From NCBI RefSeq assembly GCF_013085545.1, contig NZ_CP039543.1, positions 1,054,001 to 1,118,000 on the forward strand: DNA of 64,000 bases, in the 5' to 3' direction. The notes below the pieces were generated by a model. That model did not search any database and was not told the origin of the DNA. It was given only the letters and a program-made list of their open reading frames with translations. How positions within the stretch are numbered: the stretch's first letter is position 1; the number at the start of each line of letters is the position of its first letter. The position numbers and the translations under genes are program-made. Shown piece after piece: positions 1 to 64,000 of this stretch. This stretch comes from Oceanidesulfovibrio marinus. Its GTDB lineage: Bacteria > Desulfobacterota > Desulfovibrionia > Desulfovibrionales > Desulfovibrionaceae.

Positions 1-940
1 GTGGCTGACCACGGCCGGCGGTGAACGCCGCCAGGACTCCGTGGCCAACGGGCTTGCCGCCCTGCCCAAGGAGTGCGGCCGGGTGCTGATCCACGACTCG
101 GCGCGGCCCTTCTTCTCGGCCGGGCTCGCAACGCGGCTCATCGACGCTTTGGATGAGGAAACCCCAGCGGCCATCCCGGCCGTGGCCGTGACCGACACCA
201 TCAAGGAATGCGAGTCCGGATGTGTGACGCGCACCCTGGACCGCAGCCGCCTCGTAAGCGTGCAGACGCCGCAGGCCTTTTTGCGCGACGTTCTGGAAGC
301 GGCGCACGCCCTGGCCGTGGAAAAGAGTCTGCAAGCCACGGACGACGCCTCCCTGGTGGAGGCCTTGGGCAGGCCCGTGGCCATCGTGGACGGCGAGCAG
401 GCCAACGTGAAGATCACCAACCCCGAGGACGTGAGGCTCCTGCAAAAGGAGGCGGCCATGATTCCGGTCACCGGATTCGGCTACGATGTGCACAAGTACG
501 GCTCCGGCCGGCCCATGGTGCTGGGCGGCGTGCCCATCCAGGGCGGGCCCGAGGTGGTGGCCCACTCCGACGGCGACGTGGTGCTCCACGCCCTGACCGA
601 CGCCCTGCTCGGCTGCATGGGCGGCGGCGACATCGGCCAGCGCTTCCCGGATAACGATCCCCGCTTCGAAGGCATGGAGTCCTCCTTCTTCCTGCGCGAG
701 GTGCTGGAGGACGTCCGCCGCACCGGTATCGAGATTGTCCATGCGGACTTGACGATCATCGCGCAAATCCCCAAAGTGGGACCGCACCGCGAACGAATCG
801 CCAAGAACATTGCCGCACTGCTCGCCCTGCCCCCGGAGCGTGTGGCCGTGAAGGCCACTACGGAGGAGGGCCTCGGCTTCACCGGCCAGAAGCTCGGGAT
901 CAAGAGTGTGGCCGTGGTCAGCGCCATACGGCGTAGTTGA
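1..940 (+). CDS. ispDF: Bifunctional IspD/IspF (5' truncated)
   Basis: Two steps of the MEP isoprenoid pathway on one chain: the C-terminal part of 2-C-methyl-D-erythritol 4-phosphate cytidylyltransferase (IspD), then the whole 2-C-methyl-D-erythritol 2,4-cyclodiphosphate synthase (IspF). The frame is open at the left edge (codons from base 2), so the IspD start lies outside the window. IspD signs are RQDSVANGL and HDSARPF. The IspF part starts at about base 458 with a DVH zinc ligand motif shortly after, then GGDIGQRFPD and a C-terminal TTEEGLGFTGQ. IspDF fusions are known in several proteobacterial lineages. A Shine-Dalgarno-like AAGGAGG lies just before the internal ATG at 458, and the 160 residues from there match free-standing IspF length, so separate IspF synthesis is possible (inference). 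Confidence 0.95.
   Translation, partial: WLTTAGGERRQDSVANGLAALPKECGRVLIHDSARPFFSAGLATRLIDALDEETPAAIPAVAVTDTIKECESGCVTRTLDRSRLVSVQTPQAFLRDVLEAAHALAVEKSLQATDDASLVEALGRPVAIVDGEQANVKITNPEDVRLLQKEAAMIPVTGFGYDVHKYGSGRPMVLGGVPIQGGPEVVAHSDGDVVLHALTDALLGCMGGGDIGQRFPDNDPRFEGMESSFFLREVLEDVRRTGIEIVHADLTIIAQIPKVGPHRERIAKNIAALLALPPERVAVKATTEEGLGFTGQKLGIKSVAVVSAIRRS
446..460 (+). promoter_or_regulatory. Internal ribosome-binding site at the IspD/IspF junction
   Basis: AAAAGGAGG lies about 6 nt before an in-frame ATG (458-460) at the point where IspF homology begins. Initiation here would yield a 160-residue protein, the normal IspF length. Whether it is used is inference. Confidence 0.45.
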
Positions 941-989
941 GCTCCAGGCGACTCGTCCCCATTACGAGTACGAGGCTACGAGGCTTGCC

Positions 990-1199
990 ATGTCCCACTT
1001 TTTTTCTTCCCGCCGTACAGTAACCACAACCATTCCCTGCAAGCACTGCGGAACACCGCTGGTGGCGCACCGAGGCTGCCGCGAAGTGACGCTGCGTTGC
1101 GAAAAGTGCCGCAAGAGCTATGACATCAAGGAGTACATCCACCTCATGGATGACGCTCTGGAGTCGTTCCTGGACCAGGCTTTCTGCGACCGCATTTGA
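990..1199 (+). CDS. Small dual-CXXC zinc-ribbon protein
   Basis: A 69-residue protein with two CxxC pairs (C17/C20 and C37/C40), a further C30 in a HRGCREV context and C66 near the end, a typical zinc ribbon followed by an acidic helix. The ATG at 990 is chosen because GAGG lies about 6 nt upstream; a longer in-frame start would run into ispDF. I believe it belongs to the small dual-CXXC proteins of Desulfovibrio-type bacteria, some of which carry selenocysteine, but this is from memory and no in-frame TGA is present. Function unknown; metal or redox binding is inferred. It follows ispDF by 49 nt on the same strand. Confidence 0.7.
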   Translation: MSHFFSSRRTVTTTIPCKHCGTPLVAHRGCREVTLRCEKCRKSYDIKEYIHLMDDALESFLDQAFCDRI

Positions 1200-1302
1200 G
1201 CGCATATTTCCGGCGGGCCGTCTTGTCAGGCGCTCCGCCTGGTGCTACCAATATGGAATCAAACCCGATTCCAATGCCCATTGAATAAGGAGCCCAGCGA
1301 CC

Positions 1303-1734
1303 ATGAAAGTCGAACAGATTTCCATCTTCCTGGAGAACAAAGCGGGCCGTCTGGCCGAGGTCACCCGCATTCTTGCGGAGAACAAGATTAATATCCGCGC
1401 ACTCTCCCTGGCGGACACCTCTGATTTCGGCATCCTGCGCCTCATTGTTTCCGATACGCAGAAAGCCCGAGAGGCCCTGAAGGAGAACGGCTTCACCGTG
1501 GGGCGCACCACCGTGGTCGCCGTGGAAGTGCCCGACCACCCCGGCGGACTCGCTCACATCCTGGAAGTTCTCTCCACCCAGGGCGTCAACGTGGAGTACA
1601 TGTACGCCTTCGTGAATCAGAGCGGCAAGAACGCCATCCTCATCTTCCGCTTTGATCGCACCGACCAGGCCATCGAGACGCTTGAGCAGAACAACATCAA
1701 GGTCGTGCCCGGCGACACCGTGTACAGCCTGTAG
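1303..1734 (+). CDS. Tandem ACT-domain protein
   Basis: A 143-residue protein of two ACT domains and nothing else (about residues 1-68 and 70-143). Each opens with the ACT signature: [16 protein letters not shown], then [15 protein letters not shown]. Stand-alone tandem ACT proteins bind small ligands, often amino acids, and probably act as regulatory subunits. Family members often sit beside phenylacetate-CoA ligase genes, but none is adjacent here. The start is supported by AAGGAG about 10 nt upstream. A strong terminator follows the stop codon, so it ends its transcription unit. Confidence 0.85.
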
Positions 1735-1757
1735 CCACGGACCTGACTAACAATGAG

Positions 1758-1790
1758 AAAGGCCGCTCCCGGATGGGGGCGGCCTTTTTA
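1758..1790 (+). terminator. Rho-independent terminator after the ACT gene
   Basis: Stem AAAGGCCGCTCCC (1758-1770), loop GGAT, then a complementary arm GGGGGCGGCC with one G-T wobble, running into five T residues. It lies 24 nt after the ACT gene stop; its A-rich left flank could also serve the convergent minus-strand acetyltransferase gene. Confidence 0.9.
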
Positions 1791-1837
1791 GTGTGGTATG
1801 GATATCGTGGAGTAACAGGCTGGCGCGCCGTCCGCCC

Positions 1838-2419
1838 TCAGGCCATATTTTGCGACGGCTTCCGCATCCTGGCCGGGTTGCCCATCACCGTGGCGCCGTC
1901 CGGCACATCACGTGTGACCACGCTGCCGGCTCCCACAATGGCGTCGTCGCCTATGGTCACGCCGGGCAGAATGATGGCTCCCGATCCGATCCAGACGTTT
2001 GCGCCGATGCGCACGGGCCTGCCGCACTCCAGACCCTGCCGGCGCAGCGCCGGGTCGCGCGGGTGGTCCGCCGTGAGCAACTGCACGCATGTACCGATCT
2101 GCGCGCCCTGGCCCACCTCGATAGCCGCGACATCCAGAAACACGCAGCCAAAGTTAGCGAACACGCCATCAGCAAGGTGGATGTTATAGCCGTAGTCGCA
2201 GTAGAACGGTGGCCGCAGCACCACGTCCTTGCCCACGGAACCGAGCAGATCGGCAAGGATGGCGGCGCGCTGCGCCGCGTCTCCGGCAGCCGTGTCGTTG
2301 TATGCGGAGAACAGACGCTCGGCGCGCAAAACATCGGCGGCGATCTCCGGGCCTGATGCGCGGTACAGTTCGCCCGCAAGCATCTTCTCCTTCTCGCTAC
2401 GGCCGTCATGCTTCTGCAT
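1838..2419 (-). CDS. Maltose/galactoside O-acetyltransferase family protein
   Basis: A 193-residue acetyl-CoA-dependent sugar O-acetyltransferase of the Maa/LacA/NodL type. The N-terminal part (EKMLAGELYRASGPEI) matches the Maa-type mac domain, followed by left-handed beta-helix hexapeptide repeats. Near the end are the acetyl-CoA site segments IGANVWIGSGAIILPGV and GAGSVVTRDVP, and TADHPRDP carries the catalytic-type His. The ATG at 2419 is chosen over one 18 nt upstream because AAGGAG lies 7 nt before it. It is the last gene of a minus-strand run after dapB (58 nt gap). The actual acceptor cannot be read from sequence. Confidence 0.85.
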   Translation of the reverse strand: MQKHDGRSEKEKMLAGELYRASGPEIAADVLRAERLFSAYNDTAAGDAAQRAAILADLLGSVGKDVVLRPPFYCDYGYNIHLADGVFANFGCVFLDVAAIEVGQGAQIGTCVQLLTADHPRDPALRRQGLECGRPVRIGANVWIGSGAIILPGVTIGDDAIVGAGSVVTRDVPDGATVMGNPARMRKPSQNMA

Positions 2420-2477
2420 GGGCCCTCTCCTTCCCATCCAGGGCAGCGCTCCGACGGCTGCTCTCCTCGTACACGGC

Positions 2478-3260
2478 CTACACCAGCATGTCGGCCATGC
2501 CGTAAAGCTTGCCTGGAGCCTGGTTCACGATCCACTTAGCGGCGCGAAGCGCACCCTGGGCAAAGGTCTCGCGCGAGTGCGCCTGGTGCGTCACCTCGAT
2601 GCGCTCGCCGGGTCCAAGAAAGTAGACAGTGTGCACGCCAACGACGTCGCCGCCGCGGATGGTTTGCACACCGATTTCCTTTTCCGGACGCGCGCCGATG
2701 ATGCCCTCGCGGCAGTACGTTCCCGTATCGGAGAGCTTCCAGCCCCGCGCCTCGGCCAGGCACTCGGCCAGCTTCAGGGCCGTGCCGCTGGGCGCGTCCT
2801 TCTTCTTGTTGTGGTGCAGCTCCACCATCTCCATGTCATAGGCCTCGCCCAGCAGCTCCACGAGCTGCGGCAGCACCTTCAGCAGCACGTTCACGCCCAC
2901 GCTCATGTTCGGAGCCCAGAAGATGGGCGCGGAGGCGGCCGACTCCTCCATGACCTTCTGCTGCTCCACGGTGAGGCCGGTGGTCCCGGCCACCAGCGGA
3001 TTGCCGTGCGCGGCGCACGCCTTGGCCGAGCGGATGGTGCTCTCAGGCGCCGTGAAGTCGATAACCACCGCACCCGGCAGCTTGGTCAGGACATCGTCCA
3101 GATCGGACGACACCAGACAGTCGTAGCCCTGGAGTTCCTCCACGGTGCCCGGCCGTTCCACAACGGCGGCGAGCGTAAGATCCGGATCCTCTTGCACCAG
3201 CCCGGCGATGGTCGAGCCCATGCGCCCCTTCGCACCCGTGACGATGATGGTAGCGGACAT
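2478..3260 (-). CDS. dapB: 4-hydroxy-tetrahydrodipicolinate reductase
   Basis: A 260-residue cytosolic enzyme of lysine and diaminopimelate synthesis, reducing hydroxy-tetrahydrodipicolinate with NAD(P)H. Visible motifs are the nucleotide-binding TGAKGRMG at the N-terminus, [15 protein letters not shown], and the signature [15 protein letters not shown] with the catalytic His pair and Lys. The ATG at 3260 is set by GGAGG a few bases upstream; a longer frame reaches 3308 without support. It lies 37 nt downstream of ligA on the same strand. Length is typical for the family. Confidence 0.96.
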
Positions 3261-3297
3261 CTGCGCCTCCCTCGTGTTTGTATGTCTATTCCGTATG

Positions 3298-6151
<2,854 letters not shown>

Positions 6152-6167
6152 ACGTTGCAGGGGTTCC

Positions 6168-6198
6168 TTGATAAAAACGGTAAACGGCGTACTATAAA
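6168..6198 (+). promoter_or_regulatory. Candidate promoter for the large GT2 gene
   Basis: TTGATA (6168-6173) and TATAAA (6193-6198) with a 19-nt spacer, longer than ideal, in the 140-nt space between two divergent glycosyltransferase genes. Read by eye only. Confidence 0.3.
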
Positions 6199-6291
6199 AT
6201 TAGCGGTCGCAGCACGACTCAGCACCTCGAACAGCACCAAAAGACTGGAGCTTTCAACGCCACTGCGGCACAGGCAACACAGGTCTCATAC

Positions 6292-7971
6292 ATGGCAGAT
6301 TCCGAGCATATCCCGGCAGCGGCTCCGCCGCAAACGCCAATCTGGAACCCAGCCCTCGCCTATCCGGACGACATTCCCAACGTACTGCAAGAGATGCTGC
6401 TGACCGGCAGTGTCGGCACCCTGCATCGCACGGCCATGGCCGGCGCGGCGCTGGGCTGGCGTTCCGGGGATACCGGCATGCACGGCCCGCTGCTGGCCCT
6501 GGACATGCTCTCGGCCGCGTGGGAGTCCGATCCGCTCAACCTGATGGCGGCACATCACGTGGTCAAGCTGGCCACGCACCTGGGGTACGGCAGCTCGACG
6601 TTGCCGTGCATGCTTGCAGAGTTCCTTTCCCGCGCCGAGGACGAACAGCCCTTCAGCAGCGCCTTTCTTCGCAAGCCGTCGGACGAGCAGCTGGACATCC
6701 TGGTGCAGCGGCTTGCCGACAACATCTTCCTGCCGCGGTCGCTGGACATGGCCATCCGTTTGTCCATCGCCATGGGCCAGAAATCGCGGGTGCTGAACTT
6801 GCTGAGCCCGGCGTGGCCGCCCTCGCTGCAACCCATCCGGCTGCTGATCCTGGGCCGGGTGCATCACTTTGCCGGCGACCACGAGACCGCCTCTCAGCAC
6901 TACCGCGTTGCGGACGAGTACCTGGAGGCAGCCGAGGCGGAAGCAAGCCTGGCCATGTGCCTGTACCAGCTGGACCACAAGGACGAGGCCGTCTCGCGCC
7001 TCATCAGCGTGCTGCACCGCCGTCCGTGGCATGTGAACCTGCGGCTGATGCTGTACGACGTGATATTCCGCATCCACACGCGCCGCGCGGCAATTCCCAA
7101 CCGCGTTGCCGTGCTGCTCTACTCCTTCAACAAGGCCGGGGAGCTGGATGCGACCCTGAAACGGGTGTTCGATTCCGAGCTGGCCGGCGCCAAGGTGCAC
7201 ATACTCAACAACGGTTCCAGCGACAGAACCGCGGACATCTGCGCCGCGTGGCTCCGCCGTGTGGGGCCGGACAAGCTCGCGGTCCATTCCACGCCCACCA
7301 ACATCGGCGCGCCGGCCGCGCGCAACTGGCTGCTCGCCATGGATGAGGTGCGCGGCTGCGAGTTCGTGGCGTTTCTTGATGACGACGCGCAGCCGCCCAA
7401 GGACTGGATGCGGCGGCTGATGGCCGCGCAGGAGCTCTATCCGGAGGCCGGCGCGTGGGGCTGCCGCGTGCACGACGCCGGGATGACGCCGTTCACCCAG
7501 TCCGTGGACCTGCAACCACGGCCCACATATGGAGAGCCGACAGAGTACCCCGAGGTTTCCGACCTCCACTTGCAAGGGCTCAACCCCGGCTACTTCCAGT
7601 ACATCCGGCCGGCGCTGTCTGTTACTGGATGCTGCCACCTGTTCCCGCGCAAATCGTTCGACATCGTAGGCGGGTTCGACCTGCGCTACTCCCCCAGCCA
7701 GCTTGACGACTTCGACCTGGACCTGCGCCTGGCCGAGCAGGATACGCCGCCCGTGTACCAGGGCCACCTGGGGGTAGGCCATCTCAAGCGCACCGGCGTG
7801 CTCTCGGAGACCGATTCCAAGTCCGCCTCCAACAGCCGCGGCAACGAGAAGAAGCTGCACGGCAAGTACGCCGGCGAGCGCTGGCAGAATATCCGGCGCA
7901 CAATGATCTCTATCCTGCGCGCAGATCTTGAGGAAAAGTCCGAACGGTTGGCCGACCTGCTGAAATCCTAG
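6292..7971 (+). CDS. GT2 glycosyltransferase with N-terminal helical-repeat region
   Basis: A 559-residue protein. Residues about 1-270 are helical and TPR-like (for example RVHHFAGDHETASQHYRVADEYLEA is split over such helices). A GT2 domain follows: VAVLLYSFNKAGELDATL, then NNGSSDRTADIC, then NIGAPAARN and the catalytic metal site FLDDDAQPP. The C-terminal part has GGFDLRYSPSQLDDFDLDLRL, the acceptor-side ED-type region. No signal or membrane helix is evident. TPR-GT2 fusions are common in glycan and protein glycosylation clusters of Desulfovibrio-like bacteria. It is divergent from the small GT2 gene and converges on the K+ channel gene. The substrate is unknown. Confidence 0.8.
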   Translation: MADSEHIPAAAPPQTPIWNPALAYPDDIPNVLQEMLLTGSVGTLHRTAMAGAALGWRSGDTGMHGPLLALDMLSAAWESDPLNLMAAHHVVKLATHLGYGSSTLPCMLAEFLSRAEDEQPFSSAFLRKPSDEQLDILVQRLADNIFLPRSLDMAIRLSIAMGQKSRVLNLLSPAWPPSLQPIRLLILGRVHHFAGDHETASQHYRVADEYLEAAEAEASLAMCLYQLDHKDEAVSRLISVLHRRPWHVNLRLMLYDVIFRIHTRRAAIPNRVAVLLYSFNKAGELDATLKRVFDSELAGAKVHILNNGSSDRTADICAAWLRRVGPDKLAVHSTPTNIGAPAARNWLLAMDEVRGCEFVAFLDDDAQPPKDWMRRLMAAQELYPEAGAWGCRVHDAGMTPFTQSVDLQPRPTYGEPTEYPEVSDLHLQGLNPGYFQYIRPALSVTGCCHLFPRKSFDIVGGFDLRYSPSQLDDFDLDLRLAEQDTPPVYQGHLGVGHLKRTGVLSETDSKSASNSRGNEKKLHGKYAGERWQNIRRTMISILRADLEEKSERLADLLKS

Positions 7972-7982
7972 CGTCTGCCCTG

Positions 7983-9020
7983 TTACAGGACCTCCGACAC
8001 TTGCGTGAGGTTGTCCTGCCCGCCGATGGCAAGCAGCGTGTCGCCCGCTTCGATGACGTACTTCGGGGTGGGATTGAAGTGCATTTTACCATCGCTCTTT
8101 TGGATGGCCACGATGATGATATTGTAGTCCTGGCGGATTCGCGACTCGATGAGATCCTTGCCCACCAGCGTGGAGTCCTTGCTGATGTGCAGCTCCTCCA
8201 TCTGCAGGTCGATCCCCCCGCGCACGGCGATTTCCAGAAACGAAGTAACCGTGGGCCGCAGGGCGCTCTGGGCCATGCGCACGCCGCCGATGGTGTGCGG
8301 CAGAACCACGCGGTTGGCCCCTGCGCGCTCCAGCCGGTTGATGTGCTTCTCGTTGTCGGCTCGGGAGATGATGGTGATGGTGGGGTTGAGCTGCCGCGCC
8401 GTGAGCACCACGTAGACGTTGGACGCTTCCTGGGTCAGAGCGGTGATGAGGCAGGAGGCGCGCTCCAGCCCGGCGGAGAGCAGCACTTCGTCGGAGGTGG
8501 CGTCCCCGGCAACGTGCAGGATGTCCTGCTGCTCCAGCTTGATCAGCGTTTCCGGATCGTTCTCGATAACGACCAGAGGATGCCCATCGCGGGTTATCTC
8601 GCGGGACACAATGGCGCCGATGCGGCCGTAGCCGCACACGATGTAATGGCCCGACAGCTTGCCGATGGTCTTGTGCACGCGTCTTCTCCCGAGAATTTCG
8701 TTGATCTTTCCCTCCACCAGGAGCTGCGCCACGGAGCCGGCCATGAATGCGAAGCTGCCGACACCGGTGAGGATGAGCGCGGAGGTGAATATCCGCCCAG
8801 GCACGGACAGAGGCTGCACCTCCTGGAAGCCCACGGTGGAGAGTGTGATGACGGTCATGTAGAAGCTGTCCCAGAAGGCCCAGCCCTCCACGACCATATA
8901 GAAGATGATGGCGAGGATGAAGATGGTGCAGAGCACCATCGATCCGATGATGACCGGCCAGAAGATGCCGAAACGCCCGCGCAACCTGGAGTAGCGCAAC
9001 GAGGAGTGGCCCAGCTTCAT
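7983..9020 (-). CDS. Two-TM potassium-channel-like protein with RCK domains
   Basis: A 345-residue inner-membrane channel subunit. TM1 is at about residues 19-43, then the pore helix and filter TVGF (62-65), then TM2 (77-100). A TrkA-N/RCK Rossmann domain starts at YIVCGYGRIG, and a TrkA-C domain (about 265-345) is at the C-terminus. It resembles MthK-type ligand-gated K+ channels. The filter is TVGF followed by Q rather than the usual G, which may change selectivity. The start overlaps the uvrB stop as TGATG, with AGGAGG just upstream; a TTG one codon earlier is possible. Ligand not predictable. Confidence 0.85.
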   Translation of the reverse strand: MKLGHSSLRYSRLRGRFGIFWPVIIGSMVLCTIFILAIIFYMVVEGWAFWDSFYMTVITLSTVGFQEVQPLSVPGRIFTSALILTGVGSFAFMAGSVAQLLVEGKINEILGRRRVHKTIGKLSGHYIVCGYGRIGAIVSREITRDGHPLVVIENDPETLIKLEQQDILHVAGDATSDEVLLSAGLERASCLITALTQEASNVYVVLTARQLNPTITIISRADNEKHINRLERAGANRVVLPHTIGGVRMAQSALRPTVTSFLEIAVRGGIDLQMEELHISKDSTLVGKDLIESRIRQDYNIIIVAIQKSDGKMHFNPTPKYVIEAGDTLLAIGGQDNLTQVSEVL

Positions 9021-11047
9021 CAATCCTCCTGGGGGGCGAGGAAGGTTTCGCGTATGGCGCGGATGCGGTCGCGCAGCTCGGCTGCGCGCTCGAACTCCAG
9101 ATCCTTGGCCGCCTCGCGCATGGCGCGCTCCAGCTTCTTGATCTCGCGGCTCGCCGCGGCCGGGTTCATGGAGTAGTCCGCGCCTTCCTCGGCGAGAACG
9201 ACCTCCCGGCGGCGATCCCGTTTCGTCTTGTCCTTGGAACCGGCGTAGATGCTCTCCAGAATGTTGGAGAGCTCTTTCTTCACCGTCTCCGGGGTAATGC
9301 CGTGCTCCTCGTTGTAGGCAAGCTGCTTCTCACGGCGTCGCTCCGTCTCCTCTATGGCGTTCCGCATGGAGGGTGTCATGGCGTCCGCATAGAGGATGAC
9401 CCGGCCGCCCACGTTGCGCGCAGCGCGGCCGAACGTCTGGATGAGCGATCGCGTGGACCGCAGAAAGCCCTCCTTGTCCGCATCGAGGATGGCTACCAGG
9501 GAAACCTCTGGTATGTCGAGCCCTTCCCGCAGCAGGTTGATGCCCACCAGGGCGGTGAACTCGCCGGCGCGCAAGGCCTGGATGATGGCCACGCGCTCCA
9601 GGGTGTCGATGTCGGAGTGCAGGTAGCGCGCCGGTACGCCGAGGTTGTTGCAGTACTCGGTCAGGTCCTCGGCCATGCGCTTGGTCAGGGTGGTCACGAG
9701 CACGCGCTCGTCACTTTCGGCGCGGGCCTTGATCTCGGCCATGAGGTCGTCCACCTGGCCCTTGGTGGGCCGCACCTCCACCATGGGATCCAGCAGCCCG
9801 GTGGGCCGGATAATCTGCTCGACAACGATGCCCTGGGAGCGCTCGATCTCCCAGTTGGCAGGCGTGGCCGAGACATAGATGGTCTGGTTGATGCGCTCCA
9901 GGAACTCATCAAAGTGGAGGGGCCGGTTGTCCAGGGCAGACGGCAGGCGGAAGCCGTACTCCACCAGGGTGGACTTGCGGGAGATATCGCCCTTGTACAT
10001 GGCCCCCACCTGGGAGACGGCGATGTGCGACTCGTCGATGAACAGGAGGAAGTCGTCCGGAAAGTAGTCCAGCAGACACGAGGGCGGCTCGCCCTGCGTG
10101 CGGCCGTCCAGATGGCGCGAGTAGTTCTCGATGCCGTTGCAGTAGCCCATCTCCTCAATCATTTCGAGATCGAGCATGGTACGCTGCTCCAGCCGCTGGG
10201 CCTCCACCAGTTTGTTCTCTTCCTGGAAGGCGCGCAGGCGCTCCCCCAGCTCCTCGCGGATGTCTTCCATGGCGCGGGTGAGGTTGTCGCGGTCCGATAC
10301 GTAGTGGCTGGCCGGATAGATAACGGTCTTGGAGACGGACTCGCCCACCTCGCCGGTCAGGGGATCCACCTCGTACATGGCCTCGATCTCGTCGCCGAAG
10401 AACTCCAGCCGCAGGGCGCGCTCGTGGTGGTAGGCCGGAATAACCTCCAGCACGTCGCCGCGCACGCGGAAAGTGCCGCGGTGGAAGTCCAGGTCGTTGC
10501 GGGTGTACTGCACCTCCACCAGCCGGTTCATCAGCGCCTTCATGGAAAGGGTCTGGCCCACCTCCACCGGGATGACCATCTTGGAGTAGTATTCCGGCGA
10601 GCCCAGGCCATAGATGCAGGAGACCGAGGCCACGATGACCACGTCGCGCCGGGTGAGCAGCGCGTGCGTGGCGGCGTGGCGCAGCTTGTCTATCTCATCG
10701 TTGATGGACGAGTCTTTCTCGATATAGGTGTCCGACTGGGGAACGTACGCTTCCGGCTGGTAATAGTCGTAGTAGCTGACGAAGTACTCCACCGCGTTCT
10801 TGGGGAACAGGGCCCGGAACTCGTTGTAGAGCTGCGCGGCCAAGGTCTTGTTGGGAGCAAGAATCAGCGCGGGCCGGTTCAGGCGTTCGATGACGCTGGC
10901 CATGGTGAAGGTCTTGCCCGTGCCCGTGGCGCCCAGGAGCACCTGGTCGCGTACGCCCTGCTCCAGGTTTTCCGCTAGCGCCTCAATGGCCGTGGGCTGG
11001 TCTCCCTTGGGAGTGAATTCGCTGACGAGTTTGAAACGATCGCTCAT
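9020..11047 (-). CDS. uvrB: Excinuclease ABC subunit B
   Basis: The damage-verification helicase of nucleotide excision repair, 675 residues, works with UvrA and UvrC. The Walker A motif is GATGTGKT. The beta-hairpin that inserts into DNA contains [12 protein letters not shown]. The Walker B/DEAD-like motif is FIDESH, and helicase motifs V-VI include [11 protein letters not shown] and [11 protein letters not shown]-terminal UVR motif (about residues 632-667) binds UvrC. Its stop codon overlaps the start of the K+ channel gene. No strong ribosome site is seen before the ATG, and I could not identify a LexA box in the 219 nt upstream. Confidence 0.98.
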
Positions 11048-11266
11048 TGATGATACTTTACTTGATTTAGGAAACAGTTAGGGTCTTCACTCCGGCAAGG
11101 ATATATCATAGAGAAAAGCCTGCTGCGCAGCACCTGCGCCGGAAGCTCCCGGAGACCATACCAACTATCCGGAAACGGTCCGCCCCGTCCAGCTTCCACC
11201 GGGTCGACGCATGTTCCGGCCCGCCCAGGCCCAACGCCGCGCGGAAGGAATTCACAAGGAGATATT

Positions 11267-11755
11267 ATGGAAATCAATCTGCACTCGCCCGAGACAGAGC
11301 CCCCTGTGGAGCGCGCTCACTTTATTACCATAACCATCAACAGCTTCAAAGGCCGCCGGGACGTGGAGGTGCATCTCTTCCGCCCGGACTACGACGAAGC
11401 CGAAATGGCCTCTTACGATTGGAACAAGCTTCTGGGCGATCCCATTCACCCGCAAGTGCCGGCCGATCCCGAGTTCTCCAAGCGCGTGCTCATGGAGGCG
11501 TTCACCGCGGACGAGCGCGATCAGGTCATCGACTACATCAAGGAGCATTACGCGGACAGAGTCTCCGTGCTGAACTCCGGACCGGTGGATCTGCCCGTGC
11601 CCCTGGGCCTGCCGCCCCTTTCCGAGCTACCCGAGGGCAAGACCATCGGCTTCATCCGTTTCGACCAGATTCCCCACTACTCCCTGCCCTTCAAGCTCAG
11701 AGGCATGTACGACCTTGCCCAGCACGAACCGCTGGTGACTGGCGACGAAGGCTAA
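11267..11755 (+). CDS. Conserved-looking protein of unknown function
   Basis: A 162-residue protein with no family I recognise. It is soluble and acidic, opening with a strand-rich region (HFITITINSFKGRRDVEVHLF), then a helical middle (AFTADERDQVIDYIKEHY), then a proline-rich stretch (PVPLGLPPLSELPEG) and FIRFDQIPHYSLPFKL. There is no signal peptide, membrane segment or Cys cluster. The start is supported by AAGGAG about 7 nt upstream. Base composition is like the high-GC neighbours, so it looks resident. A GC-rich hairpin follows. It lies divergent from uvrB, but nothing in the sequence ties it to repair. Confidence 0.75.
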   Translation: MEINLHSPETEPPVERAHFITITINSFKGRRDVEVHLFRPDYDEAEMASYDWNKLLGDPIHPQVPADPEFSKRVLMEAFTADERDQVIDYIKEHYADRVSVLNSGPVDLPVPLGLPPLSELPEGKTIGFIRFDQIPHYSLPFKLRGMYDLAQHEPLVTGDEG

Positions 11756-11785
11756 CCATACATACGGTCCGCATTTGATAACACA

Positions 11786-11810
11786 CGCCGCCGTGCCCGT
11801 CACGGCGGCG
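11786..11810 (+). terminator. GC-rich hairpin, probable terminator
   Basis: Perfect 10-bp stem CGCCGCCGTG / CACGGCGGCG with a 5-nt loop, 30 nt after the stop of the unknown gene. There is no proper T tract after it, so termination is probable but not certain. Confidence 0.5.
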
Positions 11811-11832
11811 CTATCTTACCCTGCGTATTTCG

Positions 11833-12975
11833 ATGTCGAAGAAGAATTTTCCCATGGCGAACAACGTCGCACTTCAAGATTTTCCCGAACCACCTTCTGT
11901 CGGTCGCCACCCCCAACGCATATACTATCTGGATGTGCTGCGAGTCCTCTCCATTTTCGGGGTCATCGCAATGCATGCCGTTGATATATCCCGCACCGAT
12001 TTATCGGACATGCGCACGTGGTGGATTGGCCATGCACTGATCACATTCTCATACTTTGGCGTACCTGTACTCGTGATGATCTCTGGAGCCATATTGCTCT
12101 CTCCAGAAAAACGACTTGACGTCATTCCCTTCTACAAAAAGCGCCTTCCCAAAATAGTCATACCGCTTATTGCATGGTCATTCATATACTATATACGTGA
12201 CGTACTAGACGGAGTGACGTTCTGGCTGCCTACCTTCTTCAAACGCCTGCTGACTGGAAGTTGGGCCGGGCACCTGTGGTTTCTGTATATGATGATCTGC
12301 ATATATTTCATGACGCCATTCATTCGAAAGATGTTTGTAGGAGATGGAAAGAATGAGGACATGCGACTGGCTAAGACATTTCTCATTCTCTATTTCTTGT
12401 ACAATGCTTTTCTTTTCTTTGTTGAAATGGCTTACCAATCCCATCCATCCTATTACATGCGGGAAGCATTATTCTCTTTCTACATGTTTTATTTTGTTCT
12501 TGGATATTATATACGCCGCTCAGACATCCCAAAGTCCATTGGGCTCATGCTTTCCCCGCCCTTGTTTTTTATCGGCGGCATTCTCACATTCTGGAGCTAC
12601 TACCAGTACAGTATTGTGCTAAGAAGCCGCTGGCCTGCGTTTTTTGATTTCGGAACGCCATTCGTCATGTTGATGGCTTTCGCAATCTTTTTATTCTTCA
12701 AGTCGCTCACGTACCGTGACAGCCGCTTCATGCGCGCGGTTATCTACGTCTCCAAGATGTCGTACGGCATCTACCTGTGCCACATGCTTGTCTTGGACGT
12801 ATTCAGCGGGCAGCTCTTGCCTATTTTCGACGGCACGCTGCTACCACCATTCTCGATAAGAAGCTTTGAGCCGCTTCTCAGTGGACCGTTGCTTATCGTC
12901 GTGACGTTCGCAATCTCACTGCTGATTACCATGGGCTTACATAGAGTTCGCTGGCTTCGCTGGCTCGTCCCCTGA
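11833..12975 (+). CDS. Acyltransferase family 3 membrane protein
   Basis: A 380-residue polytopic inner-membrane protein of the acyltransferase 3 family, which moves acyl groups (often acetyl) onto sugars of surface polysaccharide or other carbohydrates. The N-terminal YYLDVLRVLSIFGVIAMHAVD contains the family R...H pattern. About ten hydrophobic helices follow, with FFKRLLTGSWAGHLWFLYMM as the conserved middle region. A second start at 11854 is possible; neither has a clear ribosome site. The gene is visibly richer in A and T than its neighbours, with many codons ending in A or T, which suggests horizontal transfer. The substrate is unknown. Confidence 0.8.
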   Translation: MSKKNFPMANNVALQDFPEPPSVGRHPQRIYYLDVLRVLSIFGVIAMHAVDISRTDLSDMRTWWIGHALITFSYFGVPVLVMISGAILLSPEKRLDVIPFYKKRLPKIVIPLIAWSFIYYIRDVLDGVTFWLPTFFKRLLTGSWAGHLWFLYMMICIYFMTPFIRKMFVGDGKNEDMRLAKTFLILYFLYNAFLFFVEMAYQSHPSYYMREALFSFYMFYFVLGYYIRRSDIPKSIGLMLSPPLFFIGGILTFWSYYQYSIVLRSRWPAFFDFGTPFVMLMAFAIFLFFKSLTYRDSRFMRAVIYVSKMSYGIYLCHMLVLDVFSGQLLPIFDGTLLPPFSIRSFEPLLSGPLLIVVTFAISLLITMGLHRVRWLRWLVP

Positions 12976-13059
12976 TAGAGCCTCCTGAAACGGCGCAGCC
13001 TGATTCCGCATTGCGCGAATCGCCGTGTCTCGAATCGAGTTCCAAAGAAAGCCGGCAAG

Positions 13060-13665
13060 CTAGAGCCGGGACCAGAGCCGCAGCAGGCCCACGCTGGCCC
13101 AGGCAAAGAACGCGCCCGCCACGACAAAGACCACGCCGTACCAAGTGGGATAGAGCATGATCATGCCGGCGGCCACGAAGTTGTGCACGGCGTAGAAGCC
13201 GAAGAGCCCGCCCAAAGTAAGCAGCAATGCTCCGGCGCGGGCCGTCCCCTGCCGAAGCAACCGCAACCAGTATATCTCCGCGCCAAGGGAAACTGCCAAC
13301 GCGCCGGCGGCGTACGGCCGCACGACAGGCTGGTAGTAGTCCAGAACAGGAGCGAGAAGCGCCAGCGTCGCCACGATGTCGCCCCAGAGCACTGCGCGCA
13401 GAAAGCCCTGGCCGAACGGCATGGGGACAGGTGCGCCGGACCGGCTCAGGCGGAGTCGCCAACGTTTTCTGCCGCCGGGGTGCGCAGCGTTGCGTGATGA
13501 ATCCGGGTTGGAGGAGGAGGCGGACGCCCCGCGATGCCCGGCGGCGGATGACCGCCGCTTCTGCTCTTCCGGACGACTCGCTCCAGGCTGATGATCCGAT
13601 GGCTCCGTGGCCTCGCGGTCGGCGGCGCCCTCCGGCGGAGCATCCTGGTCTGGAAGGCGTGACAT
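13060..13665 (-). CDS. Predicted four-TM membrane protein with disordered N-terminus
   Basis: A 201-residue protein not assigned to a family. Residues 1-80 are low-complexity, rich in Pro, Ser, Ala, Arg and Glu, and probably disordered. Four hydrophobic segments follow (about 88-108, 119-136, 146-168, 172-197), several with the aromatic residues usual at membrane borders. The start is uncertain: no ribosome site precedes the ATG at 13665, and an internal Met at 13422, just before the first TM, could be the true start. It lies 30 nt downstream of aat and probably shares the clpS-clpA-aat transcript, but a role in protein degradation would be speculation. Confidence 0.6.
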   Translation of the reverse strand: MSRLPDQDAPPEGAADREATEPSDHQPGASRPEEQKRRSSAAGHRGASASSSNPDSSRNAAHPGGRKRWRLRLSRSGAPVPMPFGQGFLRAVLWGDIVATLALLAPVLDYYQPVVRPYAAGALAVSLGAEIYWLRLLRQGTARAGALLLTLGGLFGFYAVHNFVAAGMIMLYPTWYGVVFVVAGAFFAWASVGLLRLWSRL

Positions 13666-13695
13666 GATCGGGACGGGGTTTCGTTTGGATACGGC

Positions 13696-14415
13696 TCAGG
13701 AGCGCGGCGGGTTTTCGGGATCGAGCAGCCAGTGGCTCCAGGAGCCCCGGAGGGTTTCCTCACGCACGGCGGTGCTCAACCTCCGGTTGAACTCGGCACG
13801 GGGGATCTCATACGCGCCAAAACGCAGCATATGCGGCGTGGTCTGCTGGCAATCCATCAGGGTGAAGCCGTGCTGCTCCAGCAGCCGGACGAGACAGACC
13901 AGCCCGGCCTTGGAGGCGTCGCTGGCTGTGTGGAACATGGACTCGCCGTAGAACACCCGCCCCAGTGAGACGCCGTACAGGCCGCCCACGAGCTTGCCGG
14001 AGCCGTTCCACACCTCCACCGAGTGCACGAGTCCGGCGTCGTAGAGTGCGGTGTAGGCGTCCATCATCTCCGAGGTGATCCAGGTGCCGTACTCGCCATG
14101 GCGGCAGGTGAAGGCACAGGACTCGATGACGCGGTCGAAGACCCTGTCCAGAGTCACGGCGTAGCCGCGCTGGCGCAGGGTTCTGGCCAGACGCTTGCCC
14201 ACCACGAGGTTCTCCGGCTCCAGAACGCAGCGCGGGTCCGGCGACCACCAGAGGATGGGGCTGCCCTGGTGGTACCATGGAAAAATCCCCAAGGCGTAGG
14301 CCGCGGTGAGCCTGCGGGGGGAGAGGTCTCCCCCCACCGCAAGCAAGCCGTCGGGATCTGCGCCCTGGGGATCGGGAAATCCTACCCCGTCTTTGGGCAA
14401 ATAGAATATGGCCAC
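13696..14415 (-). CDS. aat: Leucyl/phenylalanyl-tRNA--protein transferase
   Basis: A 239-residue cytosolic enzyme that adds Leu or Phe from charged tRNA to proteins with N-terminal Arg or Lys, creating N-degrons for ClpS-ClpAP. Conserved segments are FPDPQ with GLLAVGGDLSP, GIFPWYHQGSPILWWSPDPR, AYTALYDAGLVHSVEVW, LVGGLYGVSLGRVFYGESMF and LMDCQQTTPHM. Length is typical. It lies 48 nt after clpA on the same strand, so adaptor, unfoldase and tagging enzyme are encoded together; clpP is not in the window. Confidence 0.97.
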   Translation of the reverse strand: MAIFYLPKDGVGFPDPQGADPDGLLAVGGDLSPRRLTAAYALGIFPWYHQGSPILWWSPDPRCVLEPENLVVGKRLARTLRQRGYAVTLDRVFDRVIESCAFTCRHGEYGTWITSEMMDAYTALYDAGLVHSVEVWNGSGKLVGGLYGVSLGRVFYGESMFHTASDASKAGLVCLVRLLEQHGFTLMDCQQTTPHMLRFGAYEIPRAEFNRRLSTAVREETLRGSWSHWLLDPENPPRS

Positions 14416-14463
14416 GGCAGAAACCGTGTGGCCAGGGCCGTGCGAGGGACCGTTCGGCGGCCC

Positions 14464-16800
<2,337 letters not shown>

Positions 16801-16843
16801 GAAATCCTCGTGGTGCATCCTTGGCAAAGGCCGCGATCCTTCC

Positions 16844-17158
16844 TCACACTTCCTCCATGGAAGCCCGCAGAGGAAAACCTTCCCGTCGTGCGCGGGTATG
16901 GACCTCGTTTATCTTGGTCTCGGCGACCTCTGCCGGATATATGCCGCATGTGCCGACCCCCTTCTCATGAATGGTCAGCATGATATGCGTTGCTTCTGTT
17001 TCCGACTTCCGAAAAACTTCAATAAGCACTTGAACGACGAAGTCCATAGTTGTGTAGTCGTCATTGTGCAGAAGCACTTTGTACTTGCGAGGCTCCCCTA
17101 CCTCGTCCTCAAGACCAATTTCCGGTTCGAACTCGGGGCGTTTATTGGGAGTGGTCAT
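16844..17158 (-). CDS. clpS: ClpS adaptor, N-end rule
   Basis: A 104-residue adaptor that binds N-terminal Leu, Phe, Tyr or Trp residues and delivers them to ClpA. A flexible N-terminal stretch is followed by the ClpS core: YKVLLHNDDYTTMDFVVQVL carries the conserved HNDD peptide-binding segment, and IMLTIHEKGVGTCGIYPAEVAETK carries the HxxG pattern. It is the first gene of the clpS-clpA-aat run. Length is typical for the family. Confidence 0.97.
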   Translation of the reverse strand: MTTPNKRPEFEPEIGLEDEVGEPRKYKVLLHNDDYTTMDFVVQVLIEVFRKSETEATHIMLTIHEKGVGTCGIYPAEVAETKINEVHTRARREGFPLRASMEEV

Positions 17159-17319
17159 GAAACATACCTTTTTCAGGCTTACATCGACTATACTGCCACA
17201 CGGTGGGGATGTCGAGGCCCGGACGTATCATTTACCGGTATCTTTCCCACAATATGCAGGGATCATTGACTTGGCCAGTATTCCAGGCAACTCGTAAAGC
17301 GTTCGCCGATTACGTTATA

Positions 17320-17883
17320 CTATACATCGGGCGGGGATTCGAAAACAAAATTTTCATCAGGAGCCAATCCCTCTTCCTCCCGCCATGCCTGGTTGAGTGC
17401 ATGATATGTAGCCGTGGTTGACGTGTCCAGCGACAGTCCGAGCTCCCTGGCCAGCGCCAGTATGGCCACGCGCTCCCCCTCCAGCTCCACGAACTGGCCG
17501 AAAGGCATCTCGTCCAGACAGACGTGGACCTCGCCCGCAGCCCATTCTTCCCGGACTTTCTCGTAACGAAACGCCACGGTGTAGCCGAGCCCCCCCAGGA
17601 TTGCGCGCATTGCCTCGAAGTCCTGCACTATGGTCTCGTGCTCGTGGAAGACCTTCACGTCCTCCTGCTCCTCTGCCGGCGGCTGCTTCAGCGTGAGCAC
17701 GGAGTTCCGGTCCTGCCGCAGCCTGAGGAGCACGCCCTTGCGGCGCAGGGAACGGTCCGCGTCGTCGAACACGAGGTTGCGCTCCATCCACCGCCCCTTC
17801 CGTTCCGCAGACAAAGCGAGTAGGATCGTGCGGACGCGGTCGAAGTCCGCCCCCTTGAACTTGATCTCCGTCTCCAGCGCCAT
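17320..17883 (-). CDS. CYTH-domain protein (class IV cyclase/triphosphatase type)
   Basis: A 187-residue triphosphate tunnel protein. The N-terminal ETEIK is the ExExK metal/phosphate signature, and alternating charged strands follow ([41 protein letters not shown]). Members include class IV adenylate cyclases (CyaB) and thiamine-triphosphatase-like enzymes; the exact reaction cannot be told from motifs. The ATG at 17883 is preferred over 17925 because GGGAGG lies 5 nt upstream. It is divergent from crcB with a 56-nt gap, and is followed by about 160 nt without genes before clpS. Confidence 0.85.
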
Positions 17884-17939
17884 GCTTTCCTCCCAAGAGA
17901 AGCGCGGTCGCGGCGGACCACGCACATTACGTTATCATC

Positions 17940-18314
17940 ATGCAAAAACTATTACTTATCGGCATTGCAGGTGGGCTCGGCAGCCTGTCCCGCTACGGAG
18001 TCAGCGGCCTTGTCCATCGCATTATGGGCAGTGAATTTCCCTTCGGCACATTCGCAGCCAACATATTGGGATCGTTCCTTTTCGGCCTTATCTGGGGAAT
18101 ATCCGAAGAGAGCCTGGCCATTACCCCCGAGGCGCGCACCATAATCCTTACCGGGTTCATGGGCGCGTTCACCACCTTCTCCACCTTCGCCTTTGAGAGC
18201 ACGGGCATGCTGCGGACCGGGCAACTGCTGCCGTTCGCGGCCAATGTCGGCGGCCAGATCGCCATCGGGTTCACCCTGCTCTGGCTGGGCCTGGCCCTGG
18301 GCAAGGCAATCTGA
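17940..18314 (+). CDS. crcB: Fluoride exporter CrcB/Fluc
   Basis: A 124-residue four-TM protein that forms the dual-topology fluoride channel in the inner membrane. Key segments are [25 protein letters not shown] with the conserved Asn, and [15 protein letters not shown], which supplies the Na+ site and the phenylalanines of the fluoride path. No fluoride riboswitch could be recognised in the 56 nt upstream, and no clear ribosome site precedes the ATG. A DUF190 gene follows 19 nt later, a common partnership. Confidence 0.95.
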
Positions 18315-18333
18315 TGCCGAACGGAGGACCACA

Positions 18334-18687
18334 ATGAAAGAGCCGACTATTCCCTCAGAAGCAAAACGACTGATTTGCTACATTGGCGAGGCGGACCGGC
18401 ACAAGGGCCGCGCCCTGTACGAGGTAATCGTGGAAGCCGCGCGGCGCGAAGGGCTGGCCGGCGCCACTGTATTCCGCGGTCTGTCCGGTTTCGGCGCACA
18501 CAGCCTGGTGCACACCGCCAGCATCCTGCGGCTTTCCGAGGACCTGCCCATGCGCATCGAGATTGTGGACGAGGAGTCGAAGATCGAAGCGTTCGTGCCG
18601 ATACTGCATGAGCTCATGCAAGGCGGCCTGGTAACCATCGACTCTGTGCGGGTTCTCTCCTACCGCCATAAGGACAGCCCGAGCTGA
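18334..18687 (+). CDS. DUF190 family protein
   Basis: A 117-residue protein of the DUF190 family, a small ferredoxin-like alpha/beta fold related to PII-like proteins. Typical segments are LICYIGEADRHKGRALYEV, GLAGATVFRGLSGFGAH and LPMRIEIVDEESKIEAFVPIL. GGAGG lies about 7 nt before the ATG. Such genes often follow crcB, and a regulatory or accessory role in fluoride resistance is inferred from that linkage only. Confidence 0.92.
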   Translation: MKEPTIPSEAKRLICYIGEADRHKGRALYEVIVEAARREGLAGATVFRGLSGFGAHSLVHTASILRLSEDLPMRIEIVDEESKIEAFVPILHELMQGGLVTIDSVRVLSYRHKDSPS

Positions 18688-18834
18688 GCCCGGAAGCCAT
18701 CTCAACAATGCTTCTCAGCTCCGTGGCGGCGTCAGTATCGCCGAGCCCGGAGGTCGAATATCGTGGGGACACGCCCTCCGAGCGATACTCGTCTTTCCTG
18801 CCGCCAGTCAGAATATTCATTGCTGAGGTGGCGC

Positions 18835-19914
18835 TTAGTCGCCAGCTGCCCGGCGCACCACCTCCGCGGCGATGGACGTAAGCGACATCACCTTGTCCAC
18901 GCCGCCCAGCTTGATGGCTTCCTGCGGCATGCCGAACACGACGCAGCTTGCCTCGTCCTGTGCGATGGTAAAGGCGCCGGCGTCGTGCATCTCCTTCATG
19001 CCGTGCGCGCCGTCATCGCCCATGCCGGTCATGATCACGGCCACGGCGTTTTTGCCGGCATAGCGCGAGCCGGAACGGAACAGCACATCCACAGAGGGAC
19101 GGTGCCGGCTGACCAGCGGCCCGTCCTTGATCTCCACATAGTACCGGGCGCCGCTACGCTTGAGCAGCATGTGCTTGTTGCCCGGCGCGATGAGCGCCTG
19201 GCCGCGGAGCATGCTGTCCCCGTCCGCCGCTTCCTTCACCTTCACGCGGCAGATCTTGTCCAACCTGTTGGCAAAGGCCGCTGTGAACTTCTCCGGCATG
19301 TGCTGCACAATGGCCACGGGGGGGGAATCCGCCGGCAGTGTCTCCAGAAATATGCGCAGGGCCTCGGTCCCGCCTGTGGACGCGCCCACCAGCACGACCT
19401 TCTCCGTGGTCTGGACCATGGCGCGGGAGCGCTTCTCCGGCATGATGGCGTCGGCCGAAAGCTTGGGCTGCGGCGCCCTGGGACGCGCCGTTATCTTCTT
19501 CACGCTCACCTTGGAAGCAGCCTTCACCGCGTCGCAGATGCGGATGCGCGACTCCTCCAGAAAACGCTTGGTGTTCAGCTTCGGCTTCTGGATGATGTCC
19601 ACCGCGCCGAACTCCAGAGCGCGCAGGGTGGTTTCCGCGCCGGACTCCGTAAGCGTTGAGCAAATGACCACCGGGATGGGATGCTGCGACATGATCTTGC
19701 GCAGAAAGGTGACGCCATCCATGCGCGGCATCTCCACATCCAGGGTCAGCACATCCGGAATCACTTCCTCCATTTGCTTGGCCGCGGCAAAGGGATCGGC
19801 CGCCGAGCCCACGACCTCGATCTCGGGGTCTGAGTTGAGCACGTCCGTAAGTGTCTGACGCACCAGAGCCGAATCGTCGACTATGAGCACTTTGATAGAG
19901 TTCTTGTTTCCCAT
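18835..19914 (-). CDS. cheB: Chemotaxis response regulator methylesterase CheB
   Basis: A 359-residue two-domain protein that removes methyl groups from chemoreceptors and deamidates them. The receiver domain has IVDDSALVR at the start and the phosphoacceptor D59 in [12 protein letters not shown]. After a basic linker (about residues 125-160), the methylesterase domain has catalytic Ser in [11 protein letters not shown], His in VQHMPEKFT and Asp in MTGMGDDGA. The start is the ATG at 19914, 14 nt after the cheR stop; the long open frame upstream overlaps cheR and is a shadow. It is the last gene of the chemotaxis operon. Confidence 0.97.
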
Positions 19915-19928
19915 GCATCGTTCCTGAA

Positions 19929-20822
19929 TCAGATACGCTGGTAGATGGTGGGGGCTACCTGCTTCAGCGGCAGGTCCATGCCGGAAAGGCTCTCGGAATG
20001 CCCGATGAACAGAAATCCTCCCGCCGCGAGACACCGGCAGAACTTCTGAAACAGAACCTCCTGCGTGGGCCGATCGAAATAGATGATCACGTTGCGGCAG
20101 AAAATGATGTCCAGCGGCCTCTTGAAGGTAAAGTCCTCCATAAAGTTGAGCCGCCGGAAACGGATGAGCTTGCGCAGCTCCGGCACGATGCGCACCAGGC
20201 GCTTGCTGCGGTCCTTGCTGCGCAGCAGATACTTGGATTTGAGCATGCTGGGCACGGGCAGCACGCGTTCCTCCTCGTAGATGGCCGTCACGGCCTTTTC
20301 CAGAGCCTGGGTGGAGATATCCGTGGCCAGGATGGAGAACGTGAAGCTTGTGCGTGTGCCCGCAAACTCGCTGAGCACCATGGCCAGAGTGTACGGCTCC
20401 ATGCCTGTGGAGCAGCCCGCCGACCACACGGTGAGGGGTCGGGGCCCCAGGCGCGGGGCCAGAAGCGGCAGCACGGTATCCGACAGAAACTCGAAGTGCT
20501 TGGGCTCGCGGAAAAAGTCCGTGGTGTTGGTTGTGACAACGTCGATGAGGTGCGGCAGCTCCCGCTGCATGCCCTCCGAGGAGAACAGGAACTCGCAGTA
20601 CGAGTGGTAGTCTTCGATCTTCAGGTAGCGCAGCCGTTTCTGTAGCCGTGCTTCCAGCATGGTCTTTTTGCTGATGGGCATCTTGATGCCCACTTCGCCA
20701 TAGATGAATTGACTGAAGCGCTCGAAATCTTTGGCCGACATGCCGCCCGGCCGAAACGATTTCGTTTGGACGTCGGCGGTCTTGCCGCGCTCTCCCCTTG
20801 ATTTCGACTTCTGCGTGGTCAC
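19929..20822 (-). CDS. cheR: Chemoreceptor methyltransferase CheR
   Basis: A 297-residue SAM-dependent enzyme that methylates receptor glutamates. The N-terminal helical domain includes [18 protein letters not shown]; the catalytic part has [15 protein letters not shown], the SAM loop [24 protein letters not shown], and [17 protein letters not shown]. The proposed start is the GTG at 20822, with GGGAG about 9 nt upstream; the frame continues to 20897 inside cheA, and an internal ATG at 20741 is also possible. It lies 34 nt after cheA and 14 nt before cheB. Confidence 0.95.
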
Positions 20823-20856
20823 TAAGGCAGGCTCCCTGTCCCGGCGGCCGTAATCG

Positions 20857-23019
20857 CTACTGTTCCCTGTTAACGCACTGCACGAGCTTGGGCACATCCA
20901 GAATCAACGCCATGGTGCCGTCACCCTTGATCGTCGCGCCGGAGATTCCTTCCACATTCCGGTACAATCTGCCAAGGCTTTTGATGACGGTCTGATGCTC
21001 GCCGATGACGGTATCCACCACGATTCCCACGCGGGTTCCATCCACGCCCGCCACCACGATCTGCTCGATGGCCGGCCTGTCCCCCGGCGACTCGAACCAC
21101 TCGCGCAGCCGGATGTAGGGGACGATCTCCCCGCGCAGATTCACGATGCGCTGCTCGGCCTTGGGCCGCACGGCGAGCTGTTGCTCCGAACCGTTGCCGC
21201 TTGCCTGGAGCTTGGCCGCGTCGTCGGCGCGGTTCATCAACTCCACGCACTCTTCCACCATGGTCAGCGGAATGACGAAGTACTCGTCGGCCACGCGGAC
21301 CTGGAGGCCATCGATGATGGCCAGCGTCAGCGGCAGCCGGACCGTGATGACCGTGCCCTTGCCCGGGGCGGACTCCACATCCACGCTGCCGCGCAGGGAC
21401 TCGATGGAGCGTTTGACCACGTCCATGCCCACGCCCCGGCCCGAAACGTTGGTGACCTTCTCCGCCGTGGAGAAGCCCGGCTGGAAGATGAGGGAGTAGC
21501 ACTCCTTATCGGAGAGCTCCGCATCCGCGGAGACGATGCCCCGCTCCACGGCCTTCTGGAAGATGGCCTTGGGCTCCATCCCCTTGCCGTCGTCCTCGAT
21601 GCGGATATGCACCTCGCCGCCGGAGTGCTGCGCCGAGAGCACGATGGTCCCGGCCTCTTCCTTGCCGGCCGCGGTGCGCTTGTCCGGGGTTTCGATGCCG
21701 TGGTCGATGGAGTTGCGCAAGAGATGGACCAGGGGATCGTTGAGCCGCTCGATCACTGTCTTGTCCAGCTCGGTCTCGGCGCCGTGGGTGACGAGCTCGA
21801 TCTTTTTGCCCAGCTCGTCTGAGAGATCGCGCACCAAGCGGCGAAACTTGGAGAAAGTTGTGCCGATGGGAAGCATGCGGATGTTCAGGGTGGAGTCGCG
21901 AAGCTCGTCGGAAAGGCGCTCCAGCTCTTCGGAGAGGGTGGTGAGCAGCGGATCGCGGCGTTCGCTGACCACCTGGCTGATGCGCGCCTGCACGATGACC
22001 AGCTCGCCCACCAGGTCCACGAGCTGATCCAGCTTATCGGCGGCCACGCGGATGGAGGAAGCGGCTTCGGTGACCTCCGGCTTGGTCCGGCCCTTGCGGA
22101 TATCCCGCACGGCCTTCTGCTCGGCCAAGGCCGCTTCGACATTCTGCTTGGAGACCACGCCGGACGAGGTCAGCACCTCGCCGAGTGGCTGGCGCTCCTG
22201 AAGCACGCGCTCCAGGTCCGCCGGCGCAAGATCGCCCCGCTCCACGAGAATCTCGCCCAGCAGCTTGTAGTCGGCCCGGTCGTCGAAGTCACCGTCCTGG
22301 TCGATTGTCTCGATTTTCAGGTCGCAGTCATCCTCCACGAAGATGAAGACGTCGCGGATGGCGTCAAGACCGTGGGTCGTCGTCAGAATCACGTCCCACC
22401 AGGCGTAGCACCGCTCCGGATCGATCTCCTCCAGCTCCGGCACGTTCTCCATGTGCGCATACGTGTGGCATGCCCCGAGCTCGGAAAGCTCCACGATGAG
22501 CGACAACGGGTTGGTGCCGCTGTAGAAGATGCTCTCCTCCGGCCTGAAGCGGATGCGGAAGGTGGCCGGCGTACTCTCTTCCACGTCCTGAGGTTCGGCA
22601 GCGGCAGTCGCCTCGGCATTGTCCTGAGCGATCGAACCAGGAACCAAGGCCCTCAGGCCGACGGTCACGGCGTTGGTGCGCTCCAGGTCCACGGCGTCCC
22701 CTGTGTCGGCGCAGTCCAGCAGGTAGGCGATGGTGTCGCGTGCGGCCAGGGTGAGGTCCAGAAGCTCCTTGGTCACAGCCATCTGGCCGTTGCGCACATG
22801 GTCGAAGACAGTCTCCACATCGTGGGTAAAGGCGGCGATGTCGTCGAAGCCGAACATGGCGCCGGAGCCCTTCACGGTGTGCATGGCGCGGAACACCCGA
22901 TCCACGAGATCATGGTCGTCGGGGTTCTCCTCCAGCTCCAGGAGCGCGGATTCCAGCTCGGTCAGGAGCTCCGTGGCCTCTTCACGGAAGGCTTGTCTGT
23001 TGATGTCGTCTTGCGTCAT
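20857..23019 (-). CDS. cheA: Chemotaxis histidine kinase CheA with an inserted helical module
   Basis: A 720-residue receptor-coupled kinase. P1 (1-110) has phosphorylatable H47 in AMHTVKGSGAMFG. A P2-like region (about 153-238) is followed by an extra module (252-305, LLGEILVERGDLAPADLE then LGEVLTSSGVVSKQNVEAAL) resembling the paired helical repeat at the N-terminus of type II secretion ATPases. P3 dimerisation begins at DKLDQLVDLVGEL. P4 has the N box LLRNSIDHGIE, G1 EDDGKGM and G2 GRGVGMDVV. P5, the CheW-like receptor-coupling domain, ends the protein. It lies between cheY (57 nt) and cheR (34 nt). Confidence 0.97.
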   Translation of the reverse strand: MTQDDINRQAFREEATELLTELESALLELEENPDDHDLVDRVFRAMHTVKGSGAMFGFDDIAAFTHDVETVFDHVRNGQMAVTKELLDLTLAARDTIAYLLDCADTGDAVDLERTNAVTVGLRALVPGSIAQDNAEATAAAEPQDVEESTPATFRIRFRPEESIFYSGTNPLSLIVELSELGACHTYAHMENVPELEEIDPERCYAWWDVILTTTHGLDAIRDVFIFVEDDCDLKIETIDQDGDFDDRADYKLLGEILVERGDLAPADLERVLQERQPLGEVLTSSGVVSKQNVEAALAEQKAVRDIRKGRTKPEVTEAASSIRVAADKLDQLVDLVGELVIVQARISQVVSERRDPLLTTLSEELERLSDELRDSTLNIRMLPIGTTFSKFRRLVRDLSDELGKKIELVTHGAETELDKTVIERLNDPLVHLLRNSIDHGIETPDKRTAAGKEEAGTIVLSAQHSGGEVHIRIEDDGKGMEPKAIFQKAVERGIVSADAELSDKECYSLIFQPGFSTAEKVTNVSGRGVGMDVVKRSIESLRGSVDVESAPGKGTVITVRLPLTLAIIDGLQVRVADEYFVIPLTMVEECVELMNRADDAAKLQASGNGSEQQLAVRPKAEQRIVNLRGEIVPYIRLREWFESPGDRPAIEQIVVAGVDGTRVGIVVDTVIGEHQTVIKSLGRLYRNVEGISGATIKGDGTMALILDVPKLVQCVNREQ

Positions 23020-23076
23020 GTTACCCCATTCCCCTTGAAACCGGGAACGGCCGGAGCCGGCCCGACCGGATGTCGG

Positions 23077-23439
23077 CTATCGCAGCACCTTGTTCACTAC
23101 AGCCAGCAGTTGATCCGGCTTGAACGGCTTGACGATCCAACCTGTGGCCCCGGCGCTCTTGCCCTCCTGCTTCTTGCCTGCCTGGGATTCCGTGGTCAGC
23201 ATGATGACAGGAATAAACTTGTACTGCGCCTTGGCTCGAACGTTCTTGATGAGGGTAATGCCATCCATGTTGGGCATGTTCAGATCGGTAATGATCATGT
23301 CCACCGGGCCGTTCAGTTTATTCAGCGCATCCTGTCCGTCCTGCGCTTCGATGACGTTGAAACCGGCGTTCTTCAGGGTAAAAGCGACCATCTGTCGCAC
23401 GCTGGCCGAGTCATCAACGGTCATTATGGTTTTCGCCAC
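23077..23439 (-). CDS. cheY: Chemotaxis response regulator CheY
   Basis: A 120-residue single receiver domain. DD at 9-10 forms the acidic pocket, D52 in ITDLNMPNMDG is the phosphorylation site, T81/T82 fall in MLTTESQ, and KPFKPDQ holds the conserved Lys. There is no output domain, so it acts by protein binding, probably on the flagellar motor switch. AAGGAG lies about 6 nt before the ATG. It sits between the soluble receptor-like gene and cheA; the 94 nt upstream contains an imperfect hairpin. Confidence 0.96.
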   Translation of the reverse strand: MAKTIMTVDDSASVRQMVAFTLKNAGFNVIEAQDGQDALNKLNGPVDMIITDLNMPNMDGITLIKNVRAKAQYKFIPVIMLTTESQAGKKQEGKSAGATGWIVKPFKPDQLLAVVNKVLR

Positions 23440-23488
23440 ATCTATCTCCTTGGTGCATTTTCGCCTTGAATAAAGAGTCCCATCCGAA

Positions 23489-23514
23489 ATTGTTTCCCGT
23501 TATTCCGGGACAAT
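23489..23514 (-). other. Imperfect hairpin between receptor-like gene and cheY
   Basis: ATTGTTTCCCG and CGGGACAAT flank a 6-nt loop (plus-strand reading), so the transcript could fold there. There is no T tract, so it could set relative expression or processing rather than terminate. Inference only. Confidence 0.35.
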
Positions 23515-23533
23515 GCATCAGAGCTTCCGAGCA

Positions 23534-25354
23534 CTAAAAGAGCTCGACGTCGCCCCATGCCTCCGCGTCATCTGAACATGCGCCTTCCTCGCCGCCGGAA
23601 CCGTCCGAAGAGCAGGAGCCCTCCTTGTTGAAGGCCTGCTGATGAATCAGCCGTTCCGCCTCCATGGTATACCGGGCGAGCATCTTTTCCAATCGTTCTG
23701 GTCGACTTTCGTCCTTGTCCTGAGGCACGATGTCCGTAGCTTCGTCACGCAGGGAGGAAAGCACGACGGCTCCACGCTCCAGGTTCTCGCACACTTCCTT
23801 ATGAAAAGTCATGGAGCTGTTGAAGGACTCGATGGACGTGCCGAGATCCCTGCCCTGCTGCCTTATATTATCGAACACTGAATCAACCTCGTCGTCAATA
23901 CGTCTGAGTCCTGCCAATATCTGCTCGATTCTGGTGACAATATCCGTGACCTGGCTCGTATCCATGAACGCTTCGGCGTTGGATTTCAGATGGGTCGAGG
24001 CCTCGCCGATACGGCCCAGGATATCCGTGACCGATGCGGTCAGCCCACCGGCCTGCTGGGAAAGCTGCTGGATGGAAGAAGCCAGCACGCCCAGGGCCTT
24101 GCCCTTTTCGCCGGTATGCGCTGCCTTGACGCTGGCATTGAGGGAAATGAGTTCGATCTCGGACCCCACTTCCTCGATATCTTCAAGAAAGTGCGTCATT
24201 TCCGTCACGGTATCGGCCACTCGCACCATGATCTGGCCGATGGATTCGCCCTGCTCGGCAAAGTCATCCATGGCCTTCATCACGTCCTTGAGCCCGGCCT
24301 CGATGGCGTCCAGTGTGGAGACGCCACTCTCCGAGGCCGTGATGCTTGAGGCGTTCTGCTCCAGGCTGAAGACGTTTTCGGCAATGGCGGAAAGATTGTT
24401 CTGCAGGGAAACCACCGCCGTGTTGAAGCTCGACGAGGCGTTGATGAGCTGCGAATGCTGCAGGCCGGTAACGTCGCCCACAAACCCCACGAGGTCGCGC
24501 ACTTCGTCTGTCTTGGCATTGCCATGCCACTCTTTTTCGGAGATCAGATCGCGCAGCTCCTGCAGCGATTCCTCCACGTGCTCCACCTGCTGGCGAGTGA
24601 TGTCGTGAAACTGCACCGAGGCCACGGCTTCGCCGATGGAGGAGGCAATCTCGCGGGAAAGCGGCTCCAGGTTGCGGGAAACAACGCCGGATTTGTCCGC
24701 CATCTGCACCAGGGAGTCGAGATTGGTGCGAATGGTGGTCTCGATGGTCTGGCTGGAGGCTGCCTGGTGCTCCCGCATCTCGCCGGTCTGCGACAGGGTG
24801 TCCTCCACCATCTCGGACAGGTCGTTCACCTTCTCCATGATCTGTCCGGAGTACTCCACGATGCGCTTGGCCAGCTTCTCCACATCGTCCGCCAGGGTGG
24901 TGAACCCCCGGCCCTCCGTCCCGAGGCGGGCGGACTCGATGCGCGTAGAGATGCCAAGCATGGACAGTGCCCGGACCACCCGGCGGTACTCGTCGATGGT
25001 CTTGGTCAGCACGTCCACGGTGTCGTGAATCGTGGTCAGCTCCTGCACATTCTGGTCACTGGCCGCCTTGGACCAGAGTGCAGTCATCTTGTCGAGCTCG
25101 ACGTGCAGCTCGTCCCGGAAGGAATCCATGGCCTCGGCCGAGGTCAGGTTGATCAGCGAGCCTGTCTCCTCGGCAAGCTGCGAGGCCTGCAGCGAGTATT
25201 GCTGCAGCGAGCTGCCTAGCTCTAAAAACTCGGGCTCTCGTTCCTGGATGGTGCGAGCAAGCCGGGCGTCCAGCTTCGGCAGCTCGGATTCACACCGCTC
25301 TAAAAACGCCTGCGCGCGTGGAATATCTACTGTAAACGTTTCATTTTCGCTCAT
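23534..25354 (-). CDS. Soluble receptor-like chemotaxis protein with two degenerate tips and a CheZ-like motif
   Basis: A 606-residue, almost wholly alpha-helical coiled-coil protein with no TM segment or sensor domain. Two segments resemble the receptor hairpin tip in degenerate form: residues about 128-165 (GISTRIESARLGTEGRGF) and 402-437 (ISLNASVKAAHTGEKGKAL). Between them, QFHDITRQQ (248-256) places D251 and Q255 with the D-x-x-x-Q spacing of the CheZ phosphatase site. A short Cys/Ser/Gly linker leads to the acidic tail DDAEAWGDVELF, similar in character to CheY-binding C-terminal tails of CheZ. GGAG precedes the ATG, 15 nt after the H-NOX receptor. A role in CheY dephosphorylation or receptor-array scaffolding is inference. 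Confidence 0.8.
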   Translation of the reverse strand: MSENETFTVDIPRAQAFLERCESELPKLDARLARTIQEREPEFLELGSSLQQYSLQASQLAEETGSLINLTSAEAMDSFRDELHVELDKMTALWSKAASDQNVQELTTIHDTVDVLTKTIDEYRRVVRALSMLGISTRIESARLGTEGRGFTTLADDVEKLAKRIVEYSGQIMEKVNDLSEMVEDTLSQTGEMREHQAASSQTIETTIRTNLDSLVQMADKSGVVSRNLEPLSREIASSIGEAVASVQFHDITRQQVEHVEESLQELRDLISEKEWHGNAKTDEVRDLVGFVGDVTGLQHSQLINASSSFNTAVVSLQNNLSAIAENVFSLEQNASSITASESGVSTLDAIEAGLKDVMKAMDDFAEQGESIGQIMVRVADTVTEMTHFLEDIEEVGSEIELISLNASVKAAHTGEKGKALGVLASSIQQLSQQAGGLTASVTDILGRIGEASTHLKSNAEAFMDTSQVTDIVTRIEQILAGLRRIDDEVDSVFDNIRQQGRDLGTSIESFNSSMTFHKEVCENLERGAVVLSSLRDEATDIVPQDKDESRPERLEKMLARYTMEAERLIHQQAFNKEGSCSSDGSGGEEGACSDDAEAWGDVELF

Positions 25355-25369
25355 GCAGTCTCCAGCCGA

Positions 25370-27454
25370 CTAGAGGAATCGAATCTCCGCCCGAGCCTTT
25401 TCCCGGGTGAGGGGCGTAATCTTGACCGAGACGGGCTTGTCGAAGAAGTCCGCAGCGCCCTTGATGATGCCCTCGAAATACTCGAACAGGCCGCGCCCCG
25501 ATGTGTACTCCATCACCAGTGTATCGCCCTTGTCGTCATAGGTGAAGCGCGGGGGTTGGATGCCGGGATAATCCTTGGTCAGCTGCTCGTGCACCCGATC
25601 CATGTCCAGGTACAGCTCCTTCAGGTTCTCATGCTTGAAGTAGCGGCGGTACATTTTCTTGAACTTCGGCACGGTATACTTGCCGAATGCGATGAAGACG
25701 TCTTTCGTGCTCGTATTCGTGGCTTGGCCCACTTCGTGCGCCATCTGCTTGAGCACCTGATCCGGATAGTTGACGCCGGGCAGAAACACGGGGTTGCCCA
25801 GGGCATTCGAAACCTTTGCCGAAATCTTCTCCCCGTAATGTTCGTGGATAAAGTCCTGCATCATCTTGGGCAGCACGCCGCGCATCTGACCTTCGGACTT
25901 CCAGAACTTGGTCTGATCGTCCGCATTGCCGGCCAGGCTGACGGCAAGACCCAGAAGCTCCTGAGCCAGCTTGGTCATGGACTTGGTGGCGTCGGCCGTC
26001 TGGAGCGCGCCCTCCTCGGAATCTCGCGCGATGGTGGCGATTTCCTCCACGGACTGGTTGATCTCGTCGGCCGCTGCTGACTGTTGCTCCGCGGCCGTGG
26101 CGATCTGCGTGATCCGCTCCACCATGTTCTCGATGGCCCCGAGAATGGTCTCCAGGGCCTGGCCGGCGCGATTGGAGAGCTCCGTGGATTGATGCACCTG
26201 CTCCTCGGTGACGCGCATGGATTCCGTGGCCTCGGTGGCCCGCGACTGGATGGTGGATATGGAAGCCTCCACCTCCTTGGTGGCGGCCATGGTCTTCTCG
26301 GCAAGCTTGCGCACCTCGTCGGCCACCACGGCAAAGCCTCTGCCCGCCTCTCCGGCGCGCGCGGCCTCGATGGCCGCGTTCAGGGCCAGCAGGTTCGTCT
26401 GGTCGGCGATGTCGTTAATCACGCCTATGATCTGGCCGATCTGGCTGGACTGCTCACCGAGCTGGTCGAGCACGGTGGAGAGCTTTTCGGTATGGCTGGA
26501 AACGCGGTGGATGCCGTCCACGGCCTGGCCCACGAGCTGGGCGCCCTCACTGGCTGAGCGGCGCGCTCCGTCCGCGGCCTCGGACGTGGCCGATGCGTTT
26601 TGCGCAACCTCCAACACAGTGGCTGCCATCTCCTCCATGGCCGTGGCCACAGACTCGGACTGATCCTTCTGCTGCTGAGCCCCTCGCGCCTGCTCATCGG
26701 CCGAGGCGTAAAGCTGCTCGCCCGCGGCGGCAACGCGCTGGGCCAGGCCGCTGATCTGTGAGCCGATCTCCAGGAGCCGCGCCTGTTGTCCCTGCAGGTC
26801 CTTGCACTCCTGAGCGATGGATTCGGCGTCCGCCAGACTGATGATGAGCATGGGCTCTTGCCCGGTCGTGGGCAGCCAGTCGGCATGGATGATGAGCCGG
26901 AGATGCCGGGCCGGAGTCTGCAGGTTCACCTGCAGGCCATGCGTATCGCCGCGGAGAATGTCCGCAGCGTCATCTCCCAGCACCGAGGTGATGAGCTCGC
27001 CCTGGATGCGCGAAATCGGCTTGTCCACCAGGTCAGCGAAACCGCGGCTGACCAGACGGATGCCCCCTTCCTGATCTACGATGGCCAGCGGAGTTCCGGA
27101 GTCGGTAATGGTCGTCGCCTCCAGGAGAAAACGCTCCTTGCCGGATGCTGTGGCCAGGGAGTTCCGCAGCATCGCCGCCGCGCCATCGAGCGTTTTGGCC
27201 GAGGCCGGAACGGCTTCGGGACCGAGCAGGCCCTCGGTTTCGTCCACAAACCGCCCCACGTTTTTTCGAATATAGCCGAAAACGAAAATTGTGCCGATCA
27301 GACCGACCGCGGCGGCACCCGCCGCAACCCACCAGCCGCTACTACCGCCTCCTGCGACAACGCCGGCAAACATCAAAGCACACAGTGCAAGACCAAGTAC
27401 AAGTATGCATGTGCCAATATCTGCGTATCCTGTTTCACGACCATCCATTTCCAT
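25370..27454 (-). CDS. Chemoreceptor with C-terminal H-NOX haem sensor
   Basis: A 694-residue methyl-accepting protein. Two TM helices (about 14-34 and 41-62) form a hairpin with almost no periplasmic loop. A PAS-like domain (about 110-210) is followed by the signalling domain with tip [20 protein letters not shown] (353-372). From M524 to the end is a haem-binding H-NOX domain: proximal H622 in DRVHEQL, haem-propionate motif YxSxR as YTSGR (650-654), and Y659 at the position of Tyr140 in the T. tengcongensis H-NOX. The same order occurs in the T. tengcongensis receptor Tar4H. It should sense O2 or NO in the cytoplasm. It heads the chemotaxis operon; AGGAG precedes the ATG. Confidence 0.93.
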
Positions 27455-27551
27455 CCGCCTTGCTCCTGTTAATTGAGCTCTGGTTCCGCTTTTTGGCTAT
27501 CCAACGGCGCCTTTCCCGGCCAACATGGCTCTCTATAGGAAACAGCGAAAC

Positions 27552-27569
27552 GATACGGCAATACGTATC
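27552..27569. promoter_or_regulatory. Inverted repeat upstream of the chemotaxis operon
   Basis: GATACG and CGTATC flank 6 nt, about 100 nt upstream of the H-NOX receptor start and downstream of radA. It could be an operator or a weak hairpin; there is no T tract. I could not find a sigma-28-type promoter here. Confidence 0.25.
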
Positions 27570-27600
27570 TGTTGGCAATTGAGCAAATATTCCAGCCGGC

Positions 27601-28977
27601 TCATGCGCCGAACAGCCGCTTTTGCAAATCGGCCAAAGTCTCCGGAACAATTACCCCTTGCTCGGACTTTTTGGACATGGGGCAGAAGATCGGCTTCCAG
27701 CCCAGACGCCGGGCCTGCTCCAGGCGGATGTCGTGGCCGGAAACCGGACGAATGCGGCCGTTGAGGTCCAGCTCGCCCCAGAACACCGCCGCTGGCGGCA
27801 GGGGCCGGTCATAGTAGGATGAGAGCACCGCGGCCACCAGGGCAAGGTCCATGCCGGGGTCCTGCATGCGCATGCCGCCTGCGGTCTTGGCATAGATGTC
27901 CCATTGGCCCAGGTTGACGGAAAGGCGCTTCTCCAGCACGGCCAGCAGGAGGTTCAGCCGGTTCACATCCACACCCAGGCCGGTGCGCCGCGGCATGGCC
28001 AGGTAGCTCTTGGCAGCCAGGGCCTGCACCTCCACGGCAAAGGGCCGGTTGCCCTCCACGGCCATGGCCAGGGCCGAGCCGGACAGGGAAGGATCGCGGT
28101 CCTCCAGGAACAGGGTCGACGGGTCCGTGACCTCGGCCAGCCCCTCGCGCTCCATGGAGAAGACGGCCAGCTCGCGGTCGGAGCCGAAACGGTTCTTAAG
28201 CACGCGCAGGATACGGTGGGTGTTCTGCTTGTCCCCCTCCATGGCCAGCACCGTGTCCACCATATGCTCCAGCAGCTTGGGCCCGGCAATGTGGCCCTCC
28301 TTGGTCACGTGGCCCACCAGGACGATGGCGAAACCGCGGACCTTGGCCAGCTCCAGGCACTCGGCGGCTACGGCGCGCACCTGCCCCACGCTGCCGGGCA
28401 GGCCGTCCGTCCGGGGCGAGGCCACGGTCTGCACGGAGTCGAGGATCACCAGCCGCTGCTCGCCGGACTCCAGCGCAGGCAAGGCGTCCTCCAGCCTGCT
28501 TGTGGCCAGCGCCTCCAGACCGGGCGACAAGGCGCCGAGCCGTTCGGCGCGGCCGCGAAGCTGCCCCAGGGACTCCTCGCCGGAGATGTAGAGCACGCCC
28601 TTGCCTGCCTTGGCCAGTGCGCCGGCAAGCTGGAGAAGCAAAGTGGATTTACCTACCCCGGGCGGACCACCCAGGAGCACGGCGGAGCCGGGGGCGAGGC
28701 CGCCGCCCAAAAGGCGGTCGAGACCTCCCAGGCCGGTGGGTTCCGGTTTGGAGATGTCGGGAGAGAGATCGCCCAGAACGACGGGCGCGCCGGGCAGACC
28801 GGAGCCGGGCGGCGGAGCCGGCCTCGGGGGCCTTCCGGAGCCGGAGGAAGTGGTACGAGTTCTGTCGACGGTTTCCGAGAGTGTGTTCCACTCCCGGCAT
28901 GTGGGGCACTGTCCGCGCCATTGCGGCGTACGCGCGCCGCATGAGCTGCAGACGTACACCGTGCGCTCTTTCGCCAA
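27601..28977 (-). CDS. radA: DNA repair protein RadA
   Basis: A 458-residue RecA-related ATPase that promotes branch migration in recombination. The N-terminal zinc finger is CSSC...CPTC, followed by a Pro-rich linker. The ATPase core has Walker A GGPPGVGKST, Walker B LVILDSVQT, and the RadA-specific KNRFG motif. A Lon-protease-like domain (about residues 285-458) ends the protein, with GELDLNGRIRPVSG. It is the last gene of the metH-to-radA minus-strand run, 21 nt after the DUF3426-like gene. Confidence 0.97.
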   Translation of the reverse strand: MAKERTVYVCSSCGARTPQWRGQCPTCREWNTLSETVDRTRTTSSGSGRPPRPAPPPGSGLPGAPVVLGDLSPDISKPEPTGLGGLDRLLGGGLAPGSAVLLGGPPGVGKSTLLLQLAGALAKAGKGVLYISGEESLGQLRGRAERLGALSPGLEALATSRLEDALPALESGEQRLVILDSVQTVASPRTDGLPGSVGQVRAVAAECLELAKVRGFAIVLVGHVTKEGHIAGPKLLEHMVDTVLAMEGDKQNTHRILRVLKNRFGSDRELAVFSMEREGLAEVTDPSTLFLEDRDPSLSGSALAMAVEGNRPFAVEVQALAAKSYLAMPRRTGLGVDVNRLNLLLAVLEKRLSVNLGQWDIYAKTAGGMRMQDPGMDLALVAAVLSSYYDRPLPPAAVFWGELDLNGRIRPVSGHDIRLEQARRLGWKPIFCPMSKKSEQGVIVPETLADLQKRLFGA

Positions 28978-28998
28978 GGCTTACGCCCCTTTATCTGT

Positions 28999-30390
28999 TT
29001 ACTGCGCTTTATCGGCGGGCGGATCCTTGGCCTCGATGATCTTGACTCCGAACTCGGCCACATTCTGCGGCGGGTTGGCGAAGACCACGACAAACGGCAC
29101 CTCGCCGCCGGAGGGGATATTCGTGTTGGAGGTGACGATACCGACCTTGTCCTGCAGCTCCTTGTCGATCTCTTCCATGGTCAGCATCTGGAGCTGGAAC
29201 AGGGTGAGGGTGTTGCCGATGAGCTGCTTTTTGGTCACCACGGGGAGGCCATTGGCGTCGAACAGCGAGGCTTCGATCCGGATGAGCTCCTTGGGGGTCT
29301 TGAAGTTGTTGACCACGGACCCCTGGACCACGAAGAGCTCGCCAACCTTCTCGTTCTCCACGTAGTTCTGCTGGATGTCCTTGAGGGCGAGATCCTTGAT
29401 GTCGGCCACGGGTGCGGGAGCCTCTGACGCGGGCTTCTGGCCGGCAGCCGGCTTTGGAGCCTTGGGCTGCGCTGGAGCAGGCGCACCGGGCGTCTCCACC
29501 AACGAGCCGATGAAGGGAATGGATTTCAAAAGGTCCGGCGCATAGAGATAGGCGATGACGCCGCCGGCAAAGAGCAGGAGAACGGCGAAAACGATGACGG
29601 AAGCAATCGGATTGCTCTTCTTCTTTTCCTTTCCCGGCTTCTCCTTCTTGATCTTCTTCTTGACCTTTTTCTTGGTCAGGGACTCTTTGGCGCGCTTCTC
29701 GTTCTGGGCGTCGATGTCGAAGAGGTCCTCGTCCACCCCGATGCGGGAGTCGGCCGCCTCGGCCGCCGCGGCAGCCTCCTCGATCTCACTGGCAGGTTCC
29801 TCACCCTCGCCACCATCGAGCTCCACAGCCAGATCCTCGGGCACCTCTTTCTTGCCGAAGATGTCCTCGAAGGAGTCTTCGCCCTCCTCCATGTCCACCT
29901 CGGCGGGCCCGAACTCCGTCGGGGCCTCGGCCCCCTCTTCCTCCTCACCTTCGAGGTCGCCGAAATCGATGGTCTCGCCGGCCTCTTCCTCTTCGCCAGC
30001 CAGATCGCCGAAGTCGATGGTGTCCTCACCTTCGCCGGCAAGATCGCCAAAGTCGACGGCTCCGCCGGGCTCCGAAGCCACGGAGGTCTCGTCCAGGTCA
30101 TCCAGCCCCTCGATGCCGAGGTCGCCGAAATCGCCGAAGTCTATCTCCTCCTCGTCATTGAAGGACTGGGAGAAGACCTCCTCGTCGGTCGGAGGAATCT
30201 GCGCCTCGGGCTCTGGCTCGGGTTGCGGCTCGGGTTCCGGGACCGGCGGCTCGGCCGGCGCTTCCAGATCGGTGGGGCCGATCAGCGGAAACACGTGCTT
30301 GCAGACAGAACAGCGGACCTTGGCGCCTTCCTTGGCCTTATCGTCAGGAAGGTTATACTTGGTGGAGCAACTGGGGCATTGAACGATCAT
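28999..30390 (-). CDS. Zinc-ribbon, acidic-repeat, single-TM protein (DUF3426-like)
   Basis: A 463-residue protein. The N-terminal MJ0042-type zinc ribbon uses C5, C8, C27 and C30. A very acidic Pro/Glu/Gly-rich region follows (about 40-230) with DFGD units at 84, 113, 126 and 142. A Lys-rich stretch (238-258) leads into one TM helix (about 262-284). A Pro/Ala linker and a C-terminal domain (about 330-455) with the DUF3426-type core (FVVQGSVVN, IRIEASLFDANG, IPFVVVFANPP in variant form) end the protein, probably outside the cytoplasm. Function unknown. It lies between hpt and radA. Confidence 0.8.
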   Translation of the reverse strand: MIVQCPSCSTKYNLPDDKAKEGAKVRCSVCKHVFPLIGPTDLEAPAEPPVPEPEPQPEPEPEAQIPPTDEEVFSQSFNDEEEIDFGDFGDLGIEGLDDLDETSVASEPGGAVDFGDLAGEGEDTIDFGDLAGEEEEAGETIDFGDLEGEEEEGAEAPTEFGPAEVDMEEGEDSFEDIFGKKEVPEDLAVELDGGEGEEPASEIEEAAAAAEAADSRIGVDEDLFDIDAQNEKRAKESLTKKKVKKKIKKEKPGKEKKKSNPIASVIVFAVLLLFAGGVIAYLYAPDLLKSIPFIGSLVETPGAPAPAQPKAPKPAAGQKPASEAPAPVADIKDLALKDIQQNYVENEKVGELFVVQGSVVNNFKTPKELIRIEASLFDANGLPVVTKKQLIGNTLTLFQLQMLTMEEIDKELQDKVGIVTSNTNIPSGGEVPFVVVFANPPQNVAEFGVKIIEAKDPPADKAQ

Positions 30391-30435
30391 GGCCGGGCCG
30401 TCTCCAGGCTCTTGCGGATGCGATCTCGCGGGGTC

Positions 30436-30966
30436 TTACTCGGAAGGTTCGAGCACGTAGAGCGCATCCAGGTTTCTGTATTGTTCGGCGTAGTCCATAC
30501 CATACCCTACAAGGAAGCCGCCCGGCAATTGAAAAGCGGCATATTCCACATGGATAGGAACACGGCGCCGTTCGTTCTTATCCACCAGTGCGCAAACCTC
30601 AAGGCTCGCCGGCTCCAGACCGGCAATATGGTCGAGCAGCGCGCGCATGGAAAGCCCGGTATCGACGATATCATCCACTATAAGCACATGTTTTCCACAG
30701 ACCTCATCGCTCAGATCCGCGAGAAACTCTATGTTCCCGGAACTCTCCGTAGTTCCTCCATAGCTTGCAAGACGAATGAAATCAATGGTTGGGGATACAG
30801 GCAGCGCGCGCATAAGGTCGGCTGCGAAGATGAAGCCCCCCTTGAGAACGCAGATGATGTGCAGGCATTTGCCCTTGTAACGCTCGCCGATCTCCTGGCC
30901 GAGCTCTTCCACGCGCCGCCGGATGGTCTCCCTATCCACGACGGGCTTGAGTTGTGATTCTTTCAT
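30436..30966 (-). CDS. hpt: Hypoxanthine phosphoribosyltransferase
   Basis: A 176-residue purine-salvage enzyme that joins hypoxanthine (or guanine) to PRPP to give IMP or GMP. The PRPP-binding loop is VLIVDDIVDTGLSM; the family motifs CVLKGGFIFAADLM and LASYGGTTESSG are present; FLVGYGMDYAEQYRNLD is the purine-contacting C-terminal hood. Length is typical. It lies in the metH-to-radA run, 45 nt before the DUF3426-like gene. Confidence 0.95.
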   Translation of the reverse strand: MKESQLKPVVDRETIRRRVEELGQEIGERYKGKCLHIICVLKGGFIFAADLMRALPVSPTIDFIRLASYGGTTESSGNIEFLADLSDEVCGKHVLIVDDIVDTGLSMRALLDHIAGLEPASLEVCALVDKNERRRVPIHVEYAAFQLPGGFLVGYGMDYAEQYRNLDALYVLEPSE

Positions 30967-31035
30967 GATGGTTCGGGGCAGCCGGGCGAAACGCCGGCCC
31001 TTTGACCGCTCCAGCTCCTGCCGGAACGCCTGCGA

Positions 31036-31518
31036 TTACAGTTCGATGAGCAAAGCCGTCTCATCGCAGTCCGGAAACTTCGCGCAATGAATACAGTCGG
31101 ACCACACCTTCTGTGGCAGCTCGTTCTTGTCCACTTCCGTAAAGCCCAGGCTGTGGAAAAACTCCACCTGGTACGTCAGGGTGAAGACCTTGTAGAAGCC
31201 AAGCGTGACCGCCTCGGACAGGCACGCCTCCACGAGACGCTTGCCCCAGCCATGGCCGCGCATGTCCTCATCCACCATCAGGGAGCGGACCTCGGCGAAG
31301 TCCTTCCAGCAAAGCGAAAGCGCGCAGCACCCTTTGACCGGACCGTCTCCCTCCCGAGGGGCGATCACATAGTGGTCGCGCATGTGGCTGTAGAGGTCGG
31401 TAAACGCCCGCGGCAGCATCAGCCCTTCCTTGGCGCAGGCCATGACGCCCTTGTGGATGACCTCCACGTCCTGCACCCGCGCCTTGCGGATGTAAAACTC
31501 TTTGGTCGTCAGGCTCAC
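31036..31518 (-). CDS. GNAT N-acetyltransferase, short N-acetylglutamate synthase type
   Basis: A 160-residue acetyl-CoA-dependent transferase. The GNAT acetyl-CoA loop is VDEDMRGHGWGKRLVEAC; VEFFHSLGFTEVDKNELPQKVW with DCIHCAKFPDCDETAL at the end matches the short ArgA-like acetyltransferases that make N-acetylglutamate in arginine synthesis. The Cys-rich ending (CIHCAKFPDC) is typical of this group. Substrate is inferred from similarity. Its ATG overlaps the stop of the thioredoxin-like gene as ATGA. Confidence 0.8.
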   Translation of the reverse strand: MSLTTKEFYIRKARVQDVEVIHKGVMACAKEGLMLPRAFTDLYSHMRDHYVIAPREGDGPVKGCCALSLCWKDFAEVRSLMVDEDMRGHGWGKRLVEACLSEAVTLGFYKVFTLTYQVEFFHSLGFTEVDKNELPQKVWSDCIHCAKFPDCDETALLIEL

Positions 31519-32024
31519 TTGGGCAGATGCTCCTCAACGAGTTCCCGCACGTATCCGGGCCGGTAGCCCACCTGTGTGGTGATAAGCTTGCCGTCCGGCG
31601 CGTAGACCAGCACCATGGGTACGCCTTCCACGTTGAACAGCTTGGCTGCGGAAGATTCCGCCAGGTAGACAGGGTAGTTGAACCCGACCTCGTCGGACAT
31701 GGCCTGCAGCGCGTCCCTGGTGTCGTCCACTGCCAGGCCCACTACCACGACATCTTCCTTCGGGTACTGCTTGCGCAGCTCGATAAGCTCCGGAATCTCC
31801 AGACGGCACGGGCCGCACCAGGATGCGAAGAAGTTGATGACCGTGACCTTGCCCTTGGACTCGCTGATGAGCTGGAGCACGTCCAGGTCGCTCATTTTCT
31901 GCAGAGAGGCGTAGGCCGGACGCAACCATATGGCGGCCAGGACAAGGGCGACAACAACGGCAACGCCCAGCCCCTTGAGATACGGGGCCGGGCGTGAAGA
32001 TACGGATGTACGAAACAAGGTCAT
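31515..32024 (-). CDS. Membrane-anchored TlpA-like thioredoxin
   Basis: A 169-residue thiol-disulfide protein. An N-terminal hydrophobic helix (about 17-35) anchors or exports it, and a thioredoxin fold follows with the redox site WCGPC (C70, C73) and a cis-Pro in VEGVPMVLVY. Likely periplasmic side of the inner membrane, acting on cytochrome maturation or disulfide exchange; the partner is unknown. The ATG at 32024 is used because the longer frame reading to 32186 has no export signal until this point and runs towards metH. It overlaps the GNAT gene by four bases. Confidence 0.85.
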   Translation of the reverse strand: MTLFRTSVSSRPAPYLKGLGVAVVVALVLAAIWLRPAYASLQKMSDLDVLQLISESKGKVTVINFFASWCGPCRLEIPELIELRKQYPKEDVVVVGLAVDDTRDALQAMSDEVGFNYPVYLAESSAAKLFNVEGVPMVLVYAPDGKLITTQVGYRPGYVRELVEEHLPK

Positions 32025-32118
32025 GATGGAGCAGCACTCCGCGGCGTTGACGTTTATACCGGCAAATTCAAAACAGCACCCACTACCTAGTGCCGAATAC
32101 CGCGGAAGGCAAGGGGCT

Positions 32119-34551
32119 TCATGCCTTCTCGCGCGTTTCGCACAGCTTGCGCGCCTCGCGCACGGCGCCCACGGCGTCGTCGGCATAGCCGTCCGCGCCT
32201 ATGGAATCCGCGTACTCGCGCGTCACCACTGCGCCGCCCAGCATGACCTTGGCGGACACGCCCTGCTCTTTCACCAGGTCCACGGTGTCCTGCATGCGCA
32301 CCATGGTGGTGGTCATCAGGGCCGAGAGCCCGATGACGGCCGCGTTGCGCTTCTTGGCTTCGGCAACGATGGTCGCGGCAGGCACGTCCTTGCCCAGATC
32401 CACAACCTCGAAGCCGTAGTTGGAGAGCAGCAGGCAGACAATGTTCTTGCCGATGTCGTGGATGTCGCCTTCCACCGTAGCCATGATGATCACGGGCTTG
32501 ACCTCGGCCTCGGCCTCCTCTTCCAGGAGCGGCTTGACCACGGCGAAGCCGGCCTGCATGGCCTCGGCGGCCAGCAGAAGCTGCGGCAGGAAGTACTCCT
32601 TGCGCTCATAGAGATCGCCGACAACGGTGATTCCAGGAATGAGCTTGCCGTTGACGATGTCGAAGGGCTTCTCGCCGTTCTCCAGCGCGGCATTCACCAG
32701 CTTGACTACGAGCTCCTTCTCGCCCTGGATGACGGCCATCTCCAGCTCACCCTCGGGCAGGCCCTCCATGGACGGCTTTTTTCTGGCGGGCGCACCCCCA
32801 GACGCAACGCCCGGCTTCCAGTCGGAGTAGTTCTCGATAAAGTTGGCTGCCTTGCGGTCGCGTCCCAGCAGCACCTCGGCCGAGGCGATGGCCTCGGAGA
32901 AACCGGGAGCGCCGGGATGCGCAATGGCCGAGGAGAGCCCTGCGCTCATGGCCATGGCCAGGAAGGTGGTGTTCACCAGCTCCCGCGCCGGCAGGCCAAA
33001 GGAGGTGTTGGAGAGCCCCAGCGTGGTGGGCAGGCCCAGTGTCTGCGTGATGTAGCGGATAGTCTCCAGACACTCGCGCGCGGCGTCCGGCTTGCTGGAC
33101 ACGGCCAGGGCCAGGGCGTCCACCATGATCAGCCGGCGCGGAATGCCGAGCGACTCCGCTTTTTCCAGGAGCTTTTCCAGGATTGCGATGCGATCCGCCG
33201 CGGCCACGGGCAGCTTCTTGCCCTGCAGCGGCAGCAGGATGAACGGCGCGCCGTAGCGCTTGCACAGCGGCCCCAGGGCCTCCATGCGGCCTTCCTCGCC
33301 GGAGATGGAGTTGATCAGGGCCGAGCCGGGATAGACCGCCAAGCCGGCTTCCAGGGCGTCGGGGTTGGAGGAGTCGAGACACAGGGGGACGGTGTGGCGC
33401 TCCACCAGGCGCAGCACCAGATCGGGCAGCAGCCTGGTTTCGTCCACCATGGGCGCGCCCACGTTCACGTCCAGAATCGGCGCACCGGCGTCGAGCTGCT
33501 GCTTGGCGTAGGTCATGGCCTGGGAGAACTCGCCGCGCTGCAGCTCCTCGGTGAGCACCTTTTTGCCAGTGGGGTTGATCCGTTCGCCAATGAGCGCGAA
33601 GGGGCCGCCCGCGGCAATGGGCACGGATACGGCGCGCGAGGTGAGCACCACGCCGCTCCAGCCGGTGTCCGGCACGGTGGGGGCCATATCCTCCACAGCC
33701 TTGACCACGGCGGCGATGTGATCGGGCGACGTGCCGCAGCATCCGCCCAGGAACTTGGCGCCCAGGGCGGGCAGCTTGGCCATCTTCTCGGCGTACTCGG
33801 CCGGCCCCATCTTGAAGACTGTCTCGCCGTCCTCCAGCACGGGCAGGCCGGCGTTGGGGCGCAATATAAGTGGCACAGAGAGCCGCGGCGCCATGACCTC
33901 GGCCAGCTCGGCAAGCTGGGCCGGTCCGGCGCTGCAGTTGACCATCACGGCGTCCACGCCCAGGTTCTGCGCGGTGTCGACGAATGTGAGCGGCGGCGTT
34001 CCGGTAAGGCTCACACCCTGCTCGAAGGTCATGGACAGGCACAGCGGCAGGTCGCAGACGTTGCGCGTGGCCACGGACACGGCGCGGACCTCGGCCAGAT
34101 CGTAGTGGGTCTCGGCCACGATGAGGTCGGCCCCGCCGTCGGCAATGCCGCGAATCTGCTCTTCATACGCCTGGACCATTTCCAAAAAGTCCAGCTCTCC
34201 CAACGGCTTGACAAACTTGCCGGTGGGTCCCACGCTGCCCATCACCATGACGGGCCGGCCGGCCTTGTCCGCCACCTGGCGCGCCACCTGCACTTGGCTG
34301 AAGTTCACGGCGTGCACGTCGGCGTCGGCAGGCAGCTTGAAGCGCGTACCGCCGAAGGTGTTCGTGGTCAGGCCGCACGCGCCGGCGTCGACATAGGCCT
34401 GATGGATTGAGGCGGTGATGTCGGGCCGTTCCTGCCCGAAAAGCTCGGGGGAAACGCCAGAGGGCAGGCCGCGGGCCTGAAACATGGTGCCCATGGCTCC
34501 ATCCAACACCACAACGCCTTGCGAATCTCGAAAGGTCGTAAATAGAGACAC
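32119..34551 (-). CDS. metH: Cobalamin-dependent methionine synthase lacking the reactivation domain
   Basis: An 810-residue enzyme making methionine from homocysteine and methyltetrahydrofolate. The homocysteine domain (about 1-285) has LDGAMGTMF and zinc Cys in VNCSAG and GGCCGTSPDH. The pterin-binding domain (about 310-560) has ALIGERINPTGKK. The B12 cap and B12 domains follow with GDIHDIGKNIV (His ligand). It ends after the B12 domain, so the SAM-dependent reactivation domain of E. coli MetH is absent. The start is the GTG at 34551 with GGAG 5 nt upstream; the longer frame to 34692 starts with non-homologous sequence. No B12 or SAM riboswitch was recognised upstream. Confidence 0.93.
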   Translation of the reverse strand: MSLFTTFRDSQGVVVLDGAMGTMFQARGLPSGVSPELFGQERPDITASIHQAYVDAGACGLTTNTFGGTRFKLPADADVHAVNFSQVQVARQVADKAGRPVMVMGSVGPTGKFVKPLGELDFLEMVQAYEEQIRGIADGGADLIVAETHYDLAEVRAVSVATRNVCDLPLCLSMTFEQGVSLTGTPPLTFVDTAQNLGVDAVMVNCSAGPAQLAELAEVMAPRLSVPLILRPNAGLPVLEDGETVFKMGPAEYAEKMAKLPALGAKFLGGCCGTSPDHIAAVVKAVEDMAPTVPDTGWSGVVLTSRAVSVPIAAGGPFALIGERINPTGKKVLTEELQRGEFSQAMTYAKQQLDAGAPILDVNVGAPMVDETRLLPDLVLRLVERHTVPLCLDSSNPDALEAGLAVYPGSALINSISGEEGRMEALGPLCKRYGAPFILLPLQGKKLPVAAADRIAILEKLLEKAESLGIPRRLIMVDALALAVSSKPDAARECLETIRYITQTLGLPTTLGLSNTSFGLPARELVNTTFLAMAMSAGLSSAIAHPGAPGFSEAIASAEVLLGRDRKAANFIENYSDWKPGVASGGAPARKKPSMEGLPEGELEMAVIQGEKELVVKLVNAALENGEKPFDIVNGKLIPGITVVGDLYERKEYFLPQLLLAAEAMQAGFAVVKPLLEEEAEAEVKPVIIMATVEGDIHDIGKNIVCLLLSNYGFEVVDLGKDVPAATIVAEAKKRNAAVIGLSALMTTTMVRMQDTVDLVKEQGVSAKVMLGGAVVTREYADSIGADGYADDAVGAVREARKLCETREKA

Positions 34552-34790
34552 GAATTCTCCAAAGTTTGAGTATTCAAGAATACGGACCGTCTCAAGCGGC
34601 CTTCCGTCGGGGCTGGGGACCCCGTCGGGACATACCGGGGAAGAATTGACCTGAAAAAATGTACATGTACTGAAAATCGTTGAAAAGGACAAACAAAAAC
34701 TATACCCTTTATTGTAGTGAGTATGATCTCAAGATATGGTAAGGACTTAACGCCGCTTCACCAGGAAGCGCGCATCCTTATAAGGACGCC
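34552..34790. other. Divergent intergenic region metH/rpoH
   Basis: A 239-nt AT-rich stretch between divergent metH and rpoH. It holds a perfect 10-bp palindrome GTACATGTAC (34661-34670), TTGAAA (34680) with TATACC 15 nt on (a weak promoter for rpoH), and a GC-rich part (about 34600-34640) in the metH leader with CCCGAC/GTCGGG-type self-complementarity. No known riboswitch class was recognised. Confidence 0.5.
34661..34670. promoter_or_regulatory. Palindrome, candidate operator
   Basis: GTACATGTAC, a perfect 10-bp palindrome between metH and rpoH. It could bind a dimeric regulator acting on either gene; the regulator is unknown. Confidence 0.3.
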
Positions 34791-35906
34791 ATGACTGCCA
34801 AGACCAAGAAAAAGAACGCGAAGAAATCCGCCAAGGACGGCGCCGCGCAGGCCGAGGAGCAGGCACGGCAACAGGCCAAGGTGGAAGACGACGCGGAAAT
34901 CGACGATGCCGAACCCGAGGATGTGGAGCTTGTCGACGACGAGCTGGACGATTCGGATATGGACGACGGCGAGCTGGACGACGATGAGGAAGAGAACCCC
35001 ATCGCCAACCTGCCTTCGCTGGCCGACCTGAAGGACACCCGGCCCGTCACGCAGGACGCCCTGCGACTCTATCTGCGCGAGATAAGCCGCTTCCCCATGC
35101 TGGAGCCCGAGGAGGAGTTCGAGCTCGCCCGACGCGTGCGCGACGACAACGACACCCAGGCCGCCTTCCGGCTCGTCTCCTCGCACCTCCGCCTCGTGGT
35201 CAAGATCGCCATGGACTTCCAGCGTCGCTGGATGCAGAATGTGCTGGATCTTGTCCAGGAAGGCAACGTGGGCCTCATGCGCGCCGTACAGAAATTCGAT
35301 CCCGAAAAAGGCATCAAGTTTTCCTACTACGCCGCCTTCTGGATCAAGGCGTACATTCTCAAATTCATCATGGACAACTGGAGGATGGTCAAGATAGGGA
35401 CCACCCAGGCGCAGCGCAAGCTCTTCTACAATCTGAACAAGGAGCGCCGCCGGCTGCAGACCATGGGCTATGATCCGGACGCCGCCACGCTGTCCAAGAA
35501 TCTCAACGTCACCGAGGAACAGGTGCAGGAGATGGAGCAGCGTCTGGGCTCCAACGACATGTCCCTGGACGTGACCCTGGGCGACGACTCCACGACAACG
35601 CGGCTCGACATCCTCCCGGCCATCGGCCCCACCATCGAGGACCGGCTGGCCACGGACGAGATTTCGAACGCGTTGCAGGAGCAGATCAGGTCCATCCTTC
35701 CACAGCTCAACGAGAAGGAACGCGACATTCTGGAGAAGCGGCTGCTGGCCGATCCACCGGTCACTTTGCGAGAGATCGGCGAGAAGTACGGCATCACGCG
35801 GGAACGCGTCCGGCAGCTGGAATCCCGCCTGTTGGAAAAGCTGCGCAACCACCTGACGCAGGAAATCGATGACTTTTCATCGGACTGGATCATACGCAAC
35901 GACTAA
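34791..35906 (+). CDS. rpoH: Heat-shock sigma factor (sigma-32 type) with acidic N-terminal extension
   Basis: A 371-residue RNA polymerase sigma factor. Residues 1-85 form a Lys-rich then highly acidic extension (VEDDAEIDDAEPEDVELVDD and on). Region 1.2/2 follows (ALRLYLREISRFPML, LDLVQEGNVGLMRAVQKFDP, FSYYAAFWIKAYIL). The segment TTQAQRKLFYNLNKE is the RpoH box specific to sigma-32, and region 4 has VTLREIGEKYGITRERVRQLE. It is longer than the roughly 285-residue E. coli RpoH because of the extension. AAGGA precedes the ATG. It leads a plus-strand run of lipoprotein and sugar-phosphate genes. Confidence 0.9.
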   Translation: MTAKTKKKNAKKSAKDGAAQAEEQARQQAKVEDDAEIDDAEPEDVELVDDELDDSDMDDGELDDDEEENPIANLPSLADLKDTRPVTQDALRLYLREISRFPMLEPEEEFELARRVRDDNDTQAAFRLVSSHLRLVVKIAMDFQRRWMQNVLDLVQEGNVGLMRAVQKFDPEKGIKFSYYAAFWIKAYILKFIMDNWRMVKIGTTQAQRKLFYNLNKERRRLQTMGYDPDAATLSKNLNVTEEQVQEMEQRLGSNDMSLDVTLGDDSTTTRLDILPAIGPTIEDRLATDEISNALQEQIRSILPQLNEKERDILEKRLLADPPVTLREIGEKYGITRERVRQLESRLLEKLRNHLTQEIDDFSSDWIIRND

Positions 35907-35957
35907 CCGCCGGCGCACTTCGGTCCTTTCCGGCCGCCCGGCTCAGATACATTGCCA

Positions 35958-37667
35958 ATGACAAAATCCGCTCACCAGGGACGCCGCCCCAACGTCCCCC
36001 TTGTCCTCGCGCTTTCCCTTGTGCTCGCATCCGTGTGTCTCGCCGCCTGCCAGTCCAAGGGCAACGGCATGCGGGCCGACGACTGGGACCTCTCGCCGGA
36101 GGCCACGACCACGTACAACTACCTGCTGCTGCAGGATGCGAAACGTTCCCAGAACGCCACCCTGGGCCAATACGCCATCGACGAGCTGCTCACCCTGGAC
36201 CCTTCGCCGGAAATCATCGCCGAGGCGGCTGATTTTTTCTGGAAATCCGGCAACTCCGAGGACACGCAGAAGATTCTCAGGCTCGGCATCCAGGAGTATC
36301 CCAAGAACATCGAGCTCCAGCTCATGCTCGCCCAGGTCTACCTTGCCGAGCAGCACTACGACGAGGCGCTCAAGACCTTGGAGGGGTATCTGGCCCAGAA
36401 CCCCAAGGATGTGGAGATACGCCGCCAGCTTGCCGACCTGATGATGCGCAGCGGCCGCAATCTCGAGGCCATGGAGCTGCTGGAGACCATTCCCGCGGAC
36501 AAGATGGACCCCGAGCTGAACTACCTCAAGGCGCGCACTCTGGGCGGCCTGAAGCGGTACAGCGAAGCCATCGGCATGCTCAAGAAGCTCGTTCAGGACG
36601 ACCCCGAGTTCGTGGAGGCGTTGGCCGAGCTCGCCTACCTCTATGAGGAAACCGAAAACTACGAGCAGGCCGAGGAAGCGTACGCCAGGCTCAGCACCAT
36701 GGGCGAGCCCTCGCGCGACCTCATCCTGCGGCTCGTGGAGATGAATCTCAAGCTGGAGCGCGTCAAACGCGCCAAGAAGTACGTGCTCGACGGCCCGCAG
36801 GAGCTCGGCTTCTACATTCCGGCCATCACCCAGTTCGTGGAGGCCAAGCAGTACGAGGCCGCGCGCGATCTGGCCAACGAGGTCCTGCGCAAGCACCCGG
36901 AGATGACCGAGGTGTACTTCACCCTCGCGCTCATCGAGTATGAAGGCTTCAAGGACATGGCGGCCACGGAAAAAGCGCTCACGAGCATCGGCAAAGACAA
37001 CCGGTTCTATGAGCGCGCGCAGCGCTTCCGCATCCACCTGCTCAACGAGAGCGGGGACCTGGAAGGCGCCCTGAGGCTGGCTCGCGAGATGCGCGCCGAA
37101 AAGCCGGAAGCCACTGACTTCTGGCTCATGGAGGCCCGGCTGTTGGAGTCCATGGACCGCCTCGACGAGGCCCTGGCCCTGACCAGGCAGGCCGCCGAGA
37201 AGTGGCCCGATGACACGCAGGTGCTCTTCACCCTCGGTAGTCTGATGGACTCGGCCGGAGAAAAGGACGGCGCCATCGAGGTCATGGAAAAGATCATCGC
37301 CGTCGACCCGGAGCACGCCGACGCCCTGAACTACATCGGCTACACCCTGGCCGACCAGAACCGCGAGCTGGACCGCGCCTACGACCTGATCACCCAGGCC
37401 GCCGGCCTCAAGCCGGACAACGGCTACATCATCGACTCCCTGGCCTGGGTCTACTACCGCATGGGCAAGGTCGACAAAGCGTGGGAGCTGATCCAGGAAG
37501 CCATCTCCCTGGCCGGCGACGACGCCGTGATCTGGGAGCACTACGGCGACATCGCCCAGGCCAAGGGCAATCTGGACCAGGCCCGTGATGCGTACCGCAA
37601 GTCCCTGAACCTCCAGAAGAAGGACGCGGACAAGGAACGGCTCCGCGACAAGCTCTCCGACCTCTGA
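35958..37667 (+). CDS. TPR lipoprotein
   Basis: A 569-residue lipoprotein made almost wholly of tetratricopeptide repeats. The signal ends in LAAC, so C31 is the lipidated residue. At least ten helical pairs follow, for example LAQVYLAEQHYDEALKTLEG, LAYLYEETENYEQAEEAYAR and HYGDIAQAKGNLDQARDAYR. It is probably anchored to the outer or inner membrane facing the periplasm, as an assembly scaffold. The ATG at 35958 is preferred over a TTG two codons earlier; neither has a clear ribosome site. A LolB-like lipoprotein gene follows 27 nt later. Confidence 0.88.
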   Translation: MTKSAHQGRRPNVPLVLALSLVLASVCLAACQSKGNGMRADDWDLSPEATTTYNYLLLQDAKRSQNATLGQYAIDELLTLDPSPEIIAEAADFFWKSGNSEDTQKILRLGIQEYPKNIELQLMLAQVYLAEQHYDEALKTLEGYLAQNPKDVEIRRQLADLMMRSGRNLEAMELLETIPADKMDPELNYLKARTLGGLKRYSEAIGMLKKLVQDDPEFVEALAELAYLYEETENYEQAEEAYARLSTMGEPSRDLILRLVEMNLKLERVKRAKKYVLDGPQELGFYIPAITQFVEAKQYEAARDLANEVLRKHPEMTEVYFTLALIEYEGFKDMAATEKALTSIGKDNRFYERAQRFRIHLLNESGDLEGALRLAREMRAEKPEATDFWLMEARLLESMDRLDEALALTRQAAEKWPDDTQVLFTLGSLMDSAGEKDGAIEVMEKIIAVDPEHADALNYIGYTLADQNRELDRAYDLITQAAGLKPDNGYIIDSLAWVYYRMGKVDKAWELIQEAISLAGDDAVIWEHYGDIAQAKGNLDQARDAYRKSLNLQKKDADKERLRDKLSDL

Positions 37668-37694
37668 TCACTTTGCAGCACCTGACGAGGCTCC

Positions 37695-38546
37695 ATGCAC
37701 ACACGCATCATCCGTCCCAACCGCACCGTCTGCATGGCGCTTGTGCTCATGCTGGTGGCGGCGATATCGGCCTGCGCGCCCCAGAAGGGTCCGGCGCCTG
37801 AAGAAGGCGTCTCGCCCCAGATCCAGTTCTTCCGCCTGGCCCAGGCACGCTGGAAAGCATTCCAGACCGCCATCGAATCGCATCAGGAAGGCCCGGTCGA
37901 CTTTAAGGCCACGGCCTCGCTCAACTACGCCTCCCCTTCCTCCAGCCACCGCGTGGTCATAGACTTCTACGGCTCCACGGCCCTGCCCCTGCGTCTGGAC
38001 ATGTCCGCCGGCATCGGCGCGTCCATCGCCCACTGGCGCGAGGATGCGCACGGCTTTGTCGCCTACGTGCCCAAGGAAGAGACTGCATACATCTTCCCGG
38101 ACAGCAAGGAAGGCATGGCCGCCTTCGGCCTGCCCCTGCCCTACGGCCTGCAGGAGTTGGCCCAGCTCCTCACCGGCCGCTGGTCCGTGCTGGTGCCCGC
38201 GGAGTACGCCTCCGCCGTGGCCGAGGACAAGAACAAGCCGGAAGGCCCCATCCGCTATACCCTCAAAGGTCCTGAGGGCAGCTTTCAACTGACTCTGGAC
38301 GAAGAGGCCCTTCCCACGGCATACACAGGGCCGGGGGCCGAGTCATGGGAGCTCACCTTTTCCAATGTGGAGAAGGGGCCGGCCGGTCTGACGCCCGGGC
38401 GCATCCGCATGGTCCGTTCGCCGCAGGAGAAAGCCGTGCTTTTCCTCAAGGATCTCACCCTGCTCGACGAACCGTGGCCGGAAAATGCCCTGGATCTGGA
38501 GCTGCCGCCCGGCACGCAGACCAGACGATTTGCCGCAGCACCCTAG
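37695..38546 (+). CDS. LolB-like outer-membrane lipoprotein (tentative)
   Basis: A 283-residue lipoprotein; the signal ends AISAC, giving lipidated C27. The body alternates strands as in LolA/LolB and DUF4292 folds: a strand pair around residues 65-100, FVAYVPKEETAYIF, the helix segment FGLPLPYGLQELAQLLTGRW (a feature of this superfamily), then SFQLTLDEEALPTAYT and IRMVRSPQEKAVLFLKDLTL. LolB receives lipoproteins in the outer membrane. The assignment rests on pattern and the preceding TPR lipoprotein gene, so it is tentative. Confidence 0.6.
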   Translation: MHTRIIRPNRTVCMALVLMLVAAISACAPQKGPAPEEGVSPQIQFFRLAQARWKAFQTAIESHQEGPVDFKATASLNYASPSSSHRVVIDFYGSTALPLRLDMSAGIGASIAHWREDAHGFVAYVPKEETAYIFPDSKEGMAAFGLPLPYGLQELAQLLTGRWSVLVPAEYASAVAEDKNKPEGPIRYTLKGPEGSFQLTLDEEALPTAYTGPGAESWELTFSNVEKGPAGLTPGRIRMVRSPQEKAVLFLKDLTLLDEPWPENALDLELPPGTQTRRFAAAP

Positions 38547-38629
38547 GCTTCCCCCGCTGGCTGTTACTCTGCCGCGCATGCATGCGCGGGCTGACATAAT
38601 TTGACCACGAACCTGACCAAGGAGCGGCA

Positions 38630-39097
38630 ATGGACTACGTCTGTCTGGCCAACATCGTCTACCTGGGATCGGACCACGCCGGGTATTCTCTGAAGAAGGA
38701 AATCATCGACAACCTCGACGCTCTCAAAGTGAAGTACGAGGACCTGGGCACCCACACCACTGAAAGCTGCGACTACCCGGACTTTGCCGCAGCCGTGAGC
38801 AAGGCAGTGAACGGCAAGGACGACGCCCTCGGCATCCTCATCTGCGGCACCGGCCAGGGCATGGCCATGACGGCCAACCGCATGCCCGGCACCCGCGCGG
38901 CCGTGTGCACCAACGAGTTCGCCGCCCGCATGGCCCGCGCCCACAACGACGCGAACATCCTCTGCATGGGCGAGCGCATCGTGGGTCCCGGCCTGGCCGG
39001 CTCCATTGTCCAGGCCTTCCTTTCCACGGCTTTTGAAGGTGGCCGGCACCTCCGCCGCATCCAACGCATCGACGCCCTCGCGGCGAACGAGTCCTAG
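38630..39097 (+). CDS. rpiB: Ribose-5-phosphate isomerase B
   Basis: A 155-residue enzyme of the non-oxidative pentose phosphate pathway, interconverting ribose 5-phosphate and ribulose 5-phosphate. Family signatures are LGSDHAGYSLKKEI, the catalytic-Cys loop ILICGTGQGMAMTANR, and RAHNDANILCMGERIVG. AAGGAG lies 7 nt before the ATG. It is followed 10 nt later by glpX, coupling pentose phosphate and gluconeogenic carbon flow. Confidence 0.95.
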   Translation: MDYVCLANIVYLGSDHAGYSLKKEIIDNLDALKVKYEDLGTHTTESCDYPDFAAAVSKAVNGKDDALGILICGTGQGMAMTANRMPGTRAAVCTNEFAARMARAHNDANILCMGERIVGPGLAGSIVQAFLSTAFEGGRHLRRIQRIDALAANES

Positions 39098-39107
39098 GGG
39101 GCCTGCC

Positions 39108-40097
39108 ATGATAATGGAGGCTCCGGACCGCAACCTCGCTCTCGATCTCGTCCGCGTCACCGAAGCGGCCGCCCTGGCCTCTGCCCGCTGGTTGGGCCGA
39201 GGCGACAAGAACTCCGGCGACCAGGCCGCCGTGGACGCCATGCGCGTCTCCTTCGACTCGCTCCACATCAAGGGCTCCATCGTTATCGGCGAAGGTGAAA
39301 AGGATGAGGCGCCCATGCTCTTCAACGGCGAGTCCGTGGGCACGGGCGAAGGCCCCATGGTGGACGTGGCCGTGGACCCCGTGGAGGGCACGCGCCTGCT
39401 GGCCTATGGCCGGCCCAACGCCATCTGCGTGGTGGGCCTGGCCCCGCGCGGCACCATGTACGTGCCGCCGGAGAGCTACTACATGCAAAAGCTCGTGCTC
39501 CCGGCCGAAGCGGCCGAGGCCGCCGACCTGGACGCACCCATCGGCGAGACCCTGAGGAAAGCGGCCAAGTGCCTGGGCAAGGACGTGGACGACCTCGTGG
39601 TCTTTGTGCTGGACAAGCCACGCCACGAGGATATCGTCAAGGAAATCCGCGCGGCCGGCGCGCGCATCCAGCTCCATACCGACGGCGACGTCATGGGCTC
39701 GCTCATGGCTGTGGACCCCCGCTCCGAGGTGGACGTCATGATCGGCACCGGCGGCACGCCCGAAGGTGTGCTCTCGGCCTGCGCCATCCGCGGCACCGGC
39801 GGTCGCATGCTTTGCCGGCTCGATCCCCAGTCCGACGCCGAAAAGCAAAGGCTGCTCGACGCCGGCGTGGATCTTTCCGAAATCCTTACTGAAAAAACCC
39901 TGGTCCGCGACGAGAACGTCTTCTTCGCCTGCACCGGCATCTCCAGCGGAACATTCATCAAGGGCGTTCGCTACCAGGGACGCGGCGCCACCACGCAGTC
40001 CCTGGTCATTCGAGGCAAGACAGGCACGGTCCGCTACATCGAATCCCTGCACAACTGGGACAAACTCATGCGCATCAGCGCGGTGAAATACGACTAG
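39108..40097 (+). CDS. glpX: Class II fructose-1,6-bisphosphatase
   Basis: A 329-residue metal-dependent phosphatase of gluconeogenesis. Conserved segments are AALASARWLGRGDKN, IKGSIVIGEGEKDEAPML with metal-binding Glu/Asp, VAVDPVEGTRLLAYG, and IGTGGTPEGVLSACAIRGTGG. GGGGG lies about 6 nt before the ATG at 39108; an ATG two codons later is an alternative. The frame open to 39006 overlaps rpiB and is not used. The KAP-like gene begins 4 nt after its stop. Confidence 0.96.
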   Translation: MIMEAPDRNLALDLVRVTEAAALASARWLGRGDKNSGDQAAVDAMRVSFDSLHIKGSIVIGEGEKDEAPMLFNGESVGTGEGPMVDVAVDPVEGTRLLAYGRPNAICVVGLAPRGTMYVPPESYYMQKLVLPAEAAEAADLDAPIGETLRKAAKCLGKDVDDLVVFVLDKPRHEDIVKEIRAAGARIQLHTDGDVMGSLMAVDPRSEVDVMIGTGGTPEGVLSACAIRGTGGRMLCRLDPQSDAEKQRLLDAGVDLSEILTEKTLVRDENVFFACTGISSGTFIKGVRYQGRGATTQSLVIRGKTGTVRYIESLHNWDKLMRISAVKYD

Positions 40098-40101
40098 CAC
40101 C

Positions 40102-41904
40102 ATGCACGAAGCAGTCATCCAAGCCTTCCGGTCATACCTGGACACCCCGGCCACGGAGCACGCCCTGCTCCTGACCGGTCGCTGGGGCAGTGGCAAGACG
40201 TTCCTCTGGCGGAACCATCTGGAACCCGCCGCCAGGGACGCCGGCCGGCCCGCAGCCTACGTCTCCCTGTACTCCTGCAACAGCCTGGAGGACATCACCG
40301 TCCAGCTCTACCTGGGGCTTGTGGAGGCCCCGGCCGAGGACTCGGTGCCGGGATTCCTGCGCGCCGTGTCCGGCACGGCCTCCTTTGCCCTCGCCTTCTT
40401 CCGCGAGGAGTACGGCCCGGTGCTGCCCGAAGCCTCCAAGGCAAAAGCCCGCGAGACCACGGTCAAGAACCTGGTGATCTGCTTCGATGATCTGGAACGC
40501 TCCACCATCCCCGTGGAGAAGCTCCTGGGCTACGTGAACGAGCTCACGGAGCGCCATCACTGCAAGGCGATTATCCTCTGCAATGAAGAGGAGATGCGCG
40601 AAAAGGACAGTTACGAGAAGTTCAAGGAGAAGACCGTTGGCCGGGCCATCGCCGTACAGGTGGACTACCCGGAGGTCGTGGCCAGCATCATCGGCCAGTT
40701 TGCGGAGTCCCAGGCCTACCACAAGTTCCTGCAGGACCACACCGAGACCATCGCGCAGATCTTCGAGCACTCCGGTACGCGCAACATCCGCCTCGCCCGG
40801 CTCGGCCTCTCCTGGATGCACATCATCTACGCCGAGCTCAAGGCCCTCGGCACCTTCCACACCATCATCTACGGTGCCAAGCTGCTCAAGATCGTCATGG
40901 CCTGCTGCTTCGAGCAGATGTCCCACCTCGTGGCGCGCGACGACGTGCTCGGCGACATCTTTGCCGACCGCGGCCACATCGCCTCCCTGGAGCACGACGC
41001 CAACCTCTCCGGCCCCAACGCCTACATCGCGGAGTTCCTGCGGCGCTACTACGGCGGCGACGGTTCGGACTTCTTCGCCCCGCCCTTCCTGCTGGAGTTC
41101 ATGCACGACGGCACGCTGGACCGCGAACGCATGCGCGAGGAGCTGCCACTGCCCAAGGTCACCGACCCCATCCAGGAGTCCGTGAACCTCTTCCTCTCGC
41201 AGGACTACCTGGGCCTGGACGACGAAACCTTCGAGAAGCACCTCTCCAACGTGCGCCTGGCCCTGGAGCGCGGCCGCATCGGCTCCCTGCGGGAGTACGC
41301 GCGGCTCTTCGTGGTCTTCTTCTACTGCCGGGAGGACTTCAAGCTGGTGGACAACCTGGTGGCCGCCTTCCAGGACTCCATGAAGCTCGCCGTGGAGAAC
41401 GGCTCCCTGCGCTTCGAACCCACGCGCGTCACCCTGCCTATCATCGTAGACGGCCGGCTGCCCGTGGACCTGGAGCGGTTCAAAGAAAGCATGGACGAGG
41501 TAGAGAAGGCCCTGGCCAAACGCCACCACGACGAAATGGCTGCCGAGTTCTACGAGTTGCTCAGTACCGAGCCCGATGCCATCGGTGCGTTCATCGACAA
41601 ATGCGCGGTCGAGGACAGGCGCCTTGCCGCCGAGTTCTTCGCCCACCTGGACGCGTCCAGGACGGCGGCGGCCATGCGGGATCTCTCCAACGAGCAGCTC
41701 TACGGGCTGAAAACCTTCCTGCGCAAACGCTACGCCGCGGCCGACTCGGTCATCAGGAAACGCCACGAGACCGAGGCGCACTTCTTCGGCGCGCTGCTGG
41801 AGCAGCTCTCCCAGGAAGTGGGCAGCGCCAAACCCTCACTGCGCCGCCACCTGCTGCGGCAGGTGATGGTGGAGGTGAAACAGGTCAGGGCGAAGATGGG
41901 GTAG
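40102..41904 (+). CDS. KAP-type P-loop NTPase
   Basis: A 600-residue protein of the KAP NTPase group. Walker A is GRWGSGKT (26-33), and Walker B is LVICFDDLE (124-132), followed by CKAIILCNEEEM and FKEKTVGRAI, the arrangement seen in KAP domains. The usual membrane segments inserted between the Walker motifs are missing, so it is probably cytosolic. The remainder is a long helical region (about 200-600) with no family I recognise. KAP proteins occur in some phage-defence systems, but role here is unknown. Composition is like the core genes, and it starts 4 nt after glpX, so it may be co-transcribed. Confidence 0.75.
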   Translation: MHEAVIQAFRSYLDTPATEHALLLTGRWGSGKTFLWRNHLEPAARDAGRPAAYVSLYSCNSLEDITVQLYLGLVEAPAEDSVPGFLRAVSGTASFALAFFREEYGPVLPEASKAKARETTVKNLVICFDDLERSTIPVEKLLGYVNELTERHHCKAIILCNEEEMREKDSYEKFKEKTVGRAIAVQVDYPEVVASIIGQFAESQAYHKFLQDHTETIAQIFEHSGTRNIRLARLGLSWMHIIYAELKALGTFHTIIYGAKLLKIVMACCFEQMSHLVARDDVLGDIFADRGHIASLEHDANLSGPNAYIAEFLRRYYGGDGSDFFAPPFLLEFMHDGTLDRERMREELPLPKVTDPIQESVNLFLSQDYLGLDDETFEKHLSNVRLALERGRIGSLREYARLFVVFFYCREDFKLVDNLVAAFQDSMKLAVENGSLRFEPTRVTLPIIVDGRLPVDLERFKESMDEVEKALAKRHHDEMAAEFYELLSTEPDAIGAFIDKCAVEDRRLAAEFFAHLDASRTAAAMRDLSNEQLYGLKTFLRKRYAAADSVIRKRHETEAHFFGALLEQLSQEVGSAKPSLRRHLLRQVMVEVKQVRAKMG

Positions 41905-41959
41905 GAAGGAAGAATACACTATAGTTCATCTTTACAGCGGCTTATTACTGGATACTCGA

Positions 41960-42820
41960 ATGGACAACAAAGCTCGCGCATTCTCAATCAAAATATTTCT
42001 CCCTCAAGGTGATCCTGAAGGCTTACGAATCATCGAAAAATCAAACTGGACAGGACTCGGATTCGCCTTCAACCGCGCCACATTTGAGATTGCTCGACAG
42101 CGACAAGAGATGGCGAAGACCGGCGTTTACGTACTTGTAGGCAGCGGAGAAAGCAGCAGCCTGCCTGTTATATACGTGGGCGAGGGAGATCCTATCAAGC
42201 CGCGCCTTGAAAGCCATTACGCACAAAAGGATTTCTGGAACTGGGCTGTATTTTTCGTCTCTAAGGACGGGAGTCTGAACAAAGCCCATGTAAAATATCT
42301 CGAACACCGACTCGTCGACTTGGCCAGTAAGGCCAAGCAGGTCAGTTTGGATAATGGGAACTCACCCCAGGCGCCCACTCTCTCGGAGGCTGAATTAGCC
42401 GACTGCGAAAGTTTTTTAGAGGACATGCGTTCCATTTTTCCACTCCTAGGCCTCTCAGCCTTTGAACTGCCACAAGTAAAACCCAAGTCCCGACACCTTC
42501 TCTCAATTAACTCCAAGGGCGTACACGCAGAGGGCTTCGAAGCCAGCCAGGGGTTTGTAGTGCGCAAGGGCTCTCATGCCGTTGTTGAAGAGGTCCCTTC
42601 TATACATCAATATGGAACATCGTTGCGCTCGGATCTGGTGGAAAAGGAAGTATTATCGCTAGAAGGGAATCACTATACATTTACCCAAGATTACACCTTC
42701 AAGTCTCCGAGCACAGCAGCTATAGTTGTATTAGGACGTAGCGCCAACGGTCGCACTGAATGGAGAGACAAAAATGGGAAAACATTAAAGGAAATCCAAG
42801 AGGAAACAACGAGGAATTAA
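41960..42820 (+). CDS. GIY-YIG nuclease-fold protein with DUF4357
   Basis: A 286-residue protein. The N-terminal half has a variant GIY-YIG nuclease core: GVYVLVG and VIYVGEG as the two strands, then R in KPRLESH and E in VKYLEHRL as the catalytic-type residues. The C-terminal part has DUF4357: FKSPSTAAIVVLGRSANGRTEWRD. Similar proteins occur in accessory regions and near restriction or defence genes. It is visibly AT-richer than its neighbours, suggesting acquisition by transfer. No ribosome site is evident. It lies 55 nt after the KAP-like gene; partnership is only suggested by position. Confidence 0.78.
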   Translation: MDNKARAFSIKIFLPQGDPEGLRIIEKSNWTGLGFAFNRATFEIARQRQEMAKTGVYVLVGSGESSSLPVIYVGEGDPIKPRLESHYAQKDFWNWAVFFVSKDGSLNKAHVKYLEHRLVDLASKAKQVSLDNGNSPQAPTLSEAELADCESFLEDMRSIFPLLGLSAFELPQVKPKSRHLLSINSKGVHAEGFEASQGFVVRKGSHAVVEEVPSIHQYGTSLRSDLVEKEVLSLEGNHYTFTQDYTFKSPSTAAIVVLGRSANGRTEWRDKNGKTLKEIQEETTRN

Positions 42821-43188
42821 TTCTCACCCATTACAGTATAGAAGTGCATAATTAGATACCAATTCTGTGCAACAACAAATCATGTAAACAGCAGAACGCG
42901 GGCATATATCCGCCGTCGCATCATCTTTTAACACCGTCCCTTTCTCCCTACGCCAGCCGTCCCTACCCTCGGGCAACTATACTTTAAAAACCGGGTATTT
43001 TTCCGCCACTCCATAGAACATACCCAAAAAGCAGGCTATATTTTCCCGCGTACGGAGGGGAATGCGGCCGCGGTGCGTGCCGCTTGCTCAAGCCCCATCC
43101 GTGCACTCGGCGTATCCCCACGCCGATAGCTGCAGCGATGTGACTCAGCATGACGCAGGCCGATTCGTACACAGGGTCGAGGTGCCAC
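42821..43188. other. AT-rich gene-free region
   Basis: About 370 nt between the DUF4357 gene and the second acyltransferase gene. The first 250 nt are AT-rich, matching the transferred-looking gene on the left; the rest is GC-richer. I see no protein, RNA or clear promoter, only short A and T runs. Confidence 0.6.
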
Positions 43189-44214
43189 GTGAGTACAAAC
43201 CGCGAGCTGACGTCGTATCTCAAGGGGATTGCCATTCTCTGCGTTGTGAGCGGACATTTCTCGCAACGTTTTATGCCCGCGGAGCTGCCCACCTACGGCA
43301 ATCATCTCATCGCCGTCTTCTTTCTCTTGAGCGGCTTCGGCCTGTACCACTCGCTCAAGAAAAGCGACGCATCATGCGAACCACTGTTCCAGTTCTACCT
43401 GAAGCGATTCCTGCGGATCTTCCCACTCTACTGGGTCAGCTTTTTCATCGATCTGGGATTCGACAGCTCTGCGACGTTCAGCCGCGACATGGTCTATGAC
43501 TTTTTCCTGATCAACTTTACAGACCCGCCGCGCGTCTGGTTTCTCCACGCGCTGATACCCTGCTACGTCTTTGCGCCGGCTGTCTATAATCTGATTCGGA
43601 AGTACGGGCTCAGGTCACTCTACATCTTCATCGGTGTATTCACGGCGCTCAACATCATCATGCCGGCCATGGATGCGCCCGACGTCCGCTGCTGGATCTA
43701 CAGAGACATCTACTTCTCGGAGTACTTCCTGTTCTGCGTGGGCATGCTCTTTCCTTTGCTGAAAGAAGCCGTCATGCCTTCGCAGAACCGCATCTATCTG
43801 GCGCTGCTCTTTATCGTCATGATGATATCCGCAGCACTGACCACAGAGATCAATTACTTTCCAGACGTACAGCTCGACATAAAAACCGCGATCTCGATCA
43901 TCTTCATCTTCACGACCACAGCCTTTGTCTACCTCTTCATCTTCAACAGCACGCTTACGCTGCCGTTCAAGAAAACTCTCTGTAGAATTGGCGCCTACAC
44001 CTACTCGATCTATCTGTTTGAAGGCATGTTTGCGACCGCGCTCTACGATTTCAACATCATCTCCGGGAAATACTTAGTCAACGGCCTGATCTTCGCCGTA
44101 TTCTTCCCGCTGTTCTTCATGTTCTGCGTCTTTATCGAGAACCTCTCTTCCAATGGCTACATCCTTGCCAGAAGAGTTTTCATAAGCCGGCCCGCAGTCA
44201 GCATCCAGAAGTAG
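43189..44214 (+). CDS. Acyltransferase family 3 membrane protein
   Basis: A 341-residue polytopic inner-membrane protein of the acyltransferase 3 family, probably acylating a surface sugar. Family signs are SYLKGIAILCVVSGHF with the conserved His, the region AVFFLLSGFGLYHSLKK, and RFLRIFPLYWVSFFID. About nine further hydrophobic helices follow. The GTG at 43189 is preferred because GAGG lies about 6 nt upstream and homology starts right after; an upstream ATG at 43150 would add 13 residues. It stands alone between an AT-rich region and a convergent flavoprotein gene. Confidence 0.78.
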   Translation: MSTNRELTSYLKGIAILCVVSGHFSQRFMPAELPTYGNHLIAVFFLLSGFGLYHSLKKSDASCEPLFQFYLKRFLRIFPLYWVSFFIDLGFDSSATFSRDMVYDFFLINFTDPPRVWFLHALIPCYVFAPAVYNLIRKYGLRSLYIFIGVFTALNIIMPAMDAPDVRCWIYRDIYFSEYFLFCVGMLFPLLKEAVMPSQNRIYLALLFIVMMISAALTTEINYFPDVQLDIKTAISIIFIFTTTAFVYLFIFNSTLTLPFKKTLCRIGAYTYSIYLFEGMFATALYDFNIISGKYLVNGLIFAVFFPLFFMFCVFIENLSSNGYILARRVFISRPAVSIQK

Positions 44215-44294
44215 CATCGCCCTCTAGCATCTTCCGCGGCGGATATGCATCACACCAGCAATGCTCTCCGCCGCGAATTGCATGATTCCCGGCG

Positions 44295-44861
44295 CTACGC
44301 CGTCAGAGACCGCGCCAGCTCCTTTGCTTTTTCCTCGACATCCGCCGGCACCCGGGAGGGGTGGCTCTGGCACTGCGCGTACAGCTCCCCGGCCTTCTCC
44401 ACCATCAGGAAGCCGGCAAGCCGGTCAAAGGTCGTGAACATGGCCTCGGCGTTGTCCTCATAGGTGCTGCCGCCTGTGGCGATGAGGCCGATGCGCTTGT
44501 CCTGCATCAGCGAAATCTGATTGGGCTGCAGGTAGTTGGCCACCAGGGCGTACGTACGGTCGATCAGCAGTTTCATCTGCGCCGTGAACGACCAGAAATA
44601 CAGCGGCGACGCGAACAGCACTGCGTCGGCGGCGATCATCTTCCCCAGAATGACGTTCGCATCATCATTCTGCACGCAGGCGATCTCATCCGGATGCTTG
44701 CGGCATTTGGCGCAGCCCATACATCCGCTGATGTTCGCGTTGGCCAACTCCACCCGCTCCACTTCGTGCCCCAGGGCCCGCAACTCGTCTTCCGTCCAGC
44801 CCAACACCGTTGCCGTGTTGCCCTTCTTCTTGGCGCTCCCCAGGAGCGTGACAATCTTCAT
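44295..44861 (-). CDS. NADPH-dependent FMN reductase-like flavoprotein with Cys cluster
   Basis: A 188-residue flavodoxin-fold protein. The FMN phosphate loop is GSAKKKGNTA; ASPLYFWSFTAQMK is the second FMN segment. C47, C50, C53 and C62 form C-x2-C-x2-C-x8-C in GCMGCAKCRK, close to the 4Fe-4S site of iron-sulfur flavoproteins, whose last spacing is usually 4-7. It could be a redox carrier or quinone/drug reductase; the substrate is unknown. MarC gene lies downstream across the 86-nt repeat element. Confidence 0.8.
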   Translation of the reverse strand: MKIVTLLGSAKKKGNTATVLGWTEDELRALGHEVERVELANANISGCMGCAKCRKHPDEIACVQNDDANVILGKMIAADAVLFASPLYFWSFTAQMKLLIDRTYALVANYLQPNQISLMQDKRIGLIATGGSTYEDNAEAMFTTFDRLAGFLMVEKAGELYAQCQSHPSRVPADVEEKAKELARSLTA

Positions 44862-44900
44862 ATCTAAATCTCCTTTATTGATATAATTGAAAATTTATAT

Positions 44901-44986
44901 CCGAGGGCTCTGCCCTCGGGCACCCGCAAGGGACCACTGGCCCCTTGACCCCGTTCTGGTGGGAGCGTGAGAGCGAAGCCCTCGCA
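44901..44986. repeat. 86-nt intergenic element, copy A
   Basis: GAGGG..CCCTC hairpin, then CAAGGG..CCCTTGACCC hairpin, then a right arm AGCCCTCGCA. The start CGAGGGCT is exactly complementary to AGCCCTCG near the end, so a long-range stem can close the element. A second copy of the same layout and length is at 62811. Copy A lies in the MarC-flavoprotein gap. Confidence 0.7.
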
Positions 44987-44998
44987 AAGATCATGTTT

Positions 44999-45601
44999 TT
45001 ACATGCTCTCGACGAACATGCGTACGCCGTCTTCGAGCATCTGCACAGACAGGAGGATGAGGATCAGGCCCATGAGCCGTTCGGCGGCGCGCATGCCGCG
45101 TTTACCGAGCAGGCGCGAGAGCTGCGGCATGAGCAGCATGATCGCGGCTGTACCGAGCCAGGCAAGGCCCAGCCCGCCCAGTGCGGTCCAGACCCCATCG
45201 TCCCGGTGCGCGTACAGCATGACGGCGGCAAGCAGCGAGGGTCCGGCGATGAACGGCACGGCGATGGGCACAATGAAGGGATCGCTTGCCGCGGGGTCCA
45301 GCGCTTCCTCGCCTTCGTTCGGCGGCGGGAAGACCATCCGCAGGGAGATGATGAACAGAATGACGCCACCGGCCACACGCAGCGTGGAGGGATCAATATT
45401 CAAGAAGCCCAGCAGCTTGTCGCCAAGAAAAGCGAAGAAAACCGCGATGAGCAGCGCAAAGACCAGCTCGCGCAGGATGATCTTCTGCTGGGTCTTGGGC
45501 GGAAACCGCTTGAGCAGCGCCAGAGCCATGGGCCCGTTGCCGATGGGGTCCATGATGAGGAACAGCGGGGCCGCGATCTCAAAAATGGAAACGCCGCTCA
45601 T
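44999..45601 (-). CDS. MarC/NAAT family membrane protein
   Basis: A 200-residue inner-membrane protein of the MarC family with about six TM helices. Family signs are LFLIMDPIGNGPMALAL at the N-terminus, AGGVILFIISLRMV, and the mid-protein FIVPIAVPFIAGPSLLAAVML. Members were once thought to be drug-efflux proteins, and some transport amino acids; the substrate here is unknown. Length is typical. The 86-nt repeat lies just downstream. Confidence 0.88.
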   Translation of the reverse strand: MSGVSIFEIAAPLFLIMDPIGNGPMALALLKRFPPKTQQKIILRELVFALLIAVFFAFLGDKLLGFLNIDPSTLRVAGGVILFIISLRMVFPPPNEGEEALDPAASDPFIVPIAVPFIAGPSLLAAVMLYAHRDDGVWTALGGLGLAWLGTAAIMLLMPQLSRLLGKRGMRAAERLMGLILILLSVQMLEDGVRMFVESM

Positions 45602-45808
45602 GCGCGCGCCCCGGCTGCGTGTCGAACGTCCTGGGTCATCTATAATCCTGAGTAATGCTCAAATGTTGGTGCAATACGACGAGTCCATTGGCCGAGCACG
45701 GGGACTGGTGGGGCGAACCTGGAGACAGAAGTGCAGTGCAAAGGTCTGACATAAGGCCAATGCCGTCGCGCCCCAAGTACGCGTGGTCCGGGAACTGCCG
45801 CCCCGGCG

Positions 45809-46060
45809 CTACTCCGAGCTCTGGCCGCCCAGATCCTGGGGCGAGCACACGGCCTGCTCCTCCGGGGTGGCCGCCTCATCGCAGGAGAAGGGCTGGCGGA
45901 CCACGATCTGCTCACCCCGCAAGGGGCACCAGCTGGGCCGGGCCTTCATCACATCCGCGGGGATGGGCCGGAAATCGATAACGGAGACGGAACAGAACCC
46001 CTGCTTTTCCTGATACGAGCAAAAGGGACACTCAGTGCACGACTTGATGATGCGTATCAT
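45809..46060 (-). CDS. Small Cys-rich protein
   Basis: An 83-residue protein with seven Cys: C8, C11, C14 (SCTECPFCSY), C23, C45, C60 and C72. C-x2-C-x2-C plus later Cys suggests zinc or Fe-S binding. The ATG at 46060 has AAGGA about 8 nt upstream. Longer open frames in this region are shadows of the LUD gene on the other strand. It is divergent from the LUD gene. Family not recognised; similar Cys-rich proteins are common in Desulfovibrio-like genomes. Confidence 0.65.
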   Translation of the reverse strand: MIRIIKSCTECPFCSYQEKQGFCSVSVIDFRPIPADVMKARPSWCPLRGEQIVVRQPFSCDEAATPEEQAVCSPQDLGGQSSE

Positions 46061-46249
46061 GAGCCAATTCCTTGTACGCGTTGGCAAGATTGTGACGACA
46101 TCGACCTTGTCTATCATGGGGCCACAGCCAAGACAAAAGGGAAAAATCGCGCTCCGACCGGGCCGCTTCTCTGCAAAACCCCTTTGAATTTGCCCGGCCA
46201 AGCTTGTATGAATGGTTACGTTATTCCCACTCACACTCAAGGAGCTGTC

Positions 46250-46903
46250 ATGGACAATTACGATACCCACTACTGGGGCCTGCGCCTGGACGACTGCGAA
46301 AAGGCGCTGACCAAGAACAACTTCGAGGTCTTTCGCGCCGACAACGCAGCCGACGCCGGCCGCCTCGTGCTCGAAACGATTCTGCCCGCCACCGGCGCCA
46401 AGACCCTTTCCTGGGGCGGCTCCGTTACCCTGGGCGCTCTGGGCATCCCCGATGCGGTGAAGAACGATTCGCAGTATGAGGCGCTCGACCCGTATCCCAA
46501 AAACGCTTCGCCTGAAGAAATGATCGCCATCCGCCGCCAGGCTTTGCAGGTGGACTGCTACATGCTGAGCGCCAACGCCGTGACCCTCACCGGCAAGCTC
46601 GTGAACCTGGATATGGTCGGCAACCGCGTGGGCGCGCTCACCTTCGGCCCCAAGAACGTCATCGTCATCGCCGGCCGCAACAAGCTCGTGGCCGACATCG
46701 AAGACGCCCTCTTCCGCGTGAAGGACCGCGCCGCCCCGCCCAACGCCATGCGCCTGGACAAGAAGACGCCCTGCACCAAGACCGGCTTCTGCGAGGACTG
46801 TAGCAGCCCGGACCGCATCTGTAACACCTGGACGATCACCGAAAAGTCCTTCCCGAAAAAGCGCATCAAAGTCGTTCTGGTCAACGAGGACCTGGGGCTG
46901 TAG
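46250..46903 (+). CDS. LUD-domain (DUF162/LutC-like) protein
   Basis: A 217-residue lactate-utilisation-type protein. The Rossmann-like LUD core has TLSWGGSVTLGALGI, CYMLSANAVTLTGKLVNLDMVGNRVGAL and KNVIVIAGRNKLV. The C-terminal tail CTKTGFCEDCSSPDRICNTW holds four Cys that may bind metal. LutC takes part in L-lactate oxidation, but no lutA/lutB genes are nearby, so its job is uncertain. AAGGAG lies 5 nt before the ATG at 46250; the longer frame is not needed. The DUF309 gene follows 2 nt later. Confidence 0.88.
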   Translation: MDNYDTHYWGLRLDDCEKALTKNNFEVFRADNAADAGRLVLETILPATGAKTLSWGGSVTLGALGIPDAVKNDSQYEALDPYPKNASPEEMIAIRRQALQVDCYMLSANAVTLTGKLVNLDMVGNRVGALTFGPKNVIVIAGRNKLVADIEDALFRVKDRAAPPNAMRLDKKTPCTKTGFCEDCSSPDRICNTWTITEKSFPKKRIKVVLVNEDLGL

Positions 46904-46905
46904 CC

Positions 46906-47292
46906 ATGACCGACGTTCGCTCACAATGCAGCGAGCCCGCGCCGGAGCTCCTCACCCGGGCCGTGGCGCACTTCAACAACCGCGAGTTCTTTGCCACCCA
47001 CGACGTGCTGGAAACCCTGTGGCTGCTGGAAAAAGGTCCGGTGCGCAACCTGTACAAAGGCATCATCATGATCGCCGGCGGCATGCACCACAACCAGCGC
47101 GGCAAGCGTACCGGCTGCCTTTCCCTGCTGCAGAAAGGCGCCGATTACGTGGCCCCCTACCTGCCCTCGTGCATGGGGCTCGACCTGGAACGCCTCGTTG
47201 CCGACGCCCGCGCCGCCCTCGCCTGGGTTACCGAACGCCAAGGCTGCGCCCCCGTGCCCGACGAGCTCATCCCGGTCATCCACCCTGTGTAG
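46906..47292 (+). CDS. DUF309 protein
   Basis: A 128-residue helical protein of the DUF309 family. The signature AVAHFNNREFFATHDVLETLW holds the conserved F..HD.LE pattern, followed by LYKGIIMIAGGMHHNQRGKRTG with a HH pair that could bind metal. Function is unknown in the family. It starts 2 nt after the LUD gene, so the two are probably translated together. A hairpin-rich region follows. Confidence 0.88.
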   Translation: MTDVRSQCSEPAPELLTRAVAHFNNREFFATHDVLETLWLLEKGPVRNLYKGIIMIAGGMHHNQRGKRTGCLSLLQKGADYVAPYLPSCMGLDLERLVADARAALAWVTERQGCAPVPDELIPVIHPV

Positions 47293-47501
47293 AAAAAAAG
47301 AAGGCGAGAGGGACACCTTTTGAAAAAAGGGTTTCCCTCTCGCGCTCTCCCTTCCTAAATTTTTTGGCTGAGATTTTGTTCCATCCCTCTTTCTAAGACC
47401 TTCAGTTCCCAGCTAAAAGTCTTTGGAAAGGGGGCGCGGGGCCAAAGTTGCGCACCCCTTTCTCCAGAAAGGTTTGCCCCCGCTCACTGAACTTATTCTT
47501 C
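47293..47501. repeat. Hairpin-rich intergenic region
   Basis: Two self-complementary parts in 209 nt between convergent genes. GCGAGAGGGA (47304-47313) pairs with TCCCTCTCGC (47334-47343); on the minus strand it is followed by CTTCTTTTTTTCT, a good terminator for the HDAC-like gene. CCTTTC and GAAAGG flank 4 nt at 47457-47472, inside a GC-rich part. Such hairpins are common in intergenic DNA of related genomes. Confidence 0.6.
47304..47343 (-). terminator. Terminator for the HDAC-like gene
   Basis: A 10-bp perfect stem followed on the minus strand by CTTCTTTTTTTCT. It may also end the LUD-DUF309 transcript from the other side. Confidence 0.65.
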
Positions 47502-48821
47502 CTAGAACCCGAACTGCGTGTACTCTTTATCCCGTCTGTTGATGGCCTGGACAATGCGGTAGCTGCCTTTGGTGTGGCCTTCCTCGATGGCGCGGCGTCC
47601 CAGGCCCACACATTTGTCGCAGGCGTCCAGGGGGATGTCGACGCACAGGGACAGGGGGTTGGACGTGGACCAGACCTCGGTCTTCACGGTGCCGGAGCAG
47701 TCCGGGCAGATGACCGCGCTTTCGATCTGGCTTTCGCGGATGCCGTCCGTATCGTAGAACACGTCCTTCATGCGGGTGAACCACTGACCGGTCACGTCGC
47801 CGTCGCGTGGTGTGGACGGCGGGTTGAAGTAGCGATCGCGGACGTCGTCGCAGATGCGTTTGATGGAGTCCATGGAGCGCACGTCCTGGCGCAGCTTTTC
47901 CGGGTGGTACTCCGGCTCGGAGACCTTGGAGTAGTCCACCCCGGCCATGGCCAGGCAGATGCCCAAGTTGACGTAGGGCAGCGCGCCCTGGATGGCGTAG
48001 CCGCCTTCGAGCACGGCGATGTCCGGCTTGAGCCGCTCGTTGAGGTGGGCGTAGCCCTGGGCCGAGAAGTTCATGTTGGTGATGGGATCGGTGAAGTGGT
48101 TGTCCTGGCCGGCGGAGTTGATGATGATGTCCGGCTTGAAGTCGTCCAGGATGGGCAGCACGAGCTCGTCGATCACGTAAAGGAAGCCTTCATCCGCGGT
48201 GCGCGGCGGCAGCGGCACGTTCAGGGTCTTGCCCAGGGCATTGGGGCCGCCCAGCTCGTCCGGGAAGCCGGAGCCGGGGTACAGGGTGCGGCCGTCCTGG
48301 TGCAGGGAGATGAACAGCGTGTTGCGGTCGTGCCAGTAGATGTCCTGGGTGCCGTCGCCGTGGTGGCAGTCGGTATCCACAATGGCCACGCGCTTCTGGC
48401 CGTAGTTCTCGCGAATCCACTCGATCATCACGGCTTCGATGTTGATGTTGCAGAACCCACGGTTGCCCTCCACGATCTTCATGGCGTGGTGTCCGGGCGG
48501 CCGCACCAGGGCGAAGGCGCGGTCGGCCTCCTTTTCCATGATGAGCCGTCCGGCGCGGATGGCGCCGCCGGCCGAGATCATGTGCGACTTGGTGGCCACG
48601 GTCTCCACGCTGGGCAGGCAGAAGTGCACGCGCTCCACGTCCCGCCGCGTGGCGACCTCGGGCTTGTACTCGGTGATTCCCTCGATGTCGAAAATGCCCT
48701 CTTCGCTGAGCTGGTCCTGCGTGTAGAGGAGCCGTTCCTCCCGCTCCGGGTGCGTGGGCTCAATGGCCCAGTCGAACGCCGGGAAGAAGATGACGCCGAG
48801 CTTGTTCTTGGCTTCGAGCAT
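47502..48821 (-). CDS. Histone-deacetylase-family protein with C-terminal zinc ribbon
   Basis: A 439-residue zinc hydrolase of the arginase/HDAC fold; bacterial members deacetylate polyamines, acetoin-related compounds or proteins. Visible active-site segments are VRPPGHHAM with the His pair, VDTDCHHGDGTQD with metal Asp/His, GFCNINIEAVM, and INSAGQDNHF. The C-terminal part (about 365-420) adds a zinc ribbon, CPDC and CDKC, that ordinary members lack. It lies 38 nt after the hydantoinase gene and may work on the same small-molecule route. Substrate unknown. Confidence 0.85.
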   Translation of the reverse strand: MLEAKNKLGVIFFPAFDWAIEPTHPEREERLLYTQDQLSEEGIFDIEGITEYKPEVATRRDVERVHFCLPSVETVATKSHMISAGGAIRAGRLIMEKEADRAFALVRPPGHHAMKIVEGNRGFCNINIEAVMIEWIRENYGQKRVAIVDTDCHHGDGTQDIYWHDRNTLFISLHQDGRTLYPGSGFPDELGGPNALGKTLNVPLPPRTADEGFLYVIDELVLPILDDFKPDIIINSAGQDNHFTDPITNMNFSAQGYAHLNERLKPDIAVLEGGYAIQGALPYVNLGICLAMAGVDYSKVSEPEYHPEKLRQDVRSMDSIKRICDDVRDRYFNPPSTPRDGDVTGQWFTRMKDVFYDTDGIRESQIESAVICPDCSGTVKTEVWSTSNPLSLCVDIPLDACDKCVGLGRRAIEEGHTKGSYRIVQAINRRDKEYTQFGF

Positions 48822-48859
48822 GGTATGTCCTTCTATAGAATCCGGCCGTGGCCGGATGA

Positions 48860-50521
48860 TCAGTCCAGAATGCCGGGCCGGAGCTGCGCCTTGACCCGGA
48901 TGTTGCGGAACGCCCCACCGAAGAGATCCACCATATTGAAGGCGTTCGATTCCACAATCTCCACATCGTCCTTGAGCTCCCGCGTTCCGGGCAGGCCCAT
49001 CTCGTCCAGATACGCCACCATCAGCCGCTTGAGGTCCGTCTCGGCGGCCTGCTGGTTGTAGTTTCTGGGAATGGGGTGCTCGATGGAGAGCGAGGGCACG
49101 TGCAGGAGCTCCTTCTGCGTATCGGCGAAGAGCTCCAGCTCGGCCGTAGTCCGTGTGAGCGCGGCACCGATGGCGTTGGCCACCTGGAAGTTCGGCGGCG
49201 TCTCCACGCGCATCTTCAGGGCCTCCTTGAGCAGCGGCTGGAACGCCGCGGCAGGGCCGCCCATGACGAACGCCTTCCTGGGCTCGATCTGCGGTCCCTG
49301 GAGCAGCTCGTAGATGGTGTACACGGGCCGCTCGTTGAGCATGTTCACCATATCGCGGCTTTCTTCCACAATGGTGTTCACGGCGAAGTCCACGGCCTGG
49401 CGGGCCAGCTTGTCCGGGTACATGTCCCAGAGCCGGGCGAGCCGTTCGATGCCCCGCTCCGAGGCGTGGCGGTCGCGGAAGTCGGCCAGCTTGAGGTAGT
49501 TCATGGCGTCGATGAGCGTGGGGCTCTCGCCGCCCTGGGCCATGCTCGGGCCTTCGCGCTCCGGTCCCACGCGGACCATGCCGCTACGCGTGATGATGAT
49601 CTTGGAGTCGCCGCCGATGCCGATGGAACGTGTCTTGAGCGCGCGCACCAGCGTCGGGTAGGAGCCTACCTCAATGCCGCGTGGTTCCAGCACCGGAGCG
49701 CCGCCGGCGAACACTGCGATGTCTGTGGTGGTGCCGCCGATGTCCAGGATCAGCGCGTCCTCGTGGATGTCGCACAGCGCCACGATGCCCATGACGCTGG
49801 CCGCCGGGCCGGAGAGGATGGACTCCACCGGGAACTGGCGGGAACGCGCCAACGGCATGGTGCCGCCGTCAGCCTTGAGCACGTGGATGGAGGCCTCCAG
49901 GCCGTACTCGTCCACGGTCTGGGCAATAGCGTCGGCAAAGGTGTTGTAGAGCCGCCAGACAGCAGCGTTGTAGTACGCCGTGGCGATGCGGCGGGGGAAG
50001 TTGAGCATGCCGGAGACGCGGTGGCCCATGGTCACGTGGTCCGAGTCCGTCTCCACGGCCTTGAGCATGGCGATTTCGTGGGCCGGGTTGCGCACCGAGA
50101 ACTTGCTGACCACGGCGTGCACGCGCATGCCCAGCTCGCGGAACATCTGCACCGCGTCGCTCATTTCCTTGTCGTTCAACGGCTTGACTTCGAAGCCGCG
50201 GTGGTCCAGCGAGCCGTCGATGACCACATAGCCGCGGCCGATGTGGTAGTTTTCCGGATCGATGCCCGGGCCGGCGGAGACGAGCACGCCGGTCTCTTCG
50301 GTTTTGTTCTCCACAATGGCGTTGGTGGAGAGCGTGGTGGACAGGGCAATGCGCTCGATGCGGTCTTTCTTCACCTGGGAGAGGACGTCCTCCATGGCCG
50401 CTCGCACGGAAACCAGCAGGTTGTCGTGGTCTGTGACGACCTTGGCGAAGGCGCGCACGTTGCGGCGGTCCAGAACCACCGCGTCCGTATGCGTTCCGCC
50501 TACGTCTATTCCGAGGTACAT
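48860..50521 (-). CDS. Hydantoinase/oxoprolinase A-like ATPase
   Basis: A 553-residue protein of the hydantoinase A/N-methylhydantoinase family, ATPases that open cyclic amides such as 5-oxoproline. The actin-like phosphate loops are GIDVGGTHTDAVV and LILDIGGTTTDIAVF; STTLSTNAIVENKTEETGVLVSAG and SGPAASVMGIVAL are family segments. The usual partner, a B subunit (HyuB), is not encoded nearby, which is unusual. Its start overlaps the pdxA end by 16 nt, and the HDAC-like gene follows. Confidence 0.88.
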   Translation of the reverse strand: MYLGIDVGGTHTDAVVLDRRNVRAFAKVVTDHDNLLVSVRAAMEDVLSQVKKDRIERIALSTTLSTNAIVENKTEETGVLVSAGPGIDPENYHIGRGYVVIDGSLDHRGFEVKPLNDKEMSDAVQMFRELGMRVHAVVSKFSVRNPAHEIAMLKAVETDSDHVTMGHRVSGMLNFPRRIATAYYNAAVWRLYNTFADAIAQTVDEYGLEASIHVLKADGGTMPLARSRQFPVESILSGPAASVMGIVALCDIHEDALILDIGGTTTDIAVFAGGAPVLEPRGIEVGSYPTLVRALKTRSIGIGGDSKIIITRSGMVRVGPEREGPSMAQGGESPTLIDAMNYLKLADFRDRHASERGIERLARLWDMYPDKLARQAVDFAVNTIVEESRDMVNMLNERPVYTIYELLQGPQIEPRKAFVMGGPAAAFQPLLKEALKMRVETPPNFQVANAIGAALTRTTAELELFADTQKELLHVPSLSIEHPIPRNYNQQAAETDLKRLMVAYLDEMGLPGTRELKDDVEIVESNAFNMVDLFGGAFRNIRVKAQLRPGILD

Positions 50522-51537
50522 GGCGTATTCCTTTGCGAAATCAAAGTGGAAGCAAGAGATATGGCGGCCTCAAGGCTGCCGGTGGAGGCCGTGTGCTTGC
50601 CCACCAGGTCGTACCCGGTGCCGTGGTCCACGGAGGTGCGCACAAAGGGCAGCCCCAGGGTCACGTTCACGGCCTCGTGGAAGTGCATCAGCTTGAGCGG
50701 TCCCAGACCCTGGTCGTGATACATGGCGACCACGGCCGCGAACTCGCCATGTAGGGCGCGATGGAAAACTGTATCCGCAGGGTACGGACCAAAGGCGTCG
50801 ATGCCGCGGGCCTGGGCCTCGGCAATGGCCGGGGCGATGATCTCGATCTCCTCCGTGCCGATGGAGCCGGACTCCCCGGCGTGGGGGTTGAGCCCGCAGA
50901 CGGCGATGTCGCGGCTGCCCTCCTCCAGGCCCAAAGCCCGGAGAAAGCCGTCGGTGTGCGTCAGGCAGCGCAGCACACGTTCAAACGTCACCAGCCGGGG
51001 CACGTCGGCCAGACGCGGATGCGTGGTCACAAGGCTCACACGCAGCTTGTCACCGCACAGATGCATGGTTACTTCATCCGGTTTGAGGCCGGCTGCCTGG
51101 GCCAGGAACTCCGTATGGCCGGGAAAATCGAACCCGGCGGCCTGGAGCATGGCCTTGTTCAGAGGCAGCGTGACCACGGCGCCGGCCTTGCCGGAAAGCA
51201 GGGGGTCGCACGCGGCGGCCAAGCTCACGCCAGCTGCGCGTCCGCCCTCGGGCGAGGCAACACCGGGTTCCGGGCTGAACCCACGCAGCGGCTCCGGTTC
51301 AAACAAATAGACGCCGGGACCGAGGGTGTCGATGTGGTCGAGGGAACCGATAGGCGCCCAGAACGGTTTGCGGTTGCCCAGGTGCGATTCCAGCGATGAC
51401 GCCGGTCCGACCAGCACCCAGGAGACATTATCTATGCCGGGCGCGGCGGCTCCCGCGTCCGGATCCAGCAGACGGCATACCAGCTCGGGCCCCAGGCCGT
51501 TGGGGTCGCCAAGCGTTATGCACAATGGTTGTTGCAT
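50506..51537 (-). CDS. pdxA: PdxA-family 4-hydroxythreonine-4-phosphate dehydrogenase
   Basis: A 343-residue NAD-dependent, metal-binding dehydrogenase of the vitamin B6 pathway (or a PdxA2-like relative). Family segments are ITLGDPNGLGPEL, TLPLNKAMLQAAGFDFPGHTEFLA, CGLNPHAGESG, and AMYHDQGLGPLK with PFVRTSVDHGTGYD, which supply the metal His residues. It is first in a three-gene run with the hydantoinase and HDAC-like genes, so an altered substrate is possible. Start at 51537 gives the standard N-terminus. Confidence 0.9.
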   Translation of the reverse strand: MQQPLCITLGDPNGLGPELVCRLLDPDAGAAAPGIDNVSWVLVGPASSLESHLGNRKPFWAPIGSLDHIDTLGPGVYLFEPEPLRGFSPEPGVASPEGGRAAGVSLAAACDPLLSGKAGAVVTLPLNKAMLQAAGFDFPGHTEFLAQAAGLKPDEVTMHLCGDKLRVSLVTTHPRLADVPRLVTFERVLRCLTHTDGFLRALGLEEGSRDIAVCGLNPHAGESGSIGTEEIEIIAPAIAEAQARGIDAFGPYPADTVFHRALHGEFAAVVAMYHDQGLGPLKLMHFHEAVNVTLGLPFVRTSVDHGTGYDLVGKHTASTGSLEAAISLASTLISQRNTPCTSE

Positions 51538-51774
51538 ATCCTCTATCCTTCAGGCGGCGCGCTCCGATGCGACACGCAACGGATAATAGCCACCGTACAT
51601 TGGGATATCAGAGGCATAGGGACTCTGCAATGATGAGGAGGACAATTGCTATGAATCCAAACGGACGGCTCAGGAAACGAGCCTGAAACGCACATGGTTG
51701 GATTGGCCTCGGCGCATATCGCCGAAACCGAATCCCGGAAGAGGCTTGGCACGTGGGTGATTCTGACTGCGGCG

Positions 51775-52134
51775 CTACGCCGCCCGGCCGATTTTCACCT
51801 TGTGCAGCAGGCGCGAGCACAACCACCAGCCGAAAGCCACGCCCGAGGCGTTGGCCAACATGTCGAACACGGAGAACGATCGCTGCGGCACCAGCATCTG
51901 ACAGAACTCGAGCGCAATGCCCAGGCCCAGCGCAATCCACGCCCGAGTCCAGGCGCGGTTTCTGGGCCAGGCCATATAGGCCAGCCCGCTCAGCCAGGAG
52001 TAGGCGATGAAGTGGGCGATCTTGTCGCTGTCCGGGATGGAGGACGGCGGCGAGGCATTGGGCAGCAGGGACAGCGCCACGACCAGACCCACCGAGAGAA
52101 GCCAGCCGATGCGCAGTATTTGTGATTGGAGCAT
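51775..52134 (-). CDS. VanZ-like membrane protein
   Basis: A 119-residue inner-membrane protein of the VanZ family. SDKIAHFIAYSWLSGL matches the family D-K..HF pattern, and ALEFCQMLVPQRSFSVFDMLANASGVAFG the later E..Q...R..S..D...N..G pattern. About four TM helices. Some relatives confer teicoplanin resistance; function here is unknown. It is an isolated small gene, 237 nt from the pdxA start, and divergent from the exonuclease gene. No strong ribosome site. Confidence 0.8.
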   Translation of the reverse strand: MLQSQILRIGWLLSVGLVVALSLLPNASPPSSIPDSDKIAHFIAYSWLSGLAYMAWPRNRAWTRAWIALGLGIALEFCQMLVPQRSFSVFDMLANASGVAFGWWLCSRLLHKVKIGRAA

Positions 52135-52242
52135 GGTTGGGGGCTACCGCGTTCCGCCGGCCATGTCGAGAGGGGGAGCTTGCAAAATGTCACTAAAACA
52201 GGCAAGTATTCGGTCCTTCATGATGTTCGTGGATCATTCAAT

Positions 52243-52857
52243 ATGACTATAGACAATGCCGCCATTCAAATCTTGACCAAGGACGAGGTCAACGCCCTGC
52301 CGTTGCGCCGTTACGAAGGACCTGTGGAGTTAGTCCACACGGCCAGACAGCTGGACGCCGCCCTTTCGGAGCTGGAGTCCGAAGGACTTCTCGGTTTCGA
52401 CACGGAAAAACGCCCCTGCTTCAAAAAAGGCCACGTGGAACCGACCGCCCTGCTCCAGCTGGCTACAGCCGAGAAGGTCTACATCTTCCAGCTCCTGAGC
52501 CTGGACCTGACCGCCGAGCTGGCTGCGGTCCTGGCCGATCCGCAGATCACCAAGACCGGGATAGCCGTGCGCGACGACGTGCGCGACCTCAAGGCCAGGC
52601 GCGAGTTCGAGGACGCCGGATTCATAGACCTGGCGGATGTAGCGCGCCGCCACGAGATGGAAACCCTGGGCCTGCGCAACCTTGTGGCCGCCTTCCTGGG
52701 CTTCCGGCTCTCCAAAAAGGAGCGCTGCTCCAACTGGGCGCGCCAGACCCTCACCCCGCAGCAGATCGCCTACGCCGCCACGGACGCCTGGGCCAGCCGG
52801 GAGCTCTACCTGGCCATGGAGCGCGCCGGGCTCGATCCTGCCGTCAACACTCTCTGA
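52243..52857 (+). CDS. RNase D-like 3'-5' exonuclease domain protein
   Basis: A 204-residue DEDDy exonuclease. Motif I is LLGFDTEKRP (D, E), motif II lies in KTGIAVRDDVRDLK, and motif III is YAATDAWASRELY (Y and D). It has no HRDC domain, unlike RNase D, so it is the short single-domain type found widely in bacteria. Substrate (RNA or DNA) unknown. The ATG at 52243 matches the domain start; the frame open to 52126 is not supported, and no clear ribosome site is seen. The next gene starts 41 nt later on the same strand. Confidence 0.88.
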   Translation: MTIDNAAIQILTKDEVNALPLRRYEGPVELVHTARQLDAALSELESEGLLGFDTEKRPCFKKGHVEPTALLQLATAEKVYIFQLLSLDLTAELAAVLADPQITKTGIAVRDDVRDLKARREFEDAGFIDLADVARRHEMETLGLRNLVAAFLGFRLSKKERCSNWARQTLTPQQIAYAATDAWASRELYLAMERAGLDPAVNTL

Positions 52858-52898
52858 CGCGGCCGCTCCACCCCTCGCCCGGCGTAGCGCCCTTTTGG

Positions 52899-53645
52899 AT
52901 GACACACATGACCCGTTCGTTCCAACGCCTCGCCGCCCTGGCGCTTATTACCGCATCTATCCTTGTATGCGCGCACGGCACGGCCGTTGCGCAGAGCTTT
53001 CGCGTGCTCGTCTCCACCGACCACCGCCAGCTCCGCTCCATGATGCTGGACGTCACGGGCTACTCGACATCCCCAAGAGGCAGCGAGGAGACGTTGCGGC
53101 AGGAGGCACTGGACGACGCCTGCCGCCGCGCTCTGGAGATCGCCCGCAAGGATTTGCAGGGCAAGATCGACTCGCGCCATCTCAAGATGCACCTCGCCTT
53201 TCTCGGCGAACCGGAGGTCGCCCCTATGCAGGGGCCGAGCGCCGGGAACAAAGCGCCTTCAGCCGGGCAGATCGCCCGCACCGCTGTCTTCATCCACAGC
53301 GCAGAGAAAATGGAGATTCCCCGCCACACCGGCGGCGACGCCGTGCCTGCCTACGCCCTCTCCGTAACGGCGGAGGTGGTTTACGTGCTGCAGCCCACGG
53401 ACGCGGATGAAAACCATCTGCAGAAGCCGCCGCCCCTGCCCATGGCCCAGCCGGGCCAGTCACCCTCGCGCCTGAAGGGCGAGGCCGGGCAGAAGATACG
53501 CGAGGAGGCCGAGGAGAGCATGGCCAAGCAGCTCCTGGAGGCGATCACCAGCGGCGGCGCGGATGAATCCGGCATTGACGGCTCGGATATGGCCCTACCG
53601 GGATACGGCGGAAGAGGACAGAATGGTTCCGGAAATGCGCCATGA
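52899..53645 (+). CDS. Secreted or periplasmic protein of unknown function
   Basis: A 248-residue protein with a signal peptide (hydrophobic core about 11-28, likely cleavage after AVA near residue 31). A helical and strand core (about 55-165) has RQEALDDACRRALEIARKDLQ and ALSVTAEVVYVLQP. The last 80 residues are rich in Pro, Gly, Glu and Ser and are probably disordered. No family recognised. A Met at 52908 is an alternative start. It sits between the exonuclease and nadE genes. Confidence 0.65.
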   Translation: MTHMTRSFQRLAALALITASILVCAHGTAVAQSFRVLVSTDHRQLRSMMLDVTGYSTSPRGSEETLRQEALDDACRRALEIARKDLQGKIDSRHLKMHLAFLGEPEVAPMQGPSAGNKAPSAGQIARTAVFIHSAEKMEIPRHTGGDAVPAYALSVTAEVVYVLQPTDADENHLQKPPPLPMAQPGQSPSRLKGEAGQKIREEAEESMAKQLLEAITSGGADESGIDGSDMALPGYGGRGQNGSGNAP

Positions 53646-53777
53646 TACCTTATTTTTCCCGCCGTACGCTCTCGACGCGCAAGACAGCAGAGTGATATTC
53701 CACACCATGACCGCGGAGGACAGGAACCACCCGGATATCCCGGGCAACACACCCGCCGCGCGCAGGATGAACCGCTC

Positions 53778-53781
<4 letters not shown>
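53623..53781 (+). CDS. Candidate small ORF coupled to nadE
   Basis: A 52-codon frame, polar and Pro-rich, starting with an ATG preceded by AGAGG and overlapping the end of the secreted-protein gene. Its stop overlaps the nadE start as ATGA. No homology is recognised. It may be a translational-coupling leader, or not translated at all. Confidence 0.3.
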
Positions 53782-55433
<1,652 letters not shown>

Positions 55434-55560
55434 ACGATCTGGCGGCGCTGACTGCGGAAGGGATCTTCCATCCATAGACCGCGGCCCCGACTTCTGCCAT
55501 CAGCAGGCAGTACGCCGGAGCCGCGGGTTCGGACCTTGTTGTATCCTTCCTGCCCCGCTG

Positions 55561-56445
55561 TCACCGCCGCTTTCTGGTCCATTGAATGTACCCGAAAATG
55601 GTCGCCAGGACGACGGCCCCTCCCAGCAGCGTGGCTGACGTCGGTGCTTCCCGGAAAATAATGAACGCCCATATCGGGGCGAATATCGTACTGCTCAACG
55701 TGATCAATGCCGCTTCCGCAGCAGGAATGTAGCGGACCGAGACACCGTTCAGTACGCGACCGATCGGCGCCGAGAGCAGCCCCATAGCCCCCATGATCAG
55801 CCAGGTCGACAGGGTGTAGCTGGAGGGCTGCGCCGGGAAGAACATGATCAAGGCCATGAAGAAACCTGCAAGGCCGACGACTGCCATCCGGCTGACCTCC
55901 GGGTAGCGTCGCAGAAGGGCTCCGTTCAGTCCGAGAAAGATCACGGTGAGGAGCGCGAGAGCGTCTCCCAGAAGGTGCGGCGACTCTAGGGAACCGGACA
56001 CGACGATGCCCATGCCGATGATCACGCCCACAATTGCCGCCAGCAGCGCCGGGGACGTCTTCTCCCTGAGGTAAAGCCATGAGAACGCAGCGGTGGTCAC
56101 GGGCCTTCCGCTCATGATGATCATGGTATTGCTGACATCCGTGTGCTTGACGCTGAGGACGAATGTCGATGCGCTGCCGACAATGAGCAGGCTGGAGATG
56201 ATGAGCGGCCAGCCGCTCTGCTTCATAACGCGTATGAGCCCTCGTTGATCCGTGACCTGGATAACCGAGGACATGGAAATGGCTGTGAACAGACCAAACA
56301 GGAACGCCGTATCAAACCCGCCTGTCCCTGAAAAACGAATGAATACCGGGTCGAAGCTGATGAGCAGGCTGCCCACCAGCGCCGCCAACACCCCTTTCTC
56401 TATCGAACTTTTTGGCATCAAAGCGCCAAGCTGTGCTACTGTCAT
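55561..56445 (-). CDS. EamA/DMT family transporter
   Basis: A 294-residue inner-membrane transporter with two EamA repeats, ten predicted TM helices. Signs are GSLLISFDPVFIRFSG in repeat one, VSNTMIIMSGRPVTTAAFSWLYLREKTSP linking the repeats (split by family landmarks), and PIWAFIIFREAPTSATLLGGAVVL in repeat two. The substrate, a metabolite or drug, is unknown. AAGGAG lies 6 nt before the ATG. It is divergent from a TetR gene, with operators between, so it is probably the gene this regulator controls. Confidence 0.87.
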   Translation of the reverse strand: MTVAQLGALMPKSSIEKGVLAALVGSLLISFDPVFIRFSGTGGFDTAFLFGLFTAISMSSVIQVTDQRGLIRVMKQSGWPLIISSLLIVGSASTFVLSVKHTDVSNTMIIMSGRPVTTAAFSWLYLREKTSPALLAAIVGVIIGMGIVVSGSLESPHLLGDALALLTVIFLGLNGALLRRYPEVSRMAVVGLAGFFMALIMFFPAQPSSYTLSTWLIMGAMGLLSAPIGRVLNGVSVRYIPAAEAALITLSSTIFAPIWAFIIFREAPTSATLLGGAVVLATIFGYIQWTRKRR

Positions 56446-56465
56446 GTCGATCTCCTTGTTACTGA

Positions 56466-56485
56466 ATCATACTCTGAAGTATGAT
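56466..56485. promoter_or_regulatory. TetR operator, site 1
   Basis: ATCATACT-N4-AGTATGAT, a perfect 8-bp inverted repeat upstream of the EamA gene, over the likely -10 region of its promoter. The second site at 56516-56535 repeats the right arm. Confidence 0.75.
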
Positions 56486-56503
56486 CTAAGGAGGCGCGTG
56501 TTC

Positions 56504-56535
56504 TTGTCAAGATAAAAAATACCGACTAGTATGAT
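56504..56535. promoter_or_regulatory. Overlapping divergent promoters and operator site 2
   Basis: TTGTCA (56504-56509, plus) with TAGTAT (56527-56532) 17 nt on is a promoter for tetR. On the minus strand TTGACA (56510-56505) points towards the EamA gene, sharing the same bases. A second operator (right arm AGTATGAT at 56528-56535, left arm 5 of 8 matching) covers the tetR -10, suggesting autorepression. Confidence 0.55.
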
Positions 56536-56563
56536 TATTGAATCAACCAGGGAGGCCCAGACA

Positions 56564-57148
56564 ATGAAAATGGATAAGAAACGGGAGCTTAAGCGAGCCA
56601 CCATACTCCAGGCCGCTTTGGAAACATTTTTGCACGATGGATATCTTGGGGCAGGAATGGACACGATCGCCAACAGGGCCGGTGTCACCAAGCAGACGGT
56701 ATACCGCTACTTCGAGTCCAAGGAGGTCTTGTTCCAGGCGGCGTTGGAGGCCCAGCGCGAGGCGTCGGGCCGTCTCTTTCTAGATGAGCTGCAAGGAGAG
56801 GATACCCGTGAAGCCTTGCGGCGTTTCGCCATCGGCTTTCTGGAAGTCCATATGTCGGAAGAGCATCTGGCTGGCGTTCGCCTCCTGCTTGCAGAAGGGC
56901 CGAGCGCGCCGGAGATAACCCGCGTTCATTTTGCCCTGGGCCCGGCAAGAACCGCTACCGCACTTGCCGAGTTTCTGAAGGAGCGCTTCCATGTCGACGA
57001 TCCGGAGTACGCGGTCAAGATGCTGCTGAGCACGTTGCTGTCCATGCGCATGAGCGTGCTAGTTGGGCTGCAGCCGACTCCGACGCATGGGGAGATAGTC
57101 AGCCATGCGGAAAGAACCGTTGATCTTTACATGCGCCTGATGCGTTGA
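56564..57148 (+). CDS. TetR/AcrR family repressor
   Basis: A 194-residue DNA-binding regulator. The helix-turn-helix is in GAGMDTIANRAGVTKQTVYRYF, followed by FESKEVLFQAALE, the TetR signature. The C-terminal helical part (about 75-190) binds an unknown ligand. The ATG at 56564 is set by GGAGG 8 nt upstream; an earlier ATG at 56531 lies within an operator. It probably represses itself and the divergent EamA transporter. Confidence 0.9.
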   Translation: MKMDKKRELKRATILQAALETFLHDGYLGAGMDTIANRAGVTKQTVYRYFESKEVLFQAALEAQREASGRLFLDELQGEDTREALRRFAIGFLEVHMSEEHLAGVRLLLAEGPSAPEITRVHFALGPARTATALAEFLKERFHVDDPEYAVKMLLSTLLSMRMSVLVGLQPTPTHGEIVSHAERTVDLYMRLMR

Positions 57149-57182
57149 CACACGCTCAAGCCGCAAAGCATTCCGCCAGCTT

Positions 57183-57938
57183 TCACACCTCCGCCACCTC
57201 GGCCACCAGGGGCAGGTGATCCGAGGCTTTCCTGGCCAGCGCAGAGCGGTGCGCATGCGCGTTCCGCAGCCGCAGGTCCGGGGTCGCGCCCATACGGTCC
57301 AGCGGCAGCAGCGGAAACCTCGCCGGAAAGGTCCTGCCGCTCTTCGGCGCGCCCAGATCGCGCGCCATCCGCCTGGCCGTGCGGCTCAGCGGGTTCCACT
57401 CGTTGAAGTCGCCCAGCACCACTGTGCGCTCGCTTCCCCACTTTTCCACCAGCTCCACTAGCCGCCGCACCTGCCCTTCCCGCTCGGCAAAGCCCAGACC
57501 GACATGCACCGTGGCCACGCGCAGCCAGTGCTCTTCCGTTCCCAACACGGCGCTCACCACCTCCCGCGGCTCGCGTCCGGGCAACGAGAGGTCCTGCGCC
57601 GTCACGTCGCGCGGCAGCTCCCGCATCAGCAGAGCGTTGCAGCACGGGCTCCTGCCCGTGGCCATGTTGATGCCGGTTATGGCGTGATGCCCGGTGAGAG
57701 CGGCGAGATCGGCCAGCACCGAACGCGGGTCGCCGAACTGTGCATTCAGCGGGCAGTCGCGCAGGCAGATAACCTCCTGCAGGCCCACCACATGGGCGTC
57801 GAGCTCGCGGATGACTGCAGCTGTGCGCTCCAGGTTCCATGCACCGCTCGCATCGCGAAAGCCGTGGACGTTGTAGCTGGCCACGCGCATGGGAAAGACA
57901 ACGTCCTGATGCCCGCCATCGTGTTCCCCGGAGATCAC
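57183..57938 (-). CDS. Endonuclease/exonuclease/phosphatase family protein
   Basis: A 251-residue EEP-fold hydrolase. VASYNVHGF carries the Asn site, VVGLQEV the catalytic-metal Glu, VLGDFNEW the D-x-N motif, and SDHLPLVAEV the C-terminal D-H motif. Family members cleave phosphodiesters in DNA, lipids or sugars; no signal peptide is seen. The start is proposed as the GTG at 57938, overlapping the PLD-VTT stop as GTGA; an ATG at 57890 is the alternative. It is the last gene of the run beginning at 60291. Confidence 0.82.
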   Translation of the reverse strand: MISGEHDGGHQDVVFPMRVASYNVHGFRDASGAWNLERTAAVIRELDAHVVGLQEVICLRDCPLNAQFGDPRSVLADLAALTGHHAITGINMATGRSPCCNALLMRELPRDVTAQDLSLPGREPREVVSAVLGTEEHWLRVATVHVGLGFAEREGQVRRLVELVEKWGSERTVVLGDFNEWNPLSRTARRMARDLGAPKSGRTFPARFPLLPLDRMGATPDLRLRNAHAHRSALARKASDHLPLVAEVAEV

Positions 57939-60103
57939 CGGCCCTGCTCTTCGCGCCTTGCGCCATGGGCTCTGGCGGATTCTTCACCACTATCGCCGTT
58001 GCTGTAGCGATTGCGCAGATAGCGCACGAACAGGATGAATGCGCCGATCACGGCCAACGGAATGAGGATGCGCCACCAAGTGGGATTCATGAAGGCCCGG
58101 ACGATGCTGCCGGAAAAGACGGTGAGCGCGATGACGCCGGGCAGCATGCCCAGGCAGGTGCCCACCATGTAGTCCCAAAAACCGATGTGCGAGGCCCCGG
58201 CCACCATGTTCACCACGCTGTACGGCGCCAGGGGCAGGTTGCGCACCACGGCCATGGTCAGGATGCCGCTCCGGGCCAGCCGCCGGCTCAGCTCGTTGAT
58301 GCTGCGGCCGGCGAACTTGCGGACGAAGTTCCTGCCCAGGGCCTGGCCGATGCCGTACGTGATCGCCGCGTTGGCCAGGCATCCGGCCAGGGAGTATATG
58401 GCCGCCAGATACGGTGGAAAGACGAGCCCGGTGGCGACCACGAGCACCGTGACCGGCGCGATGACGACCCCGGCCGCGCTGTAGACCGCCACAATAACCG
58501 GCAGCGCCCATATTTTGCCGCTGAGCTGCGCGCCCCACTGCGCCAGGGCGTCTGGAGAAAAGTCCTGGCCCAGGCCGGTGAACTTCCAGAGTACGACGCC
58601 GCCCACGATCAGCAGCGCCAAGGCGATGGCCTTGAAGATCAGCCCCTTGAACTTCTTGGTATCGCTGGTGCGCTGTTCCGCCAGGAAGATTTCGAAGAGC
58701 CGGCCGAGGTCCACCGGCTGCTCCGGGTCGACCAGCCGCTCCTCGCCGTTCAGGAGCTCCATGGACCGGAGCTCATCCTCGTCGATCACCACGGGCTCCA
58801 GGCTGTAGCCGTTGTCGCCCAGGTTTTCCACCAGCGCCGTGAAGGACGGGTTTTCGGACCAAAAGGCCTGCACGGCCTCCACGGACATGCCCAGATACTC
58901 GCGCAGCAGCGAGGCGCGGAACTCGGCGATGCACTGGCGCACGTCGTCTTTGTTGTGCGCTTCGACCGCGTCGATAGCCAGATTGAGCTCCGTATCCATG
59001 CCCATGGAGCGGTTCGCGAGGTTGGCCGACCCCATGGTCACCAGCTCGTCGTCCGCAATCATCAGCTTGGCGTGGATATAGGTGCGCAGCCCTTTCGGGC
59101 ACGCCGGGTAGCGGATCAGCAGCTTGCTGTCCACATCCGCCTCCCGCAGATCCTGCAGTATCTTGGCGCGCAGGGCGTCCATGGAATTGCGCGCAAGCCA
59201 GCTGCCGGACTTCTCCGGCATCACGATCAGTATCTCCGGGCACTCCTTCTCCTGCAACCGCTCCGCCAGCGCCTTTTTCACGATGTGGGAGCTGAGGTAC
59301 TGGTTCTCGATGTACAGATGGCGCTTTGCGCGACGGATGGTTTCCAGAATCATGGACTCCACCTCGCGCACCTCGGGCAACTCTTTGTGCCTGGGCTCGG
59401 TTCGGGCAAGGTGCACATTCACGTCACGGCAGAGGGGTGTCACACTCCGCGGCCAGGGATCGTACGCCGATTCGCGCACCTCGTCCGGAACCTGCTCCAG
59501 CTCAACACCTGTTGCCCGGAGCCAGCGCGTGCGGAAGTAGCCGCCCAACGCCTTTCCGGCCCCGCCGTCCAGCACGGAGTGCACGTCGTGATAGGGGTTG
59601 AAGGGCTCGCCCTGCGGGTCCACCCGTTCCGGATCTTCGGGATTGTGCTGCGGCCGGTCCCAACGCCGTACGGCCAGGTCCATGCCGCCCAGAAAGGCCA
59701 GCTTGTCGTCGACGACCACGAACTTCTGGTGGTGCGAGGCACCAAAGGGGTGATCCCCGTCGGCGTGGTAGTGCACGCGCTCATGCCGCTTCCAGCCCAG
59801 GGAGATGATCGGGGCTGGCTCCCGCTCAGCGGCGAAGAGCAGGGAAAAGTTCCAGACCAGCAGGTAGATGTTCAGTCCGGGATGGCTCATGGCCACCTCG
59901 TCCAGAAACGTGCCCAGACGCAGGGGCTGGTCCGTGTCCCTGCCTATGAGCGCCACGCGGCTGTCCACGTCCCAGCCGGCGATATAGACCGAGTGACGCG
60001 CCTGGCGCACAGCCTCCACAAACGCAGGGAAGTATTGGGCGCCGTCCTGCAGAAACGAAAGCCGCCCGCATTGTACCGTGGTCCAGTACGAATCCGGGTT
60101 CAT
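57935..60103 (-). CDS. Phospholipase D-VTT fusion protein
   Basis: A 722-residue fusion. The N-terminal two-thirds is a PLD-superfamily enzyme with two HKD-type motifs: HHQKFVVVDD and HAKLMIADDELVTMGSAN, as in cardiolipin synthases and phospholipase D. The C-terminal third is a VTT (DedA/TVP38-like) membrane domain with several TM helices, including PVTVLVVATGLVFPP and GRNFVRKFAGRSINEL. Probably acts on phospholipids in the membrane, the VTT part perhaps moving lipids. It overlaps the small exported protein gene as ATGA and the EEP gene as GTGA. Confidence 0.88.
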   Translation of the reverse strand: MNPDSYWTTVQCGRLSFLQDGAQYFPAFVEAVRQARHSVYIAGWDVDSRVALIGRDTDQPLRLGTFLDEVAMSHPGLNIYLLVWNFSLLFAAEREPAPIISLGWKRHERVHYHADGDHPFGASHHQKFVVVDDKLAFLGGMDLAVRRWDRPQHNPEDPERVDPQGEPFNPYHDVHSVLDGGAGKALGGYFRTRWLRATGVELEQVPDEVRESAYDPWPRSVTPLCRDVNVHLARTEPRHKELPEVREVESMILETIRRAKRHLYIENQYLSSHIVKKALAERLQEKECPEILIVMPEKSGSWLARNSMDALRAKILQDLREADVDSKLLIRYPACPKGLRTYIHAKLMIADDELVTMGSANLANRSMGMDTELNLAIDAVEAHNKDDVRQCIAEFRASLLREYLGMSVEAVQAFWSENPSFTALVENLGDNGYSLEPVVIDEDELRSMELLNGEERLVDPEQPVDLGRLFEIFLAEQRTSDTKKFKGLIFKAIALALLIVGGVVLWKFTGLGQDFSPDALAQWGAQLSGKIWALPVIVAVYSAAGVVIAPVTVLVVATGLVFPPYLAAIYSLAGCLANAAITYGIGQALGRNFVRKFAGRSINELSRRLARSGILTMAVVRNLPLAPYSVVNMVAGASHIGFWDYMVGTCLGMLPGVIALTVFSGSIVRAFMNPTWWRILIPLAVIGAFILFVRYLRNRYSNGDSGEESARAHGARREEQGR

Positions 60104-60291
60104 TCCTTCACGCCCTGATGAGAGTCAGCCTTGAGCTCCCGCACGCTTTCCCGATACCCTTCCTTCACATCCAGCGCGCCTTGTTTGGCAACGCGTTCGG
60201 TGACGCCGGCGGCCCTGGCCGACTGGTAGTGCCCGGAGACGCCGGTGGCGAAAAGCAGCAGAAGACAACAGACAAAGATGCGAAGCTTCAT
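60100..60291 (-). CDS. Small exported protein
   Basis: A 63-residue protein with a signal peptide (hydrophobic core about 5-17, likely cleavage after ARA) and a short charged mature part. No family recognised. The ATG at 60291 has AAGGA about 6 nt upstream; a TTG two codons earlier is less likely. Its stop overlaps the PLD-VTT start (ATGA), so the genes are translated together. Confidence 0.6.
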   Translation of the reverse strand: MKLRIFVCCLLLLFATGVSGHYQSARAAGVTERVAKQGALDVKEGYRESVRELKADSHQGVKE

Positions 60292-60382
60292 GAACAATCC
60301 TTATGGTGATATTGACGCGCCGAATAAACACGGCGGATGTGTGAACGGTCCATCAGACAATTATATACGGAACTCGCGCGCC

Positions 60383-60400
60383 GGAGGCAAGTTCGCCTCC
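60383..60400. other. Small inverted repeat
   Basis: GGAGGC and GCCTCC flank 6 nt in the divergent gap between the small exported protein and the acylase-like lipoprotein genes; TATAAT lies 18 nt away on the minus strand (60365-60360) without a clear -35. Possible regulatory site. Confidence 0.25.
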
Positions 60401-60513
60401 CGATGTCCCGCCTTCCGGCCCTTCAAATGCTGCGTCACGGGTTCAATGACGATTTGGCAACGCAACCGCTAGCCTCTTCCTAATTCTCTGCACAACGTTT
60501 ACAGTTCCACCCC

Positions 60514-62805
60514 ATGCGCGCTCAACAATTCCATCGTCTCGCACTGCTCCTCGCGCTCGTATGGCTGGCCGGAGCATCCGGCTGCGCACTGCTCACACCG
60601 CTGCCGGCGTCATCGACCACGGATGAACGCATCGCCGCCTTTCCCACGGACAACCTGCCGCTGGAGAAGCCGGCCACGATTCGCTGGAACGCCTATCAGA
60701 TACCGTATGTGGAAGCGGCCACGGACGACGACGCCGCGTTCCTGCTGGGCATGGTGCACGCTCACCTGCGGCTGGCCCAGCTTGAGATCGGTAAGCGGCT
60801 TTCCCAGGGCCGCATGTCCGAGCTGGGCGGCCCATCCCTGGATGGCCTGGACCGGGCGCTGCGGACCATCGACTATGGCTACGCCGCACGCGACATGTAC
60901 GACGCCATGCCCCCGGAAACCAAGCGCTGGCTGTCCAGATTTGTGGACGGCATCAACTATTACAAGAAGCGGTTGAACCCACACGAGTACCCGCACGAGC
61001 TGAGCCTGCTGGCCATGAAAACCGAGCCCTGGACCGTGCTCGACGTGCTCACCCTGGGCCGCCTTGCTTCCACGGACGTGAACTGGATATCCTACTACTC
61101 GCTGCTCGCCATTCCGGACAAGGCGGAGCGCGACAAGGTCCGGCAGTATCTCGTGGATGTGGGCTTGGCCGGGGCCGTGAGCTTCGCCGCAGACGACGAC
61201 GGCGTGGAAGCCACGGAGGTCATTCTCTCCAACGCCAAGCCCGGCTCCAACTCCGTGGCCGTAAGCGGCAAGCACACCAAGACCGGCGCTGCGCTCATGG
61301 CCAATGATCCCCACCTGGGCCTGCTGCTGCCCAACTTCTGGCTCATTGCCGGGCTGGACTGCCCGTCCCTGCACGCCGTGGGGCTCATGCCGCCGGGGCT
61401 GCCTGTTTTCGCCATCGGCCGCAACGAGCACATTGCCTGGGGCGGCACCAACATGCGCGCCCTGTCCAGCGACCTGGTGGACGTTGGCTCCCTGCCGGAT
61501 GCGGTGTTTGTGAAGGAGCGCAGCACGCTGGGCACGCGCTTCTGGGTGGACGACGAGTTCACCATCCGCCGCTCCCCTTACGGCCCGGTGATCACCGATG
61601 TGGACGAGGTGCCGTCTGCCGGCGGGCGGACGCTGGCCCTGCGCTGGATGGGTCACCGCCCCAGCGACGAGGTGACCGCCTTTCTGGATGTGGCACGCGC
61701 GTCGAATTGGGAGGAGTTCCACGACGCCTTCAAAACATTCGCTGTGCCGGCGCAGAACATGCTCTACGCCGACGACGCCGGGAACATCGGCTTGGTGCTG
61801 GCAGCGCATCTGCCCGAACGGCCGGCGTGGCACGCCTCCAAGCTCATCCTCACGCCGGACGAGGCCGACGAGGCGTGGTCCACGATTTTAGACTCCTCGG
61901 AGCTGCCCACATCCTACAATCCGGACGAGGGGTTCCTGGCCTCGGCCAACAACCGGCCCACGCAGACAAGCTATCAGATCGGCTACTTTTTCCCGCCGGA
62001 CCTGCGCATCCGTCGGCTCAAGGAGCTGCTCTCGGCGCGCGAGACACACGACGTGGAAAGCATGGTCGCCTTGCAGCGTGACGTCTACTCCATCGAGTCG
62101 CACACGCTCGCGCAACGCCTTGCGCAGATCAACGAGGAGGCGGACTTTTCCGCTGCGCCGCGCTCCGGCGCGCTCTGGGACGCCATCACCCATTGGAACG
62201 GCCGCTACGATGCCGACTCCACCGCCGCCTTTGTCTTCGAATCGTTCCTGGTGGAGTTCGCGCCGCGGCTCTCCCAGGCCGCCGGCGAGGCCGACGTCTT
62301 CGAAGAAATCAAGGGCTCCGCCCATCTGCGCGGCTTTCTGCTCAAGCTTCTGGAGCGCACCGACCCGGCCACGGTACGCGCCCTCATTGCCGAATCCCTT
62401 GAAGCCGTCGCAGCCACCGGCACGGACGGCACGGCCTGGGGCGACGTCCACCGCATCGAGGCGCGGCACATGCTCGCCAGCGTGCCCGTCATCGGCTCGC
62501 GCTACGTGTTCGGCGACTACCCGGCCGGCGGCTCCCAGGAAACCGTGATGAAACGCGCCCACCCGCTGACCGTGGAACGCCACCGCACCACCTACGGCTC
62601 CCAGGCGCGGCACATCTCCGACCTCTCCGACCCGGACGCCAACTACTTCGTGCTCTTCGGCGGCGAGGACGGCTGGATCAACAGCGCCAACTTCACCGAC
62701 CAGATCCCACTCTGGCGCAGCAGCACCTACATCCGCATGTCGCTCAGCAAAAAAGGACGCACCACCGAGTTCCCCCTGGCGATTTCCCTGCAACCCGGCG
62801 GATAA
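60514..62805 (+). CDS. Penicillin acylase-family lipoprotein
   Basis: A 763-residue Ntn hydrolase precursor. The signal ends in ASGC, so C24 is a likely lipidation site, although A at -3 is not the commonest. The self-cleavage site is G244/S245 in KPGSNSVAVSG, giving catalytic N-terminal Ser of the beta chain; GAALMANDPHLGLLLPNFW and IAWGGTNMRALSSDLVDV are beta-chain family motifs. It should cleave amide bonds, for example in acylated amino acids, signals or antibiotics; the substrate is unknown. It converges with the sensor-kinase gene across the 86-nt repeat. Confidence 0.88.
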   Translation: MRAQQFHRLALLLALVWLAGASGCALLTPLPASSTTDERIAAFPTDNLPLEKPATIRWNAYQIPYVEAATDDDAAFLLGMVHAHLRLAQLEIGKRLSQGRMSELGGPSLDGLDRALRTIDYGYAARDMYDAMPPETKRWLSRFVDGINYYKKRLNPHEYPHELSLLAMKTEPWTVLDVLTLGRLASTDVNWISYYSLLAIPDKAERDKVRQYLVDVGLAGAVSFAADDDGVEATEVILSNAKPGSNSVAVSGKHTKTGAALMANDPHLGLLLPNFWLIAGLDCPSLHAVGLMPPGLPVFAIGRNEHIAWGGTNMRALSSDLVDVGSLPDAVFVKERSTLGTRFWVDDEFTIRRSPYGPVITDVDEVPSAGGRTLALRWMGHRPSDEVTAFLDVARASNWEEFHDAFKTFAVPAQNMLYADDAGNIGLVLAAHLPERPAWHASKLILTPDEADEAWSTILDSSELPTSYNPDEGFLASANNRPTQTSYQIGYFFPPDLRIRRLKELLSARETHDVESMVALQRDVYSIESHTLAQRLAQINEEADFSAAPRSGALWDAITHWNGRYDADSTAAFVFESFLVEFAPRLSQAAGEADVFEEIKGSAHLRGFLLKLLERTDPATVRALIAESLEAVAATGTDGTAWGDVHRIEARHMLASVPVIGSRYVFGDYPAGGSQETVMKRAHPLTVERHRTTYGSQARHISDLSDPDANYFVLFGGEDGWINSANFTDQIPLWRSSTYIRMSLSKKGRTTEFPLAISLQPGG

Positions 62806-62810
62806 CTATT

Positions 62811-62896
62811 CCAAGGGGCGCTGCCCCTTGAACCCCGCAAGGGAGCTAAGCTCCCTTGACCCATAGTTGGGGTTCGGGAACAGTGTTCCCCTTGCA
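62811..62896. repeat. 86-nt intergenic element, copy B
   Basis: AAGGGG..CCCCTT hairpin, then CAAGGGAGC..GCTCCCTTG hairpin and GACCC, then a right arm ending TTCCCCTTGCA. The outer CAAGGGG pairs with CCCCTTG near the end, as the outer arms do in copy A with different bases. It lies between the convergent acylase-like and kinase genes. Confidence 0.7.
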
Positions 62897-62930
62897 TGCC
62901 AGCATGCTCAGCATGAAAAAGGATGGATGG

Positions 62931-64000
62931 CTACTGGCCGGGCATTTCCAGCCCGTTGGCGACGGGGAATGTGATGACGAAGCAGGCGCCCTCCCCGTCC
63001 ATGCGCACGGCCTGGATGGAGCCGCCGTAGTCTTTGACGATGCCGTAGGAGATGGAGAGGCCGAGGCCGGTGCCCTTGCCCACGTCCTTGGTGGTGAAGA
63101 ACGGCTCGAAGAGCTTGGCGCGAATGGCGTCCGGGATGCCACTGCCCGTATCGCACAACTTGATGACCACCTCCTTGTCCGTGGACGCAGTGGTGATGGT
63201 GATGCGCTTTTCCAGGTTCTCGGGCTTTTCCTTTTTCCAGCGATCCTCGATGGCGTCGCGCGCATTGATGAGCAGATTGATGATGACCTGCTCCAGCCGG
63301 TTGGAGTCCGCCATGATGAACGGCAGGGGTTCCTGCAACTGCCACTCCACGGCGATGTTGCGCACGTTGAGCTGCTGGCTGAAGAAGTCGAAGGCGCGCT
63401 GGAGCACGCTGTTGATGTTGACCGGCATGGTTTTGAGGTCGGACTTGCGGCCGAACTCGCGCATGTGGTCGATGATCTTGCTGGCGCGGTCCACATGGGT
63501 GCTCACACCCTCGGCGATCTCCTCCAGCATTGTTTCATCCATCTCCTGATGGCGGCTGACGCGGCGCGAGAGCAGGTTGCTGATGGTCTTGAGAATCGCC
63601 AGGGGCTGGTTGAGCTCATGGGCCACGCCGGTGGCCATCTCGCCCAGGGTGGTCATCTTGCTGGCCTGGATGAGCTGCTGCTCGGCCTCCAGCTTCTTGG
63701 TGATGTCCGCGCAGGAGGCGATGAGCACCTTCTGGTCCAGGAACTCGGCCGGCGAGATGCGGATGGTGACGTAGATGGCGCGGCCGCTTTTGGTGATGTG
63801 CGAGCATTGGTCGATCTCGCGTTTCACCTTGAGTATCTCGCGCCAGTCGTCGCGCTCCTCCTTGCGGAAGAACATGAGGAACGACCTGCCGATGAACTCC
63901 TCGTTGGCGTAGCCGTAGCTCGTGGTGGCGGAATCGTTGCAATCCAGGATGTCCAGGGTGTCGGCGTCCAGCACGAACAGCGCGTTGGGCGTGGACTCGA
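62931..64000 (-). CDS. PAS sensor histidine kinase (5' truncated)
   Basis: The C-terminal 356 residues of a sensor kinase; the frame is open at the right edge. A PAS domain (about [20 protein letters not shown] onward) is followed by a PAC-like region [16 protein letters not shown]. The HisKA helix has the phosphoacceptor His in [13 protein letters not shown], and the HATPase domain has N-box [14 protein letters not shown]1 CDTGSGIP, F-box FEPFFTTKD and G2 [14 protein letters not shown]. The GTG at 63974 is not a real start because the PAS domain reads through. No receiver is seen in the window. Confidence 0.93.

Follow-up and report, generated by a model that had tools for sequence, protein, structure and literature searches.

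The speed of a bacterial response is set by the dephosphorylation of CheY. In CheZ, an aspartate engages CheY and a glutamine positions the water that removes the phosphate, and in E. coli, CheZ is localized at the array by CheA-short. The DXXXQ phosphatase motif of CheZ is preceded by a conserved AXXFQ (PMC7750401). Another protein with a CheZ-like DXXXQ motif, CheT of Sinorhizobium meliloti (Agbekudzi 2024, via PMC12654446), is described as having no significant sequence similarity to known chemotaxis proteins. CheT is reported from alphaproteobacteria, in complex with CheR, and is said to act on one of two CheYs; its likeness to the protein described here is one of description only, namely the CheZ-like DXXXQ. 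Among the papers listed by searches of the open-licence PMC literature, we found none on a CheZ motif in a receptor-like protein.

Here, we describe such a protein, P0002, which is encoded in the window (the whole 64,000-nucleotide stretch of Oceanidesulfovibrio marinus DNA that was analyzed). With CheZ (PF04344), it shares a D-x-x-x-Q motif, mostly found after F-Q or F-H, on a helix alignable with the catalytic helix of CheZ, a linker with a short putative C-terminal docking segment, and a gene beside cheY. Unlike CheZ, its scaffold is a chemoreceptor signaling hairpin, doubled in one chain; the Q is preceded by R, where CheZ has G; the tail is VELF and not a DDVDxLLxxFGF segment; and the protein falls below the Pfam cut-off for CheZ. 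Compared with the MCPs (PF00015), including the soluble Thermotoga maritima protein 3g67, both hairpins are receptor signaling hairpins, but P0002 has no sensor, membrane anchor, or CheR-type pentapeptide, and it carries two hairpins per chain, degenerate tips, and a CheZ motif. What it would have in common with CheC, CheX, and FliY is the proposed activity on CheY-P; their catalytic motif differs from that of P0002, which has no Pfam match to these families at E ≤ 1. From sequence comparison, we judge it fairly likely that P0002 is a CheZ-type CheY-P phosphatase built on a chemoreceptor scaffold. P0002-type proteins, found in many bacteria beside chemotaxis genes, are probably an unrecognized off-switch on a receptor frame.

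Fold and gene neighborhood

The P0002 reading frame starts at an ATG on the minus strand (Table 1). Pfam recognizes two stretches of MCPsignal (74.5 bits; cut-off 34.6), with no other domain over cut-off and no sensor, and no membrane segment was found, the highest 19-residue Kyte-Doolittle mean being 0.88. The AlphaFold2 model (64 relatives as input) is mostly helical over residues 11-579, with a mean pLDDT of 88.9 and values below 50 confined to residues 1-3, 581-599, and 601-606. Pfam, hydropathy, and model together bear out the initial annotation, made from the sequence alone, which had described 606 helical residues without a transmembrane segment or sensor; the two degenerate receptor tips that it proposed were also found.

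The protein is built as a repeat, its two halves matching each other in pairwise profile comparison (probability 98.8%, E 1.1e-16) and each also matching ordinary receptors (E 7.2e-12 and 4.5e-15). Residues 1-277 superpose on the receptor hairpin 3zx6 (268 residues, 5.8 Å, Z 9.3) and residues 277-543 on the receptor hairpin 2ch7 (259 residues, 4.4 Å, Z 9.3). DSSP assigns an unbroken helix through both tips, yet the superposition on receptor hairpins fits. The list of fold matches to the whole model is by itself non-discriminating, since unrelated long-helix proteins reach Z 14.2 and receptors 9.3. When residues 100-285 were modeled separately, receptors filled the first seven places, the best match being the tip of an E. 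coli receptor (1.1 Å over 97 residues, Z 12.1). CheZ, a four-helix bundle of two hairpins, was absent among the fold matches listed for either the whole model or the first hairpin. P0002 consists of two tandem chemoreceptor hairpins in one chain and belongs to the receptor fold family.

Table 1. Features of P0002, genes of its operon, and related small proteins (coordinates of the last two rows are those of loci L262 and L263)
Feature	Residues	Coordinates	Strand	Remarks
P0002, tandem double-hairpin receptor-like protein with CheZ-type motif	606 aa	23534..25354	-	
Hairpin 1 tip, ISTRIESARLG	135-145	24920..24952	-	E and R of receptor consensus EAAR retained
CheZ-type motif, QFHDITRQQVEH	248-259	24578..24613	-	D251, R254, Q255
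Hairpin 2 tip, ELISLNASVKAAHTG	401-415	24110..24154	-	K and H replace consensus E and R
Motif-equivalent site of hairpin 2, TFHKEVC	516-522	23789..23809	-	From repeat alignment
RYTMEAERLIH segment	561-571	23642..23674	-	Conserved; precedes tail linker
Putative C-terminal docking tail, WGDVELF	600-606	23537..23557	-	On low-confidence linker
Receptor with C-terminal H-NOX (HNOB) domain		25370..27454	-	Next gene upstream of P0002; H-NOX 127.7 bits
cheY		23077..23439	-	Next gene downstream of P0002
cheA		20857..23019	-	Hpt, dimerization, ATPase, and CheW domains, MshEN-like segment between
cheR		19929..20897	-	
cheB		18835..19914	-	
Small stand-alone CheZ-like protein with QYQDVLRQKIEKI, L262		2362-2934	+	
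Small stand-alone CheZ-like protein with QYQDVLRQKIEKI, L263		2250-2819	-	

On the minus strand, the genes run in the order H-NOX receptor, P0002, cheY, cheA, cheR, cheB. The H-NOX receptor directly upstream suggests NO or oxygen as an input to the pathway. In the CheA of this operon, residues ~252-303 form an MshEN-like (c-di-GMP-type) segment (36.3 bits, cut-off 38), and an LGxxLxxxG segment is present in 42 of the 63 CheA-like ORFs of related loci (L125-L204), 17 of which have two copies. In Desulfovibrio vulgaris, motility is reported to need cheA3 (DVU2072) (PMC3944678).

A single-protein query of genome contigs with P0002 found no relative, and the related loci come from an alignment scan over the contigs, from whose 357 matches 80 were kept. 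The scan pattern included the motif, so these loci were not counted for motif conservation; their tails and gene order were unselected. By record title, most are Desulfovibrionaceae, relatives of Geobacter, or other former deltaproteobacteria; Nitrospirae, Planctomycetota, Kuenenia, and Bacteroidota are each the title of a single record, and the Bacteroidota one is perhaps misbinned because it is nearly identical to a record titled Deltaproteobacteria. Gene order was counted only in the 77 loci with at least 700 bases downstream: the P0002-family gene is directly followed by cheY in 66, by cheA without an intervening cheY in seven, and by another gene in four. It belongs to a conserved cheY-cheA neighborhood. 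Five of the seven loci without cheY before cheA (L137, L139-L143, L176) are titled Solidesulfovibrio and two Desulfovibrio sp.

Conservation of the motif and candidate function

Motif conservation was assessed in relatives picked by whole-protein similarity, regardless of motif. Such relatives occur in 21 of 59 same-family genomes (E ≤ 1e-20) and, across the phylum, in 36 of 297 genomes (E ≤ 1e-15), the organism's own genome being counted in both. P0002 was aligned with 42 relatives that are 79 to 21% identical to it, and across these 43 sequences Q248, D251, R254, Q255, H259, and F606 are invariant. The QFHDITRQQ stretch with D251 and Q255 lies where the initial annotation had placed it; loss of D or Q among homologues, raised there as counterevidence, was looked for, and both residues are kept in all 43. 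The stretch before D251 is mostly SxxFH (S246 and H250 in 38 sequences each, F249 in 36). In the RYTMxxER segment near the C-terminus, M564 and R568 are found in 43/43 and Y562, T563, and E567 in 42/43.

In the AlphaFold2 model, the motif opens helix 248-273, after a helix break at residue 247. On a helical wheel, the invariant residues of the motif helix fall within ~140 degrees, with most hydrophobic ones opposite, Q256 excepted. At the equivalent site of hairpin 2, the model again has a helix break (515-516), but D and Q are missing, so each chain has one intact D/Q site.

For P0002, we infer catalysis, CheY as the substrate, a location at the array, and a partner for the tail. One chain, with its two tandem hairpins, would correspond to a receptor dimer that lacks both sensor and membrane anchor, and helix 248-273, at the foot of hairpin 1, would present D251 and Q255. 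By analogy with CheZ, D251 would engage CheY, and Q255 would position the water molecule for removal of the phosphate. The receptor tips probably hold P0002 in or beside the CheA/receptor array, where the tethered VELF tail would capture a partner.

The initial annotation had suggested that the protein may be the CheY phosphatase of an operon encoding no CheZ, CheC, or CheX, or else a scaffold keeping CheY at the array. None of the three is among the operon genes identified by Pfam, but a role in filling a phosphatase gap of the organism as a whole is unsupported, since CheZ and CheX are encoded elsewhere in the genome. CheZ lies at C1:1049523-1049999, ~4 kb before the window, and there are two CheX-family matches, the first of which contains a CheC-family match. 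CheZ over cut-off was found in 16 of 34 genomes with a window-type gene and in 66 of 263 others (Fisher p 0.013). The mutual exclusion expected if one protein replaced the other was thus not seen; CheZ is enriched in genomes with a window-type gene. Among 33 genomes with the gene, CheC is present in 19 and CheX in 31 (29 over cut-off). From these counts, a P0002-type protein would usually work beside other phosphatase families, and perhaps it acts for one CheY only, as reported for CheT. One genome with a window-type gene (G182, estimated 100% complete, 110 contigs) has no CheZ, CheC, or CheX match at E ≤ 0.001.

The presence of other phosphatase families in most genomes tested would also suit a catalytically silent array component, that is, a sensorless receptor that helps to organize CheA and CheY while its tail docks a partner, with the D-x-x-R-Q helix as a binding surface for CheY or CheA. 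The clear receptor ancestry, the tips, and the adjacent cheA and cheY fit such a protein as well. However, the positions that are invariant are exactly the two catalytic ones of CheZ, with the same spacing and register, which exceeds what a binding surface needs, and tip 2 has lost the consensus E and R. We regard a silent component as unlikely. For the phosphatase reading of the initial annotation, the invariant D-x-x-x-Q, its register with the CheZ helix, and the cheY-cheA neighborhood are supported, while the gap-filling role and a tail of CheY-binding type are not.

The C-terminal tail

Loss of the tail, likewise raised in the initial annotation as counterevidence, was also looked for and not seen: each of the 43 aligned sequences ends in [VI][ED][LF]F (V/I at 603, E/D at 604, L/F at 605). 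All 80 P0002-family loci end in [VIF][ED][LF]F. A DNA pattern of the tail gave seven matches in 6 of 198 genomes, each ending a window-type or single-hairpin gene (the latter described below); it missed the P0002 gene, in whose tail the N is absent. Extra copies of the tail motif (IELF, LELF, VELF) are present in the linker of L018, L032, and L036.

Tails were also surveyed in 169 receptor-like ORFs of the loci, chosen by tip pattern, with most of the 102 motif-bearing ones coming from motif-selected loci. A VELF-like tail is found in 101 of these 102 ORFs, the exception (L229) ending in IELFS, and in none of the 67 without the motif; motif and tail therefore go together. Of the 101 matching tails, 100 have V or I at residue -4 and one has F; the 43 aligned P0002-family tails have V or I there throughout, with no aromatic residue. 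Among the 67 ORFs without the motif, 37 have a terminal pentapeptide that is aromatic at both -4 and -1. Many receptors have no pentapeptide, which is not required of the MCP family. In the CheZ genes of our alignment, the terminal segments are DVDxLLxxFGF-like, and in length and pattern, the VELF tail is nearer to the xFE[RK][FY] pentapeptides of receptors at the same loci than to the CheZ tail. A canonical CheR pentapeptide was considered for the tail and rejected, as V or I stands at -4 instead of an aromatic residue. The "CheY-binding-type" tail of the initial annotation is not supported: the segment is unlike the CheZ tail and, because of V/I at -4, also unlike the CheR-type pentapeptides. 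Judged by its residues, it looks like a docking peptide distinct from the tails of other receptors, and candidate partners encoded nearby are CheY, CheA, CheR, and CheB.

The pentapeptides of those 37 ORFs resemble the NWETF and GWEEF tails that are described as CheR and CheB binding sites (PMC7698151), and the VELF tail could be a variant of the CheR/CheB/CheD-binding pentapeptides. The main job of P0002 would then be to keep CheR or CheB close to the array. The tail shares its length, its final aromatic residue, and an E with the pentapeptides of same-locus receptors, and the CheZ-like CheT is, as noted, reported in complex with CheR (PMC12654446). Such an adaptation-enzyme hub is nevertheless quite improbable, given the nearly uniform V/I at -4 in motif-bearing ORFs against the aromatic residues of the others, and it leaves the invariant D and Q unexplained.

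A single-hairpin form

Weaker matches of the P0002-family profile led to a second form, consisting of single-hairpin receptors of ~410-460 residues (some open frames are longer) with the same motif and tail. Hydrophobic N-terminal stretches were read by eye, and Pfam recognized no sensor in the four members searched. Thirteen of these genes were found first, among 20 fetched regions, and eight more came from the later search with a CheZ-free profile described below. All of the first 13 proteins contain LALNAxxEAAR and Q[FL]QDxxRQ, and 12 of them Y[TV]M..[QE]R; xxxFQ precedes the motif D in 12, and the tail ends in [VI][EV][LF]F in 12, with one further residue in the thirteenth. In the later eight, three tails are of the VTFF, ITFF, or VTYF kinds, besides the VELF kind. 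D and Q are present in 21/21 proteins and R before Q in 19/21 (S in L268, N in L265), where 13 of the 21 were chosen as family-profile matches and the rest by a motif-bearing profile. A cheY gene lies near the single-hairpin gene in 18 of 21 cases (13/13 in the first set, 5/8 in the later one). A tblastn search of plasmids with the single-hairpin C-terminus gave no match.

Relationship to CheZ

When the single-hairpin form was compared, profile against profile, with 23 CheZ sequences, the probability was 93%, E 3.2e-7, and the score 56.5, and D and Q were in register; the highest score among 40 column shuffles was 20.3. Masking the motif lowered the score to 34.0 and left the register unchanged. 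The alignment spans 121 columns, of which we take only the last ~80 to be truly equivalent, since a hairpin of CheZ is there set against a single receptor helix. Half 1 of the P0002 family scored 33.6 against CheZ (37.3 in the other direction; E 2.8e-4), also with D and Q in register. The 60 shuffles gave at most 19.3, reversed profiles at most 19.4, and a set of 13 ordinary receptors 23.8. Even without D and Q, half 2 reached 24.9, about the same as half 1 with its motif masked (24.8). A score of at least 15 bits with the CheZ profile was reached by 31 of 102 motif-bearing receptor-like ORFs and by none of 67 without the motif.

A CheZ-free profile was built from the C-terminal 140 residues of 13 single-hairpin proteins and run over 297 genomes (E ≤ 1e-4). 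Its 119 matches comprise 57 window-type proteins, 38 Pfam-CheZ genes, including the CheZ of P0002's own genome, 20 single-hairpin proteins, including the 13 from which the profile was built, and four others; none was assigned to an ordinary receptor, with at most 13 candidates scored per genome. One of the four others (L265) is a diverged single-hairpin receptor with LQFEDITNQ. When the motif was masked in this profile, CheZ had a median of 6.1 bits and receptors 4.2, compared with 20.1 and 1.9 unmasked. Because masking nearly abolishes the separation, much of the link to CheZ comes down to about ten residues, which leaves room for convergence. Six of the 23 CheZ sequences, with a divergent HADLVDQ-type motif, score only 4.6-6.6 bits.

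In the reverse search over the 297 genomes, the Pfam CheZ model gave six matches to members of both forms (E 1.5e-4 to 7.4e-4), all below cut-off, and the weak matches also include an ordinary receptor (G154, E 7.9e-4) and two other ORFs. Single-hairpin relatives scored 17.8-19.8 bits in three of four cases, with no match in the fourth, and P0002 itself had no match at E ≤ 1 (gathering cut-off 30.7 bits). E. coli CheZ (1kmi), which the CheZ profile matches at 3.1e-40, is not among the best 60 of 121 or the best 60 of 107 PDB sequence matches of the two family profiles; the matches listed are receptors and coiled coils for one profile and weak, unrelated helical proteins for the other.

Taken at the level of sequence, these comparisons suggest that the phosphatase helix is likely common to CheZ and the receptor forms; common descent is plausible but unproven. 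Alternatively, the motif could have arisen by convergence or serve a structural purpose, capping or packing a helix in this class of receptor and resembling CheZ by chance. This is highly improbable, since the masked single-hairpin profile keeps its register above the shuffles and no ordinary receptor was assigned among the 119 matches, even though most of the profile signal is gone once some ten columns are masked.

A wider reading, which we offer only tentatively, is that CheZ and chemoreceptors are joined by a chain of intermediates: receptors with a hydrophobic N-terminus, canonical tips, and a CheZ helix in cis, tandem soluble duplicates such as P0002, and small stand-alone D-x-x-R-Q proteins. 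The phosphatase would be borne by a receptor inside the array, and a hairpin of this kind would be the ancestor of CheZ. If so, the state of a receptor could directly switch signal termination. If P0002-type proteins are phosphatases, some proteins scored as receptors are signal terminators, the array itself may incorporate signal termination, and ideas about where CheZ came from can be put to the test. No cheZ was found when three Geobacter genomes were surveyed in 2008, and the authors concluded that a CheZ-independent mechanism must operate (PMC2577667). P0002-family members adjoin cheY and cheA in records titled Geobacter, other than the three surveyed species, and in many relatives.

Two of the remaining matches of the CheZ-free profile are the stand-alone proteins of Table 1, of ~190 aa and with no Pfam CheZ match. 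The fourth (L264, 302-1891, minus strand) is a protein of 530 aa with LQAHDIINQ and a C-terminal GNMTFF, possibly a further diverged member. Within frames of ~540-690 codons, some CheZ matches are split in two in an insertion-like manner, for example in G274:C42, G228:C1, and G145:C54.
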